Position numbers and translations under genes: made by a program. From Mesostigma viride (taxonomy: Eukaryota; Streptophyta; Mesostigmatophyceae; Mesostigmatales; Mesostigmataceae), in contig RPFO01000389.1 in the NCBI GenBank assembly GCA_009746045.1, positions 1,213,482-1,277,481 on the forward strand: DNA of 64,000 nucleotides. The letters are read 5' to 3'. Shown piece after piece: positions 1-64,000 of this stretch; the first letter of the stretch is position 1, and every line of letters begins with the position of its first letter. Under the pieces are notes generated by a model. The model searched no databases. It was not told the DNA's origin and worked only from the letters and a program-made list of their open reading frames with translations.

Positions 1-812
1 ACGCCCACGCCCACGCCACGCCCACGCCCACGCCCACAGCCCACGCCACGCCCACGCCCACGCCCACGCCCACGCCCACGCCCACCACGCCGCCACGCCC
101 ACGCCCACGCCCACGCCCACGCCACGCCCACGCCCACGCCCCACGCCCACCCCCGCCCACGCCCACGCCCACGCCCAGCCCACGCCCACGCCCACGCCCA
201 CGCCCACGCCCACGCCCACGCCGCCCACGCCACGCCCACGCCCACCCTAGCCCACGCCCTACTCCAAGCCACAAGCCCACCACGCCAGAAGTCGCCCACT
301 GCCAACACGTAGCTGAGACACACACCTACCCACGCCACGCCCACGCCACGCCCACGCCCACGCCCACGCCCACGCCCACGCCCACGCCCACGCCCACGCC
401 CACGCCCACGCCCACGCCCACGCCACGCCCACGCCCACGCCACGCCCACGCCCACGCCCACGCCCACGCCCACGCCCACGCCCACGCCCACGCCCACGCC
501 CACGCCCACGCCCACGCCCACGCCCACGCCCACGCCCACGCCCACGCCCACGCCCACGCCCACGCCCACGCCCACGCCCACGCCCACGCCACGCCCACGC
601 CCACGCCACGCCCACGCCCACGCCCACGCCCACGCCCATGCCAACGCCCACGCCCACGCCCACGCCCACGCCCACGCCACGCCCACGCCCACGCCCACAC
701 CCACGCCCACGCCCACACGCCCACGCCCACGCCACGCCCCGCCCACGCCCGCGCCCATGCCCACGCTCACGCCCACGCCCACGCCCACGCCCGCGCCTGC
801 GCCCACCCTAGC
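1..812. repeat. (ACGCCC)n hexanucleotide array
   Basis: Almost uninterrupted CCCACG hexamers with occasional 5-base variants (CCACG) and two short non-repeat breaks, at about 245-330 and 735-760. Apparent long open frames here encode only Gly/Val, Ala/Trp or Gly/Arg dipeptide runs and are artefacts of the repeat. The array probably continues beyond the left edge. It is not a recognised algal telomere unit. Confidence 0.95.
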
Positions 813-1073
813 CTCACCCCTACTCCAAGCCACAAATGCACCGTAAGCCACAGCCAGAAGTACAGCACAGCAGCGACAATTGCAGACTTAGCCCAGACAC
901 ACACCTACCCACGTCAATGCCCCTGCCCAGAGACTCGCGGCCTCATCCCACCCCCTGCACGAACAGTTCCCAAACAAAAGAAAAGGCAAACAAAAGGAAC
1001 AAGAGTAGCAAGCTGCATTGCGAGCACATATGCCAGTTCTGGTGCACATGCCAGGCCGAAAGCAACTCATGAT

Positions 1074-1252
1074 TGCCCCTGCCCCTGCCCCTGCCCCTAC
1101 CCCTGCCCCTGCCCCTGCCCCTGCCCCTGCCCCTGCCCCTGCCCCTGCCCCTGCCCCTGCCCCTGCCCCTGCCCCTGCCCCTGCCCCTGCCCTGCCCCTG
1201 CCCTGCCCTGCCCTGCCCTGCCCCTGCCCCTGCCCCTGCCCTGCCCCTGCCA
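1074..1252. repeat. (CCCTGC)n hexanucleotide array
   Basis: A second hexamer array, CCCCTG repeated about 20 times, then a degenerate zone in which 5-base CCCTG units alternate with hexamers. The open frames across it encode Ala/Pro or Leu/Pro runs and are not genes. Confidence 0.93.
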
Positions 1253-2400
1253 TCACCATTCTAACCACCACACATTACGAAAAGCAAGAAGAAATTATAA
1301 TAATAATAAAAGAAATTATAAGAAGAAGAAATAATAATAATAAACAAGCACAAAGTTGACTGCACATGCGACTGTACCAGTAGGCACGTAGCAAATTTTA
1401 GCTGCAGCTTCAATTTCAACTTCATTGCAATTGCAAGTGTGACTGCATGTGTAATTGCACTACCAATGCCTAATGCCCACTGCATGTGCCCAGTGCGAAT
1501 GCAATTCAAAAGCAACATGCAATCGAAATTACAGCTGAAGCCGGCTATTAACAAAGATATTTAAAGCAGTTGTTAACTACAGAGACCCAATGAAAATGCA
1601 AATGCAATGAAAAAGCAACAGAAGTTGAAGCCACTGCCACTCTACCTGCCGACAGTAACACCACCGCCAGCACCCACTCATATCCCAACGACAAGGAAAT
1701 AGAATTGCCCAAAGCCAGACATACATTGGGACGCATAAGCAAACGGCAACGCAAGCGCACATGCAAATGTATACGCAAAGGCAAAGGCAAAGGCAAAGCA
1801 AACGCAAACGCAAACGCAAACGCAAACGCAAGCTTGTCATGTACCTACGCTTAACTGCAAACGCAAACTGTGCACGAAGCAAAAAGATTGGATGGCCAAG
1901 ATCATGGCAAATACGAGGGCCGAAAACAATCCAACTTCATCTAAATGTCCGAAATCCTCACGACGTTTCGATGCGCGCTTGAATGTCGAAGGCCTGCGCC
2001 GATTATCGATCATAAGTCGAATGTGTAATTGTCGGCTTATGAGAACTGCTTTGCGACAGTATCACGTCAGGCCGTTCCTGTGCAGCCATTTTCCCTGTGC
2101 AGCGGGTGGACAACGTTCACTTTCCGCATTATTCATGGCTATCGAAGTTAATTCTTACCGACCCCGGCTGCCATGGCCACTGGCCACGCATATCAAGTTC
2201 AGGTATTCCCGACCTGTAGCGCAGCAGATTTCTGTCGGAAGGCATCCTAAGCATCGTGATAAAAGAAATCCGAACAATAGACATTCATGCTGCATCTAAG
2301 GACATTATGGCATTTGTATATACTGCAAGTACATGTATCGACATTGCCGTGATTGCTAACCCCGACTCACCATGAACAGGAACTTTCCCTCTGCCTCCAT
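1253..2400. other. Low-complexity stretch without a supported gene
   Basis: Holds an AAT/AAG-rich microsatellite at about 1290-1345, a degenerate GCAATT/GCAACT-like stretch at 1385-1620, and a clean hexamer run at about 1768-1833 that switches from GCAAAG to GCAAAC units. From 1890 to 2400 I see no gene, RNA or repeat that I can support. Confidence 0.6.
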
Positions 2401-2456
2401 GAAATGTACTTCGTGAAATGTACTGTAATACATATGATGTACTACGATGATAATCA

Positions 2457-3071
2457 TCCCAGCAAAGCCATAGTACACCTTCCGTTTCGACCGCCATGTC
2501 GGCCACTAGTCCGGATAGCTCAATGTGCACCTGACCTTGACACTAATCGCACAAACAGCCACAATTTTGCAAGCAAGAAGACATGGCTACCTCGGCATTT
2601 CATGAAATGTACTTCGTGAAATGCATTTCGTGAAATGTACTAAGGAACGTGATTGGCCGGCGTTCGCTCGCCAAATCTCGCAAAATGTACTAAGGCACGT
2701 GATTGGTCCCGCAAAATGTACTAAGGAACGTGATTGGCCGGCGAAGATTCTGTTTGCTGCAATTAAAATTCCCTACAGAATCTTCGCCGGCCAATCACGT
2801 TCCTTAGTACATTTTGCGGGACCAATCACGTGCCTTAGTACATTTTGCGAGATTTGGCGAGCGAACGCCGGCCAATCACGTTCCTTAGTACATTTCACGA
2901 AATGCATTTCACGAAGTACATTTCATGAAATGCCGAGGTAGCCATGTCTTCTTGCTTGCAAAATTGTGGCTGTTTGTGCGATTAGTGTCAAGGTCAGGTG
3001 CACATTGAGCTATCCGGACTAGTGGCCGACATGGCGGTCGAAACGGAAGGTGTGCTATGGCTTTGCTGGGA
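2457..3071. repeat. Near-perfect palindrome, two 297-bp arms
   Basis: The left arm 2457-2753 is the reverse complement of the right arm 2775-3071, with a 21-base AT-rich centre (2754-2774). I saw one mismatch in the arms. Each arm contains three copies of a unit reading TGTACTAAGG(A/C)ACGTGATTGG and several GAAATG/TACTTCG half-palindromes. The outer 74 bases of each arm are the first 25 codons of the same open frame, so two divergent frames start with identical residues. This resembles a foldback-type transposon end or a recent inverted duplication. Confidence 0.9.
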
Positions 3072-3504
3072 CATAATCGTGGCTATCTGCTTCCTGGCTT
3101 TCGCTATCATGGTGATGGGACACCATGGGAAGCGCAAGTTCGCAGCCATAGTGCTAAGCGGCAGCACCCATGCCGGCAGCCTAGTGACCGACGAGACGTT
3201 CGACTGTAAGTGCGGCCACGAGTGCATGAAGCCCATTAGAATATCACATCTCCAGGCATTGCGAAGCGCCTGGTTTTCGCCCGGGCGGAAGCAAGAGGAC
3301 AGGAAGGCGGCGATAAAGCAGCAGCTGCACCAGGGGGGGTACGACGCCATAACCACGATGTCGTCATCTACTCGTCACAAGTTCGTTCATGGCGCTGGTT
3401 TTCGGTTCGTTCTCGACGGGGGAGTCAAGGATATGAACATAGGGTTTGTGACCCCTTTTCACTTTCGCGTTTCACTTTCGAGGCGGCCTTCAGGCACTGC
3501 CTGA
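2998..3504 (+). CDS. Hypothetical protein of the first DNA element, Cys-rich motif
   Basis: A 168-residue frame I do not recognise. Residues ~20-50 are hydrophobic (CWDIIVAICFLAFAIMVMG), then a CxCGxxC cluster near residue 76-82 is followed by an I-S-x-L-x-x-L-R-x-x-W-F motif. That pattern occurs in proteins carried by large eukaryotic DNA transposons, but I cannot name the family. The first 25 codons lie in the right palindrome arm and are duplicated in inverted orientation upstream. It is followed by a 570-residue frame on the same strand. The true start and any intron are uncertain. Confidence 0.4.
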   Translation: MHIELSGLVADMAVETEGVLWLCWDIIVAICFLAFAIMVMGHHGKRKFAAIVLSGSTHAGSLVTDETFDCKCGHECMKPIRISHLQALRSAWFSPGRKQEDRKAAIKQQLHQGGYDAITTMSSSTRHKFVHGAGFRFVLDGGVKDMNIGFVTPFHFRVSLSRRPSGTA

Positions 3505-3976
3505 AAATTAGCAACCACGTTTGGAACTCTTCGGACCACCTGTGAAACTAATCACATTTGATGATGTGCTGGCGGGCCTGGGCATCGCATTTGAGCATTA
3601 CTTCGAGCAGGGCTCAACAAGCTCGATTCGCCAACTCAACCCGAAGAAGCCCTAAGCTGCGGTAAGACATATATTTGTGTGGATGGCTCTTGATATCATG
3701 CTGAATTTCTAGTCTTCTCTAGGTGGACAGTTCATGTGCAGCCATACAGGTCATCCATGTGTGTTTTAACCATGTTGCATGTGCCACAGATATTATGAGC
3801 AGTATTTACTAAGTGTGCTGGAGTCGTTGTTGCATGCTTGTTGTATTTCACAGTTCACGCCTGCATGAACGCATCGTTGATACTAATGATTATTCATATT
3901 GCATGACTGTTCTATTGGGGACGCCGCGCTTGATGTCACAACGTGGCCGAAAGGGTGCATCCACCGCTGACGGCCG
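3505..3976 (+). other. Gap between two transposon frames
   Basis: No convincing gene. A possible intron or untranslated region between the Cys-rich frame and the Arg/Gly-rich frame; no exon can be assigned with confidence. Confidence 0.4.
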
Positions 3977-5692
3977 GTGGGTGAAATCGATGGACGCATT
4001 TCCGAAGAAGCCAGCCGCGGGCCACACCCATGGCGCGGGCGGGGGCGCGGGCGGGGGCGGGGGCGGGGGAGAAGGCGCGGGTGCGGGCGCGGGCGCCACC
4101 CAAGACGCGGGCGCGGGCGCGGGCCCGGGCGGGGGCGGGGGCGGGGGCGCAGGCGCCGGCGCGGGTGCGGGCGCGGGCGCCACCCAAGGCGCGCGCGCGG
4201 GCGCGGGCGGGGTGGGGGCGCAGGCGCCGGCGCGGGTGCGGGCGCGGGCGCCACCGCCGACTTGGATGATGAGCCAGCAACCGAAGCCGAGAGGGAGAGG
4301 CACCGCTCTTCGAAGGTGTTCGATCTCGAAGTGTTTTGGGGCCCGGATATGACCGTGTATGTCCGCTGGCGCCTAGCCGCATCGGAGACGTTGGTAAATG
4401 CACCGGTGAACAAGTGGCAGCCCACAGGGCCTAATGGCGAGGCTTGTGACGGGGTCACGCCCATTGGGTACACCCCGCAGGGAGATCCTGTCTATGGGTG
4501 CCTCCTCATAGAGCGTGGCAAGGCCCCCAAAGGAAGTCCTGGTCTAGTGCCGCTTTTTGAATGGGACGAGGGCGGTGCCAGGAGATGTACCTGCGCTAGC
4601 CTTCACAGCCTTTTTCCTGACATCGTCGCCGCTGAGAAGCAGCAGTTGCTGGACGGATGGATTGAGCAGGTGCCAAAGTCCGTGGAGGATGTGCGTGCCA
4701 ACAACGAGAATCTGTTCGACATCATGGAGCAAAAGCTCAAAGAGAAGCGTGAACTGCAAGCGAACAAGGCGGTACCCTTACCGCTGCGATCTGCAGGCGA
4801 CCAGTCGGTTGCGCGGGCAACACGAGCACTGAGGCTGCCCATAAAACAAGTAATCTCACACGTCGCTTGCCCTGCCCGCGAGATTCAAGCGCAGATCAAC
4901 CGCGCATGTGCGCCCGCTGCGCGAGGGAGCACATCAACGGCAACGCCCGCTTTGCGCACACTGATTTCCGGCAGGCACACCTTCAAGGTGAATGGAAGCC
5001 TCATACGACGCAGCGACCTACTCGTTGTTAAGCGGCCAGCCGTCACCTGCGGGCAGGGAATGCCGTGGGCACCACACATGCTGGTGAAGGTCCTTGATCT
5101 GGAAGGCGATCGCACGGAGCGTGACAGCATTGTCGCCTCTCCTTACTACGCACCGTCGTGGACGGGCCAGTTTTCTAGAGTGACATTAGGTGGCGGCAGC
5201 GCAGGGATGACGGTCCCCATTTCTGATGTACACCTGCAGCACTGGACAGTGGGCGGTACGGCAGAGGTGCACCAGCCTGAGCTGATCAGTACCGGCAAAC
5301 TGTCAGCTGCCACGGTGGCGGCGTTGAAAGAGCACCCGCAGATTGACTTTGAGCATTACAAGACTGCCACCGCCGCCAGGGCAGCAGCAAAGGATGACTG
5401 CAATGCCTACTTTGCCGAGCATGGAGCACGTGCGCTTATCGGGATGCGCCTGTGTGCCCTGTTTCCGGGGATAGCGAGGAAGAGGGAGCGCTTCCATGGC
5501 TGGGTCACTAAGGTTCAGGAAAGGGGAGGTCACCTGCTCATCAAGGCGATGTGGGCTGATGGGCAGTATGAGGACTATCATGCCCTGGCGGAGGTGACGC
5601 AGTTCGTGTGCGGCTGCCCACACCCAGTCGAGGCATTTGGCCGCGCTCGCTTCTTTCCACAGGAGCTAGGCTGGCACCGTGAACGCAGGTGA
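3977..5692 (+). CDS. Unrecognised 571-residue protein with an Arg/Gly-rich N-terminus
   Basis: Residues ~18-92 are an almost pure RGRG/GRGR tract encoded by GC-rich repeats (4035-4255). The rest is normal, mixed-composition protein: an acidic linker (DLDDEPATEAERER), then a globular region around residues 105-260, and a C-terminal region from ~310 containing a FKVNGSLIRRSDLLVVKRP-type beta-rich stretch. I recognise no catalytic motif. RG-rich tracts commonly bind RNA or DNA, which is inference here. Position between the palindrome and the ~172-bp repeats suggests a cargo or accessory protein of a DNA transposon, not a host gene. The start is uncertain because the G-rich tract may not be translated. 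Confidence 0.45.
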   Translation: MGEIDGRISEEASRGPHPWRGRGRGRGRGRGRRRGCGRGRHPRRGRGRGPGRGRGRGRRRRRGCGRGRHPRRARGRGRGGGAGAGAGAGAGATADLDDEPATEAERERHRSSKVFDLEVFWGPDMTVYVRWRLAASETLVNAPVNKWQPTGPNGEACDGVTPIGYTPQGDPVYGCLLIERGKAPKGSPGLVPLFEWDEGGARRCTCASLHSLFPDIVAAEKQQLLDGWIEQVPKSVEDVRANNENLFDIMEQKLKEKRELQANKAVPLPLRSAGDQSVARATRALRLPIKQVISHVACPAREIQAQINRACAPAARGSTSTATPALRTLISGRHTFKVNGSLIRRSDLLVVKRPAVTCGQGMPWAPHMLVKVLDLEGDRTERDSIVASPYYAPSWTGQFSRVTLGGGSAGMTVPISDVHLQHWTVGGTAEVHQPELISTGKLSAATVAALKEHPQIDFEHYKTATAARAAAKDDCNAYFAEHGARALIGMRLCALFPGIARKRERFHGWVTKVQERGGHLLIKAMWADGQYEDYHALAEVTQFVCGCPHPVEAFGRARFFPQELGWHRERR

Positions 5693-5737
5693 TGGCACCC
5701 ACATAGACGATGCCGTCCCTGCTGTGCACAGTGACAG

Positions 5738-5895
5738 TGAAGGCGGGGAGGAGGAGGAAGAGGGAGAGAAAGAGGGGGAGAAAGAGGGGGAGGAGGAGGG
5801 GAGGAGGAGGGAGAGGGGAGGGAGAGGGGAGGGAGAATGGGAGGGGGAGGGGGAGGAGGAAGAGGGAGAGGGAGAGGGAGAGGGAGAGGAGGATG
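5738..5895 (+). repeat. Purine-only GA-rich tract
   Basis: About 155 bases of nearly uninterrupted G and A (GAGGAGGAAGAGGGAGAG units). It starts about 45 bases after the stop of the preceding frame. Mirror-repeat purine tracts can form triplexes; that is a known property of such sequences, not something shown here. Confidence 0.85.
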
Positions 5896-5939
5896 CGGAA
5901 TGGGAGCCGGGGATGACTGGTAGATGAGACGGTGCCATC

Positions 5940-6350
5940 TACCGGCGCATGGAATGAAGTGGTAGACAAGTTTACTCATGGTTGTCGGCAAGTAGAGCAT
6001 GCACGCCTGGCCTAGCTGAATTTAAATCAATGAGTTGAGTTTGGAGAGGCTGCATTTTGCTTGGATGAAGAATGTGTTAGCATGGCCAAACTTTTATGGC
6101 TTGTAGCCAAATCCTCTTGGGGTATGTGCACAGTGTACTAGCGGTGTTGTGCAATTGCGAGGATTCCTGTCTTGTAGCGATGTGGCCTCTCACCCTGCAG
6201 CCTGGTAGATGTGTTGGCATGCAGCCACCCATCATTGGTCATCCGATCTGGTGTGATTTGCATTTGCACACCTTGTATTAAGGCCATGATATGATGATGT
6301 CTTGTTATTTTTAATGTGTATATGCGAAAAGAGGCATAATATGCTTGTAT
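5940..6350. other. No gene seen
   Basis: Ordinary AT-balanced sequence between the purine tract and the first ~172-bp repeat unit. I see no coding region, RNA or repeat I can support. Confidence 0.5.
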
Positions 6351-6356
6351 ATAGTG

Positions 6357-7130
6357 CTAGCAAATGTCACTACCTTTACCTATGCCTGACCTTACAAGTT
6401 GAGGATGGTCTAATGTAGTGGCAAACAGGTTATTTACAACAATTCACAGTTTTCTGACATAGTTTGAGGCAACTATACTTACCAAAATGCTTGAAAAAGG
6501 CAAAAATTGCACCATTTATGCTAGCAAACGTCACTATTTTGAGATCAAACTGGGCCCAAACTTGGCCCATGGTCTAATCTAGTGGTGTTTAGGTTGCTTC
6601 CAACATTTCATAGCTTTCTGACATAGTTTGATATTGTTTAGTAGCTTACACTGAGCAAAATGCTTGAAAATGGCAAAAAATGCACCATTTATGCTAGCAA
6701 ACGTCACTATTTTGACGTCAGACTGAGCCCAAACTTGGCCCATGGTCTAATCTAGTGGTGTTTAGGTTGCTTCCAATATTTCATAGCTTTATGACGTAGT
6801 TTGATATTGTTTAGTAGCTTACACTGAGCAAAATGCTTGAAAATGGCAAAAAATGCAGTATTTATGCTAGCAAACGTCACTATTTTGAGTTCAGATTGAC
6901 CCCAAACTTTGTGCATGGTCTATTCTAGTGGTAATTAGGTTGCTTGCAAATATCCATGATGGTTTGACGTGATTTATTACTGTTTCCTATTTATTACTAT
7001 TTAATTTAACAAAAAATGACAAAAATGTACCTTCATTGCTAGCAAATGTCACCAAGATGACGTCCGATCGATACCAAACTTTGTACGAGGTCTATTTTGG
7101 TTGCAAACATCATGCATGACAATTTTCAGC
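6357..7130 (+). repeat. Tandem repeat, five copies of a ~172-bp unit
   Basis: The marker GCTAGCAAA(C/T)GTCAC recurs with starts near 6357, 6521, 6694, 6867 and 7039, spacings 164, 173, 173 and 172. Units 2-4 are about 90% alike and the outer ones are more diverged. The array ends about 20 bases before the AGTACATTTTGCG motif at 7155-7167, as expected for a subterminal repeat of a DNA transposon. Confidence 0.88.
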
Positions 7131-7182
7131 ATAAAAAGACAAACTTCGGTACGAAGTACATTTTGCGTGCTGGAGTACATTC

Positions 7183-7467
7183 TTAATGGCTGGTAGGGTT
7201 CTGCAACTTGTTGTTAGCAATCCTGAGAAACCTGCTCCGGATATTCGGTGGAATTTTGTCGCAGGGTAACATCCCTTCCCCTGCGATTCCGGCAAAGTGT
7301 GCACGGATCGACTCGGAATACGCTGATTGGCCCCGCCTTGTAGGAGAAGTTCTTGTTGCAAAATGAGCAGAACATCCTCGACACATACTGCGTTGTGTTA
7401 CTAACAGCATCTGTGACTCTTCTTTCTTCTCGACAACGAAATCCCATTCAGGCCCTTTCTTCGGCAT
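7183..7467 (-). pseudogene. BED-type zinc finger fragment (hAT-like)
   Basis: Read on the minus strand the peptide starts MPKKGPEWDFV and then shows C-x2-C (CRGCS), a basic stretch, IRAHFAGIAGEG and a further C (LPCDKIPPNI). The W-x-x-F ... C-x2-C ... H-x-n-C spacing fits BED zinc fingers, found at the N-terminus of hAT-type transposases and some host regulators. Only the finger is present. No catalytic domain follows at lower coordinates. An exon of a host gene cannot be excluded. Confidence 0.4.
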
Positions 7468-7872
7468 GGCTGCAAATCGAAAATGGCTGCACACTATGTA
7501 TCGCACAGTCGCACTGGCCTCGTCGTCGCTATATTGCATTACACCGTCAGTAGCACAGCTGGCATTTGCTGGCATTATTCATTATGTACCTAGTCCTAGC
7601 TGTCTCCTACCGGCCAAAGATTTGGCAAGGCTTGCACTTTATGGAAAGAACTGTACGCATCTACTTCTAGTAGTAAAAATCTCAAATGTGCAGTGAACGC
7701 GCTGCGCCCAGAACCTGGGCACCGCGCCAGTGCCCGCTGCCCGGTGGTACCCCCGAAAAATTCTAAGTCCAAACCGCGTATTCTGAAGTAAAGTACGCGT
7801 ATATACGGCGGAGGCCTTCAGTGTACGTTTTCCCGTATTTTTGCGGCTCCGTACGGCGTACTGACCAACCCG
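7468..7872. other. Unassigned flank at the truncated end of Gypsy-A
   Basis: Similarity to the Gypsy-D third ORF stops abruptly at about 7873. The sequence to its left matches no other Gypsy copy in the window and no LTR is present. I see no gene in it. Confidence 0.5.
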
Positions 7873-9022
7873 GCATGTTGAAAATGGGGCCCGTGGGGAC
7901 AGGCACCTTGCCATAAAACTGGCTACCATCCAGGCTCCAGTCTGGCACTGGAACCTGCTGCGGGGGACCACCCTCCCAGAGCCTGGGAAGCCCACTCGTA
8001 TCGCCAAAGAAGCCCCGCGATGGTTGCGACGGAGCTTGTTGAGGCTCGGACACAGCGACGGAGGGCGCGACCGCAGGGGCAGAAGACTCGCGTGAAGGCG
8101 CAGGTACGGCGGTCACAGGCGCGGAGGCAGCAGGAGGCGTAGGAGCCGCAACAGCCGACGAAACCACAGCGACCGCGGGCATGCACTGGGGCGCAGGCGA
8201 AGCCGTAGTCGCCGAGGCAACAGGAGGGGTAGGTGGCACAGCAGCAACAGACGCCACACCTGCCGCGACTGCAGCAGGCGACTGGGACGCCATGAAGGCC
8301 CCGAATGCCGAGGCCAGGGACTGGATCTGGGCCTGCATTGCAGACACAGTAGCCGCCAGGTGGTCAGGCTCGCGATCCACGCCCGGAGGAGTAGGCGTCG
8401 GCTCCACCGACACGCGCTGGGTCGACCGTGGTGAAGAGGGAACCGGAGAAGGCGCCGACACGGAGGAGGAGGACGCTGCGACTGAGGCCAAATACTCCGG
8501 CGTGCACTGCGACTCTACCGGCGCATCCACAGGGGAAGGATCGCCATGTGCCAACATCCCCGCCGACTGATCCGCAATCTCCATAAATTCAACCGCCCGC
8601 AGGAGGTCGCAGGGGTGTGCATCTGTCTCGGCTTCGTCCTCGGCCGGAAGCCAAGGGAAAACCTCCCGGAGGCAGGTGCGGCCCACAGGGGTAGACAGGT
8701 ATGAGAAAATCCTAGGGCACTGAAGAATGGCGTCTATTTGCCCCAAGGCAGGGCAGCGGGAACCACACTCCAAAAGACAGTGCCCAGCGTCGTCAAAAGC
8801 ATGCACAACCAACTGCTGCGGTTCATTGGGGTCTGGCCCGTACCAGGAGACCCCAAAGAGGGCGGCCCGGACCAAGGCCGCATGATTGGCCTGAAGGGCA
8901 GGATGAAATGGGCCACCCGGGTAGCTGGATCGGGAAACCCACCGGCCCGGAAGGGCCTCATAGTAGAACTCTGGATCAGGGGTAGGCGGCAAGGTCTCCG
9001 TCGGAGGGGTAGGATCCGCCAT
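7873..9022 (-). CDS. Gypsy-A third ORF (downstream of integrase), C-terminally truncated
   Basis: Start chosen at the ATG at 9022 (MADPTPP), which aligns with MSEPTPP of the Gypsy-D copy. Residues ~1-170 form a compact domain (FYYEALPGRWVSRSSYPGG ... GHCLLECGSRCPALGQID ... FSYLSTPVGR). A long Pro/Ala/Ser-rich linker follows, with a short heptad-like segment (TVSAMQAQIQSLASAFGAFM). No envelope features (signal peptide, membrane segment) are visible. Open throughout in this copy, while the Gypsy-D copy has one single-base frameshift. Function unknown. Similarity ends at ~7873, so the last frame codons belong to unrelated DNA. Confidence 0.7.
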
Positions 9023-9098
9023 GATGGCTGCGGAGGGGAGGGGACAACCAACCACCCATTGACAGCAGGCATAATATAAGAGAGGGGCAGGTCTACAG

Positions 9099-10204
9099 CT
9101 AGAGCTGGTGCAGGGTTTTGTAGTCCTGCAGCAGGCGACAACAACCATCTAACTCACTCTCCGTGTACCATACTTTATCTACCTCGCTACGAGCATACAT
9201 CCACTTAACCTTATACTGGCGTTGAGTACCGCGGCGCCTTTTAATGTCCCTATGGGCCACGATACTCTCTACCTCGTCCTCTACCTCACCAGTATCAGGA
9301 TTATGCTCTAAAGGGGCAGGGGCTAATTCTCTACCAGCGAACGTGCTTTGGTGATAAAGCTTCAGCTGGCTTCTATGAAAGGTGCGCGAATCGGTCTGCC
9401 AAGAGGTAGGGATGTCTATCTCATACAAGAAATTACCTACTCTAGACAACACACAGAAGGGTCCTAAGAAGGCGGGCCTAAGTTTCACTGTAAGTTCAGC
9501 TTCGAACTTGTGAGCAAATCGACCAACACGGGGGCCTTCTACTAAGACTAACTAAATCTCCTATTTTTATCTCAGGTGCTCTTCTATCTAATGACGCACG
9601 CAGCCTAGCAAGGTACTTGGCCTGTGCCCTATGGTACCCTGCAATAGCGTTGTCGTGTGCATTCTTCATCTTATCTAATAACGCCTGCACACCTTCTACG
9701 GTATCCCGGGACACATCATCCTTGTCCCTTAAAGGACTGGCTAAGAGAGAGGTAGGGGTAAGAGGTTGTCTACCAGTATCTAGGAAGAAAGGCGTATAAC
9801 CATGCGCAGCCTGAGGGCAATTGTTAAGGGAAAGCTCTACCAGACATAGATAATCCTCCCAATCACTCCCAGAACCATTCACATAGTGCCGCAGAGCTTC
9901 TTCCACTACCCTATTCAGACGTTCTACTAAATGAGAAGAGGAGGAGTGGTAGGCAGTACCGAAGGTGACCTTGGTACCGATAGCAGCGAAGAACTGCTGC
10001 CAAAAATCAGAAGTAAATAACTTATCTTTGTCAGAAATAAACTGCCTACTCAAACCATGGTATCTATAAACATTATTGAGGTATAGGCGTGCACAATCGC
10101 GTGCGGTGATTTCCAAGGGACAAGGCACGAGATGGCACATACGCGTAAAGCGATCTACAAACACAAGGATCTGAGCATTACCCTTATCATTCTTTCTAAA
10201 AGGT
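9099..10204 (-). pseudogene. Gypsy-A integrase core and C-terminal chromodomain
   Basis: The upper part (9496-10204) is the integrase catalytic core: it begins inside VGPFRKND and contains FVDRFTRMCHLVPCP, the second Asp in ISDKDKLF and the Glu in HLVERLNR. The first catalytic Asp region is lost in the fusion at ~10204. A 4-base duplication (CTAACTAA) near 9548 shifts the frame. The lower part (9099-9488) holds LRPAFLGPF (the GPF/Y-type module) and a chromodomain-like end, VESIVAHRDIKRR ... YKVKWMYARSEVDKVWYTESEL. Chromodomains are known in this lineage to steer integration to modified chromatin. Confidence 0.8.
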
Positions 10205-10386
10205 CCTACATTATTTCTAAGACTTTCTTTAAATCACGTAGGTGCGTTTCAAAATCAGGGGAGTAAATAAGGATGTCATCTAAGTAAGCCTGAGCACAAG
10301 AACGATCGTGCTCAGCTAGAGAAACAGAGGAGAAGGAAGGAACTTTTAAATCAGAGGACACTTGGGGAAGGTGAGAATTACCCATA
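10205..10386 (-). pseudogene. Gypsy-A reverse transcriptase, palm C-terminal part with YLDD
   Basis: Minus-strand reading: SHLPQVSSDLK ... CAQAYLDDILIYSPDFETHLRDLKKVLEIM. The YLDD catalytic motif is intact. The upstream part of the RT lies at 12391-13583, separated by SDR-1. On the other side the frame is fused to integrase after LKKVLEIM by a deletion of roughly 1.5 kb relative to Gypsy-D. Confidence 0.88.
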
Positions 10387-12390
10387 ATCGGATTTCTTTG
10401 AAAAGAGTTTCTCGAAGTGAGGCGGGGAATAAGGCCGCTCACGGGAGCCGCCTGGATGGTCGGCTGAACCGGGCGGGTTTGGCAGATGTAACCGGATTTG
10501 GCTAATGGCTGGCGACCTGGAATTGTTAGTAGGGGCAGTGGCCCTATTGTGCTACAATCTCGAAACAATCTTATGCTTAAAGTTTGACAGGGCCGGGTTT
10601 GTTGAACCGGTTTGTTGAATGATAATTAGAACCTTTCGGAAAGGGTATTTGATTGGTTGTTGTTTTTGTGGTACGGTAGGTGTCGCTACATTCTCAGGTT
10701 GGCGTGTTAAGTTAAGCTCGGTTGCTGATGTCAGCCCCGTGCTAGGGCAGTTTGACTACTTTGGCGGCGTAGTGACATTGTTGTGGTCTTTTTTCTTGTA
10801 AACGTTGGCTGAGCGCCGACGGCTGAGGCTATGGCGGTACAAGAAGTGCCTCACCAGCCTTGCGCTCAGCATGGGTGCGGGGCTAAAATTTGTTAACCAA
10901 ATTTCCGGCATCCATGATCCCTGGCTGCTTAAGGCGGTTGGGATTCATGGCTGCCACTGGCCCGGAATTAATGTCCGGGTGATCGGGGTTTAAATGCGAA
11001 GCGGGGGCTGATGCATTATTTAATGGCTGGTTTGTTTGAAAGAAACGGCCAGCTGGCCGGGTTGGGCAAGGGCTAGCTTGCTTGATGGTTCCGTACCTGG
11101 GGATGCTTGCGCCTCGGGTTGGGCTGTCGGCAGGCTGGCCTGCCTTTGAGTTGTCTCGTACCTGGAAATGCTTGCATTCCGGGTTGGGCTTGGCTTGAGG
11201 GCCGCCGCGGCTCGGGGGGTAAAAAATTTAAGTCACCGTTGTGGGACACGGAGCCTCGGCGCAGGAGGCAAGGGCTGAAAACCAACTTGATTTCGTATTC
11301 AGTGGTATTTCCACTTTTTTGTACGGAAGGAGTGTTTATGTGCTCGGCACTAGGTTGGTTGCTATTCAAAAAAGTTGTAAACTGGGCGTCGGCTGGAATC
11401 AGCGGTGCCAGTCAGCAGCTTTTGCTTTGACTTTGTGTTCCGCGACAGCACCCCTTAGCGGACCAGAGAAGAGGTCGGCAACGAGGTCAGCGGGGGCCCC
11501 CGAGTGGGGTCAAAAATGCGAGCTGTGTCGATCCACAGTGCATGAGTTTTTGTGCATTCACAGTCGCTGGGAATTAAATCTGTTTTCTGGCAACGGAGAG
11601 CGCCCATCGCGACAGGACAGCTTTTGACGGGAAAGGAAATGGTGCTTCTTTAGCGGACCGGAGGGCCAGGAAGGGGAGGTTGGGTAATCGCGAGCCATGC
11701 CTAAGGAGTTCTTAATAGCGGTTCTGTAACCGCTACCTGTCTGTATGCATCTACTTATTGTTTTAACAAAGATGCTGGTGACTATGGTGAGCAAACGGGT
11801 GTATGAATCGGATTTCTTTGAAAAGAGTTTCTCGAAGTGAGGCGGGGAATAAGGCCGCTCACGGGAGCCGCCTGGATGGTCGGCTGAACCGGGCGGGTTT
11901 GGCAGATGTAACCGGATTTGGCTAATGGCTGGCGACCTGGAATTGTTAGTAGGGGCAGTGGCCCTATTGTGCTACAATCTCGAAACAATCTTATGCTTAA
12001 AGTTTGACAGGGCCGGGTTTGTTGAACCGGTTTGTTGAATGATAATTAGAACCTTTCGGAAAGGGTATTTGATTGGTTGTTGTTTTTGTGGTACGGTAGG
12101 TGTCGCTACATTCTCAGGTTGGCGTGTTAAGTTAAGCTCGGTTGCTGATGTCAGCCCCGTGCTAGGGCAGTTTGACTACTTCGGCGGCGTAGTGACATTG
12201 TTGTGGTCTTTTTTCTTGTCCCACCCACCCACCCTCTTTGGTCAGTTTGGTGGCCTGGTCTGCGCGGGTAATCGCGAGCCATGCCTAAGGAGTTCTTAAT
12301 AGCGGTTCTGTAACCGCTACCTGTCTGTATGCATCTACTTATTGTTTTAACAATGATGCTGGTGACTATGGTGAGCAAACGGGTGTATGA
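10387..12390 (+). mobile_element. SDR-1, non-autonomous DIRS/PAT-like element with split direct repeats
   Basis: Order on the plus strand: A1 10387-10799 (413 bp), internal 10800-11681, B1 11682-11806 (125 bp), A2 11807-12219, spacer 12220-12265, B2 12266-12390. A1/A2 and B1/B2 differ by one visible base each. The spacer opens with CCCACCCACCCACCC. The interrupted Gypsy reads ...CCCATA|ACGGGTC..., matching the uninterrupted CCCATAACAGGTC of Gypsy-D, so no target duplication was made. This A1-internal-B1A2B2 layout is the split direct repeat known from PAT/Ngaro/Kangaroo/TOC elements, which integrate by a tyrosine recombinase. The 882-bp internal part has no recombinase or RT that I can see, so it must be mobilised in trans. 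Confidence 0.85.
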
Positions 12391-13583
12391 ACGGGTCTAA
12401 GCACTTCATTCATCAACATTTGAAAAGAGGCAGGAGAATTACAGAGTCCCATAGCCGCTACTCTAAACTGATAATGACCAAACGGGGTAGCAAAGGCGGT
12501 TTTATGACAATCCTCGGGCGCTATACGCAGTTGCCAAAAACCATCCGCACAATCCAGTACAGTGAAACAGGTAGAACCTTTAACCTTATTAAATATATCA
12601 TCAATACGAGGTAGAGGGTATTTAGACTTCACAGTGATATCATTTAACTTCCTGTAATCAGTAGTAACTAAACAAAACTTGCCATTAGGCGTAGGGACTA
12701 ACAGGACACCAGCTGAGTAGGGGGAGTTACTAGGCTCTATCAATCCTGCTTCTAATAGTGACACTAAAATCTGTTTTAGTCCCTTTAACTCGGTAGGGCC
12801 CATTCTATACATCGGAGAGTGCGTAGGAACTGCACCGTCCTTAATAACTACACGGTGTAAAACAGAACGAGGAGGAGGATAAGAAGAAGTCTTTTCTTCA
12901 AAAACTTTGGAGGAATCTATCACAGCCATGTATCTTACTATTTCGTTTTCAGTAAATCCCACCCCTATTGTATCCACTGTGTTCACATCTATATCCACAC
13001 TATTATTAGGGATAGGTATCTCCTGTACTTCTAACTGAAGGAACATACATAGTATATATCCATATTCCTTTAGTTCAGATCGCAATTCATCATTGGTCAT
13101 TAATACTTCAGGTATAGGTCTTACAGGAGGATCAACAGGTGTAGGAGGAGTAATGTCTACCAAGGATAAATTTTCTACTCTATAATGACGTTCCGGTACC
13201 CAGTAAGAGCTATCTGGAAACCAGATGACCATGGTATCATAATTAATAGTAATCTTATTATCCTGGTGCCAATCTAATCCTAGTAATACATCAGCGGTAG
13301 TGATAGGGCCTATAGTGGCTGTCAGGTTGACAGTACGTCCTTGTATGACCAGGGGAAGGGACACCGTACCCGGGGAATGACTGGTGCGACCGTCACCATA
13401 ATGGACAGTGACAGGCTTGGTGTGAGGGATAGGGACTAGTCCTAAACGCCTAACTAGGGCCTCGCTCACAAAGGAGCTAGCCGCACCGCTATCCACTAAC
13501 ACAGAGACATTCAAAAGTTCATCAGCATGCAAGAAGGGGTCTACAACAGTGTGGGGAACGGTTAAGCCACCATTCAAAAACAT
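12391..13583 (-). CDS. Gypsy-A pol, aspartic protease and RT N-terminal part
   Basis: Minus strand. Protease motif VLVDSGAASSFVS (D-S-G) lies near residue 30 and LLGLDWHQDN near residue 100. RT follows from about residue 260: PTHSPMYRMGPTELK, AGLIEPSNSPYSAGVLLVP, DYRKLNDITVKSKYPLPRIDD, FTVLDCADGFWQLRIAPED, FATPFGHYQFRVAAMGLCNSPASFQ. The frame stops at the SDR-1 insertion and resumes at 10386. There is one extra codon (VTTDYRKL) relative to Gypsy-D. The reading frame probably begins further upstream, at the G-run in gag near 13727. Confidence 0.88.
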
Positions 13584-13708
13584 AAGAGGACGGACACGTA
13601 GTGGTAGGGATGATTCAGCTCCTACCGAAGTTATAAAAACAGGCAGGCAAAAATTATTATCTGGGGTACTATCTAAGGACCTGTCCAGGTTACCCCCGGC
13701 TGACAGGC

Positions 13709-14309
13709 CTACTGTTCCCCCTCCCCCCCCAAATCCATAGGGGCTAACCCCGAAGAAGACCCTGGCGAAAAAGCCACTGCTGGAGGGTCACGAGGGAGCG
13801 AAGAGGGTGCAGGAGCCTGATGATCATAGGGGAACCCTGAGGGTCCTGTCTGCACAGCATTCAGCCTACAAGGGGTAGCTGAGGGAATGCGTCCTGGAGT
13901 GGGACGAATAGGAGCACGCTGAGGGGTACGAGGAGGGCGAGCATCGGGATGAGGGGGAGCACCCGAAAGGAACTTGGGGCACTCACGTTTAAGATGACCT
14001 ACTTCCTTACAATGATAGCATGTGATATGAGAGACATCCAGAGCCGAAAGGTCAGTAACACAAATGTCTAATTCTTCTACATAGGAGTTCTCATTCACAA
14101 ATGTCTAATTCTTCTACATAGGAGTAGGGTAAGGCTAATGTTATTAATACGGGAACGGGTAGGAAGAGAAGGGGTGGTGAAGAAATCTGCTACTCGTAAG
14201 AGATGCTGTCGCACATGCTTGAGGGGTAGATCAGTAAAACGGTAGGCAGAGAACTGGCGTTTTACCTCACGTAATAAGGGTCTACTGAGGCCTTGCAGGA
14301 AACGAGCAC
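13709..14309 (-). pseudogene. Gypsy-A gag, C-terminal part with CCHC zinc knuckle
   Basis: Minus strand. Zinc knuckle C-Y-H-C-K-E-V-G-H-L-K-R-E-C is followed by a Pro/Arg-rich tail ending MDLGGEGEQ. A local ~36-bp duplication around 14061-14125 (TCTAATTCTTCTACATAGGA twice) disrupts the frame. The rest (14126-14309) encodes CARFLQGLSRPLLREVKRQF and ADFFTTPSLPTRSRINN, typical of the gag body in the other copies. SDR-2 sits immediately upstream. Confidence 0.8.
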
Positions 14310-16428
14310 ATACATTTCTTGTTTTTGGTCCATTGGAGTTCCTTCCCACCAAGAGAAACATTTATTTTACATTTTTGTGTGCTAGGCTTTATACGGACAG
14401 CCTATACCACACCTTCAAACTCAGTGCACATCATTATCAAGTTGGTTATTGTAGCACCATGCTGGGGGCCCAGCATACTCGAACAAAAGGTGTTGCCCCT
14501 CTTAGCAGCGTGGGTGGGTGGGTGGGAGCTGAAAAGAGGCCTCCCTACGTCCCCTACACCACTCTAAGTACTGACTATCATTCACATTGCGCCACGCAGG
14601 CCTGCCGGCTGGCGCAAGTACAAGGTGACTGACTGCCCATCACAGTTGCGCCACGCCTTGCGGCTAGCGCAGGTACAAGGTCTAGTGACGTACGTTAGAA
14701 GCTACCTAGGCCTGCACTCCGGAACCACACTCAGCCGCAAAAAAAGGGCCGGCCGGTGCAGTACCCTCGTGACAAGCGCTAGTCTTACGCTACCTACGGC
14801 AGGTCGGTCCCCTTTGAGCCCGTCCACGCGTCATATATAAAATGAGCGAAGCTCAACAAATACATTTCTTGTTTTTGGTCCATTGGAGTTCCTTCCCACC
14901 AAGAGAAACATTTATTTTACATTTTTGTGTGCTAGGCTTTATACGGACAGCCTATACCACACCTTCAAACTCAGTGCACATCATTATCAAGTTGGTTATT
15001 GTAGCACCATGCTGGGGGCCCAGCATACTCGAACACAAGGTGTTGCCCCCACACCTCCTACCTGGCCACCAAGGCTATCACCAACCTTGGTGCCGAGTTT
15101 CTTTCCGCCCCTGGCCCCCCTCCTGCATGCTGCTGCGGCTGCCGTACTGCCGCCCCCGTGTGGCCGCTACGGTTTCCCGGCGGACGCAGGGCGGCACCCA
15201 TGTCGTTTCCCCCGTTAGGGGGGCGGTTTCCAGCGGCTGCTCTGATTAGGCCTTACGCCCCCGGACCGTCTCTCACAAACCCAGGACCCATCACCAGCCC
15301 CACCCCCGAGGCTGGGATTTCCCGGCATTGAAACCTCTGTGGCGATAGGCCCTCTACCCTACCAAGGCCTTGGCTTGGAAACTGCTTAGCCAAGGCCCTG
15401 ACCAGGGCTTGTGTTGTTGTAGGAAATTTTTTATGGCATAGAGATGCCCCCCTGGCTGAACCGAACTCTTTATCGCTTTTCCTATAATGCATCATACAGG
15501 ATAAAAACAAGGCGATAAAACAGCAAGAATTTCAGCCCCGCCAGGCGAACATTCTTTGCTGAAAAACTGGGCAATGATGAAGAGCGCGCTCCTCCCACCA
15601 AGATTCGCTCCAGCCCCGCATCCTCCCCGAAACTCCCGTCTGGCCACAGGCCGAAAGATCGTGTCCGCTGTCAGGCTCTTGGCAGTTATGGGCTACCCTG
15701 GCACCCCACGCTAGCCATCTCCACGTTTAAGGCAGATTCGCCTCCACCTGTGATTCTTTCCACCGTAGCCGCTGGCCCTGGCCTGTATGGCTCCTTCCCT
15801 GACGTTGTCCGACTGAAAACGCAGCTTCCCCAGTGTCAGGAAGCTGCTTGCCGCACCCAGGGGTAGAGGGGAATCGTCAGTGGGCCCAGCGCCGGAAATC
15901 ACACCCTTTTACTCAAATCGTAGAGCCCCCCACCCGACAACCATTACCGTGGCCTGTAAAGGTAGGTGGCGAACATAAAGAACTTTATTCCAGGCCTCTC
16001 CACGCCCGGAGAGGCCGATAGCATCGTCTTACATTCAGCGCAGCCGCCATAGCGGCCAGCCGACCTTGCCAGCAAATGCTGGGATCAAGTTGCGAAGCTG
16101 AAAAGAGGCCTCCCTACGTCCCCTACACCACTCTAAGTACTGACTATCATTCACATTGCGCCACGCAGGCCTGCCGGCTGGCGCAAGTACAAGGTGACTG
16201 ACTGCCCATCACAGTTGCGCCACGCCTTGCGGCTAGCGCAGGTACAAGGTCTAGTGACGTACGTTAGAAGCTACCTAGGCCTGCACTCCGGAACCACACT
16301 CAGCCGCAAAAAAAGGGCCGGCCGGTGCAGTACCCTCGTGACAAGCGCTAGTCTTACGCTACCTACGGCAGGTCGGTCCCCTTTGAGCCCGTCCACGCGT
16401 CATATATAAAATGAGCGAAGCTCAACAA
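14310..16428 (-). mobile_element. SDR-2, non-autonomous DIRS/PAT-like element with split direct repeats
   Basis: Read on the minus strand the order is A1 16428-16096 (333 bp), internal 16095-15050 (1046 bp), B1 15049-14860 (190 bp), A2 14859-14527, spacer 14526-14500, B2 14499-14310. The spacer contains, on the plus strand, GGGTGGGTGGGTGGG. The interrupted gag reads ...CGAGCAC|GTACTTCTGC..., identical in layout to uninterrupted Gypsy-D, with no target duplication. The repeats have no obvious similarity to those of SDR-1 or SDR-3. No coding capacity is recognised in the internal part. Confidence 0.84.
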
Positions 16429-16799
16429 GTACTTCTGCGCCCGACAAATCTCTAATTCGTACCACACAACGGTCTGAAAGTGCCAAAAAACAGCCTTATT
16501 ACTCCTGTACGATGCAAATATAGTCGAAACATGCTAGATATTGGTAGGTAGCATGTTCAGGACACCAGTAGAAGGATTGCAACTTTCTGGACTTACCGGA
16601 CCTCAGCTGACCTATTTTTGGCATGTCTATTTTTAGCCGTTTTCCAGATTTTAATATAAACAAATACCTTTTTATGTGCAAATAAAGAGCTCTTGACCTG
16701 GCTGCTTGCAAGTATGTTGATACTCATGACTAAGAACTGTTCACAAGATCTGATGGTCATCCGACCGCATTTGGTGACAAAATGCCACCAAATGCTAGC

Positions 16800-17290
16800 A
16801 AAAATGTGCGTTTTTCGCATTTTTTATCACATTCCATCGCAGTTTCCATACCAGATGTGCTCAGTTGAGGCTGGAAACTTGCATGCATCTTTAACACAAT
16901 TATTTTAGACATTCCACAAAAATTCAGGTCCAGCATAGGTTATTTGATGTAAGTTTTCTCACAAATGTTACCAAAAATGCGCGTTTTTCGCATTTTTCAT
17001 CACATTTCATTGCAGTTTCCATACAAGATGTGCTCAGTTGAGGCTGGAAACTTGCATGCATCTTTAACATCACTATTTTAGACATTCCACAAAAATTCAG
17101 GTCCAGCATAGGGTATTTGATGTCAGTTTGCTCACAAATGTTACAAAAAATGTGCGTTTTTCACATTTTTCACCGCATTTCATTGCAGTTTCCATACAAG
17201 ATGTGCTCAGTTGAGGCTGGAAACTTGCATGCATCTTTAACATCACTATTTTAGACATTCCACAAAAATTCAGGTCCATCATGATCTGTT
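16800..17290. repeat. Subterminal tandem repeat, three copies of ~174 bp
   Basis: Three head-to-tail units start near 16803, 16978 and 17152. Each has TGCGTTTTTCGCATTTTT, GTGCTCAGTTGAGGCTGG and TTCAGGTCCA. Units 2 and 3 are nearly identical. It sits about 340 bp inside the left terminus of the DNA transposon, downstream of its transposase genes. Confidence 0.9.
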
Positions 17291-17630
17291 TGGTAGAGTT
17301 GTCACTGCCATACCTGCCAGTTTCCATTTCACATGCTTACCGATGGATGCAAACTACCATAGTGCTACCATAGTGGAATATGGTCAACTCCAAATCAAAT
17401 GACTCATGAAACATCCAAACCATTCACCCGTGACATAACACAACCTCCAGGAGACATAAACAAAAGTTCATTGATATAAACATTCGCTGGACACAGCTGA
17501 CAATATGCACATGTGGCCATTTGCTCACATATTAATCTCTATATAGGGAGGAGCTGGCAGCTGTCACATGGGCGAGAAAGGTCATTTTACACCCATGCAT
17601 GCAGAGCATGCCAAGTATTGTAGCTGCAAA
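17291..17630. other. No gene seen inside the DNA transposon
   Basis: Sequence between the subterminal repeat and the stop codon of the transposase frame, probably 3' untranslated. I see nothing else in it. Confidence 0.5.
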
Positions 17631-18773
17631 TTACTCGACGGGCGGCATGGCGTTGATGCGTTTGCGCGCCCTCATCTCGGTATCGCTAGGAGGTAGTGGC
17701 ACCTCCCTGCACAGTTTCTGCCTGACCTTGTCAGACTTCATGCCCTGCGTCAACATGGACACCCCCATACCCTTGCCCTTGGCATCACGGCCCAGCTTTG
17801 AACGGTGGTTGGTGCAGCGCTTGGTGTCCTCCTTGCGCATGTGGTGCATGTGCTCTAGCCCCTCTTGAGAGTAGAGGCGCAGGTCCCCAAACGCGAGGAC
17901 CTGGGAGGGGATGTGGCAAACCAGGTCATGCATGTACGTTGTGACAGCCTCAGGCGTAGCAACTTGCAAGAAGGCGTTGAAGAAGATTTCTGCCTGCTCC
18001 TGCACCTCACTAGCCTTATGTGCCCGGTTGGCTCCCCCCGGCCCATCATCCTGGAAATCCGGATCAGAGAGTGTGACCCACAGACTTCGCGTAGACTCCC
18101 AGGCAATTAATGAAATGTGATCACCCTTCCCGGGTGGGAGACCGTCTCCCAACTTGTCCACGCATACATCAAACTTCTCTAGCAAAGAGAGTGCCTCCCT
18201 GCCTATGATGGTGGGCTTCTCAGGGGCTCTGGCATTGCCACTCTTGGAGGTAGCCTTCACATGCTTGGCCTTGATGTACACCCCACACTCCTCGTGCAGC
18301 GTTTTCAGCATCTCCTCCTCCTGGCTTTTCAGCAAGTTTGCCAGGAGGGTGTGGTCAACCAGGGAGCACACGACATTGAGCAGGAGGTGGAGGATGCAAT
18401 CAGGGTGGTCCGCGTGCTCGATGGGAAGAATGGGGGTGCAGCCCCACCGCTGGCCATAGTGATCTAGGGCATGTGCAGCAGCCTTGGTAGGGCTGGGCTT
18501 TGTCTTGGCAAGCTGGGCCTGCGTGGTGAACGTGACATTGCATCCCTTGCACTTAAAGGGGCCTTGCTTTTCCACATCCCAGACATGAGCCAGCTGGCAT
18601 GCTAGGGCGGCAGTGCGCAGGGGATAGGCCTTGGACTCTTCCAGGTAGCCGAACTTGGCCTTAGGGCAGAGGCATTTGTTGCAAGGGAAGGTGTGCGCGC
18701 ATGTGCTCTGCCCCCTCTCAGCATTGACATAATGCTTGTCTCCCCCCCCCACCACCCTTGTCAACGGCACCAC
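17631..18773 (-). CDS. Transposase, C-terminal half (DDE-type, family unresolved)
   Basis: 380 residues. Features: GDKHYVNAERGQ then a Cys cluster (C-x-N-K-C-x-C), a second CxxC pair (FKCKGCNVTF) and HADHPDCILHLLLNVVCSLVDH. This succession (Gly-Asp, inserted zinc-binding cysteines, His-rich LHLLLN helix) recurs in large DDE transposases of CMC/KDZ/Transib type. The frame begins one base out of phase with the stop of the preceding frame, next to a run of eight G/C, so the two halves are probably one protein split by a frameshift, an intron or a sequencing error. Confidence 0.6.
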   Translation of the reverse strand: MVPLTRVVGGGDKHYVNAERGQSTCAHTFPCNKCLCPKAKFGYLEESKAYPLRTAALACQLAHVWDVEKQGPFKCKGCNVTFTTQAQLAKTKPSPTKAAAHALDHYGQRWGCTPILPIEHADHPDCILHLLLNVVCSLVDHTLLANLLKSQEEEMLKTLHEECGVYIKAKHVKATSKSGNARAPEKPTIIGREALSLLEKFDVCVDKLGDGLPPGKGDHISLIAWESTRSLWVTLSDPDFQDDGPGGANRAHKASEVQEQAEIFFNAFLQVATPEAVTTYMHDLVCHIPSQVLAFGDLRLYSQEGLEHMHHMRKEDTKRCTNHRSKLGRDAKGKGMGVSMLTQGMKSDKVRQKLCREVPLPPSDTEMRARKRINAMPPVE

Positions 18774-18774
18774 C

Positions 18775-19947
18775 CTAACTAAGTGAGTCGTGGAGAAGGA
18801 TGCCGTGGTTCTTGGTGATGGTGTCCAACTCCCCTAACACACGCGTGAATGCACCCTGCAACACATCGTGCTTGCTATCACAGCCCTTGTACACAGCCAC
18901 TGCACACAAACCAAACGGTGACTGGGCCTTCATCTTGAGCTTCAAATGTGGATCGCTCGGTGTGATGTTGGCAACAATGGTGGCTTGACTGGTACCACGG
19001 GTGAGGTGGGCTCCATCTACCTGGATCTGAATATCAAACCCACCCGCTAGGTCCAGCTGCACATCGCACACCTTCTCTATATGCGCGATGGCCTCAAGAA
19101 CTCCCACCTCTAGGCTGGCACTAACAAAGGTGCCATCCTCACTCTGCTCCACCCCCGCAGCCTTAGCCATCTCCTCTTCTAAGGCCTTCAACCTGTAATA
19201 GGTGGGCCAAGTGGGGAAGGCCACCTTGCCTTGCACAAGTTCCCGTGGGACCCACTCCCCCCTATCCTCATCCCAGCTGTGGCTGAGGGCCATCCTAAGC
19301 AGGTGCACATTTCTCCTACTCAGTCTGAACCTCTTGATGAGGCAGAGTAGCAACTCAGGATCCCACGCAGCTTCCATGCTGGCCTTCATCTCCTCAGCTA
19401 GCGTGGCGGCATAGCCCAACTGCTCAACCACAGCTTTGGCTACCTCAGGGTTTGCCTGGAGATACGCTACCAAGGCATCCACCTGCAGTTGGCCGCCATC
19501 ATACCTTGCATCCAAGAACCCTTGCACATCCTCTACCAATCGCCTGGCCTGCCTACCAGATGTCATGTCAACAGTTCCTGCAAGGCCAACAGCCCTCTTC
19601 TTAGCCCTCTTGTGCGCTGTGGCCTCCATGCTTGTGCCCTTGCCCTTGCCAGCATTAAGGATGCCCCTGTACGTGGTGCCATGCTTCTCCATGCCCGAAT
19701 CCTTGACTGCATGCACCACAAGCTGTTGCAACCTTTGCACTTCCTCAGCTAGGCTGTCAGCTTGAGCTCTTGCGTCATCCCTCTCTTTGGTGAGGACAGC
19801 AATTCTAGCTTGCAGCTTAGCGACGGTGCGTGGCTGTGCCTCCACGTGTAAGGCATTAGGAGTGGGGGGTGCTGAGCATGTGAGTAGCGGTGTTGTCTTT
19901 TTCACAAACAACCCCCCCGCACCCCTGACACTGTGGAGGTTGGCCAT
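18775..19947 (-). CDS. Transposase, N-terminal half with coiled coil
   Basis: 390 residues. A coiled coil is likely at ~40-85 (KLQARIAVLTKERDDARAQ ...). A helical region follows, then IQVDGAHLTRGTSQATIVANI, a plausible first catalytic Asp segment, and GAFTRVLGELDTITKNHG at the end. The stop codon is followed at once, in another frame, by the C-terminal half. A host origin is unlikely because it lies between matched inverted termini. Confidence 0.55.
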   Translation of the reverse strand: MANLHSVRGAGGLFVKKTTPLLTCSAPPTPNALHVEAQPRTVAKLQARIAVLTKERDDARAQADSLAEEVQRLQQLVVHAVKDSGMEKHGTTYRGILNAGKGKGTSMEATAHKRAKKRAVGLAGTVDMTSGRQARRLVEDVQGFLDARYDGGQLQVDALVAYLQANPEVAKAVVEQLGYAATLAEEMKASMEAAWDPELLLCLIKRFRLSRRNVHLLRMALSHSWDEDRGEWVPRELVQGKVAFPTWPTYYRLKALEEEMAKAAGVEQSEDGTFVSASLEVGVLEAIAHIEKVCDVQLDLAGGFDIQIQVDGAHLTRGTSQATIVANITPSDPHLKLKMKAQSPFGLCAVAVYKGCDSKHDVLQGAFTRVLGELDTITKNHGILLHDSLS

Positions 19948-20310
19948 GTGCCGTGCTTAGGTTGCCCGAATTCTGCACACATACGCGGGCAATGATGCAT
20001 CATAGACACAACAAGGACACAAGCATTGCACAATAGCAGTGAGAAAGCAGATCACACATACCTATCGAGAAGGGAGGCTTGGGTTGTTTCGCTGGCGCTG
20101 GCGACACCACGCGTAGTCATTGGCCCATTTGCCCTTGCCCCTGGCCAGCAAGCCCAGCCTGAACTGCCTGAATGAGGGTGTCAATGACGCCCTCTGCTCA
20201 TCAGTCAGGGTGTCATCGTGGGTGGCGTATACAGCTTGGGTGCTGGCAGCGGGGGTAGCTTGTTGTGCATTAGCGTTTGCCGCCTGTGGGGCAGCATGGT
20301 GGGCAGCTTG
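19948..20310. other. Spacer between two transposon frames
   Basis: Contains a short imperfect internal duplication (GTTTGCCGCCTGTG units near 20274-20336) at its right end that encodes the C-terminus of the neighbouring minus-strand frame. No separate gene seen. Confidence 0.45.
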
Positions 20311-21204
20311 TTATGCAATAGTGTTTGCCGCCTGTGTGGCAGCACGGGTGGCTGGCCTAGCCTGGCGGTTGCTGCCCTCACCGCTCTCACGGAATGGCTG
20401 CCTCTCAACAAACCAATAGTTCTCGTGCACAGGCATGTCCTTGAAATGCCTTAGGGCAGATTGCACGAGCGTAGGTGGGATGGTGGGCACGTATGCAGTG
20501 GGTTTGTTAACCTCCAGAGCACGTGCAGCAGTCAGGCGCCGAAGGAATGCACCCATGGCAATTGGGTTTTCCCTGCCACCCACCTTGTTGGCCACAAGGT
20601 CAGCCATGTCATGATCCCTTGCCATGAGCACAATGCCCACGTTGTTGAGGACACACCAACTAAAACGAAGCAAAAGCTTCGTAACCCCTTGCCCTGACTG
20701 CGTCCAAATCAGCTTCATTGGCGGCATGACTGCAGCAAGGCTGCCAGCCGACAGCAGTTTATTCCCACCCCAGCACGGCCCCTCCCTCACATCCGGGTGC
20801 AAAATCTGCTTGATATCGCTTGTCTCTAGAATAAGCCGCACAGCCCTGATGCGAGCAAACGGCTCGCCATCATACTGTCGCTCACTGATGCTGACGCGCT
20901 TTCCGTAAGATGAAAACATGACTGAAAAGAGAGACTCGGGGAAAGGGGATACGGTGAAATACTTGTCTGCAACCGGTCGGGGTTTCAATAGCGAATAAAT
21001 TCGCCCCTGAATGTGCACATACCACTCCGTCACGTCGACAACGGTCTTGCATCGCATGTCCGTGTCGCAGACGCGGCAGCAAAAATTGCTGGCGGCATTG
21101 ACGTGCTCGCCGCAGTTAATGCATGTGCGGAGGTCCGTTTTAGCCCCTGACGCCATGGCGTCTTTGCTGCCAAGAACGCCTGCAAAAGACACGATATTGG
21201 GCAC
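20311..21204 (-). CDS. Accessory protein of the DNA transposon with two CxxC pairs
   Basis: 297 residues, not recognised. Near the N-terminus C-I-N-C-G-E-H and C-C-R-V-C form a zinc-ribbon-like arrangement (CxxC ... CxxC). The middle is mixed alpha/beta with no motif I can name, and the C-terminus is Ala/Thr/Arg-rich and encoded by short repeats. It lies upstream of the transposase on the same strand and within the same inverted termini. Such elements often carry a DNA-binding second protein; that role is inference. Confidence 0.5.
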   Translation of the reverse strand: MPNIVSFAGVLGSKDAMASGAKTDLRTCINCGEHVNAASNFCCRVCDTDMRCKTVVDVTEWYVHIQGRIYSLLKPRPVADKYFTVSPFPESLFSVMFSSYGKRVSISERQYDGEPFARIRAVRLILETSDIKQILHPDVREGPCWGGNKLLSAGSLAAVMPPMKLIWTQSGQGVTKLLLRFSWCVLNNVGIVLMARDHDMADLVANKVGGRENPIAMGAFLRRLTAARALEVNKPTAYVPTIPPTLVQSALRHFKDMPVHENYWFVERQPFRESGEGSNRQARPATRAATQAANTIA

Positions 21205-21722
21205 GAAAGCAATTAAAAACGAATTACGGGTCTGTGACGCCTGGCCCAGCCTTGAAATTGGTTAAAAAATCGCGACAGCTCGGTTAAAGAAAACTGAAGC
21301 GGTAATGAAAAAAGTGCTTCGGTCAAGGCCTTTAAAACTAAAAAATGCGTCGATTAGTGTGAAAAACCAGATGTTAGGGCGACTTTCATCGGGAAAATTT
21401 TTTGCTGCAAGTAGGTGGGGTCGAGAAAAAATTGGCGACGAAACAGGCACCCACCTGTGAATGACGCCAAAATGCCAAAGAATCCCGCAGAATTGGTGGC
21501 GAAAAAAAATAATGGCAGCTAAGACAACATCGTAGGAGCATACACTAAAATTTCCAGTCTCGATACTGCATTTTTATTCGCTCACGATGGCCTGCCAGGC
21601 CGCCATGCCTGTCGGTGGAAATTCGGTCTCGGTCGTGCACGCACACACCAAAAATCGCATTTCGCGCCACCTTTCGGGTCCTTCTTACGAGGCTGCATTT
21701 TGGCGGGGCTCGGACCGTTGTG

Positions 21723-22778
21723 CATCTGTGCATCAAATTCTTTCATATACTCCCTAAACGATTTAGTACCTTGCTGCAAAGTACCAAAGGATAATCTATC
21801 CTGCCAATCTGCATCAGGAGGAACTAAATGGTTCTCTAAACGCTTAAACAATTCTGCTACTGAGTTAGGGTAGGCATGAGAGGCCAAGGATTCACACTGA
21901 ATGAGGTTAGCAAGCTCAGGGGTAATACAGGTAGTAAGATAGTGAGGGACTAATACAGCATCAGAGAGACGCCATCTATTATGATTTTGCCACGACTCTG
22001 TGTTCTGGGTAAGCAGCATAATAAAAGTGAAAAACTGTTGAGGGGTAGACTTGACATCCAACTTGGGAAGGTTAGCACTTAGCAAAGAGGGGAAGAGCAG
22101 GGGGCTTAGGAGGATGGGAAGGATCAGATCTACCCATAGGACCACTGTCTTCTACTGTCACCACATAAGAGGGATAGAAAGAAGGAAGAGGAAAGGTTTT
22201 GGATAGGGGTCTAGAAGGGGCCACCGTTTCAGGCTGGTGCCCATAGGAGAAGGGAACAGTATATGGTTCACGAAGGGAGGAGTAGGCAAAATGATCATAA
22301 TTTCTGTCATCTAAAGGCATGGTGCTGAAATCACTATTAACTTCTAGCTCTGCTACGCGGGAAGGAACCTGGGCAGCCTCGTAGGCCGTGTCAGGGTAGG
22401 ACCAAGAAGCAGGAGGGCAAAGGGAACTGCGCTAGGGCGACCAGAAGGGCCTACAGGGGCAGGGTTACGACCCATGTTATAAGCAGGGATAGAAGGAACA
22501 GGATGAGGTTGAGGCCTAGCAGCATTATCAGGAAGTGAGGACCTGATTGAGGGGTGAGCCAAGGTTGCAGGAGGGGAAGGGGCCTGGTTCATACTGAAAG
22601 AAGGGTCATCACTAAATCTGACACGCATACGTTGCTCAAAGGTAGGAGGGGTGACAGAGGAACGACGACGATTATTATTATTATTATTATTATTATTATT
22701 GTTGTTGTTGTTGGCATTATTAGAATTATTAGTGGTAGGTATAGGTGACATCTCTCCACCCACTAGATCCATGTTCAA
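21723..22778 (-). pseudogene. Gypsy-A gag, N-terminal and middle part
   Basis: The minus-strand start at 22778 gives MNMDLVGGEMSPIPTTNNSN followed by an Asn homopolymer from an ATT/AAT repeat at 22670-22710. Gag body: STMPLDDRNYDHFAYSSLRE, then FAKC-stop near 22072. The frame continues shifted as NLPKLDVKSTPQQFFTFIMLL ... SLASHAYPNSVAELFKRLEN ... EYMKEFDAQM, broken by the DNA transposon at 21722. The 7-base difference that causes the stop is shared with Gypsy-B and absent from Gypsy-D. A single-base loss near 22430 also shifts the frame. Confidence 0.8.
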
Positions 22779-24117
22779 TTATGAGGAAAAACAATGAAAA
22801 TTGCCAATGAAAAGGATAGGAACCTAAATTAAAGCAAGGAAGGCAAAGGGAAAAACCTTGAATGTCCTAAGCAAAGAAAACAAGTAAAATCAATCCTTTT
22901 TAACCACAGTAATGGATAGGGAGCCAAACTCTAAGATGAGAGGAGTATCTACACTAGAGGAGGATGACACCGTAGGACGAGGGGGAGATGGAGGTGGTGT
23001 AACAAAACAAGGCTATCTACCGAAGGGCGAGCAAGAGGAGCAGGAAAAGAACGTCTTGGGGGTACAGCACCAGAGGTAGGGGCTGCAGGAAGGGTAGAAG
23101 TATAGTGACAGGGGGAGGACGTATTGGCTTACTGGCCCGTTGCTGGGCAGCCCTAACCTTAGGGGTATCAGTAGGGTTACCTTGTACATTGAAGGCAGGG
23201 GTAGGGGAAGACCGATCAGGTTTCATAGGCAATAGTAGGCACTGATATGGGAGTCGTTGAAAGATGGCGCCCAAATGGTCGTCGATGACCAACGCCGTAG
23301 CCGAGGAACTCCTGCTGTGGGGTACAACACCAACCACAAGGGTCTAAACGTAGGCATATACATCCAAGCGTAAAAGAGAGTGGAAGGCGATGAACAACGT
23401 TCTAGCATCGGCGACTAGCCGAATCTATTCCTAGGCACTTTCCTATTCTAGCCGAATCTATTCCTAATGAACGAATAGGAGGCACTTGAGGTGGAGGAGG
23501 TCCTACCTCTCCTCCCCCCCCCCACAAAGCATCTAAGATGCTCGCCTAGAGCTAACGAGCATATAAGAAAACACAGCAGCATGCAAGGAAAAGAGGTGTA
23601 GTCTAAAGGGACGCTAATCGTCCCACTATCTAGCCCTATTGAACCGTCAATCCTAGCTAACGTAATCAAACAACATTCCAAGGAAACGCTTGTATACACA
23701 GGAAGGAAAGGAGCTAGCTTACGGTTCTGCACGAGAAATCATCTAAAGAAACGCAGCAGCATGCTCGGAAAAGAGGTAGGGTCTAACGAGACGCTAATCG
23801 TCTCCCTAACCAGCACAATTGAACCGTCTAACCCACTATATCTAACGTCACACAGCACCCAGCAAGGAAATGCACACACATAAGGAAAAGGAAAAGGAAG
23901 CTAGCTACGTGAGGAGTTCATCCGCTGCAAGCAGGTCTAAGTTCTAGGCAGGGCGTGTCCCGAATCGGGCAGCACTACCCCCCTAGCTTGCAGGCGACCC
24001 GCCCATTACCTGTCAAGAGGTTGTCTTCTTCTGTGCCCTGGCCGCGGAAGGCCTCTGGCGTATAGCTATAGGGTTGCAAGGGAACTTCGTCGCGTCTACC
24101 TAAACCTCCGCTACCAT
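22779..24117 (-). other. Gypsy-A 5' leader and ORF1 remnant
   Basis: The region 22896-22990 still encodes the LEFGSLSITVVKKD end of ORF1. Upstream of it the N-terminal viroplasmin-like part seen in Gypsy-B, C and D is not recognisable. Positions ~23570-23735 and ~23735-23905 are two diverged copies of one ~165-bp leader segment (AACGCAGCAGCATGC ... GACGCTAATCGTC). Primer-binding candidate: TGGTAGCGGAGG directly beside the LTR. Confidence 0.6.
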
Positions 24118-24693
24118 TGTTACGCCCTGGCTCTACTCTAACCCAAACACCTCGCCTAACCTTACCTAAACTAGTGAGGATGCACATACCTAGGAGTGAG
24201 GAGCTATATTGGCTATAAGACCTAGGACGCGACGACTCTGCTTCTCAATGCATTCCTTTATAATACGCCATATACCGAATAAAACCAGGGTACTACGAAG
24301 GAAACAATACTACACTGCCATGACCCTAGCTAATATGTGCTAATTCATCATTAACACACGCCGGGTGCCATTCACGAAGGACAACTGCTGCATAAATGAT
24401 CGCCGACAGGCGTGTATGCTCGGGCCGACATCGACCCTCGCCTACAGGACCAACGCACGTCCACAAGGTTCACACGCAGGATAAAAGGACCACTACTAAA
24501 GAACGCAGCGCGGCGCGACTGCACCGAACCACCATACTGTACAATTGCCACGTCACAAGGCTCGGTACCGACCGGCCAAAAGGTCCTAACTACACGTAAG
24601 CCTAGGAAAGTCAGCGAACTGCTCCGGAATGGCTGAGGCAACAAAGGACCTAATTTACGTCCGTAACAACAACAAAAGTTACGCGACGTAACA
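24118..24693 (-). repeat. Gypsy-A 5' LTR, 576 bp
   Basis: Bounded by TGTTACG and CGTAACA. On the minus strand it begins with the palindrome TGTTACGTCGCGTAAC shared by all LTRs of this family in the window. Confidence 0.9.
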
Positions 24694-24783
24694 GGGGAAA
24701 GCGGCCAGGGAGCAAGAGACGGCACGAGGACTCGGTGGAGGAGGCGCGTAAGGTGCGGGCGACAATGATGGCCATCTGACGCA

Positions 24784-25926
24784 ATGACGATGGCAAACGG
24801 GCAACCAGCCGTGGAGAAGCGTAAGAGGGATACCTCCGCTGACGGCAATGGTAAGAGGCTTCATGTGGATGTGCCCTCCCCTGCGCCTGCTGGCCCTAGT
24901 GGTGCTGTTGTTGTGACACCCGCTGTGGGGGAGCCAGCGAAGGCGGTGCCAGGGTCGAGGCCTCACATGAGTGCAGTCACTGTCATGAATGGACAAAAGC
25001 CTCTTGACCCACCACTAGCACAGGAAGCTTTAGGCAAGTGGCTAGAGGACATGGAGTTGGTTGTGCTCTCCGTGGACCCCACTGTCAACCTAGTGCAGGT
25101 GTTTCACTCATCCACATGCAACAGGGACTCCTCAGAGCGTGTCAGGGAGAAGGCTAGGACTGCTGTCAAGGATAGGTTAACCTGGGCACAGTTCCTGGAT
25201 GGGTTGAGGGAAGAGTTCTCTGACAAGGTTCTCAACCTCACCAACTACTATAAACACCAGTATGACACCTTTGAGATAGTGGGTCCTGTGGCAGAGGAAT
25301 GGGCTAGGCTCAACCGTATCAGGGACAAGGGGGCCAAGTATGGCTTCCTGGTCACAGATAGGGCCTTAGCAGACTATTTCCTGGACCGTATGGGTTTGAG
25401 TGTGGATGGGAGGAACAGTGCCCGCATGTTTCTTAACCAGACTGATGGCTCCTTGCGTGCTCTGGAGCTTGTAATCCTCAGCATAAGGAAGCCAGATCCT
25501 GCCTGCAAGGCTATCCAGTCCCATGGCAGCAATGCCACCTCCGCTGTGCAGGGCCAAGGTGATGTCCCCGGGTACCCAGCCCGTGATGGGGCAAGGCCCA
25601 ACAAGCGTAAGCGCTTCAGGCGCCAGAGGCAGGGGGCTCAGGGTGGCAAGGGTGCAGGTTCCCAAGGAGGGGTTGGGAGCCAGCAAGCTGGTGGTCAGCA
25701 GGGTAAGGGTGGCCAAGGGCAAGGCAAGGGCCAAGCTCAAGGCAACCAGGGCAAGCAGGGTGGGCAGTCTCAGGGAGGCCAGGGGAAGCCTGGCAAGGGT
25801 GGGGCTGGGTCTGGGAAGAAGGGTGGAGCATGCTTTGTGTGTGGCAAGGAAGGTCACTGGCGTCGTGAGTGTCCTGACAGGAAGGCCAAGCCTGCTGGGG
25901 CAGGGGGCCAGTCTGGGCAGCAGTGA
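24784..25926 (+). CDS. Copia-like gag with CCHC zinc knuckle
   Basis: 380 residues from the ATG at 24784 (a second ATG lies two codons later). Residues ~75-240 are the capsid-like helical body (LGKWLEDMELVVLSVDPTVN ... LADYFLDRMGL). Residues ~270-345 are a Gly/Gln/Lys-rich low-complexity stretch of GKG and GGQ units, and near 350 a knuckle C-F-V-C-G-K-E-G-H-W-R-R-E-C. The stop is followed by integrase in another frame, so gag and pol are separated here by a frame change. Confidence 0.85.
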   Translation: MTMANGQPAVEKRKRDTSADGNGKRLHVDVPSPAPAGPSGAVVVTPAVGEPAKAVPGSRPHMSAVTVMNGQKPLDPPLAQEALGKWLEDMELVVLSVDPTVNLVQVFHSSTCNRDSSERVREKARTAVKDRLTWAQFLDGLREEFSDKVLNLTNYYKHQYDTFEIVGPVAEEWARLNRIRDKGAKYGFLVTDRALADYFLDRMGLSVDGRNSARMFLNQTDGSLRALELVILSIRKPDPACKAIQSHGSNATSAVQGQGDVPGYPARDGARPNKRKRFRRQRQGAQGGKGAGSQGGVGSQQAGGQQGKGGQGQGKGQAQGNQGKQGGQSQGGQGKPGKGGAGSGKKGGACFVCGKEGHWRRECPDRKAKPAGAGGQSGQQ

Positions 25927-25972
25927 CTAGCTACCATCCCCTGTAAATAGTCAATCACCCCTTGGGGAAGGT

Positions 25973-26983
25973 GTGCTGGATGTACATAAGGATGGGGGTG
26001 TGCCCCTTGTGCAGCACCAAGGGTGTAAAGATGTTGTTCTTCCACTGGATTGCAATAACAATGCTGCAGCTGAATTCCCTATGCCTCATGCAGGTGGTGG
26101 GTCTCCAGCAGGTGCTGGCCTGGAGGGCCAAGGGACCTTGCTGGAAGGGCCTGGAGCGGTCCAGGGTGCAGGGCCTGGCTTGGGGAGTCAGGATGGCCTG
26201 CAGGGAAGCCCTGGAACCTCAGGAGTGGATCATGTGTCCCCACACACGGTTCAGACGTCTCGCCAGGTCAGTACTGAGAGAGTGCTGAGCTATGCTGAGG
26301 CTGGCCATAGGTTGCATCACATGTTTGGGCATTCTGGGCAGGCAGCAATGTTTGCTTGGAAGCTAGGTAGGGAGCCTTTGTGGGAGGCTTGCCAGGCTGC
26401 TGCTGAGAACTGTGGTTGCCAGGAGAATGCTGTTCACCCACCTCAGTCCCATGCTAGGGAGCCTGCTAGGGAGCGTGGCGACATCCAGATGGATATCCAG
26501 CATATCAGGGGCTTGTATATATTGGTGGGGGTGGACAGGTTCAGCAGATACAGGCTGATAGACGTTCTGCCTGGTATGCAGGAGCACCACTTGTTGTTGG
26601 GTATGAAGGCCCTGATCCCAGGCTTTGGGGTGTGCAAGAGTGTGCAGGCAGACTTGCAGTTTGACTGTTTGCTCAAGCATCAGGACCAGCTGCCTTGTAA
26701 GCTGGTAGTAGTCCCCAGGGAGAGTCATGGGCAGCAAGGGGCTGTAGAGAGATCCATACGTGAAGTGAAGACAGTGGTGCTAGCAGCAGAGTCAGTGCCA
26801 CTTGTGGCATCTGCCTTAGAGAGGGCAGCCTGGTGTAAGGGGATAGAAGAGCAGCTGAACCACAGGGTTAACTATTACTTTGATGGTGTGGCTGTCTCTC
26901 CCCTGGCCCTGCAGTATAGCTTGTTACCTGAGAACGTGGTGCAGGCCAGTCTTAGGAAGGCAGATAGGTTTTTGCCCAGCTGA
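25973..26983 (+). CDS. Copia-like integrase
   Basis: An N-terminal Gly/Pro-rich linker is followed by an HHCC-type zinc finger (HRLHHMFGH ... CQAAAENCGC). In the core, the first Asp is in GDIQMDIQ, with VGVDRFSRYRLIDVLPG after it. The second Asp is in VQADLQFDC, and the Glu in RESHGQQGAVERSIREVK. These correspond to the D,D,E catalytic triad. The first in-frame codon is not an ATG, so translation probably comes from a fusion with the gag or upstream frame. The frame stops 24 bases before the next long frame and appears to continue into it by a shift near 26980 (RFLP then AQLRRKDKNW). Confidence 0.8.
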   Translation: MLDVHKDGGVPLVQHQGCKDVVLPLDCNNNAAAEFPMPHAGGGSPAGAGLEGQGTLLEGPGAVQGAGPGLGSQDGLQGSPGTSGVDHVSPHTVQTSRQVSTERVLSYAEAGHRLHHMFGHSGQAAMFAWKLGREPLWEACQAAAENCGCQENAVHPPQSHAREPARERGDIQMDIQHIRGLYILVGVDRFSRYRLIDVLPGMQEHHLLLGMKALIPGFGVCKSVQADLQFDCLLKHQDQLPCKLVVVPRESHGQQGAVERSIREVKTVVLAAESVPLVASALERAAWCKGIEEQLNHRVNYYFDGVAVSPLALQYSLLPENVVQASLRKADRFLPS

Positions 26984-27006
26984 GACGTAAGGACAAGAAC
27001 TGGAAT

Positions 27007-29481
27007 GTGCTGAGGCCTCAGGTGGGGCTGAAGGTCAGGATGTGGAAGGAACCATCTATTCCAGGCAAGCGGGGGAAGTGGCAGGATGGGGTTGTCACTC
27101 GTGTGGAAGAAGCTAACAGATCTTGCCTGGTGGCTTTGGAAAAGGATCCAAGGCACGTGTACAGGTTGTCCTGGGCTCATGTCAAGGAAAGAAGGCCACA
27201 TGCAATCTGGCCTGCAGACGGGCCAGGCCCTCCCAGCTGGGTTGAGGAGCCAGGCCAGAGCCAGGCAGCAGCAGCTAACAATCCTCTGGTGGTGGATGAT
27301 GGTCTGTCCCTGCTGGAAGATGACGAGCAGGAGGAGGCTGCTGAAGCAACTGTCACAAGGCCAGAGGGGACGGGGCAGCCACCTAAGGCCCGGGGGCCTC
27401 TCATGGCGGACGTCATCCGAGCACTCATGCGCAGCAAACATGATCCCAAGGTATCCAAGCTCACGGGGTGGGGGTCGTGCTGGGCAGCTACAATGGAGGT
27501 AGATACCAACTCACAGGTGTCTGTCATCAGGGAAGAGGATGCTGTAGGCTTACAGATGTCCCATCCCAGTTGCCTTGCTGTGTCTGATTTCTCAGGAAAG
27601 GTGTCCATGAAGATCCTTGGGGAAGTGAGTGTGCCTATCTTAGGGGTGCCCACCACGTTCTGTGTGGTAGAGGGCTATCAGGGGCCTGCCATTCTGGGTC
27701 AGAACTTCTTGTGCATGCCAGGGGTTACTTTGACCTCTGATGAGTTGGCACTAGAAGGCAGGGGCAGCCTCCCCCTTGAAAGATATCACTATTCCCAGGG
27801 TCTTGCAGTGGCGGTGAAGGCTGCTGAGGGTCCTCAAGGTCAGGAGCCCATAGCTGAGGACCTGTTGATAATCCCAACCACCTTTGATCCAAGGCAGTTA
27901 GGGGTAAACAGGTACCAGATAGCTGCTCACAGTCCTATTCCCTGGCGCCAGCTAGTCGAGATGATGCAAAGCCCCAAGATGGCTAAGGCATGGACTCTTG
28001 GCTTTGTTGCTTCTGGGCATGAGTGGATAGTTTCCAACTGTGCAGAACCTGTGGATGAGCTGCCAGAAGTTCACCAGCTGCTCAGATTGATGTTTGTCCT
28101 CAAGCTCAAGGAGGTAGATGGTGTCCAGGTGCCACATGTCAGACCAGTTGTAACCGAGTATCATGGCACTGGCCAGTTGTTAGATGAGGAGCTCTATACT
28201 CCAGGGATGCTGCATGACACGTGGAGGATTCTGCTGTGTATATTTCTGTCTTTTCTGGTTAAGGGTGTGCCCTATAGCTCTGTGCTGATTGATTTCAAGA
28301 GGGCTTTTCTCAAGGGTGACCAAGATCAGGCTAGGCAGACTTGGAGAGATATCCCTCCTTTCTTTGTGACTGTACCTGCTGTATGGAGAGCAGAGATAAA
28401 GGCCAGGTACCTGAGAATTCTGAAAGGGTTGGAAGGTCTCAGGTCCAGTCCCATTATCTGGAGAAAGAGCCTAGAGAAATTCTTGAAGAATACTTGTGGG
28501 TTTTCTGTGTCTCCAGTGGATCCCTGTTTGTTCCAAGGGTCCCACAATGGCCTTCCTGTCTTTGCCTCACTGCATGGTGATGACCTGCATCTCATAGGTC
28601 CACCAGACTGGGTTGAGGCTGTCTTGGCTAAGATCCAGAAGCGGTTTGAGCTGGGTAAGATACAGCACATGGTGGAGAATGAGCCTATGGTCTTCTGTGG
28701 CATGCAGGCTACGTTGTTCCAAGCCAAGGGCTCGTGGTTCATCAGGATGGAGGGTGGTAAGGACTACCCACAGCAGATTGTAGATGCATTGCAGGAGCCC
28801 ATCACGCAGGCTAGGTGTGCTACCATCAGGGGCATGCTGGCATGGCTTGCAAGTATATGTGCCCCTGACTTGCTGGTTCTGAGTCGACTTACTGATTCCC
28901 AGCTGGTTGAGGTGGGTGCTGAGAGTGTGGTGCAGGCTGTCATGATGTCTCCCCCTCTCATACTGGGTCCTGTGGATTTGTACAAGCCCCTTGACATGGT
29001 TCTCTATGTGGACAGTTCTATGGATAATAGGAAGGTCACAGAGGTCAGGGGCAGGGCAGCAGCATTAGTTACCCTGGAGCAAGATCACACCTCACTTGTT
29101 ACCTGGTACAGTCGGTTGCAGAACAGGGTTACACCCAGCAGTGATATTGCTGAGTGCAGGGCAATCTGTGAAGGGCTGCATACTGCTCTTTACTTGAGGG
29201 AGCTCTTCTACCAGCTATGTCAAGTGGCTTCCTGTAGGTTGCAGCTGCACACACTGGTGAGGACTGATAGCATGGGCATGGTGCAATTTGTGCACAGGCA
29301 GCTGGCCAGGAGCAGGGACCTTGACTACTTGTTGCTCAAGGAGATGTCCTACCTAGCTCACATTGAACATGTGCCTGGTGTGGACAACCCTGCAGATGCC
29401 CTCACCAAGCTGGAGGAGAAGGCGGAGAGGCAGTACCCCCTGCTCCGTGGGCTCATGGACCCCTTACACGGGCGGCCATAG
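27007..29481 (+). CDS. Copia-like protease-like segment, RT and RNase H
   Basis: 824 residues. 1-60 finish the integrase C-terminus (WQDGVVTRVEEANRSCLVAL). At ~165 a retropepsin-like stretch, MEVDTNSQVSVI ... AILGQNFL, has Asn where D-T-G is usual. RT from ~380: VLIDFKRAFLKGD, LKGLEGLRSSPIIWRKSLEK, SPVDPCLF and the catalytic SLHGDDLHLIG. RNase H: VLYVDSSMD, ECRAICEGLHTA, RTDSMGM and EHVPGVDNPADALTK. Classic Copia order is protease-integrase-RT, so a protease-like segment after integrase is unusual. It may be degenerate, or not a protease. Confidence 0.82.
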   Translation: MLRPQVGLKVRMWKEPSIPGKRGKWQDGVVTRVEEANRSCLVALEKDPRHVYRLSWAHVKERRPHAIWPADGPGPPSWVEEPGQSQAAAANNPLVVDDGLSLLEDDEQEEAAEATVTRPEGTGQPPKARGPLMADVIRALMRSKHDPKVSKLTGWGSCWAATMEVDTNSQVSVIREEDAVGLQMSHPSCLAVSDFSGKVSMKILGEVSVPILGVPTTFCVVEGYQGPAILGQNFLCMPGVTLTSDELALEGRGSLPLERYHYSQGLAVAVKAAEGPQGQEPIAEDLLIIPTTFDPRQLGVNRYQIAAHSPIPWRQLVEMMQSPKMAKAWTLGFVASGHEWIVSNCAEPVDELPEVHQLLRLMFVLKLKEVDGVQVPHVRPVVTEYHGTGQLLDEELYTPGMLHDTWRILLCIFLSFLVKGVPYSSVLIDFKRAFLKGDQDQARQTWRDIPPFFVTVPAVWRAEIKARYLRILKGLEGLRSSPIIWRKSLEKFLKNTCGFSVSPVDPCLFQGSHNGLPVFASLHGDDLHLIGPPDWVEAVLAKIQKRFELGKIQHMVENEPMVFCGMQATLFQAKGSWFIRMEGGKDYPQQIVDALQEPITQARCATIRGMLAWLASICAPDLLVLSRLTDSQLVEVGAESVVQAVMMSPPLILGPVDLYKPLDMVLYVDSSMDNRKVTEVRGRAAALVTLEQDHTSLVTWYSRLQNRVTPSSDIAECRAICEGLHTALYLRELFYQLCQVASCRLQLHTLVRTDSMGMVQFVHRQLARSRDLDYLLLKEMSYLAHIEHVPGVDNPADALTKLEEKAERQYPLLRGLMDPLHGRP

Positions 29482-31127
29482 AGACCAGGCCTTGCTTCAG
29501 CTTGGGTGTCCCCAGTGGGCTGCTTGACCAAAGTACCAAGTGGTGACTGGTGCTTACTGGTTGACAGCCGGTCCTTCAGGGTTAGGTACACCCTCCTGGA
29601 CAGGAGTTGGTGTGGAATGTCACTCCTACCAGCTGAGAATCATGCCTGGCCCTCCCCATGGGGTTCAGAAGAGTCGCCAGGACTTAAGTCGACGCCTTTG
29701 GCCTCAAACAGTTAGGCCATGCAAGGGCAACCCGAATGCTGGTTCTTACAGGTTGCTGTACATATGTTTTCTAGTGCTTGTTTCCAACCTGTTGCTAATA
29801 AAGAACCTGGTTGTGTGACCATGTGGAACATGGTTGCCAGGGGCCACATTCTGGGTTATATAATGCTTGAATAAAACATAATCATGTCATTCTCATGTTG
29901 TTCTCATGGTTGTAATGTTTCTCTTGTGTAAAGTTCCAGGTCACCTATAAACCTGGAGGTTGGGGTGGGGTTCAATTCCCCAGCAGAGCCACAGCCTGGC
30001 ATGAGTGATTCCTGGGCTTAACACCCAGTGAAGACATGGGCTCCCCAATAAGGCAGTATTTGCAGGTGCTACCTGAGTCTCTTTGAGCATAAAAGGGAAA
30101 GGCTGGCCAAGGCGGGCGCCATAAGAACGGGCGCCTGTGATAACTGTGAAAGATCAGGAACTCACAATAGTACGTTCTTGGCATCCTTTAATCCCAGCCA
30201 TTGGACTAGGTAATGTGCCTTGACTTTAATCTAGCACCAAGTTCCCAAGGAAAGGTTGGGAGCTGACCAAGGGGTCAGGGGATAACCTGGGGTGACCTCT
30301 GATTCACTGGCCAGTACACCTAGCCTGGTCCAAGGGCAGATATGTTGTTACCCAAAGGAGGCAGGAACCTGGGCCCTCAAAGGTCTGATCAACCTCAAGG
30401 GACCAAGCGGTCTGTGGCTGAGTGGGCACAAGCAAGGTTAGGCTTGTTTCAAGCTGGTCCAGCTCCAAAAGAAGAAAGGGTTGGAGTTAGCATTTTGGGC
30501 AACCAATATGCTAAGTGGATGCAGTTTGGAAAGACCTTTCCAACGCCGTGCTGACCGCCTGAAACAGACAAGGGACGAGAAAGATATGAGGTCCCGAAGT
30601 CCTAGCCGTCCGTGGCCGACTAGGGTGCAGTCCTCTGGTATAGTGGACAGGACACGTGGCAGGCCGTGCCTGCACAGGCTTAGCCTGACTATCACGTGAC
30701 TGTGGTCCACGTAGACCAGAGGAGCAGCAGCCTGTGACTGGTGGTACTGGAGCTGGCACAGGTCTGCAAGGATACTAGGCCTTGCAGGCTTGTGACAGGT
30801 CCTGTACTTCCTAGGTTGCAGAGTCTAGGCAAATCCAGTTCGTCCTGGCTCTGCACTGATGCCAGTGGACGTTGAGGATTTGCTTGCACGCCTGCACGTG
30901 CCTCGTCACGCCGATGGGAACGAGGAACAACGCAAAGGATATAGCTTGGTCATGGGGGATGACCAGCTATCTTGGCAAGCACGAACCGAGGCGCCCACAT
31001 TGGACGTGGAAGTGCCACCGTGGTCGTGACTTGGTGCACGGGTTAAAAGGTTGCTGCCTGCAACTTTGGCTCATCCCGTTGTGCGTGAAAGACCAGGAGC
31101 TCACGCTCTGGGCTTTGTTGCTGACTG
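29482..31127. other. Downstream of the Copia-like element, no gene supported
   Basis: Two AATAAA-type signals (about 29798 and 29871) suggest the 3' untranslated region of the Copia-like element. At 29963-29983 a TGGGG-TTCAATT-CCCCA hairpin looks like a tRNA T-arm, but no other tRNA arm is present. The rest has no gene, LTR pair or repeat I could support. Confidence 0.5.
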
Positions 31128-31743
31128 TTTAACTATAGAGGTGGCCTTACTAGTTTAGGTAGCATTAGGCCGGTTAGAGGTAGAGGTGGCGGTAGAGGTG
31201 TAGGACGTAACAATGGACTCGGAGGAACTTTCGTAGGTAGAGAGCGAGACGACGATCCCCTGCCACATACGCCTTTGCATCAACCCTTCCGCGTCCAGGG
31301 AAACGAAGACGACACCTACTTGACAGGTAATGGGCGGGTCGCCTGCAAGCTGGGGAGGTAGTGCTGCCCGATTCGGGACACGCTCTGCCTAGACGCTAGA
31401 CCTGCTCGAAGCGGAAAAATCCTTTTATAGATAGCTCCTTTCCCTCGTTTTGTTTTCCTGAGAAATGTTGCTTACTGTCGTAGATAGGTGATGGTTCGGT
31501 TCGGCGATAGTGAGACGATTAGCGTCTTGGTAGGCTCCACCTTTTCCTTCGTGCTGCTGTTCATTAGACGGCCGCACCCGCAGAAATTCACTGGGTCGCT
31601 GATTTTAGGACTACGAGCGCTGGACCATTGCCGCCCTCGTAATGTCGCGGTGCTCCAGATAACCCAGCTAAGTCGACTCCTACTCCTCGTTCTCCTATCG
31701 TGACTTCTCAAGACCAACCAGGTGCGTTACCATTAGCCAGCGG

Positions 31744-32127
31744 CGTTCTTTTACTGCTCCTTCCCATTCTTCTAGCGATAATAGCCTAGCTAAATATTAC
31801 GTAGTGATTACGCCTCAATGGTCTGCCATTTTCCTTTCCTGGTCCGACGCTAGAAAGATAGTTCAGAACCGTGTATACAACGTAACGAGATACAAGAAAT
31901 TTATGTCCTTTGAGGAAGCTCAGACCTACCTCTTGAATCATAGTGAATCAGATCTGGGTCTCCATTCTCGTCCTGCTCCTCATGCTCGTCCTTCTGTAGA
32001 CAGTCTTGTTTTTGTTACACCACCTCCATCACCTTCTCGTCCTACGGTGTTACCCTCTTCTAGTGCAGATACCCCTCTCACCTTAGAGTTTGGTTCTCTA
32101 TCCATTACTGTGGTTAAAAAGGATTGA
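31744..32127 (+). pseudogene. Gypsy-B ORF1, RNase H1 N-terminal/viroplasmin-like
   Basis: The frame matches Gypsy-D ORF1, but the ATG that starts the Gypsy-D copy reads ATT here, so the normal start is lost (a GTG at 31804 is the next in-frame candidate). The domain is otherwise intact: YYVVITPQWSAIFLSWSDAR KIVQNRVYNV-type core, then KKFMSFEEAQTYLLNH. A Ser/Pro-rich tail ends LEFGSLSITVVKKD. See the Gypsy-D copy for interpretation. Confidence 0.7.
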
Positions 32128-32246
32128 TTTTACTTGTTTTCTTTGTTTAGGACATTCAAGGTTTTTCCTTTTGCCTTCCTTGCTTCAATTTAGGTTCCTA
32201 TCCTTTTCTTAAGGCAACTTTCATTGTTCTTTCTTTATAATTAAAC

Positions 32247-33017
32247 ATGGATCCAGTGGGTGGAGAGATGTCGCCTTTATCTAACGCTAATGCTAATAAT
32301 ACTACTAATAATAACAATAATAACAACAATACTTGTGGTAACAGACGGGACTCCTTGGAAACGGTGCACCATCTCACTCCTCAAGGTAACTTGCGTACCT
32401 CACCTCCTTCCCCTACTACTGGTGGTCGCCGTCGTCCCTCTATTACCCCACCTACCTTTGAACAACGTGTCAGATTTAGTGATGACCCCTCCTTCATCCT
32501 GAACCAGGCCCCTGTCCCTCCTGCAACCTTGGCTCAACCCTCAATTAGGTCCTCACTCCCTGACAATGCTTCTAGGCCTCCTCCTCACCCTGTGCCTTCC
32601 ATCCCTGCTTATAACACAGGTCGTACCTCTGCCCCTGTCGGCCCTTCTGGTCGCCCTAGTGCAGTCCCATTTTATCCTCCTGCTTCGTGGTCCTACCCTG
32701 ACACGGCCTACGAGGCTGCCCAGGTCCCTACCCGTGTAGCAGAGTTAGAAGTTAATAGTGATTTCAGCACCATGCCTCTAGATGACAGAAATTATGATCA
32801 TTTTGCCTACTCCTCCCTTCGTGAACAATATACTGTTCCCTTCTCCTATGGGCACCATCCTGAGACGGTTGCCCCTTCCAGACCCCTATCCAAAACCTTT
32901 CGTCTTCCTTCTTTCTATCCCTCTTATGTAGCAGTTGAAGACAGTGGTCCTATGGGTAAATCTGATCCTTCCCATCCTCCTAAGCCCCCTGCTCTTCCCC
33001 TCTTTGCCAAGTGCTAA
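32247..33017 (+). CDS. Gypsy-B gag, N-terminal part
   Basis: 256 residues from MDPVGGEMSPLS. An Asn/Thr-rich stretch from AAT/AAC repeats is followed by NRRDSLETVHHLTPQGNLRT, a Pro-rich linker, and STMPLDDRNYDHFAYSSLRE. It ends at FAKC-stop because AAGTGCTA is inserted relative to Gypsy-D. The gag body continues in another frame (NLPKLDVKSTPQQFF) until the SDR-3 insertion at 33061. Confidence 0.8.
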   Translation: MDPVGGEMSPLSNANANNTTNNNNNNNNTCGNRRDSLETVHHLTPQGNLRTSPPSPTTGGRRRPSITPPTFEQRVRFSDDPSFILNQAPVPPATLAQPSIRSSLPDNASRPPPHPVPSIPAYNTGRTSAPVGPSGRPSAVPFYPPASWSYPDTAYEAAQVPTRVAELEVNSDFSTMPLDDRNYDHFAYSSLREQYTVPFSYGHHPETVAPSRPLSKTFRLPSFYPSYVAVEDSGPMGKSDPSHPPKPPALPLFAKC

Positions 33018-33061
33018 CCTTCCCAAGTTGGATGTCAAGTCTACCCCTCAACAGTTTTTCA

Positions 33062-35567
33062 TGTCCCACGTAGCTCCCACAAAAACCAGCATCTTCATTA
33101 AAACAATAAGTGGAAGCATACATGTGACACTGTTACGCCTCGGGTTTCTACCACTACCTCTACCTCTACCTGGCCTGATGCTACCTAAACTAGTCAAGCC
33201 GCCTCTAGTTAAACCCCTAGCGAAAGACGAACGAGACGATCCAGATCTCAGTGCATTAACGTAAGTATTACTATAATACGCCATAAGCCATTTACACAAC
33301 CCGTTTACTCCAGGAATAGAGGAAGGAAACACAACTACACTGCCGTGACCCAAGCCTATATGTGTTAATTCATTTAACACACGCCGAGTGCACACACGAG
33401 AGGTAGAACGTGCATAAATGGTCACCAACGGTCCAACACACTCGGGCCGACCTGGCCCTCGCCTACAGATGCACGCTGGTCCACTACATTCTACCAAAGG
33501 ATCAGGACCACTAATAAAGTACGCGGCGCGGCGCCCAAAGGCACCCAATGTACCACGGTACTGTTACGAGGACAATAGTGTCCCAGTAGGAACTACACGT
33601 AAACCTAGAGACAACCAAGGCAAAGGACCTAATTTACGTCCGTAACTACAACGAATTGTTACGCGACGTAACAGACACGTTTGACATGCCCGGAGGCACG
33701 CCGTTCAAGGCCCTTCATGAAGTACGTTGCCCTAGAGGCAACCAAGACAAGGGTGGGTGGGTGGGGAGCAAAGAAAGAGGCCGACAAAACCAGCCAGAGC
33801 GGCTTTTAGTCGCAAAACCTCCCTTATCCCTAGCTAACTGACGTCATTAAACCCTTATGTTCAGTGATGCTAGTAAGACGCTAACCGTACAGACCGGGGG
33901 TAGAATATCCCGAATCTGCACGGCTAGTATTAAATAATGCGTAGGTTGTTCTTTTCAGGGGCACTGCACCTCACGCCCCGTTCCGCCCGGGTATAATCAA
34001 CCCAAGCGCGGAACGCACATTTTATTTAATTCATTTTTCAACCATGCACTATACTGCATCTACTAATCACAAAAGCTCTAGCCAAACAGCTACGAGAAAA
34101 CACTACGACCTATAAGCCGCTCATCCAGCGGCCTCTTGTTCCCGCATTCACGTATAGAAGAAACTCCGTTCAAAGAACCCCGATTCATGTCCCACGTAGC
34201 TCCCACAAAAACCAGCATCTTCATTAAAACAATAAGTGGAAGCATACATGTGACACGTTTGACATGCCCGGAGGCACGCCGTTCAAGGCCCTTCATGAAG
34301 TACGTTGCCCAATCACCCCCGCCCTGGCTTTCCCTTGAAGCCGCACTCCACCTTGCTCGTTGTCACAAGTGACCGCCCTGCCGCAAAACGGGAGCCCCCC
34401 CACATTGGGAGGCGTGTGCCCGGCGGCTGTGGATGCATGGCCAGGCCCAAAAAGGCCCAGCGCATTTGCACTGCGATTGCGCACGGCCAGCCTATCATGA
34501 CCCCTCTCGGGGCCCCGAGTCGGTACCGCTATGGCCGTCTCCCCATAGACCCGGGGTGCTTCGAGAAAAAACGTGGACCTAGCCCAGGCCCCGCCAGCCC
34601 GGATGCCCGAGGCCACAGCCCCAGGCACCTGGCTGAACGAGAGTCCGTTCAGCCAAGACCGCATTCCCCCCGAGGTTTCTATGCGTGGGGAAAAAATTTC
34701 TAGCTTAGGCGCTTTTCCTATCGCCGTCCCCAGCCCCAACCCCCCCCCCTCGGCGGAAGGCAATTGCAAAGTTTGCTGGCCAGCAGCAATTTCCGAAGAA
34801 AAAGCCTCAGGCCGCGGACCGAGACACGGGTCGCCAGTGCCAGCCATCCGGCTCCAACCCGGGGTGCAAGCATCCCCAGGTACGGAGCACCAGCTCGCGC
34901 ACTGGGCCGACCAAGCGACAGTTGAGCACCTGTCACGGCACCCGGCCCACCAAAGACCCCAAGCTGGGGAAAAGGTGCGGACCGGAGGTAATCATTTTCT
35001 TTTCTTTTAGTTAACCGGCCGAGGAACTACGCCTGGCCGGTTAACAACTGGAAGTCTCACCACTGGCCAAGTGGCCGGTGCAACCAGTGCTTTTGGGATT
35101 TTGCTCCGCAGCACCCATAGCTGCGGCTGCCGCCGCAACGACAACGAGCAAAGAAAGAGGCCGACAAAACCAGCCAGAGCGGCTTTTAGTCGCAAAACCT
35201 CCCTTATCCCTAGCTAACTGACGTCATTAAACCCTTATGTTCAGTGATGCTAGTAAGACGCTAACCGTACAGACCGGGGGTAGAATATCCCGAATCTGCA
35301 CGGCTAGTATTAAATAATGCGTAGGTTGTTCTTTTCAGGGGCACTGCACCTCACGCCCCGTTCCGCCCGGGTATAATCAACCCAAGCGCGGAACGCACAT
35401 TTTATTTAATTCATTTTTCAACCATGCACTATACTGCATCTACTAATCACAAAAGCTCTAGCCAAACAGCTACGAGAAAACACTACGACCTATAAGCCGC
35501 TCATCCAGCGGCCTCTTGTTCCCGCATTCACGTATAGAAGAAACTCCGTTCAAAGAACCCCGATTCA
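33062..35567 (-). mobile_element. SDR-3, non-autonomous DIRS/PAT-like element carrying a solo Gypsy LTR
   Basis: Minus-strand order: A1 35567-35146 (422 bp), internal 35145-34311 (835 bp), B1 34310-34188 (123 bp), A2 34187-33766, spacer 33765-33733, B2 33732-33062. B2 is enlarged by a 543-bp solo LTR. The two A copies look identical. The spacer carries GGGTGGGTGGGTGGGG on the plus strand. Target: CAGTTTTTCA|CTTTTATTATG, matching uninterrupted Gypsy-D gag. Only a shared TTCA at the crossover is seen. The internal part has one 184-residue minus frame (34293-34847) with no recognisable domain. Confidence 0.85.
33131..33673 (-). repeat. Solo Gypsy LTR inside SDR-3
   Basis: 543 bp, TGTTACG...CGTAACA, flanked by GACAC on both sides (33126-33130 and 33674-33678). 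The other copy of the same SDR-3 repeat, at 34188-34310, shows the empty site ACATGTGACACGTTTGAC. This is LTR-LTR recombination after a complete Gypsy insertion. Confidence 0.95.
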
Positions 35568-36050
35568 CTTTTATTATGCTGCTTACCCAGAACACAGAGT
35601 CGTGGCAAAATCATAATAGATGGCGTCTTCCTGCATGATGCTGTTTTAGTCCCTCACTATCTTACTACCTGTATTACCCCTGAGCTTGCTAACCTCATTC
35701 AGTGTGAATCCTTGGCCTCTCATGCCTACCCTAACTCAGTAGCAGAATTGTTTATGCGGTTAGAGAGCCATTTAGTTCCTCCTGATGCAGATTGGCAAGA
35801 TAGATTATCCTTTGGTACTTTGCAGCAAGGTACTAAAACGTTTAAGGAGTATATGAAAGAATTTGATGCACAGATGGTACAAATTAGGGATTTGTCGGGC
35901 GCAGAAGTACGTGCTCGTTTCCTTCAAGGCCTCAGTAGACCCTTATTACGTGAGGTAAAGCGCCAGTTCTCTGCCTACCGTTTTACTGATCTACCCCTCA
36001 AGCATGTGCGACAGCATCTCTTAAGAGTAGCAGATTTCTTCCGGTTACCG
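35568..36050 (+). pseudogene. Gypsy-B gag, middle part after SDR-3
   Basis: Encodes LLTQNTESWQNHNRW (one frameshift near 35630), TCITPELANLIQCESLASHA, YPNSVAELFMRLESHLVPPD, EYMKEFDAQMVQIRDLSGAE and ARFLQGLSRPLLREVKRQFS, ending at VADFF. The zinc knuckle is missing because the element breaks off here. Confidence 0.82.
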
Positions 36051-36084
36051 TGCTGCCCCGGTGAGAAAGACGGTCAGTGAGGAG

Positions 36085-36256
36085 AAGGAGGTGAGGTACG
36101 CAGATTACCTTGAGGAGTGAGATGGTGCACCGTTTCCAAGGAGTCCCGTCGGTTACCACGAGTATTGTTGTTATTATTAGTAGTATTATTAGTATTATTA
36201 GTATTATTGGTATTATTGGTAGGTATAGGCGACATATCTCCACCCACTGGATCCAT
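36085..36256 (-). pseudogene. Gypsy-C gag N-terminus
   Basis: Begins MDPVGGDMSPIPTNNTNN with an Asn/Thr repeat from ATT/AGT triplets, then NTRGNRRDSLETVHHLTPQG. Broken off at the junction with Gypsy-B after about 57 residues. Confidence 0.85.
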
Positions 36257-36378
36257 GTCTAATTAATTAAAAAGAAAAACAATGAAAATTGCCTTAAGAA
36301 AAGGATAGGAATCTAAATGGAAGCAATGAAGGCAAAAGGAAAAACCTTGAATGTCTTGAGCAAAGAAAACAATTAAAA

Positions 36379-36624
36379 TCAATCCTTTTTAACCACAGTA
36401 ATGGATAGGGAACCAAACTCTAAGGTGAGAGAAGTATCTGAGCTAGATGAGGATGCAGCCCGTCTAGGGGGAGAAGAAGGAGGGGTAGCAAAGACTAGGG
36501 ATTCCACGGGAGGACGACCATGAGGAATAGAACGTACATGTAGGCCTAAATCTGATTCACTATGGTCTATAAGGAACTGCTGAGCTTCTTCAAAGGTCAC
36601 AAATTTCTTATACCTAACTACGTT
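36379..36624 (-). pseudogene. Gypsy-C ORF1, C-terminal part
   Basis: Minus strand: NVVRYKKF then MTFEEAQQFLIDHSESDLGL, a Pro/Ser-rich region and LEFGSLSITVVKKD. The N-terminal part with YYVVITPQW lies beyond the R2-like insertion at about 39302-39420. Confidence 0.8.
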
Positions 36625-36636
36625 ATATATACGGTT

Positions 36637-39301
36637 CGCTCAGCCGGGCCATGACCCGCTTGGAAATGGCCAAGCTGGCCCCCGCCAATGCGGCTACCCT
36701 GGCGGCCTTGGAGGCTCTTCACCCTGCGGAGCCCGGATTCCAGCTGCCCGTGCCGGACCCCCTGCCGGCCCCCCTCCGGCTGGACCGCGACTGCTTCCTG
36801 GAGGTGATGCGTGCGGTCCCGCGGGCTTCCTCTACCGGGCCGTCGGGCTGGCGCTAGGAGCACTTGGAGGTCCTGGTGGGGCATGGGGGCGAGGACATTC
36901 TCTTTGACACCCTCATTGACCTGGCGGCTGGTCGCGTTCCTCCCGCTGCGCGCGAGTGGTTAGCGGGCGCTCGCCTCCTCGCTCTGCTCAAGGGTGTCTT
37001 GCCCCCCCCCCGAGGGCAAGGTGCGCCCGATCGCCTGCGGTGAGGTGCTCCGCAAGCTCGTGGGCAAAGTGATCTGCCGCCAAAAGGCGCCCGAGCTCCG
37101 TGCCTTTTTCTGCCCGCCCCTCGCAGCGGGTGAGACCTCGGTGGCGGCCCAGCTGGGGGTGACGACTCCAGGCGGGGCGGATATCCTCATCCATTCGGTG
37201 CAGGCCTACCTCGAGGCCCACCCCACCCACGCTGTCGTCAAGGTCGACTGCCACAACGCGTTCAACAGTCTGTCCCGCGCCAGCATGTTTGCGGCCGTCA
37301 TGGAGTCCTTCGAGGACTTGTACGCTTGGACAGCCGTGTGCTACGGCCAGCCCGGCCAACTGGTTCACATCATGGAGGACGGCACTCGCGGCGGCCTGCT
37401 GTCGCGGTCGGGCACCCAGCAAGGGGACCCCCTGGGACCCCTGTACTTTGCCGCCCCCCTCCAGGGCTGCCTCCAAGCGGTCCATGCTGCCCACCCGGCG
37501 GTCGCTATTCAGGCCTACTTGGATGATATCTACCTTCTGGGCCCTGTGCCGGACACCACCGCGGCTCTGCTGGCACTGCAGACCGCGGTGGCCGACATCA
37601 ACCTCCAGTTGACCCTTGCCAAGTGCGCGGTGTACTCGCCCCAAGGTGATTGCTCCGGCTTTCCGCCCCAGCTCTTGGGCCGGGACGAGCGCCTCCATGG
37701 GTTGGATGTCCTCGGCGTTCCGGTTGGCGACCCCGCGTTTGTCATCGATGCTCTGCGGGCCGCCCTCGAGGCACGCACTGAGGTACTGCCCTTGATTGCG
37801 CGCCTTCATGATTCGCAGACCAAGGGTCTGCTTCTGTGGTTTTGCGCTCACCCTCGCGTCGTTCACTGGCTCCGGGGCGCTCTTCCGTCTCAGGTCCGGC
37901 TGGCCGCCGAGGGCCACGACGAACGCATCCAGTCGGCCTTGGCGCAGCTGGTCCCGGGCCCCGACCTCCCGCCACATGCTATTCGCATTGCCTCCCTGCC
38001 TGCACGGATGGGTGGCTGCGGTCTGACTCGTGCCGCCCGGCTGGCCCCAGCAGCATTTTTGGGCTCCGTCGCTCAGTCGTGGGCGGAAAGCTGCCGGCTC
38101 CTGCCCCTTTTGGCAACGGCAGCGCCTGACCTCCTGGACCCCAGCAGCCCTTTGCCCTTCGTCACCGCCATCCAGGAGGCCTATGCTGAGATCCAGCAGG
38201 CCTGTTCTCCCGTCCGTGCCGCTCAGGCGGTACAGCGCCACCTCCCTCGCGGCACTCCCTCGGTCGCCTCCGTTCAATCTCCCGCCGCATTCCCTGCTCG
38301 CGTCATCGATAAACACCAGAAAACCTACGCGGGTATTCTGCACACGGCTGATTGGATTGCTCTTTTCGCGGACCTCAACGCCCAGGGACGTGCGTGGCTG
38401 TTCTCGCTTTCCTTGCGGAGTGTGGGCTCGGCGTACCTTCGTGCTCTTCCCATGGCCCCCCCATTCGCCTTGGCTCCCAGCCACTACTCGGTGGCGCTCC
38501 GGCACCAGCTATTTGCCCCGCAGCCTCTTGTTCCGGCCGGGCGGCCTTGTGGTAGCTGTGGGCAGCCGCTGGATCCCACGGGGACTCACTACCTTGCCTG
38601 CATGGGGGGCCAACAGAATCAGAATTGGTATTTGTATTTGCACACTGTCCTCCTGACGGTGGTGCTCGCCATGATTCGGTCGGTTTTCCCCCACGCGAAC
38701 ATCCGGTCCGAGGATGCGGATGGCGCTGCCTTCTATTCCCCCAACCACCGGCCTGACATCGTGGTGCTGGACTTTGAGGGGGGTGGCCGGCATCTGCTTA
38801 TTGACGTTTCGGTGGCGCGGCCCTCGGCTCTTAGCCACGTGGCTGGGGCCTCCCTCACGGCAGGTTACACGGCGGACCGGGCGGAGCGGGCCAAGCTCCT
38901 GGCCTACGGCGACGTCGGGCACCATCGTGTGGTGCCCTTTGTCCTGGAGGAGTTTGGGGCCATGGGGCCCCTGACCTCCGCCTTCTTCAAGGAGTGTTGC
39001 CGGCTCCGGGAGGACCGGCTGGACCTGGAGGGCCAGCGGGCCCCATGGTCGGCGCGGACCTGGACGTCATATTGGCGTCAGCGCTTGTCGGTGGCGCTGA
39101 CTCGGGCCATGGCTGACATCATGCTCCGCCGTACGCGGGCTGATTTTGCGGTGCAGCAGGGCTATTAGGTTCCTCCCGTTAGGCGTTTCCATTGGTCTTA
39201 TCGTAGTATAGAGCTTTGACATGGCTCTGTATATAGGTTTATAGCTGGGCGTTTGTTTTGGTTTGAGTGATTTCACTCTGCTGTAAGTAATTATATTTTT
39301 A
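36637..39301 (+). mobile_element. R2-like non-LTR retrotransposon, 5'-truncated, 12-bp target duplication
   Basis: Flanked by ATATATACGGTT at 36625-36636 and 39302-39313. Removing the insert rejoins the Gypsy-C ORF1 exactly as in Gypsy-D. The 3' end is AT-rich (TAATTATATTTTTA) with no pure poly(A). The 5' end starts inside or just upstream of the RT domain, so the N-terminal DNA-binding part is missing, as expected from incomplete reverse transcription. Confidence 0.92.
36651..39168 (+). pseudogene. Reverse transcriptase with C-terminal restriction-like endonuclease
   Basis: Frame 1 (36651-36993) carries ASSTGPSGWR then TAG (36855-36857), then EHLEVLVGHGGEDILFDTLI. A shift at a run of about ten C (37002-37012) leads into EGKVRPIACGEVLRKLVGKV. 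RT motifs: VKVDCHNAFNSLSRASMFAA, RSGTQQGDPLGPLYFAAPLQ and AYLDDIYLLG (YLDD at 37516-37527). C-terminus: C-G-S-C ... H-Y-L-A-C (CCHC-type), then RPDIVVLDF ... LIDVSVARPS, the PD-(D/E)xK nuclease of the R2/NeSL-type LINEs. One stop plus one homopolymer shift inactivate it as written. The shift could be a sequencing error. Confidence 0.88.
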
Positions 39302-39981
39302 ATATATACGGTTCTAAACTATCTTCCTAGCGTCGGACCAAGAAAGGAAAATGGCGGACCATTGAGGCGTAATCACTACGTAATATTTGGCTAAGCTATT
39401 ATCGCTGGAAGAATGGGAAGGAGCAGTAAAAGCACGCCGCTGGCTCATGGTAACGCACCTGGTAGGTCTTGTGACGTCACGCTAGAAGTAGAAGGAGTAG
39501 GCGACTTAGCTGGGTTATCTGGAGCACCGAAAGCAGCACGAGGGCGGCAATATTCCAGCGCTCGTCCTAAAATCAGCGACCCAGTATCTCTGCGGGTGCG
39601 GCCGTCTAATAAACAGCAGCACGAAGGAAAAGGTGTAGTCTACCACGACGCTAATCGTCTCACTATTGCCGAACCGAACAATTATCCTCTATCTACGACA
39701 GGAAGCAACCATACGCAGGAAAACAAAGCGAAGGAGCTATCTAACAAAGCGAAGGAGCTATCTATAAAAGGATTTTTCCGCCACGAGCAGGTCTAGCATC
39801 TATAGGCAGAGCGTGTCCCGAACCGGGCAGCACTACTCTCCCAGCTTGAAGGCGACCCGCCCATTACCTGTCAAGTGCGTGTCGTCTTCGTTTCCCTGGA
39901 CGCGGAAGGGTTGTTGCAAAGGCGTATGTGACAAGGGATCGTCGTCTCGCTCTCTACCTACGAAAGTTCCTCCGGAACCAT

Positions 39982-40534
39982 TGTTACGTCCTAAACTTCT
40001 ACCACCACCTCTACCTCTACCTGGCCTAACCCAACCTAAATTAGTCAGACCACCTCTACTTAATCCCCTAGCGAACGACAAACGAGACGATCCAGATCTC
40101 AATGCATTCACGTATGTATTACTATAATACGCCTTAAGCCATTTACACAAACCCGTTTACTCCAGGAATAGAGGAAGAAAACACAACTACACTGCCGTGA
40201 CCCAAGCCTATATGTGTCAATTCATTTAAGACACGCCGAGTGCCAACACGAGGGGCAGAACGTGCATAAATGATCACCAACGGTCCAGCATGCTCGGGCC
40301 GACCTGGCCCTCGCCTACAAATGTACAGATGCACGCTGGTTCACTACATTCTGCCCGAAGGATAAGGACCACTAATAAAGTACGCGGCGCGACGCCCAAA
40401 AGCATCCAATGCACCACAGTACTGTTACGAGGACAACAGTGTCCCAGTACAAGCTACACGTAAACCTAGGAACGACCGAGGCAAAGGACCTAATTTACGT
40501 CCGTAACTACAACGAATTGTTACGCGACGTAACA
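39982..40534 (-). repeat. Gypsy-C 5' LTR, 553 bp
   Basis: TGTTACG to CGTAACA on the plus-strand text, representing the minus-strand LTR. Beside it the leader begins with TGGTTCCGGAGG, a primer-binding candidate. It abuts the frame starting at 40536, so Gypsy-C probably inserted into that element. Confidence 0.88.
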
Positions 40535-40535
40535 G

Positions 40536-42174
40536 GTGCCCGCTGGTTATCCTGTCTACCACCCGTCACCAGATCCATCCGGTTATGCTATGCCTGCACT
40601 CGCGAGCCCAAGCGACTTGGCCGATCATGATAACAAGCGGATCGACCGGTTATGCTCTACTATGGAGCAAATGACCCAATCGGCTGTAGCCCCTGGCGCC
40701 GCCAATCCCACGGCTGGCAACGGCTCCATCGCTGGCGTAGCAGTAAGCGCCTCACCCCTGCCTGTGGTCCCGGTACCACCAGTGGCCCCTGAGTCTGCTG
40801 TGGCCCCTGAGTCTGTTGTGGCCCCTGAGTCTGCTGTGGCCCCTGCGCAGTGCAAGAATCCCCCGTCAACCCCGATCCCGAAAGCTGAGCCTGCTTCTTC
40901 GGGAAATCCCGTGTCGGCCACCCCAGCCGCGTCTTCAGCATCGTCGATGCAGTCGCCCACCGCGACCTCCATCCGGAAGACTTCGGAGCTCCCTGGACCC
41001 TGGCGCTTCCACTGGCCCAAGTAGCGGTTTCGCTTCGCGTCCTGTGGGCCGTGGAGGTGGTAGGGGTATGGCTTTTCAGCGGCCTATGGCATCTTCCATG
41101 TTTGTGCCCCGCTCTGTTGCCCTCAACGCCGGGCGCACTAGGCGAGGGGGATTCGCCTCGGCAGCCCCACGGCCAGTGAAGGAGGCTCCCGATACTTCCT
41201 ACACGGGGGGAGGTCCCGCGTCAACTCCAGCGACCGGCGCGGAATCTGTGCGACCACCAACAGGTTTGACATCCCCCACGACCTTGGCCCTAGCCATGGC
41301 AGGATTGTACAATCTGCCCGAGCCGCTTGGTCAGATTCATATACCCATGCTTCCCAGTGATGAGCATTTCGGTCCGCCGCCCCGAGTTGCCGCGCCCGCG
41401 GCCCATGAGGATCCGACTCTGCCACAAGACGTCCCGCCGCCCCCTTGGGGCCTAGTGCCGTTTTATCGGCCGGCAGCAATGTCTATGCATCATGTGATAA
41501 GGGTCAGGTACCAGTTTCAGCGGGCTTGGACGGATCCCATCGTCCAGACGGGACAATTCGCCTACCCGGACGATGTGACAGTCGACGCTGTTCAAGGCGT
41601 GTACTTTTACCGCCAAGTGCCGGGTCTGGAGCACCCTGCACACCTGGAGATAATCACCCAGCTGGAGCCGCTGCGACCTGCCCCTGTCCGACCCTTGGTC
41701 ACGAACGACGACCCAGATGTGCGCGTGACACCTGACCTCCCGCACCTGGAGGATTTCACTCGACTCCCTCGGATCATGTGGGTCTACACCGAGAACGGCA
41801 ATTGACATCGCTTCAGAGACTTCAGATACATGCCACGTTCCGGAGAGCAATTGTTCGAGGTACTGTACCCACCTGAGATGGTGCGTGGTCTGACGATGAG
41901 TGACGTTAATACGATGCGCCTCGCAATCGTCCGTGCTGTGCGTCCCTTCCTGCAAAGGTTTCAGTGTGGATTCATTGATTGGGCACGCTTGCACGTGGTG
42001 ATTACCCGCCACCAGTATCTTTGGGCCTTTCTGGGCCTGCTGCCTGAGAACGTCTGGGAGGACGTCTATCTCCGCAGCGAGCGCCCTCCCCTGGGTGTCC
42101 GCGGAGACGTGCAACGTGACTATACTCGCGCCGTGCTCAACGCCCGAGGAATGTTTCAAGGTGATCCGGAGTAG
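40536..42174 (+). pseudogene. Unrecognised retroelement-type protein, broken by one frameshift and one stop
   Basis: Part 1 (40536-~41000): NDKRIDRLCSTMEQM-like helix, then a Pro/Ala/Ser-rich region with three AP-E-S-A-V repeats. The frame shifts near 41000, then an Arg/Gly patch (RPVGRGGGRG) leads to a globular segment ending VYTENGN. A TGA (41803-41805) follows, and the same frame resumes as FRYMPRSGEQLFEVLYPPEM ... WAFLGLLPENVWEDVYLRSE. No known domain. Length, Pro-rich linker and position just before a polypurine/LTR-like start (42565-42575) suggest the third ORF of a different Gypsy element whose upstream part was displaced by Gypsy-C. Confidence 0.45.
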
Positions 42175-42704
42175 ATAGAAGGCCTTACGCCGCCCGGGAT
42201 GACTTTGTACTCGTGTAGGGGTTCCGGTAGATAGCCAGCATGGAGGACTGGAAGGATGGAAACCATGGGAATGACTCTGTAGAATTGAGCAGCCAGCAGG
42301 CAAGGTAGCGTTCCCGCCCGCACCTTGGCTGAAGGAGGCCCGGCACCGTCTGTGTCGGGACAGTCCCCGCCGCCTAGCTCATGCGATCTCTAGTCAGGTG
42401 GGCCGGCCCCCGCCCCTGACGCCCAAGTTACACGAGACGCGTGGTTCTGGCGACTGCTTGATCCTACGGAGAACCTCTTGTGGTCGAAGTCTAGCTAGAA
42501 GCTCCAACATGCGATAGGAATTTGTTCGTCCCTTCGGCTCTTACGCTATAACTCCCGCCTTGTGACGAGGGGGAGGTGTGTTGCATCCCAAGGCAACAAT
42601 GCTGTAGCATGATAAAGTGATCAACGTGTGACAGTCCGCCGCTGGAAGCGGACAAAACGGACAAGTACTTTTAGAGTTAGCTTGTGCCGATCGGAGGGGA
42701 CCGG
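42175..42704 (+). other. 3' end of a retroelement, possible polypurine tract and LTR start
   Basis: At ~42557-42570 GAGGGGGAGGTG is followed by TGTTGCATCCC, the arrangement of a polypurine tract and 3' LTR. If so, Gypsy-D landed inside this LTR, whose remainder would start at 52239. No second copy is in the window to confirm it. Confidence 0.35.
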
Positions 42705-43275
42705 TGTTACGTCGCGTAACAATTCGTTGTAGTTACGGACGTAAATTAGGTCCTTGGCCTCGACTGTTCCTAGGTTTACGTGTAGTTCTAGCTGGGACAT
42801 GATTGTCCTCGTAACAGTACTGTGGTATATTGGGTGCCTTTGGGCGCCGCGCCGCGTACTTTATTAGTGGTCCTTATCCTTCGGTAGAATGTAGTGGACC
42901 GGCGTGCATCTGTGCACTTGCCTGTGTTTCTGTGTTTCTGCAGGCGAGGGCCAGGTCGGCCCGAGCCTGTTGGACCGTTGGTGACCATTTATGCACGTTC
43001 CACTCCTTGTGTGGTCACTCGGCGTGTGTTAAATGAATTAACACATATTAGCTTGGGTCACGGCAGTTTAGTTGTGTTTCCTTCCTCTTTCCTGGAGTAA
43101 ACGGGTTTGGTTAAATGGCCTATGGCATATTACAGTAGTACATATGTAAATGCATTGAGATCTGGTTCGTCTCGTTCGTCTTTCGCTAGGGGTTTAACTA
43201 GAGGTGGCCTTACTAGTCTAGGTAGTATCAGGACCGGTAGAGGTAGAGGTGGCGGCCGAGGCTTGCGGCGTAACA
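42705..43275 (+). repeat. Gypsy-D 5' LTR, 571 bp
   Basis: Starts TGTTACGTCGCGTAACA, a 17-base palindrome made of both terminal motifs, and ends CGTAACA. Promoter and polyadenylation signals were not identified with confidence. Confidence 0.93.
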
Positions 43276-43799
43276 ATGGACTCGGAGGTAGTTTAGATAG
43301 AGAGCGAGACGACGATCCTTTGCAACATACGTCATTGAATCAACCCTTCCGCGGCTGGGAAAATGAAGACGACACCTACTTGACAGGTAATGGGCGGGTC
43401 GCCTGCGAGCTGGGGGGTAGTGCTGCCTGATTCAGGACACGCCCTGCCTAGAAGATAGACCTGCTCGAAGCGGAAAATCCTTTTATAGATAGCTCCTTTT
43501 CCTCGTTTGTTTTCCTTAGAAAGTTGTTTACTGCCGTAGACAGTGCTGGTTTTGGTTCGACGATAGAGAGACGGCTAGCGTCTCGTAGATTACACTTTTT
43601 CTGCATCTTGCCTGCTTTGTATTTAGACGACCCATCGCCGGACGCAGAATTCTTGAAACCGGATACTTACGACCACCTGGCGCTGGAAACCTCGTCCCTG
43701 CGTGCGTCGTCAATCTGGTTCGGTTTCAGACACCCGAGATAAGTCGCCTTCTCCTCGTTCTCCTCATTTGACTGCTCAAGACCTACCAGGTGCGTTACC
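43276..43799 (+). other. Gypsy-D leader
   Basis: Untranslated region of about 520 bp between the LTR and ORF1. Blocks of it (CCTTTTATAGATAGCTCCTTT, GACGGCTAGCGTCTCG) are recognisable in all four Gypsy copies. No gene seen. Confidence 0.6.
43277..43289 (+). promoter_or_regulatory. Candidate primer-binding site
   Basis: One base after the LTR end the sequence reads TGGACTCGGAGG. TGG pairs with the CCA end of a tRNA. The same position reads TGGACTCGGAGG in Gypsy-B, TGGTTCCGGAGG in Gypsy-C and TGGTAGCGGAGG in Gypsy-A. The tRNA is not identified. Confidence 0.45.
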
Positions 43800-44192
43800 A
43801 TGAGCCAGCGGCGATCTTTTACTGCTCCTTCCCATTCTTCTAGCGATAATAGTCTAGCTAAATATTACGTAGTGATTACGCCTCAATGGTCCTCCATTTT
43901 CCTTTCTTGGTCCGACGCTAGGAAGATCGTTCAGAATCGTGTATACAACGTAATTAGGTATAAGAAATTTATGTCCTTCGAAGAAGCTCAGCAGTTCCTT
44001 ATAGATCATAGCCAAACAGATTTAGGCCTGCATGTACGCCCTATTCCTCATGGTCGTCCTCCAGTAGAAGCTCTAGTCTTTGCTACCCCTCCTTCTTCTC
44101 CCCCTAAACGGGCTGCATCTGCATCTGCTTCAGATACTCCTCTCACTTTGGAGTTTGGTTCCCTATCCATTACTGTTGTTAAAAAGGATTGA
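43800..44192 (+). CDS. Gypsy-D ORF1, RNase H1 N-terminal/viroplasmin-like domain protein
   Basis: 130 residues. Residues 26-71, YYVVITPQWSSIFLSWSDAR then KIVQNRVYNVIRYKKFMSFE and EAQQFL, follow the RNase H1 N-terminal/caulimovirus viroplasmin (PF01693) pattern: Y-V-V near the start, W-x-D-A, a basic stretch, then K-x-F-x-S-x-x-E-A. In RNase H1 this module binds RNA:DNA hybrids. The tail is Pro/Ser/Ala-rich and ends LEFGSLSITVVKKD, conserved in all copies. It precedes gag by about 90 bp and lies in its own frame, so it is a separate first protein. Hybrid binding during reverse transcription is my inference. Confidence 0.72.
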   Translation: MSQRRSFTAPSHSSSDNSLAKYYVVITPQWSSIFLSWSDARKIVQNRVYNVIRYKKFMSFEEAQQFLIDHSQTDLGLHVRPIPHGRPPVEALVFATPPSSPPKRAASASASDTPLTLEFGSLSITVVKKD

Positions 44193-44283
44193 TTTTAATT
44201 TTGTTCTTGCTTCAGACCTTCAAGGTTTTTCCTTTTTCCTTTGTTGCTTTCTTCTAGATTCCTATTCCTTTACGTAATTAAAG

Positions 44284-46031
44284 ATGGATCCAGTGGGTGG
44301 AGATATGTCGCCTATACCTACCAATAATAATAATAAACTACTACTAATAACAATAACAATAACAATACTCGTGGTAACCGACGGGACTCCTTGGAAACGG
44401 TACACCATCTCACCCCTCAAGGTATTCTGCGTACCTCACCTCCTTCTCCTGTTGCTGGTGGTCGCCGTCGTCCCTCAATTACCCCACCTACCTATGAACA
44501 ACGTATTTCACAAGTCAGATTTAGTGATGAACCTTCTTTTGCTGTGAACCAGGCCCCTGCCCCTTCTGCAACCTTGGCTCACCCCTCCAGCAGGTCCTCA
44601 CTCACTAACAATGCTTCTAGGCCTCCTTCCCACCCTGTGCCTTCAATGCCTGCCATTAACACGGGTCGTACCTCTGCCCCTGTCGGCCCTTCTGGGCGCC
44701 CTAGTGCAGTTCCCTTTTACCCACCTGCTTCCTGGTCCTACCCTGAGACGGCCTATGAGGCTGCCCAGGTCCCTACCCGTGTGGCTGATTTAGAAGTTAA
44801 TAATGATTTCAGTACCATGCCCCTAGATGATAGGAATTATGATCATTTTGCCTACTCCTCTCTTCGTGAGCAATATACTGTTCCCTTCTCCTATGGGCAC
44901 CATCCTGAAACGGTGGCTCCCTCTAGACCCCTACCCAAGACTTTTCCTATCCCTTCCTTCTATCCCGCTTATGTAGCAGTGGAAGATAGTGGCCCTATGG
45001 GAAAAACTGATTCTTCTAATCCCCCTAAGCCTCCTGCTCTTCCCCTCTTTGCCAACCTTCCTAAGCTGGATGTCAAGTCTACCCCTCAACAGTTTTTCAC
45101 CTTCATTATGTTGCTCACCCAGAACACAGAGTCCTGGCAGAACCACAATAGGTGGCGCCTCTCTGATGCTGTACTAGTTCCTCATTATCTTACTACCTGC
45201 ATTACTCCTGAGCTTGCTAACCTCATCCAGTGTGAGTCTCTTGCCTCTCATGCCTACCCAAACTCTGTAGCAGAATTGTTCAAGCGTTTAGAGAACCATT
45301 TAGTCCCTCCCGATGCAGATTGGCAGGATAGATTATCCTTTGGTACCTTGCAGCAGGGTACCAAATCCTTCAAAGAATATATGAAAGAGTTTGATGCCCA
45401 GATGGTACGAATTAGGGATTTGTCGGGCGCAGAAGTACGTGCCCGCTTCCTTCAGGGCCTCAGTAGACCCTTATTGCGTGAAGTCAAGCGCCAGTTCTCT
45501 GCCTACCGTTTTACTGACCTGCCCCTCAAGCATGTGCGCCAGCATCTTTTACGAGTAGCAGATTTCTTCTCCACGCCTTCTCTTCCTACCCGTTCCCGTA
45601 TTAATAATATTAGCCTTACCCCTGAGGAGGAGAACTCCTATGTAGAAGAATTAGATATTTGTGTGACTGACCTTTCAGCTCTGGATGTCTCTCATATCAC
45701 CTGCTATCATTGTAAGGAAGTAGGTCATCTTAAACGTGAGTGCCCCAAGTTCCTTTCGGGTGCTCCCCCTCATCCCGACGCTCGCCCTCCTCGTACCCCT
45801 CAGCGTGCTCCTATTCGTCCCACTTCAGGACGCATTCCTTCAGCTACCCCTAGTAGGCTGAATGCTGTGCAGACAGGATCCCCAGGGTTCCCCTATGATA
45901 ATCAGGCTCCCGCACCCTCTTCAATCCCTCGTGACCCTCCAGCAGTGGCTTTTCCGCCAGGGTCTTCTTCGGGGTTAGTTCCTATGGATTTGGGGGGGAG
46001 GGGGAACAGTAGGCCTGTCAGCCGGGGGTAA
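44284..46031 (+). CDS. Gypsy-D gag polyprotein
   Basis: Starts MDPVGGDMSPIPTNNNN. The AAT/AAC repeat at 44320-44372 has lost the frame by one base and the long frame continues from there to 46031. Middle: STMPLDDRNYDHFAYSSLRE, then the gag body PKLDVKSTPQQFFTFIMLLT ... VAELFKRLENHLVPPDADWQ ... EVKRQFSAYRFTDLPLKHVR. C-terminus: knuckle CYHCKEVGHLKREC, Arg/Pro-rich tail. It ends just after TTGGGGGGGAGGGGG, where the pol frame is open in +1, so the G-run is the candidate gag/pol frameshift site. FANLPKLD is uninterrupted here, unlike in Gypsy-A and -B. Confidence 0.9.
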
Positions 46032-47340
46032 CCTGGACAGGTCCTTAGATAGTACCCCAGATAATAATTTTTGCTTGCCTGTTTTTATAACCTCTGTAGG
46101 AGCTGAATCATCCCTACCACTACGTGTGCGTCCTCTTATGTTCTTGAATGGTGGCTTAACCGTCCCTCATACTGTTGTAGACCCCTTCTTGCATGCTGAT
46201 GAACTCTTGAATGTCTCTGTGTTAGTGGATAGCGGTGCGGCTAGCTCCTTTGTGAGCGAGGCCCTAGTTAGGCGTTTAGGACTAGTCCCTACCCCTCACA
46301 CAAAAACTGTCACTGTCCATTATGCTGACGGTCGCACCAGTCATTCCCCGGGTACGGTGTCCCTTCCCCTGGTCATACAAGGACGTACGGTCAACCTGAC
46401 GGCCACTATAGGCCCTATCACTACAGCTGATGTATTACTAGGATTAGATTGGCACCAGGATAATAAATTACTATTAATTATGATACTATGGTCATTTGGT
46501 TTCCAGATAGCTCTTACTGGGTACCGGAACGTCATTATAGATTAGAAAATTTATCCTTGGTAGATATTACTCCTCCTACACCTGTTGATCCTCCTGTGAG
46601 ACCTATACCTGAAGTATTAATGTCCAATGACGAATTGCGATCTGAACTAAAGGAATATGGATACCTATTATGTATGTTCCTTCAGTTAGAAGTACAAGAG
46701 ATACCTATCACTAATAATAGTGTGGATATAGATGTAAATACAGTGGATACAATAGGAGTGGGATTTACTGAAAATGAAATAGTAAGATACATGGCTGTGA
46801 TAGATTCCTCAAAAGTATTTGAAGAAAAGACTCCTTCTTATCCTCCTCCTCGTTCTGTTTTACACCGTGTAGTTATCAAGGACGGTGCAGTTCCTACGCA
46901 CTCTCCGATGTATAGAATGGGCCCTACCGAATTAAAGGAACTAAAACAGATTTTAGTATCACTATTAGAAGCAGGATTGATAGAGCCTAGTAACTCCCCC
47001 TACTCCGCTGGTGTCCTGTTAGTTCCTAAGCCAAATGGCAAGTTTCGCCTAGTTACTGATTATAGGAAGTTAAACGATATTACTGTGAAGTCTAAATACC
47101 CTCTACCTCGTATTGATGATATATTTAATAAGGTTAAAGGTTCTACCTGTTTCACAGTACTAGATTGTGCGGATGGTTTTTGGCAACTACGTATAGCTCC
47201 TGAGGATTGCCACAAAACCGCCTTTGCTACCCCTTTTGGGCATTACCAGTTTAGAGTAGCGGCTATGGGACTCTGTAACTCTCCTGCCTCTTTCCAAATG
47301 TTAATGAATGAAGTGCTTAGACCTGTTATGGGAAATTCCA
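46027..47340 (+). CDS. Gypsy-D pol, protease and RT first part
   Basis: Protease VLVDSGAASSFVSEALVRRL (D-S-G at 46228) and ADVLLGLDWHQDN. A one-base loss near 46468 shifts the frame relative to Gypsy-A. RT follows: PTHSPMYRMGPTELKELKQI, AGVLLVPKPNGKFRLVTDYR, KLNDITVKSKYPLPRIDDIF, FTVLDCADGFWQLRIAPEDC and FRVAAMGLCNSPASFQMLMN. A second indel near 47335 (MGNSTFLKC versus MGNSHLPQV) moves the next part into another frame. Confidence 0.88.
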
Positions 47341-48300
47341 CCTTCCTCAAGTGTCCTCTGATTTAAAGGATCCTTCCTTCTCCTCTGTTTCTTTATCTGA
47401 GCATGACCGTTCTTGTGCTCAAGCTTACTTAGATGATATCCTTATTTATTCTCCTGATTTTGAAACGCACCTACGTGATTTAAAGAAAGTATTAGAAATC
47501 ATGGCTGAAAATTCTTTATGGGCGCGCCGTGCTAAAGTTCGCTCTGGTAGGAGTGTCCCATTTTTAGGGCACGTCTGTCAGATGCCGGGGTTGCTACCGA
47601 CCCGGACAAGACTAAGTCAATTCAGGAATGGCCTACCCCTACCGACGTTAAAGGTGTACGTAGTTTTCTAGGAATTGCTTCTTACTATAGGCGTTTTATC
47701 CCGCGTTTCGCAACTATAGCAGCCCCTATTAATCATCTATTAAAGAAGGATATCCCCTTTGTTTGGAGTAGTGAATGTCAGTCGGCTTTTCAGTGTCTAA
47801 AATCCCTACTCCTCTCCCCTCCCGTACTCATCCTACCGGATACTACTAAACCCTTTGTTGTAGCTACAGATGCTAGCAAGGTAGCTATAGGGGGCGTCCT
47901 TCTCCAGGATCAGGGTCAGGGCTTACAGCCAATCGAGTATATCTCTAGGACAATGCTTCCTGCGGAGCGTAACTATCCCGTACACCAGCAAGAACTATTA
48001 GCTGTGGTGTATTGTTGCCACGCGTGGCAGCACTTTCTTAAAGGTGCTCAATTTGATGTTTGTCTGAATGAACCCTGTGAGATTGATCCTTATAGATTAG
48101 TTATCCAGACAGATCACCGTCCTCTTACCCATCTTCTCTCACAACCCAACCTTACCCCTCGTCAAGCGCGCTGGATGGAGTTTTTAGCACAGTTCTCCCC
48201 TTTTAAACTTCAGTATGTTAAGGGTGTAGATAACATAGTACCAGATGCACTCTCCCGTCGTGCAGATTACTCCTTTTTCGAGGACCTTGATGTTCTCAAT
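47341..48300 (+). CDS. Gypsy-D pol, RT palm end and RNase H
   Basis: RT: CAQAYLDDILIYSPDFETHL (YLDD at 47426-47437). After an indel near 47580 come ATDPDKTKSIQEWP, VRSFLGIASYYRRFIPRF (connection). RNase H: VVATDASKVAIGGVLL, NYPVHQQELLAVVYCCHAWQ, LVIQTDHRPLTHLLSQPN and DNIVPDALSRR, giving the D-E-D catalytic residues. This is the region missing from Gypsy-A. Confidence 0.88.
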
Positions 48301-49830
48301 ACTACTCTAGTTCCTACTACTATGGGTGTAACCCCGTATGGTGAACTACCTGATGATGAATCCTATGCCTACCTCTTTCATACAGCTGTTCGCATGCCTG
48401 ATCTCCTTTCTCACGTAGGACTCTCTCTCCCGTGTGAGGCCCTTCCTGTGGCCTCGGTGGGGGGGGAGGGGAAAAATAAAATTTCTATACCGCTTAGCCA
48501 TATAGCGACTAGGTCAGGAAAGTCTTATGAAAACATAGTCCCTCTAGGACCTCCCCTTCTCTTTGGCAAGGCGGTAGGAGATCTCTTTAAACCTGTTCTG
48601 GATACCTCTGTAGCGATGCCTACCTCTGATCTTGAACGCCTTATTAGTAGATTTACGGCCACTGAGCCGGAAGCATTAGCTGCCATTGCTGCCCATCCCC
48701 AACAATTAGGCAAGCACCCTTGTAAATTTGTAGGTGGATTTTTATATGTGCAGATAGCAGATTCTCCCCCTCAATGGCGCCTGTATGTCCCTCCTATCTG
48801 TCGCTCCTCCTTGCTCTTTGAGTTGCATGACTTAGCTGCTCATCAGGGTGGTAAACGGGTACGGGACCTAGTAGCCCGCTCTTACTACTGGCCTTCCCTT
48901 TTAAAGGATGTAGATGAGTATGTTAGAACCTGTCAATCTTGCCAGGAGATGAAACCCAACAATGTAGGACAGATAGCAGAGCCTAGGACCTTACCTGATC
49001 CCATCATGCCGTGGGACTCCATTATGATGGATTTTGTAGGACCTTTTAGGAAGAATGATAGAGGTAACGCCCAGATCCTTGTTTTTGTAGATCGTTTTAC
49101 TCGTATGTGTCATCTCGTGCCGTGTCCCTTAGAACTCACCGCACGCGATTGCGCACGCCTATACCTTAATAACGTATATAGATATCATGGTTTGAGTAGG
49201 CAGTTTATTAGTGATAAGGATAAGTTATTTACTTCTGATTTTTGGCAGCAGTTCTTCGCTGCTATCGGTACCAAGGTCACCTTCGGTACTGCCTACCACT
49301 CCTCCTCGTCTCATTTAGTAGAACGTTTGAATAGGGTAGTGGAAGAAGCTCTGCGTCACTATGTGAATGGCTCTGGGAGTGATTGGGAGGATTATCTATG
49401 TTGGTAGAGTTTTCCCTTAACAACTGCCCTCAGGCTGCGCATGGTTATACGCCCTTCTTCCTAGATACTGGTAGACAACCTCTTACCCCTACCTCTCTCT
49501 TAGCTAGTCCTTTAAGGGACAAGGATGATGTGTCCCGGGATACTGTAGAAGGTGTGCAGGCGTTATTAGATAAGATGAAGAATGCACACGACAACGCTAT
49601 TGCAGGGTACCATAGGGCGCAGGCCAAATACCTTGCTAGGTTGCGTGCCTCATTAGATAGAAGAGCACCTGAGATAGAAATAGGAGATTTAGTCTTAGTA
49701 GAAGGCCCCCGTGTTGGCCGCTTCGCTCATAAGTTCGAAGCTGAACTGAAAGTGAAACTTAGGCCCGCCTTCTTAGGACCCTTCCGTGTGTTGTCTAGAG
49801 TAGGTAATTTCTGTATGAGATAGATATTCC
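48301..49830 (+). CDS. Gypsy-D integrase
   Basis: Zinc finger: FELHDLAAHQGGKRVRDLV ... VRTCQSCQEMK (HHCC). Core: first Asp in SIMMDFVGPF (49030), second in FISDKDKLF (49213), Glu in HLVERLNRVV (49321), i.e. 35 residues between the last two. A one-base loss near 49402 (DWEDYLCW-stop instead of CLVEL) splits the frame. It continues to LRPAFLGPFRVLSRVG, the GPF/Y-type module, where another single-base loss near 49812 occurs. Confidence 0.9.
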
Positions 49831-50090
49831 TACCTCTTGGCAGACCCACTCGCGCACCTTTCATAGAAGCCAGCTGAAGCTCTATCATCAGAGCACGTTC
49901 GCTGGTAGAGAATTAGCCCCTGCCCCTTTAGAGCATAATCCGGATACTGGTGAGGTAGAGGATGAGGTAGAGGGTATCGTGGCCCATAGAGATATCAAAA
50001 AGGGCCGCGGTACCCAGCGCCAGTATAAGGTGAAGTGGATGTATGCTCGTAGTGAGGTAGATAAGGTCTGGTATACGGAGTCTGAGTGAG
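49831..50090 (+). CDS. Gypsy-D integrase C-terminal chromodomain
   Basis: FHRSQLKLYHQSTFAGREL, an acidic linker (NPDTGEVEDEVEG), then VAHRDIKKGRGTQRQYKVKW MYARSEVDKVWYTES. The V-E-x-I-V-x-H-R ... Y-x-V-K-W ... W arrangement fits a chromodomain. One base is gained or lost near 50085 relative to Gypsy-A (SELDGCCRLLQDY there). Confidence for the domain rests on pattern only. Confidence 0.7.
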
Positions 50091-50220
50091 CTAGATGGGT
50101 GTAGTCGCCTGCTGCAGGAGTATAAAACCCTGCATAAGCTCTAGTTGTAGACCTTCTCCTCTCTTATGTTATGTCTGCTGTCGACGGATGGTTGGTTGTC
50201 CCCTCCCCTCCGCAGCCGTC

Positions 50221-51809
50221 ATGTCAGAGCCTACCCCTCCGGCTGAGAGCTCGCTGCCGTCCCTGCCCCCACCGGACCCTGAGCTGTATTTCGAGGCCCT
50301 TCCGGGCCGCTGGGTGTCGCGATCCAGTTACCCGGGTGGCGTTGTGCAGCCGGCCCTTCAGGCCCAACATGCGAGTTTAGTCAGGGCGGCCCTCTTTGGG
50401 GTTACGTGGTACGGTCCTTCCCCTGATGAGCCGCACCAGCTTGTTTTGCACGGGTTCGACGATGCCGGTCACTGTTTGTTAGGGTGTGGTTCCCGCTGTC
50501 CAGCCTTGGGACAGATAGATGCGGTTCTCCAGTGCTCACGAGTGTTCTCCTACCTTTCTACCCCTGTGGGCCGCTCCTGCCTACGGGATGTGTTCCCCTG
50601 GCTTCCGGCTGAGGGTGATGCTGAGGTAGATGAGAACCCCTGCGATCTTCTACGGGCCGTAGAATTCATGGAGATAGCTGATCAGTCGGCGGGATTAGCA
50701 GTTGGTGGTCCTGCCCCTACGGGCGCCCCAGCCGAGGTACATTATACTCCAGAATATTCAGCCTCGAGCGCTGCGTCCGCCTCCTCGGCGTCTGCTCCTC
50801 CCTCTCCGGTCCCGTCGTCCCCACGGTCGACCCGGCGGTTGCAGTGGAGCCTACCCCTTTGGGTTTGCCTGATCCTCTTTCGGCGACGGTTTCGGCTATG
50901 CAGGCTCAGATCCAGTCCCTGACCACGGCGTTCGGGGCCTTCATGGCGGCCCAAGCGCAGACTCCGGCCACGCCAGGTGGGGTGTCTGTGGTGTCCGCGC
51001 CCCCTACCCCTTCGGTTGTTTCGGCACCTGTGGTTTCGCCGGCGCCCCCTACCCCTTCGGTTGCTGCGGCTCCGACACCTCTGGTTGCCTCCGTGCCTGC
51101 GACCGACGTTTCTGCGCCGCGGCGCGAGTCTTCCGCCCCTTCGGCTGTGCCCGCCGTCGCCTCCTCTGGGCCGCCCGCTGCGCCCTCACAGCCAGTTCGT
51201 GGTTTCTTCAGCGACACGGGCGATCATCCCAGGCTTTGGGAGGGTGGTCCCCCGCAGAGGATTCCGGTGCCTGACTGGAGCTTGGATGGCAACCAATCTT
51301 ATGCCGGACTGCCTGTCCCTACGGGCCCTATTTTCAATATGTGGCCTGAGGGTGCGCCGGCAACGGAGACCGGCGCGCCTGCTGCGGTGGCGGGTCCGTC
51401 ACGGCCCTCTCTGGCTTCTGGTCCGGCGCGACCCCCTGTTGTACCAGTGCCACCTGCGTCGGTGTCGGCTCCCGCCCCTGCTTCGGCCCCTGCTTCGGTC
51501 CCTGCCCCTTCGGCCTCGCGGTCTTTGGCTGCGGTTGTTCGGTCCACCGGTCAGGATCCTCGCGCCACCCGCGCTGCCGATTCCCTCCGGGAGTTGTCCC
51601 AGGGTGATCGGGACAGGGCCCCTTCTGTGGTGCATGCGACGCCGGAGTCGCGCGACACGCCCGTGCCTGGATGTGGTATGTCCGCACTCGCCTGCCGCCA
51701 GTGTGACCTGCCGCGCGCCTCCGCCGAGCTTGCCATCTCGCCCATGTCCTACGGGTTCTCCCAGGTGTGTCGGGCGCCTCGGGATCGTGGCCTACCCATT
51801 GAGACTGAT
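50221..51809 (+). CDS. Gypsy-D ORF3, unknown protein downstream of integrase
   Basis: Start at MSEPTPPAESS, matching the Gypsy-A copy. The N-terminal ~170 residues are strongly conserved between the copies (ELYFEALPGRWVSRSSYPGG, GHCLLGCGSRCPALGQIDAV, FSYLSTPVGRSCLRDVFPWL). A one-base loss near 50837 shifts the frame; after it SATVSAMQAQIQSLTTAFGA (helical) and a long Pro/Ala/Val/Ser-rich region follow. The end was deleted together with the first ~149 bp of the 3' LTR. No membrane segment or protease-like motif is seen, so there is no support for an envelope. Conservation of the N-terminal domain argues for a real function. Confidence 0.7.
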
Positions 51810-52233
51810 CGCGTACTTTATTAGTGGTCCTTATCCTTCGGTAGAATGTAGTGGACCGGCGTGCATCTGTGCACCTGCCCGTGTTTCTGTGTTTCTGCAG
51901 GCGAGGGCCAGGTCGGCCCGAGCCTGTTGGACCGTTGGTGACCATTTATGCACGTTCCACTCCTTGTGTGGTCACTCGGCGTGTGTTAAATGAATTAACA
52001 CATATTAGCTTGGGTCACGGCAGTTTAGTTGTGTTTCCTTCCTCTATTCCTGGAGTAAACGGGTTTGGTTAAACGGCCTATGGCATATTACAGTAGTACA
52101 TATGTAAATGCATTGAGATCTGGTTCGTCTCGTTCGTCTTTCGCTAGGGGTTTAACTAGAGGTGGCCTTACTAGTCTAGGTAGTATCAGGACCGGTAGAG
52201 GTAGAGGTGGCGGCCGAGGCTTGCGGCGTAACA
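51810..52233 (+). repeat. Gypsy-D 3' LTR, 424 bp, 5'-truncated
   Basis: Matches 42854-43275 of the 5' LTR from CGCGTACTTTATTAG to CGTAACA with about three substitutions and one indel. The first ~149 bp and the polypurine tract are deleted. Confidence 0.93.
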
Positions 52234-52238
52234 ACCGG

Positions 52239-52914
52239 CCCGGTCACTGTCCGTTTGGTGTGTTAGAAGTATAGTCGTGGCACACTATTTTGTACACTTC
52301 TGAGCCGACCAAGAGTCGTCAGATAGTTTGTGTGTGTGCCAAACGACCCTAAGTGTGTGATCTATGTTTGTTCAGGGCCGGTTGGCCCGGTGTCTGTTCG
52401 TGTGGTCAAGAGACAAGTTGTAGCGCGTGGCGGCGACGCACGCCACGCGGTTGTCAAAGTATATGGATGGGGGTCAAGTATGGCATTCATAGCGATTCGG
52501 GCCGCGGTGCCCACACCCCTGTAACTAGGACCTAGATAGCTTATACCATCCATTCCATCCCATGTTCCCCTCCCACTGAGGACTTATGCTCACGTGACGC
52601 AGTCACGTGTCTATTAATTAATTAATTAATTAATGGATGGGGAAGGTGGCCCAACCTTCCCACGCGGTAGCTTCCTGAGCCTGCGTCATCCAATTAGTTC
52701 TCCCCCCTCTTGTCCCGATTATAGTTGGCCCCGGATCCGTTTATTATTAATGAAATAAAGACGTTGGCACGCTCCATTGCCAAGTTGCAACCCATTGTCC
52801 AACGGGTTAAAGATTCTTTCCTGACAGTGTTTTTGCTAAGGGGTGGGGGGGTTCCGGTAATTCCGGTAAGGGTCCCGGCCGAGGCCGCGAAGCGGCCGAG
52901 GCCGGGGGGGGGGG
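52239..52914. other. No gene supported
   Basis: Probably the continuation of the retroelement LTR or flank interrupted by Gypsy-D. Contains a (TTAA)n run at about 52614-52636 next to the palindrome CACGTGACGCAGTCACGTG (52593-52611). Nothing else recognised. Confidence 0.4.
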
Positions 52915-52965
52915 TCCGGGGGGGCGGAGCCCCCCCGGATGGTGGCGATTTTTTTTTTTTTTTTA
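52871..52965 (+). repeat. GC-rich hairpin cluster followed by a 17-base T run
   Basis: GGCCGC-GAA-GCGGCC lies within direct repeats GCCGAGGCC. An 11-bp perfect stem TCCGGGGGGGC / GCCCCCCCGGA with loop GGA follows at 52915-52939, then ten bases and T17 at 52949-52965. It resembles an intrinsic terminator or an organelle-type palindromic element, but no bacterial or organellar gene is next to it. Confidence 0.75.
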
Positions 52966-54440
52966 ACAAAATCCCAATAGGATTTCTTATACAGTTATAT
53001 AATTTATCCTAAACTCTGAAGCCTTGCCATAGGCCCCTAGTGGGCTGCTTGTGCCCTGATTCTCATACCGGGGTATACGCAGCCGGCAGCCAGCAGCCCT
53101 ACTAAGACACGCGACGATGATAACTTAGCATGCATACAAGCATGTGCACATGGTAACAATAGGAGGCTACAAAACATAGTACGCATTGCCGGTAGGCAGT
53201 GTATAGCTCTCACATTGGCTCACCCATACATGGCGCGGCCTGACAAAGTAAGTTATTAAACATGATGCCGCCTGTTTGCATGCACCCTACACCCATAGGC
53301 CATTGGAAGTTGGAAAAGCTACCTCAGGAGACCCGGGTTCCTCTATAAAAACGAGGACCAGGTTCTTCGTCACCGCTAGGTAGTGCCATCTTGGCTTTCT
53401 TTGTATGTTGGTTCTCAGTTTTACCGCCGGGCCGGCGCAGCTTCCTGTCCGTCCATTTCACATGCGCTCGCTTCTAACGTCCCCTTCTAACTCGATGCCT
53501 GCCTGCGCCTGGTCTGTAACGACCGTGCCCAAAGCCCGCCGACCGCTTGCACTGCCGGCCAAGGTTAAAATGCCACCGCCTCGTGAGAAATGGTCTTTGA
53601 ATTTGTAGCCCAGGGGAATCGGGGGCTCTTTCTACTTTGTCATGATTCGCTTCTCTAGCGCACTATCGAATAATGCAGGATTAGAAAACACGCAAAACAA
53701 AGTCAGCTGGCTCGACTGCCGTGAACTTCATCAACGTTTTGCGGCTCAGCACCTTCACATCGTGTTGCGTACCTACTACAGGTCTGCAGTCTGCAGCGCA
53801 TTTGTTACCCGGCCCGCTGTACCAGTCTAGTCTACGCATTTGACAGACTGGACTTGCCGGCTGCCCAGTGCTGACCCATTCGTTGTAGGGTCAGAGCTGC
53901 ACCGCCCCACGCCTTTTGTTACTTGGGTACGGAACATCGATTTACTCACAGGTTGAAGTTGAAACTGTAGCCCGTCCTCAACAGTTACTGTTACTGTAGT
54001 ACGTCCAACAACAGTCTACAAATCTCTGCTGCCCATTGCGTGGCAACAACAACAGCAACAACATTTGTGCTGGTCAAGCTCACACCGGTATTTTAAGTGG
54101 GCAACATGAACGCCAGCTGATGAAGTCGCGAGCAAGCAATGTTGATGTTTGTGCAAAATCGCCTGGCCTTGACGAGCCGTTGCCCATGATTATTTTTTAA
54201 ATACTGCATCTGAGGGTCAGGCACTACTATTTTATGTTGATCAGTAAGGTATGTTCTAGCTGCGATCGGACCATTGCGAGATTTCATTCCCTTGCACCCT
54301 GGTTTTTGTCGGGCATTCAGCAGGGCTCTGCTGTGTCGGCGTTTACATTTCGTGGAGGTGTTAGCATGGCAGCAATCTGCAAACTTTTTGTAAATGCCGG
54401 GAATAGTCAACCTTTACTAATAGAAATTGATATTGTGTTA
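52966..54440. other. No gene supported
   Basis: About 1.5 kb of unique-looking sequence. A TATAAAAA box-like string occurs at about 53344, followed by a short plus-strand frame (53405-53608) without recognisable features. CAA-rich repeats occur near 54046-54064. I see no gene that I can support. Confidence 0.45.
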
Positions 54441-54550
54441 TAGTCAGTATATAAGTACCGGTTCTGTCTGACGGGGAAACCGGGGAACCCCGGCCGGCAT
54501 TTAAAGCTTCCAGGTCGACCAGGGCAGCCCGGACAAGTCACAATGGCTTA

Positions 54551-54725
54551 TACCGGTCGAACGGGGGGGGTTTCCTGCTCTGAACACAGCATACCGGTCG
54601 AACGGGGGGGGTTTCCTGCTTGGCATATAGCACACCGGTCGGCCGGGGGGGGGTTCCTGCTTGGCATATAGCATACCGGTCGGCCGGGGGGGGCTTACCG
54701 GTCGGCCGGGGGGGCACCGGTATTT
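54551..54725 (+). repeat. Tandem 41-bp repeat with embedded G8-G10 runs
   Basis: Units start at 54551, 54592, 54633 and 54674, exactly 41 bp apart. Each begins (T/C)ACCGGTCG, contains a run of eight to ten G, then TTCCTGCTTGGCATATAGCA. A shortened fifth unit follows. Further ACCGGT/CCGGTA motifs flank the array (54456-54750). Confidence 0.9.
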
Positions 54726-54829
54726 ACCGGAGAATTACCGGTTCCGGTACGTTAGCAAAAACACTGTTTCCTGATACCTTGATCAGGACCCGGCCCGGGT
54801 CTGATCACAGGTCCGGACGTAACACCAAG

Positions 54830-55192
54830 GAGCCGCAGCAATTGCAACCAAACAATTCCAAAGTCATTCTCAACTTGGCCCTGTGCGGCGTCACGCAGCA
54901 AGTGGTCCCCCGGCCCCTTCTCACCATCACCAAGGAGTTGGGTGACCCAGCCCCAGGGCCAATTCAGGTGTTTTGCGACAACACTGGTGCCGTGGCTCTG
55001 TCACGAGACCCTGTTCACCCTCGGCGTACCAAGCACATCGACGTCAAGTACCACTACATTCGCGCGAAGATCGCGGATGGCACCGTTCAGGTGTCTCACC
55101 TTCCTGGGGCAGCGATGATCGCCGACATGCTCACCAAGGCACTACCGGAGCCACGTTTTGTGGAGCTCAAACACAAGTTGTTGGGTATTTGA
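54830..55192 (+). pseudogene. Copia RNase H C-terminal fragment
   Basis: Encodes KELGDPAPGPIQVFCDNTGA then VALSRDPVHPRRTKHIDVKY, HYIRAKIADGTVQVSHLPGA and IADMLTKALPEPRFVELKHK, the typical C-terminus of Copia pol. The upstream RT is absent. This is a different Copia lineage from the element at 24.8-29.5 kb (canonical CDN and IADMLTKAL here). Confidence 0.92.
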
Positions 55193-55329
55193 GTTACTGG
55201 CAATTCGTGATGAGCCAACATAAGGACACACTTGCTAGCCTGTGACAGTGGTCCCATCCTACAGTTCTTTTAGTGAACATTTGTTCTGGCTTTAGTTTGT
55301 TTTCCGGCCTGTGTGCCGAGTAAGGGGGG

Positions 55330-55769
55330 TGTCAGAAGTATCGACACACCTGCCTGAAACTAGTACTTATAGTGTAGTGCTAGCTCTGGATTGCATGGAC
55401 AGGCATGTGCCGCATGTTCAGTTTAAGTTCTGTTCCAACGTGACCCAGTCATTCTGTGACTGACCTTGAACTTTGGTCATGATGGTTGGCTTGAGATCAC
55501 GTTATGATTGTAACTGCCACACAGTCAGAAAAGACGGACCCGGTTTGGTGTGGCCACGTTGTAGGTAGATCATAACTGTTACCCAGTAGCTGAGCCTGGA
55601 ATTGTTTAAAAGGCGAAGCTACGCACCTTGTTTGCTCTCTCAATACCTCACACCTCACACACTCCTGTGGTGTAACTAGCAGCCGGCCAGCTGCCGACTG
55701 AGACTTATTTTTATCTGAGTGAAATAAAGTAAAACTTTGTGGCAAACATTGTTTTCTCACTCTCTAACA
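55330..55769 (+). repeat. 3' LTR of the Copia fragment, ~440 bp
   Basis: Preceded by the polypurine tract AAGGGGGG (55322-55329). Starts TGTCAGAAGTATCGACACACC and ends CTCTAACA. Contains a polyadenylation-type AAATAAAG at about 55722. No second copy is in the window, so the right boundary is inferred. Confidence 0.7.
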
Positions 55770-56690
55770 GTAGGGCCCGCTGGCGCGCAATGCTCCTCGT
55801 CGGCGCAGCGCTTTGGGTGCTGAAACTGCAAGTGCGGTAGTGCGCCGGACCTCCGCACTCGCCCCCGCACAAGAGTTTTCTTCATCCTGGCCCGAATAGG
55901 AGCTTCCATAGGCCTGGAATAGGGGATAAAATCCGTCAATCCATTGATCCATCCATGCATCCATACATCCACCGAATTTGTCACGAATTTGCAACCATAA
56001 GGGTGAGGTTCTTCCGAAAATTGGCTCCGCCGTAGAGTTTCAACGGGCAAGTTGCAAACACGCACGTTACTTGATATATTGATGGAAGAAAGTGCTGAGC
56101 CTAGTTATGTTAATATAATTCTGGGCAGCACTGCAAGGAATTATCATCACTAATTCTTCCCGGCATGTTGGCGCCTGGTTGGCACAACTTTCTTTCGGCA
56201 GTGACATAATGGCAACACGGAGCAGTTGATCTTCTGAATTTGACACTTGAGTTTGGGCGGATCTGCTGTCTCTAATGGCTTCCTCAGGGGGGTATGTGGC
56301 TGGATTGCATACTAGTTCATGCACGACTCTCAGATTTTTTAGGGGGAAACGTACTTCTTGTCTGAGCAAAGATGCCACATTCCGCATTTTGGCTATATTC
56401 CCGTGCCGTACGTTTGTCATTATGTGGTCCTGCTCGTGTGCCTCCCTCTGCATGTCCTCCCCACTCACTATCTCGTGACCTTCCCGGATGCAGCAGGTGC
56501 ACGTGTGTGCCCTCGGGATTTCCTGCTTCCGCAGGTGTTCGTTGCAGCACTTAGCCGAGAAATCCCTCAAAAGTCCTCTCCCCTCCCACTGTGCTCTTTG
56601 TAATAGATCACGCACATGCACTTGTAATTTACACGAGTCATGCACAGGCCCTAACAGGCAACCCCCCCCCGTGTTCATGCTTAGAGCATG
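55770..56690 (-). other. Unassigned region with one weak minus-strand frame
   Basis: A minus-strand frame open from about 56650 to 56070 has fairly normal composition ([40 protein letters not shown]) and might be an exon or a transposon remnant. It runs into the microsatellite without a start codon and I recognise nothing in it. The rest shows no feature. Confidence 0.25.
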
Positions 56691-56697
56691 CTGACAG

Positions 56698-56836
56698 ACG
56701 CACACACGCATGCACAGACACACATGCACACGCACACACGCACACACAGACACACACACGCACGCACGCACGCACGCACACACGCACACACGCACACACG
56801 CACAGGTACACGCACACGCACACAGGCACGCACGCA

Positions 56837-56867
<31 letters not shown>

Positions 56868-57350
56868 GCACGCACTGGTACACGCACAAGCACGCGCACA
56901 CGCACACGCACACGCACACGCACACGCACACGCACACGCACACGCACAAGCACCCGCACACGCACACGCACACATGCACGCACGCACACACACACACACG
57001 CACAGGTACACGCACACGCACACGCACACGCACACGCACACGCACACGCACACGCACACACACACGCACACGCACACGCACACGCACACGCACACGCACA
57101 CGCACACGCACAAGCACCCGCACCCGCACACGCACACATGCACGCACACACACACACACACGCAGACGCACACGCACACGCACACGCACACGCACACGCA
57201 CACGCACACGCACACGCACACGCACACGCACACGCACACGCACACGCACACGCACACGCACACGCACACGCACACACACACGCACGCGCACACACACACG
57301 CACGCACACACGCACCCCCCCCCCCCCCCCCCCCCCCCACACACACACAC
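56698..57350. repeat. (CACACG)n / (CACG)n microsatellite with a ~24-base C run
   Basis: About 620 bp of CACACG, CACG and CA units with interspersed GGTACACG and CAAGCACCCG interruptions that recur every ~120-130 bp. It ends in a run of about 24 C (near 57314-57338) and (CA)n. All frames through it encode Thr/His, Ala/His, Val/Cys or Val/Arg repeats and are not genes. Confidence 0.95.
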
Positions 57351-57990
57351 ATTTACTCTGTCTGTCTGCCGGTCTGCCTGCCTGACTGCCCACCTGCCCG
57401 CCGACCCACCCATCTACCCATCCGCCCATCCACCCATCCACCCATCTGCCCATTCGCCAATCCGCCCATCCGCCCGGCGCCCACGCAACCAGCAGTTGCG
57501 ATTTTGTCTGTCTGTGTTGTGTGCCCGGGTAAAGAATTGCCAATTAAGCTGGGGGTGAGCTTCTTCCTTTTTATGAAGAGGAACCTACGAAAGGGCATGG
57601 ACCGTTTACCATGTATGGGGTGGAAGTTTTGCCATGGTTCCTGTTGCCTCCTCGTGTTCTCTTTCCTGATTGACCTGTTGTGATTTTGTCTAATTGCTAC
57701 AACATATGTAATCAAGGGGGGATATCTCTGCCCGGTTAAAGGAATTGTCGCGATGTGCCTACCTTGCGGATTTGCGTGTTTGTTTCTAGCACTCAGGGCG
57801 TCATGGTATGGCAAGGCATCCAATTTCCCCACCATCCTCTCCCACGTCCGCTTGTTTCAGTTCACACCATATGAAGCACACCCGGCTTTGTTTTCAGTGC
57901 CGCATTTCAGCGTGTATGCAATGCCGCCCAGCTTACATGCATGCCCACCCTTACCTGGTAATGGCGCATCTTCTTCCCATTGTTATCCAG
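57351..57990. other. Upstream of the glycosyltransferase gene
   Basis: CCCATCCGCC/CCCATCCACC repeats at 57400-57478, then unique sequence. The first exon and promoter of the GT61 gene should lie here or further left, because the exon at 57991 has no in-frame ATG. I could not choose between candidate ATGs (for example 57753). Confidence 0.4.
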
Positions 57991-60900
57991 CAAGGACGCA
58001 GAGGTCTCCCTCCTATCCAGCGGATGGGTCCCCCGCCTGCTGCTGCTGCTGGGCGCCGCGGTCGTGCTATCTACCGTCACCTACCACAGCGCCGTCCACT
58101 CGTTCCTGCCAGGTACTAGTGTACCTACACCTTGGTCGGCGTGTGCTGCGTGTGTCATGGATTTCTGCGTAAGAGGAAAGGCTGTTCTGGTCCAGGATGT
58201 ACGATTAGTTCATTAGTAGAAATCGAATTACACAATCATTGGCACTCTGGCCATCACTACCATTGTCTTACTGTTTCCCCCCTCCCTTTCCCCATTTCTT
58301 CAATATCTCCCACGCAAAGTGCGCAGTCTTGCAGTTTATATGAGTTCCCTGAGTAACTGTCCAATATGCCTGCCTGCCCACTCGGCTGCCCTCCCCCCTT
58401 TCCCCACCCTCCTCGTATGGCTCCCGTCGCGCCCAACCCTGCCTCGCCTCACCGTGCATTGTCCCACCCACGAAGTTGCCAACAGTGGTCGACGTTCGTC
58501 CGTGAGCTAGCACATCTCCCCGTTGCCTGCAGTTAGTTAATCTCGGTTCCTCATGATTGGTATGGGCCCATGCGAGGTTTCAATGAGATAAGTCACATGA
58601 AGTTAAGTCACGTCTATCACATTTGCATGTATGCCTGATCAGCAATGTAGATTCGGTGGGGTTAGGTTTTCGCCATTGCTGCCAGCATGAATAGCATCGC
58701 CATTATGATAATCAAATTTATTGCGTCGATACCTGGCCAGTGTCTCCTCGGGGTGGCCAAGAGAAGTCTTCCCAATGAGGTATGACGCCTATGGTGTTCC
58801 TGGTGTCCAAGTGCTTTATTCTGGCAGCATGGCACCTTTTCCCTTCCATTATCAACTGCTGGCACGGATTCCATGTGGCACTTTTTTGTGACAAGGCACA
58901 TGTCGAGGTGCGGCCTGTGTATCCACCACCCCCCGCTGCTGGCAGAGGGCTCCACATCCATGCCTCAAGTGCGGTGCGACTTTGGTGACTGCCGTGGGAA
59001 TGTGCCGGCGGCGTCCAACAGAGCCAGCGATGCTTCCGACTCCCGGGCGGTGGATCCTCACAGCAGCACGCAGTCGCTACGTGCCGTGCTTGGGGATGGT
59101 AGTGCCGCATCCCTGGGATCCCTGGAGGGCCTATTCGCGGACGAACACGGCCACGAGCGCATGTGCCTGCAGCACTTCTCTGCGTGCTTCTTTGTCTACC
59201 GGTCGGCATTCATGAAGGTGGGCTCTGATTTCTGTAGTTTGTCTGATCACCAAATATGGTAGTGGGTGGCTCATTTTCTCTGCCTAACGCTGTCTTAGGC
59301 GTTAAACAGCGTGGACACTTTTCCTCAGCCGTTACCTTGCATTCCTGATGGGATTTGCGGGGCTGAAGCCATTTGTATCGCAATATGCATCCTGTTCAGC
59401 GGTGACAAGGATGGCGCAGGCATGCCAGTTCGTAAAGGCATCCCCTGTGACTTCTGGCAAGATCATGATTTTGGTAACATTGCTTGCAACATTAGGCCTG
59501 CACAGCTGTCCTGTCGACGCAGTGAGATTTTAAGGAGGTAAGATGACTTGATTACAGCTGCTGCCGTCGAACCACTGTATAGAAAACCTCATGCACTAAT
59601 ATGAGATCGTAACGATCCAAATTGTGGCTCCGTATTTGCCTTGCTGTAATGCTGTCAGTAACCTGACCTACATGCCCCTTATTGTCATCTTATTATGGTG
59701 TTAACAATAGATACATAAATAAAACTACAAATACACAGGTTCATGTGTGTGACTTCCTTCAAAATATAAGAGATCAGCCTGCCTTTCAGACAGCTTATTG
59801 TCTAATTTTGTGGACTCTTTGATTAACTGATTAGCCAACCAGCCAGCCAGCAGATGGGGAAAACCATTACAGTGGCAGGCAAGCAAGAAAATGCCTACCA
59901 CAAAGCCTACCACAAAGCATGAAGTACGTCCGCGAGCGAACGCAAGTAAACATGTACTTGCGTTCACTCACAGACGTACTTCACACATGCACTGGCCCAC
60001 CCATGCCTGCAGGATAGCACGACATTTGCTAGCAATGTCAATTGTAAAGAGCAGGGCCATCTGCGAGTTCGTGCACACATAGGTAAGCATGCAGGTGAGC
60101 AGTAGGGCAGGACACATGTTATGGTTTCCATTTCAGTTATGCATGTGCCCACGGAATCGCAGGACCAGGTTTGTATCATGTCCCAGTCTGGACGGTTAAA
60201 AGCAACCAGCCTCAAAACAGGACTCTCACCTGCCCAGCGAATACATAAACCCCTGTTTACCCCCATTCACTGTCCCCAGGGCGTCGCCTCGTACGTGCGC
60301 AAGGACGGCTCCGACTCGCCCGCACACTGGGAGTTCCACCTGCGGGACCTCAACGTGACGCTGCCCGCTGATGCACCGCCGCTGCGGTGCCCCCCAAAGA
60401 GCGGCCGGCCGCTGTTCACGGTGCAGCTGGAGGACCGCCGGCTGAGCCTGTGCGCATTCGGCCAATTTGTTGAACGTGCGGTGCAAAACGCGTCGCTGCC
60501 AGAGTTCCCCCGGCGGGGAGAATCAGCAAGTCAACCGGGGGCTTCCGGTGGGAACAGCAACAGCGCTGGTGGGGGGGGGGATCACGGCGGCACGAGCGTG
60601 AGCGCGCGCGGTGGCCTGTTGCAGCATGTCCCGGGCACCACGGTGGTGCTGGACGGCAGCTACATCAAGGAGAATATCTACCACTGCATGGAGCGCGCGT
60701 CGGGCCTGTTTGGCATACAGCGGGCGGGGCTGGTGGACAACCTGTCGCTGATCCTATTCTTATGCCCAAAGGTGAGCTATGGAGCAAATAGTGAGCGGCG
60801 CTGGTGGACAACCTGTCGCTGATCCTATTCTTATGCCCAAAGGTGAGCTATGGAGCAAATAGCGAGCGGGGCTGGTGGACAACCTGTCGCTCATCTTATT

Positions 60901-63062
60901 TCTGTGCCCGAAAGTGAGCCACAAGCAAGTGGCATGCTGGTTGTTTGGACAGCATTTCATTTGTGAAGTTTGCCCTCAAAGAAGTTTGTCCACAAAGAAG
61001 TTTTGTCACATTTAGTAGTATTAAATGGTTGTCACAAAGACTGGGTTTGTCACAAAGAGTTTGTCCATGTAGTAGTATTAAATGGTACTCCTGAATGGAA
61101 GGATTGTGCCTAGCGTTCTGGCATGTTACAGGCAGTTGGTCTGTTTGCATGATGGCAGATTATGGCCATCTGGGTAGCCAGTAAGCACATCTACTACCAT
61201 GGTGAGAAACCGAAGATGATAGTAAGCTAAATCTTGAAGCATGTGAGGAATGCCTGCATGCTGCCGTGCTGGTTGAGGCACATAGCCCCACATGGCCACG
61301 AGTACAGACATTTTGGGCATACTGACCAGCAGCAGGGGAACAATGCCATCTGAGTAATCTGATAAGAGCATCCTAAGCAGTAGCAAAACATGAGGGCTTA
61401 GTAGCCTGCGCCACCTTGTCTCATTTCGATCCTTTCCATTTACGGCTCGTTGTGTACGCGCAGCAATGGGTGGCTTTCCCCTGGATGGCGGCGCTGCTCT
61501 CCGTCGTCGTCCCTGCAGGTGTCCCTGTGCTCTTCTGGGAGGACCTGCTGCCACTGGCCGAGCAGGAGGGCACATTCCACTTTGAAAAGATGGTGCATCT
61601 CCGCCGCACTGAGGTCCGGTACGCATCTCGTCTGCCTGGGCCAGGCACGACATGTGCCTGTTTCGGTCACCTTTGTCCTACTAGGAGTATCGTACTACTA
61701 TAGGAGCATACTGCGCAAGGAATTGCTTGGTGTTTCTCCTGGGTGGTCTGGCTAGGAGTATCGTACGACTGTAGGAGCATACTGCGCAAGGAATTGCTTC
61801 GTGTTTTTCCTGGGTGGTCTGGCTAGGAGTATCGTACGACTGTAGGAGCATACTGCGCAAGGAATGGCTTGGTGTTTCTCCTGGGTGGTCTGGCTAGGAG
61901 TATCGTACGACTATAGGAGCATACTGCGCAAGGAATGGCTTGGTGTTTCTCCTGGGTGGTCTGGCTAGGAGTATCGTACGACTGTAGGAGCATACTGCGC
62001 AAGGAATGGCTTGGTGTTTCTCCTGGGTGGTCTGGCTTCTTCTTGACGTCAGGCTTCGCATGACCTCATGGCCCTTAAGCATTTATCCTGTGAAGCCAAG
62101 GGTGTGCTGGCCTGGGGAACATGCGTGCGCACCCTCTTTAACCGAGTCCATCATCCTACATTTCACCGAGTCTCTGTCTTCTCTTTGCCATCCCCGTGTC
62201 CTCCCTTCTTGATCCCTCGGCTGCGCCATTACCATCCTCTTTTAACCACCATCGCTGGTCCCACTTGCGGCTGCCCTTTGCTTTTTTTGCCCCCTATCCC
62301 CTCCACAGCTGGTCGCCGCCCCACCTGTGGTTTTTCCGCAACCCTGCGGATGCGGCGGAGCTGCGCAGCCGCGTGTATAAGCTATGCGACATTCCCCACA
62401 AGCGAGCCAAGACGGCGCGCGACTTCAAGACCGTCACCTTTCTGCAGAGGAGCAACACCCGGAAGGTGGGTCCCGGGCGGGGAACTTGTGGAGAATGCGG
62501 ATAAAGCTGGCACTGTAATGTGGTTAAGTTGTAATACAGTACATTTAACATCAAGTATTGGATAATATGCCATTACTATGCTGCAACTGTTGCCACAGTA
62601 GGGTGAGTATGAAGAAAAGGGCCCTTTTTCTTGGGAATGGCCCATCTACTCTGAAGCCTGCCGATTCTTTATTTGTCCCACGTTTCTGGCAGAGTTGTTG
62701 AAACATGTGAACTGTCAGTCATTACAATCACATGATGCCTTAGGACCCTGTTGCCTGTTTGCCTATTGGTTTGCTTTCCCTGAAGCAGTGCATAAGTGGA
62801 TACTACTATATATGGAAATACGTGTGGTCCTTGGCGCAGGTGTTGAACATGGATGAGCTGGTGGCAGAGGCCCGAAGAAGCTTTGGAAGCCTCAAGCGGA
62901 GGAAGGATGCAGCTGCCATCATGGCCAACAGTTCCACCGGTGCTAGTGCCGATCTGGCTGCCCCCCAGTCTGGGTGGACGGTGCTCAGCAAGGAGATCCC
63001 ACCGAGCTTCTGCCTGCAGGCGCAGCTCTTCTCCAACACCTCGCTGCTCATCTCACCCCACG
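57991..63062 (+). CDS. GT61-family glycosyltransferase (DUF563), six exons, 5' and 3' ends incomplete
   Basis: Exons: 57991-58112, 58946-59217, 60280-60771, 61464-61618, 62309-62465, 62840-63062. All introns are GT-AG and the phases agree at every junction (1, 0, 0, 2, 0). Exon 1 encodes a signal-anchor-like segment (VPRLLLLLGAAVVLSTVTYH), as in type II Golgi enzymes. Exon 2 has FSACFFVYRSAFMK. Exon 3 has VVLDGSYIKENIYHCMERAS and VDNLSLILFLCPK. Exon 4 has GVPVLFWEDLLPL. Exons 5-6 give the family signature: VTFLQRSNTRK then VLNMDELVAEARR ... FCLQAQLFSNTSLLISPHG, the R-x-x-x-R ... HG(A) motif of GT61 (EOGT, plant xylosyltransferase). The exon after the HG codon was not found. Acceptor sugar and donor are unknown. 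Confidence 0.82.
58113..58945 (+). other. Intron 1 of the GT61 gene
   Basis: 833 bp, begins GTACTAGT and ends CTGGCAG. No internal gene or repeat recognised. Confidence 0.65.
59921..59982. repeat. Two-level hairpin in intron 2 of the GT61 gene
   Basis: The outer stem GAAGTACGTC / GACGTACTTC (59921-59930, 59973-59982) encloses an inner 11-bp stem GAACGCAAGTA / TACTTGCGTTC (59938-59948, 59955-59965) with a 6-base loop. Internal loops of seven bases separate the stems on both sides. It could be a degenerate inverted-repeat element or a structured intronic RNA. Confidence 0.75.
60730..60935 (+). repeat. 71-bp tandem triplication across an exon-intron junction
   Basis: CTGGTGGACAACCTGTCGCT starts at 60730, 60801 and 60872, exactly 71 bp apart. 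Each copy holds the end of exon 3 and a splice donor (AAAGGTGAGC in the first two, AAAGTGAGC in the diverged third). Only use of the first donor keeps the frame into exon 4. Confidence 0.92.
61683..62036 (+). repeat. 71-bp tandem repeat in intron 4 of the GT61 gene, five copies
   Basis: AGGAGTATCGTACGACT starts at 61683, 61754, 61825, 61896 and 61967, every interval 71 bp. Copies differ by only a few bases. Lies within the intron between exons 4 and 5. Confidence 0.95.
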
Positions 63063-63516
63063 GTACAGCTTCTTTACGCTTCCAATAATAGACCGTGGTC
63101 ATATGAAATGAACTTAGGATATGTAATTATGTATCTGCCCAATTGCTGGTTATATCTTGTCTGGGCGAATGCCCTTGACCAGGGTGGCATGTCCGATGAT
63201 ACTAGGATTTCTTGGCTACAGGTGACGCGTGATACCGAACCATTCTGTTTATCCCAAGCAGGTTCCTGATCAGTCCACCACATTCAGCGCCGTAAATGAA
63301 ACTCAGAATCTGCCCAACCTAGGCTTTTCGCGGCTTTCGTTGATGATCCCCTTCCTGCCACCTGCTTGGGTATCTGCCAGGGGCTTCTGGCATGGGATCA
63401 CGTAGAAGGGTGCGTGCCAGGCATGTCGTAGAAAAGTCCTTCTGCTCTGCAGCATCTAGAGTCTCAGGATTCTTTTTCAATCCCACAAACTGCATGCGGC
63501 GTGGATCGGTGCGTTA
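63063..63516 (+). other. Downstream of the last recognised GT61 exon
   Basis: Begins with the splice donor GGTACAGC. Two AG acceptors I tested (about 63221 and 63262) give immediate stops in phase, so the final exon, which should continue with Ala after the HG codon, lies beyond the window or is disrupted. Confidence 0.4.
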
Positions 63517-63949
63517 CCGTAGTGGTCAAAATCGCTTTGCGACAAACTACTTTGCGACCCCAAAACAAGGTGAAATTTATAGTTTGCAACCCAAAATGAA
63601 GGCAAAGTTTTAGGTTTGTGAGCTGATCGACTTGTTTATGGTTAGTGGCTTGTACCTACCTTATTAATTAATTAATAACCTACCTGAGTGGTTTGATTGA
63701 TCAATTGGGTAGCACTGAATATAGTATACTTCATTAAATAATAATGGCTGTCTCATTTATTTTTATCATTAATAATATCGCGAAAGTTGTGGCGCGATGC
63801 GTTCGCTGGCTAGACTTGGGCTGTGCAGCGCGGCGCAGGCGCGGCGCGGTAACATCTGAACTTTGCGACAAAAAATGAAGCCCATCTATAGCAGTTTGCG
63901 AGGTCGAATCGCAAAGTAGTTTGTCGCAAAGTGATTTTGACCGCTACGG
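63517..63949. mobile_element. MITE, 433 bp, TA target duplication
   Basis: Terminal inverted repeats of about 42 bp with two mismatches, starting CCGTAG(T/C)GGTCAAAATC. The motif TTTGCGACAAACTACTTTGC is present in both. Flanked by TA on each side (63515-63516, 63950-63951). No coding capacity. The TA duplication fits a Tc1/mariner-type non-autonomous element, but a PIF/Harbinger-type site cannot be excluded. Confidence 0.85.
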
Positions 63950-64000
63950 TATTTGCATACCAGTACCCATCGCAGCCAGTACAGTTGGTAGGGAACGGGT

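Follow-up and report, generated by a model that had tools for sequence, protein, structure and literature searches.

Split direct repeats and solo A-B copies have been described, in the parts of the sources covered here, for PAT, TOC, Kangaroo, Ngaro and VIPER elements (PMC4157794, PMC8547959, PMC6681497, PMC9210276), and DIRS1-like elements have been proposed to pass through a circular intermediate, which arises by end-matching, and to integrate without leaving a target-site duplication (PMC3266345, in its covered part). Quadruplex motifs are known from other retrotransposons: the covered sections of two studies report that in plant LTR retrotransposons they occupy set places relative to the LTRs, depending on the strand (PMC3902901), and that in Ty1 a G-rich sequence on the template strand yields strand-specific shortened cDNA, which the authors explain by a block of reverse transcription after the second jump, and that an inserted quadruplex motif lowers transposition (PMC8074290). 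As judged by titles and the starts of abstracts, we found no report in the open-licence literature of a quadruplex at the A2/B2 junction of tyrosine-recombinase/DIRS retrotransposons.

Structure of the three elements

Self-alignment of the window, that is, the whole 64,000-nucleotide stretch of Mesostigma viride DNA analysed here (located on contig C1491), revealed three elements with the order A1-I-B1-A2-x-B2, where I is the internal region and x the junction spacer that contains the motif: SDR-1 in plus orientation, SDR-2 and SDR-3 in minus orientation (Table 1). Such A1-internal-B1-A2-B2 split direct repeats are those of SDR-type tyrosine-recombinase retrotransposons. All three elements lie inside retrotransposon DNA, relatives of which elsewhere in the window provide empty sites; alignments with these, inspected by eye, revealed no target-site duplication at any of the elements, only 2-4 bases being common with the element junction. 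They do not have the intact terminal LTRs and target-site duplication of LTR retrotransposons. None of the three contains an ORF of 200 aa, and none encodes a reverse transcriptase and a tyrosine recombinase, so that they can at most be non-autonomous and moved in trans. From the absence of long ORFs, the A1-I-B1-A2-x-B2 layout and the lack of target-site duplications, we infer that they belong, as non-autonomous members, to the split-direct-repeat retrotransposons of the tyrosine-recombinase kind. That transcription runs from A to B is weakly suggested by a TATA-like site close to the start of A (SDR-2 only) and, in the B repeat, by AATAAA or TGTAA (SDR-2) and TGTAA (SDR-1), words that are lacking in SDR-3's own B and that recur in A and I also.

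Table 1. Positions in the window of the components of SDR-1, SDR-2 and SDR-3.
Feature	Positions	Strand	Remarks
SDR-1 A1 repeat	10388..10799	+	414 bp alignment, 99.8% identity to A2; preceding AA common to target
SDR-1 internal region	10800..11681	+	no ORF of 200 aa
SDR-1 B1 repeat	11682..11807	+	GGG start
SDR-1 A2 repeat	11808..12219	+	end flush with motif
SDR-1 motif CCCACCCACCCACCC	12220..12234	+	G-rich on minus strand
SDR-1 remaining junction spacer x	12235..12265	+	31 nt
SDR-1 B2 repeat	12266..12391	+	GGG start
SDR-2 A1 repeat	16096..16428	-	337 bp alignment, 99.7% identity to A2
SDR-2 internal region	15050..16095	-	no ORF of 200 aa
SDR-2 B1 repeat	14860..15049	-	GGGG start
SDR-2 A2 repeat	14527..14859	-	end flush with motif
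SDR-2 motif CCCACCCACCCACCC in element orientation	14512..14526	-	
SDR-2 remaining junction spacer x	14500..14511	-	12 nt
SDR-2 B2 repeat	14310..14499	-	
SDR-3 A1 repeat	35146..35567	-	422 bp, 100% identity to A2
SDR-3 internal region	34311..35145	-	no ORF of 200 aa
SDR-3 B1 repeat	34188..34310	-	GGG start
SDR-3 A2 repeat	33766..34187	-	end flush with motif
SDR-3 motif CCCACCCACCCACCC in element orientation	33751..33765	-	
SDR-3 remaining junction spacer x	33733..33750	-	18 nt
SDR-3 B2 repeat	33062..33732	-	interrupted at ~33131-33673; B1 matches 33058-33134 and 33674-33732

The insert that interrupts the B2 repeat of SDR-3 (33131-33673) has relatives at several other places of the region and is probably a nested solo LTR. 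Near the B end, SDR-1, SDR-3 and a solo copy (C1491:1296.4k) have in common a block CTTATTGTTTTAA..AAG, perhaps a 3'-end processing signal. The window also contains an inverted repeat (2457-3071), whose two arms of 297 nt are 100% complementary and lie 21 nt apart, and two tandem arrays of the same 173-bp period (6474-6992 and 16698-17282).

The junction motif and its genomic background

The window contains three copies of the 15-mer GGGTGGGTGGGTGGG (on the minus strand in SDR-1 and on the plus strand in SDR-2 and SDR-3), compared with a mean of 0 in 100 shuffled sequences. Each copy, read in element orientation, is a (CCCA)3CCC motif at the A2/B2 junction of an element devoid of target-site duplications. 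Both the 15-mer search and the self-alignment agree in this with the earlier note, which had also rightly described the A1/I and I/B1 borders of the three elements as free of the motif. With four runs of at least three G and loops of 1-7 nt, its sequence is that of a potential G-quadruplex. No match to a known structured RNA family was obtained (0 Rfam matches in the window at gathering scores), and we reject this possibility.

The earlier note had named a high genomic background as a potential objection. The bare 15-mer is indeed abundant, with 68,570 + 68,874 = 137,444 overlapping matches in the 440-Mb genome (2,243 contigs), the first 100 listed of which all lie inside a few long tandem arrays, whereas isolated sites, defined by exactly four runs and non-A flanks, are few (1,301 + 1,406 = 2,707 in 440 Mb). 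This pattern misses A-flanked motifs, such as that of SDR-2 or those in longer arrays, and its reversed version is uninformative as a control since it is identical read backwards. In the window together with its flanks (264 kb, of which 95,820 are N and 168 kb are readable), the only exact copies are those of the three SDR junctions. The probability of the motif being present in every one of the three x regions is bounded at 2e-7, treating all 137,444 matches as independent and evenly spread; this bound and the count of isolated sites lead us to reject chance and microsatellite background as a full explanation.

A junction module common to several families

The earlier note had considered the repeats of the three elements otherwise unrelated, which was overstated. 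SDR-1 and SDR-3 are 73-74% similar over 123 bp across the B1/A2 border and also have internal pieces in common; judged by sequence, they are distant relatives. SDR-2 has in common with SDR-1 a segment of about 70 bp around the junction, which includes the motif, and little else; with SDR-3 it shares a segment of about 30 bp. Two solo A-x-B relatives in the window flanks extend the comparison: one, 62% similar to SDR-1, has the junction CCCACCCGCCCTCCC, with two loops altered and the four runs intact, and the other, 71% similar to SDR-2, has the junction CCCACCCACCCATAC. One solo copy has only three runs left. In all five junctions (three SDR elements and two solo relatives) the motif starts 0 nt from the A2 end, this border being set by A1/A2 in the SDR elements and by alignment to the family in the solo relatives. 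The B repeat, which starts with GGG or GGGG in the three SDR elements, is found 12, 12, 18, 18 and 31 nt from the motif.

The motif is part of a longer module, GGYCTYTTTY.../(CCCA)3CCC, a conserved unit of about 30 nt. In the window and its flanks, all five occurrences of GG[CT]CT[CT]TT followed, after a gap of 3-12 nt, by CCCACCC are A-x-B junctions. Genome-wide, the pattern GGYCTYTTTN{4,10}CCCACCCACCCACCC has 633 + 622 = 1,255 matches and its reversed version 0 + 0 (440 Mb), the true number of sites being somewhat smaller than 1,255 because five of 100 listed matches are second matches to a five-run site. A hand count of the A-end types among 100 listed matches gave 15 of SDR-1, 24 of SDR-2, 16 of SDR-2b and 45 of SDR-3. 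On contig C1, 29 of the 87 isolated motifs coincide, by eye, with module junctions, and about 27 others are located in local clusters. At least four A-end types have an x that opens with the same fixed module, consisting of a pyrimidine tract at the end of A and then (CCCA)3CCC, and the rest of x and the last A bases vary between families. The exact SDR-3 junction has 0 occurrences in viral contigs.

Conservation of the C-runs

We surveyed the junctions of two families using two anchors between which the motif could vary freely, non-exact junctions being selected by eye from the listings. SDR-2 junctions occur at 199 places; among 100 listed, 78 are exact, seven have five runs and 94 retain at least four C-runs, six being broken. 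SDR-3 junctions occur at 430 places; among 100 listed, 88 are exact and 97 have four runs, including one of 14 nt in which the preceding C completes the first run, and three are broken. Some copies have 3, 5, 6 or 8 units. Substitutions over the 181 junctions of fifteen bases (other lengths, 16/100 in SDR-2 and 3/100 in SDR-3, were left out) affect 11 of 543 loop positions and 6 of 2172 C-run positions (p=7e-5, a value to be taken as a guide only since the junction copies are related and not independent). Six of the 11 loop changes are A-to-C, which could result from slippage; when these are discounted, 5/543 remain (p=0.050, with the same proviso). The junction module is conserved, and the motif is very probably a functional element; whether it acts as a quadruplex, as its sequence may suggest, is in our view an even bet.

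The same conservation might concern a linear sequence, either a duplex binding site of the CACCC/GT-box type or, read on the other strand together with the adjacent purines, a polypurine-like primer or an RNA signal. This is the main rival to a folded structure because the conserved unit of about 30 nt also holds the pyrimidine tract GGYCTYTTTY, for which a quadruplex has no need. On the opposite strand, a purine-rich stretch such as AGCTGAAAAGAGGCC comes after the G-runs, and the A repeat begins there, in the way that an LTR starts after a polypurine tract. However, the solo relative of SDR-1 has altered loop bases and four intact C-runs, and loop changes exceed run changes per site, which points to a structure built on runs more than to a fixed word. 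We regard a purely linear signal as unlikely.

Recombinase genes and an element devoid of the motif

A profile search of the genome for the phage-integrase family (PF00589) yielded at least 150 matches (824 candidates, 150 of them scored), mostly belonging to three groups according to the part of the profile matched. Seven scored recombinase genes are located on contig C1, one matching profile positions 21-166, one 15-167 and five 27-167. In the first two, an isolated motif lies on the same strand at 717 and 884 nt, respectively, downstream of the gene, and the five genes of group 27-167 have none within 27 kb. For a random place on C1, the probability of a motif at most 1 kb downstream on the same strand is 0.0025, giving 1.3e-4 for at least two of seven genes, with the 1-kb limit picked after the distances were known. 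Judged by distance and strand, these motifs may mark the A2/B2 junctions of the two recombinase genes, which are candidate partners of the three elements. No autonomous element with any of the four A-end types was detected within 10 kb of the seven genes. A scan of ten long frames in the window flanks did not reveal an autonomous element either: five had no Pfam match and the other five matched gag, RNase H or zinc-knuckle domains or, in one case and below the cut-off, TFIIA.

Two other recombinase genes precede a junction of the SDR-3 type on their own strand, by 2.1 kb (C58:539116-541640) and 2.8 kb (C106:10443-13721). Group 15-167 forms blocks of about 45-115 kb on several contigs (for example C1391:761019-807647, C1480:2261816-2314837 and C1579:2619577-2734282), which might mark centromere-like regions. 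Four phage-integrase matches on C2011 and C1532 score far above the rest and are perhaps due to bacterial contamination or transfer.

A fourth element, SDR-4 (C1491:1300577-1302210, equivalent to L043:3096-4729), lies 23 kb beyond the window, with an A repeat of 394 bp, an internal region of about 650 bp, a B repeat of 90 bp and a 15-bp x free of the motif. The genome has a single occurrence of this exact junction. The motif therefore marks a lineage and not all SDR elements. The earlier note had named families lacking it as a refutation: at least one exists, and the generality of the motif fails with SDR-4 and with the five recombinase genes of a single group. Since SDR-4 does without the motif and five of the seven C1 recombinase genes have no isolated one within 27 kb, SDR copying seems not to need it generally.

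Proximity to recombinase genes also bears on whether the motif is a neutral relic, that is, a (CCCA)n microsatellite captured in the x of an ancestral element and inherited by its descendants. The 15-mer is very common in arrays of this genome, the number of units varies in some copies, and SDR-1 and SDR-3 are related, all of which would fit a relic. However, exactly four units predominate in both families surveyed, the C-runs have stayed intact despite a divergence that has left A and B only 62-74% similar, or less, and the motif is found near genes of two recombinase groups, which makes such an origin quite improbable as the reason for its presence. An exchange of x modules between families by template switching or recombination, so that sharing would reflect spread and not constraint, would agree with how little SDR-1 and SDR-2 have in common besides the ~70 bp around the junction but is very improbable, as the rest of x and the last A bases differ between families and each family has an A end of its own.

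Possible role of the motif in element copying

A role of the motif in the life cycle of the elements is likely because its link with the junction is real, recurs at more than 1,000 places and, by position, includes two tyrosine-recombinase genes. The earlier note had suggested strand transfer, template jumping or replication arrest; strand transfer or replication arrest would fit the anatomy of the elements and the published Ty1 experiment, conservation being what the data show and folding and mechanism being our inference. The best explanation as a whole, to which we assign a probability of about 0.38, is that the module is a conserved cis-element which perhaps forms, on the first-strand cDNA, a quadruplex that stops second-strand synthesis at the A2 end.

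In a circular form, the element would read [B-A]-I-[B-A]-x, with an LTR-like B-A on both sides of I and with x as the meeting of the outer ends. The RNA would run from A1 through I, B1, A2 and x into B2. First-strand synthesis would copy the C-rich RNA unhindered, and the resulting cDNA would carry GGGTGGGTGGGTGGG, which we take to be of the very stable single-T-loop quadruplex type. Second-strand synthesis arriving from A2 would then meet the folded G-runs and halt flush with the A2 end. The strand ending at the A end could pair with the complement of A1 and be extended into I, so that A1 would be rebuilt from A2 in each cycle and the boundary of the A repeat would be set at the motif. The one-sided flushness of the motif (0 nt to A2, 12-31 nt to B) is what would be expected if the synthesis that stops arrives from A2. 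The action of the motif as a second-strand stop at this end is a tentative proposal. More doubtful is the extension to a lineage of tyrosine-recombinase retrotransposons in which the quadruplex on the first cDNA would serve as a one-way stop, generating a strong-stop DNA for the transfer to A1 and thereby defining the split repeat.

If correct, this model would give tyrosine-recombinase retrotransposons, whose copying is poorly known, a structural signal acting in cis. To our knowledge, the rebuilding of split ends by SDR retrotransposons has been modelled but scarcely tested. A concrete handle is offered by a signal that is conserved at a single exact border and found in several non-autonomous families and near two recombinase genes: the junction sequence is short, and its mutation should shift the second-strand stop. 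Here, moreover, a quadruplex motif would have been retained in favour of retrotransposition and not against it.

Comparison with known systems

The elements described here have the A1-internal-B1-A2-B2 order and the solo A-B copies of PAT/TOC/Kangaroo-like and Ngaro-like elements (DIRS order), as far as the covered parts of the sources describe them, but differ from these in having no ORF of 200 aa and in the (CCCA)3CCC junction module, of which the same parts make no mention (PMC4157794, PMC8547959). Their insertion without target-site duplication resembles that of DIRS1-like elements, as presented in the covered part of that work (PMC3266345). In plant LTR retrotransposons, the quadruplex motifs reported in the sections covered are a statistical enrichment, in contrast with the single exact motif found here at a fixed nucleotide border of SDR elements (PMC3902901). 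Likewise, whereas the quadruplex motif of Ty1 was, according to the covered part of the study, an artificial insert (PMC8074290), that of the SDR elements is native and conserved.
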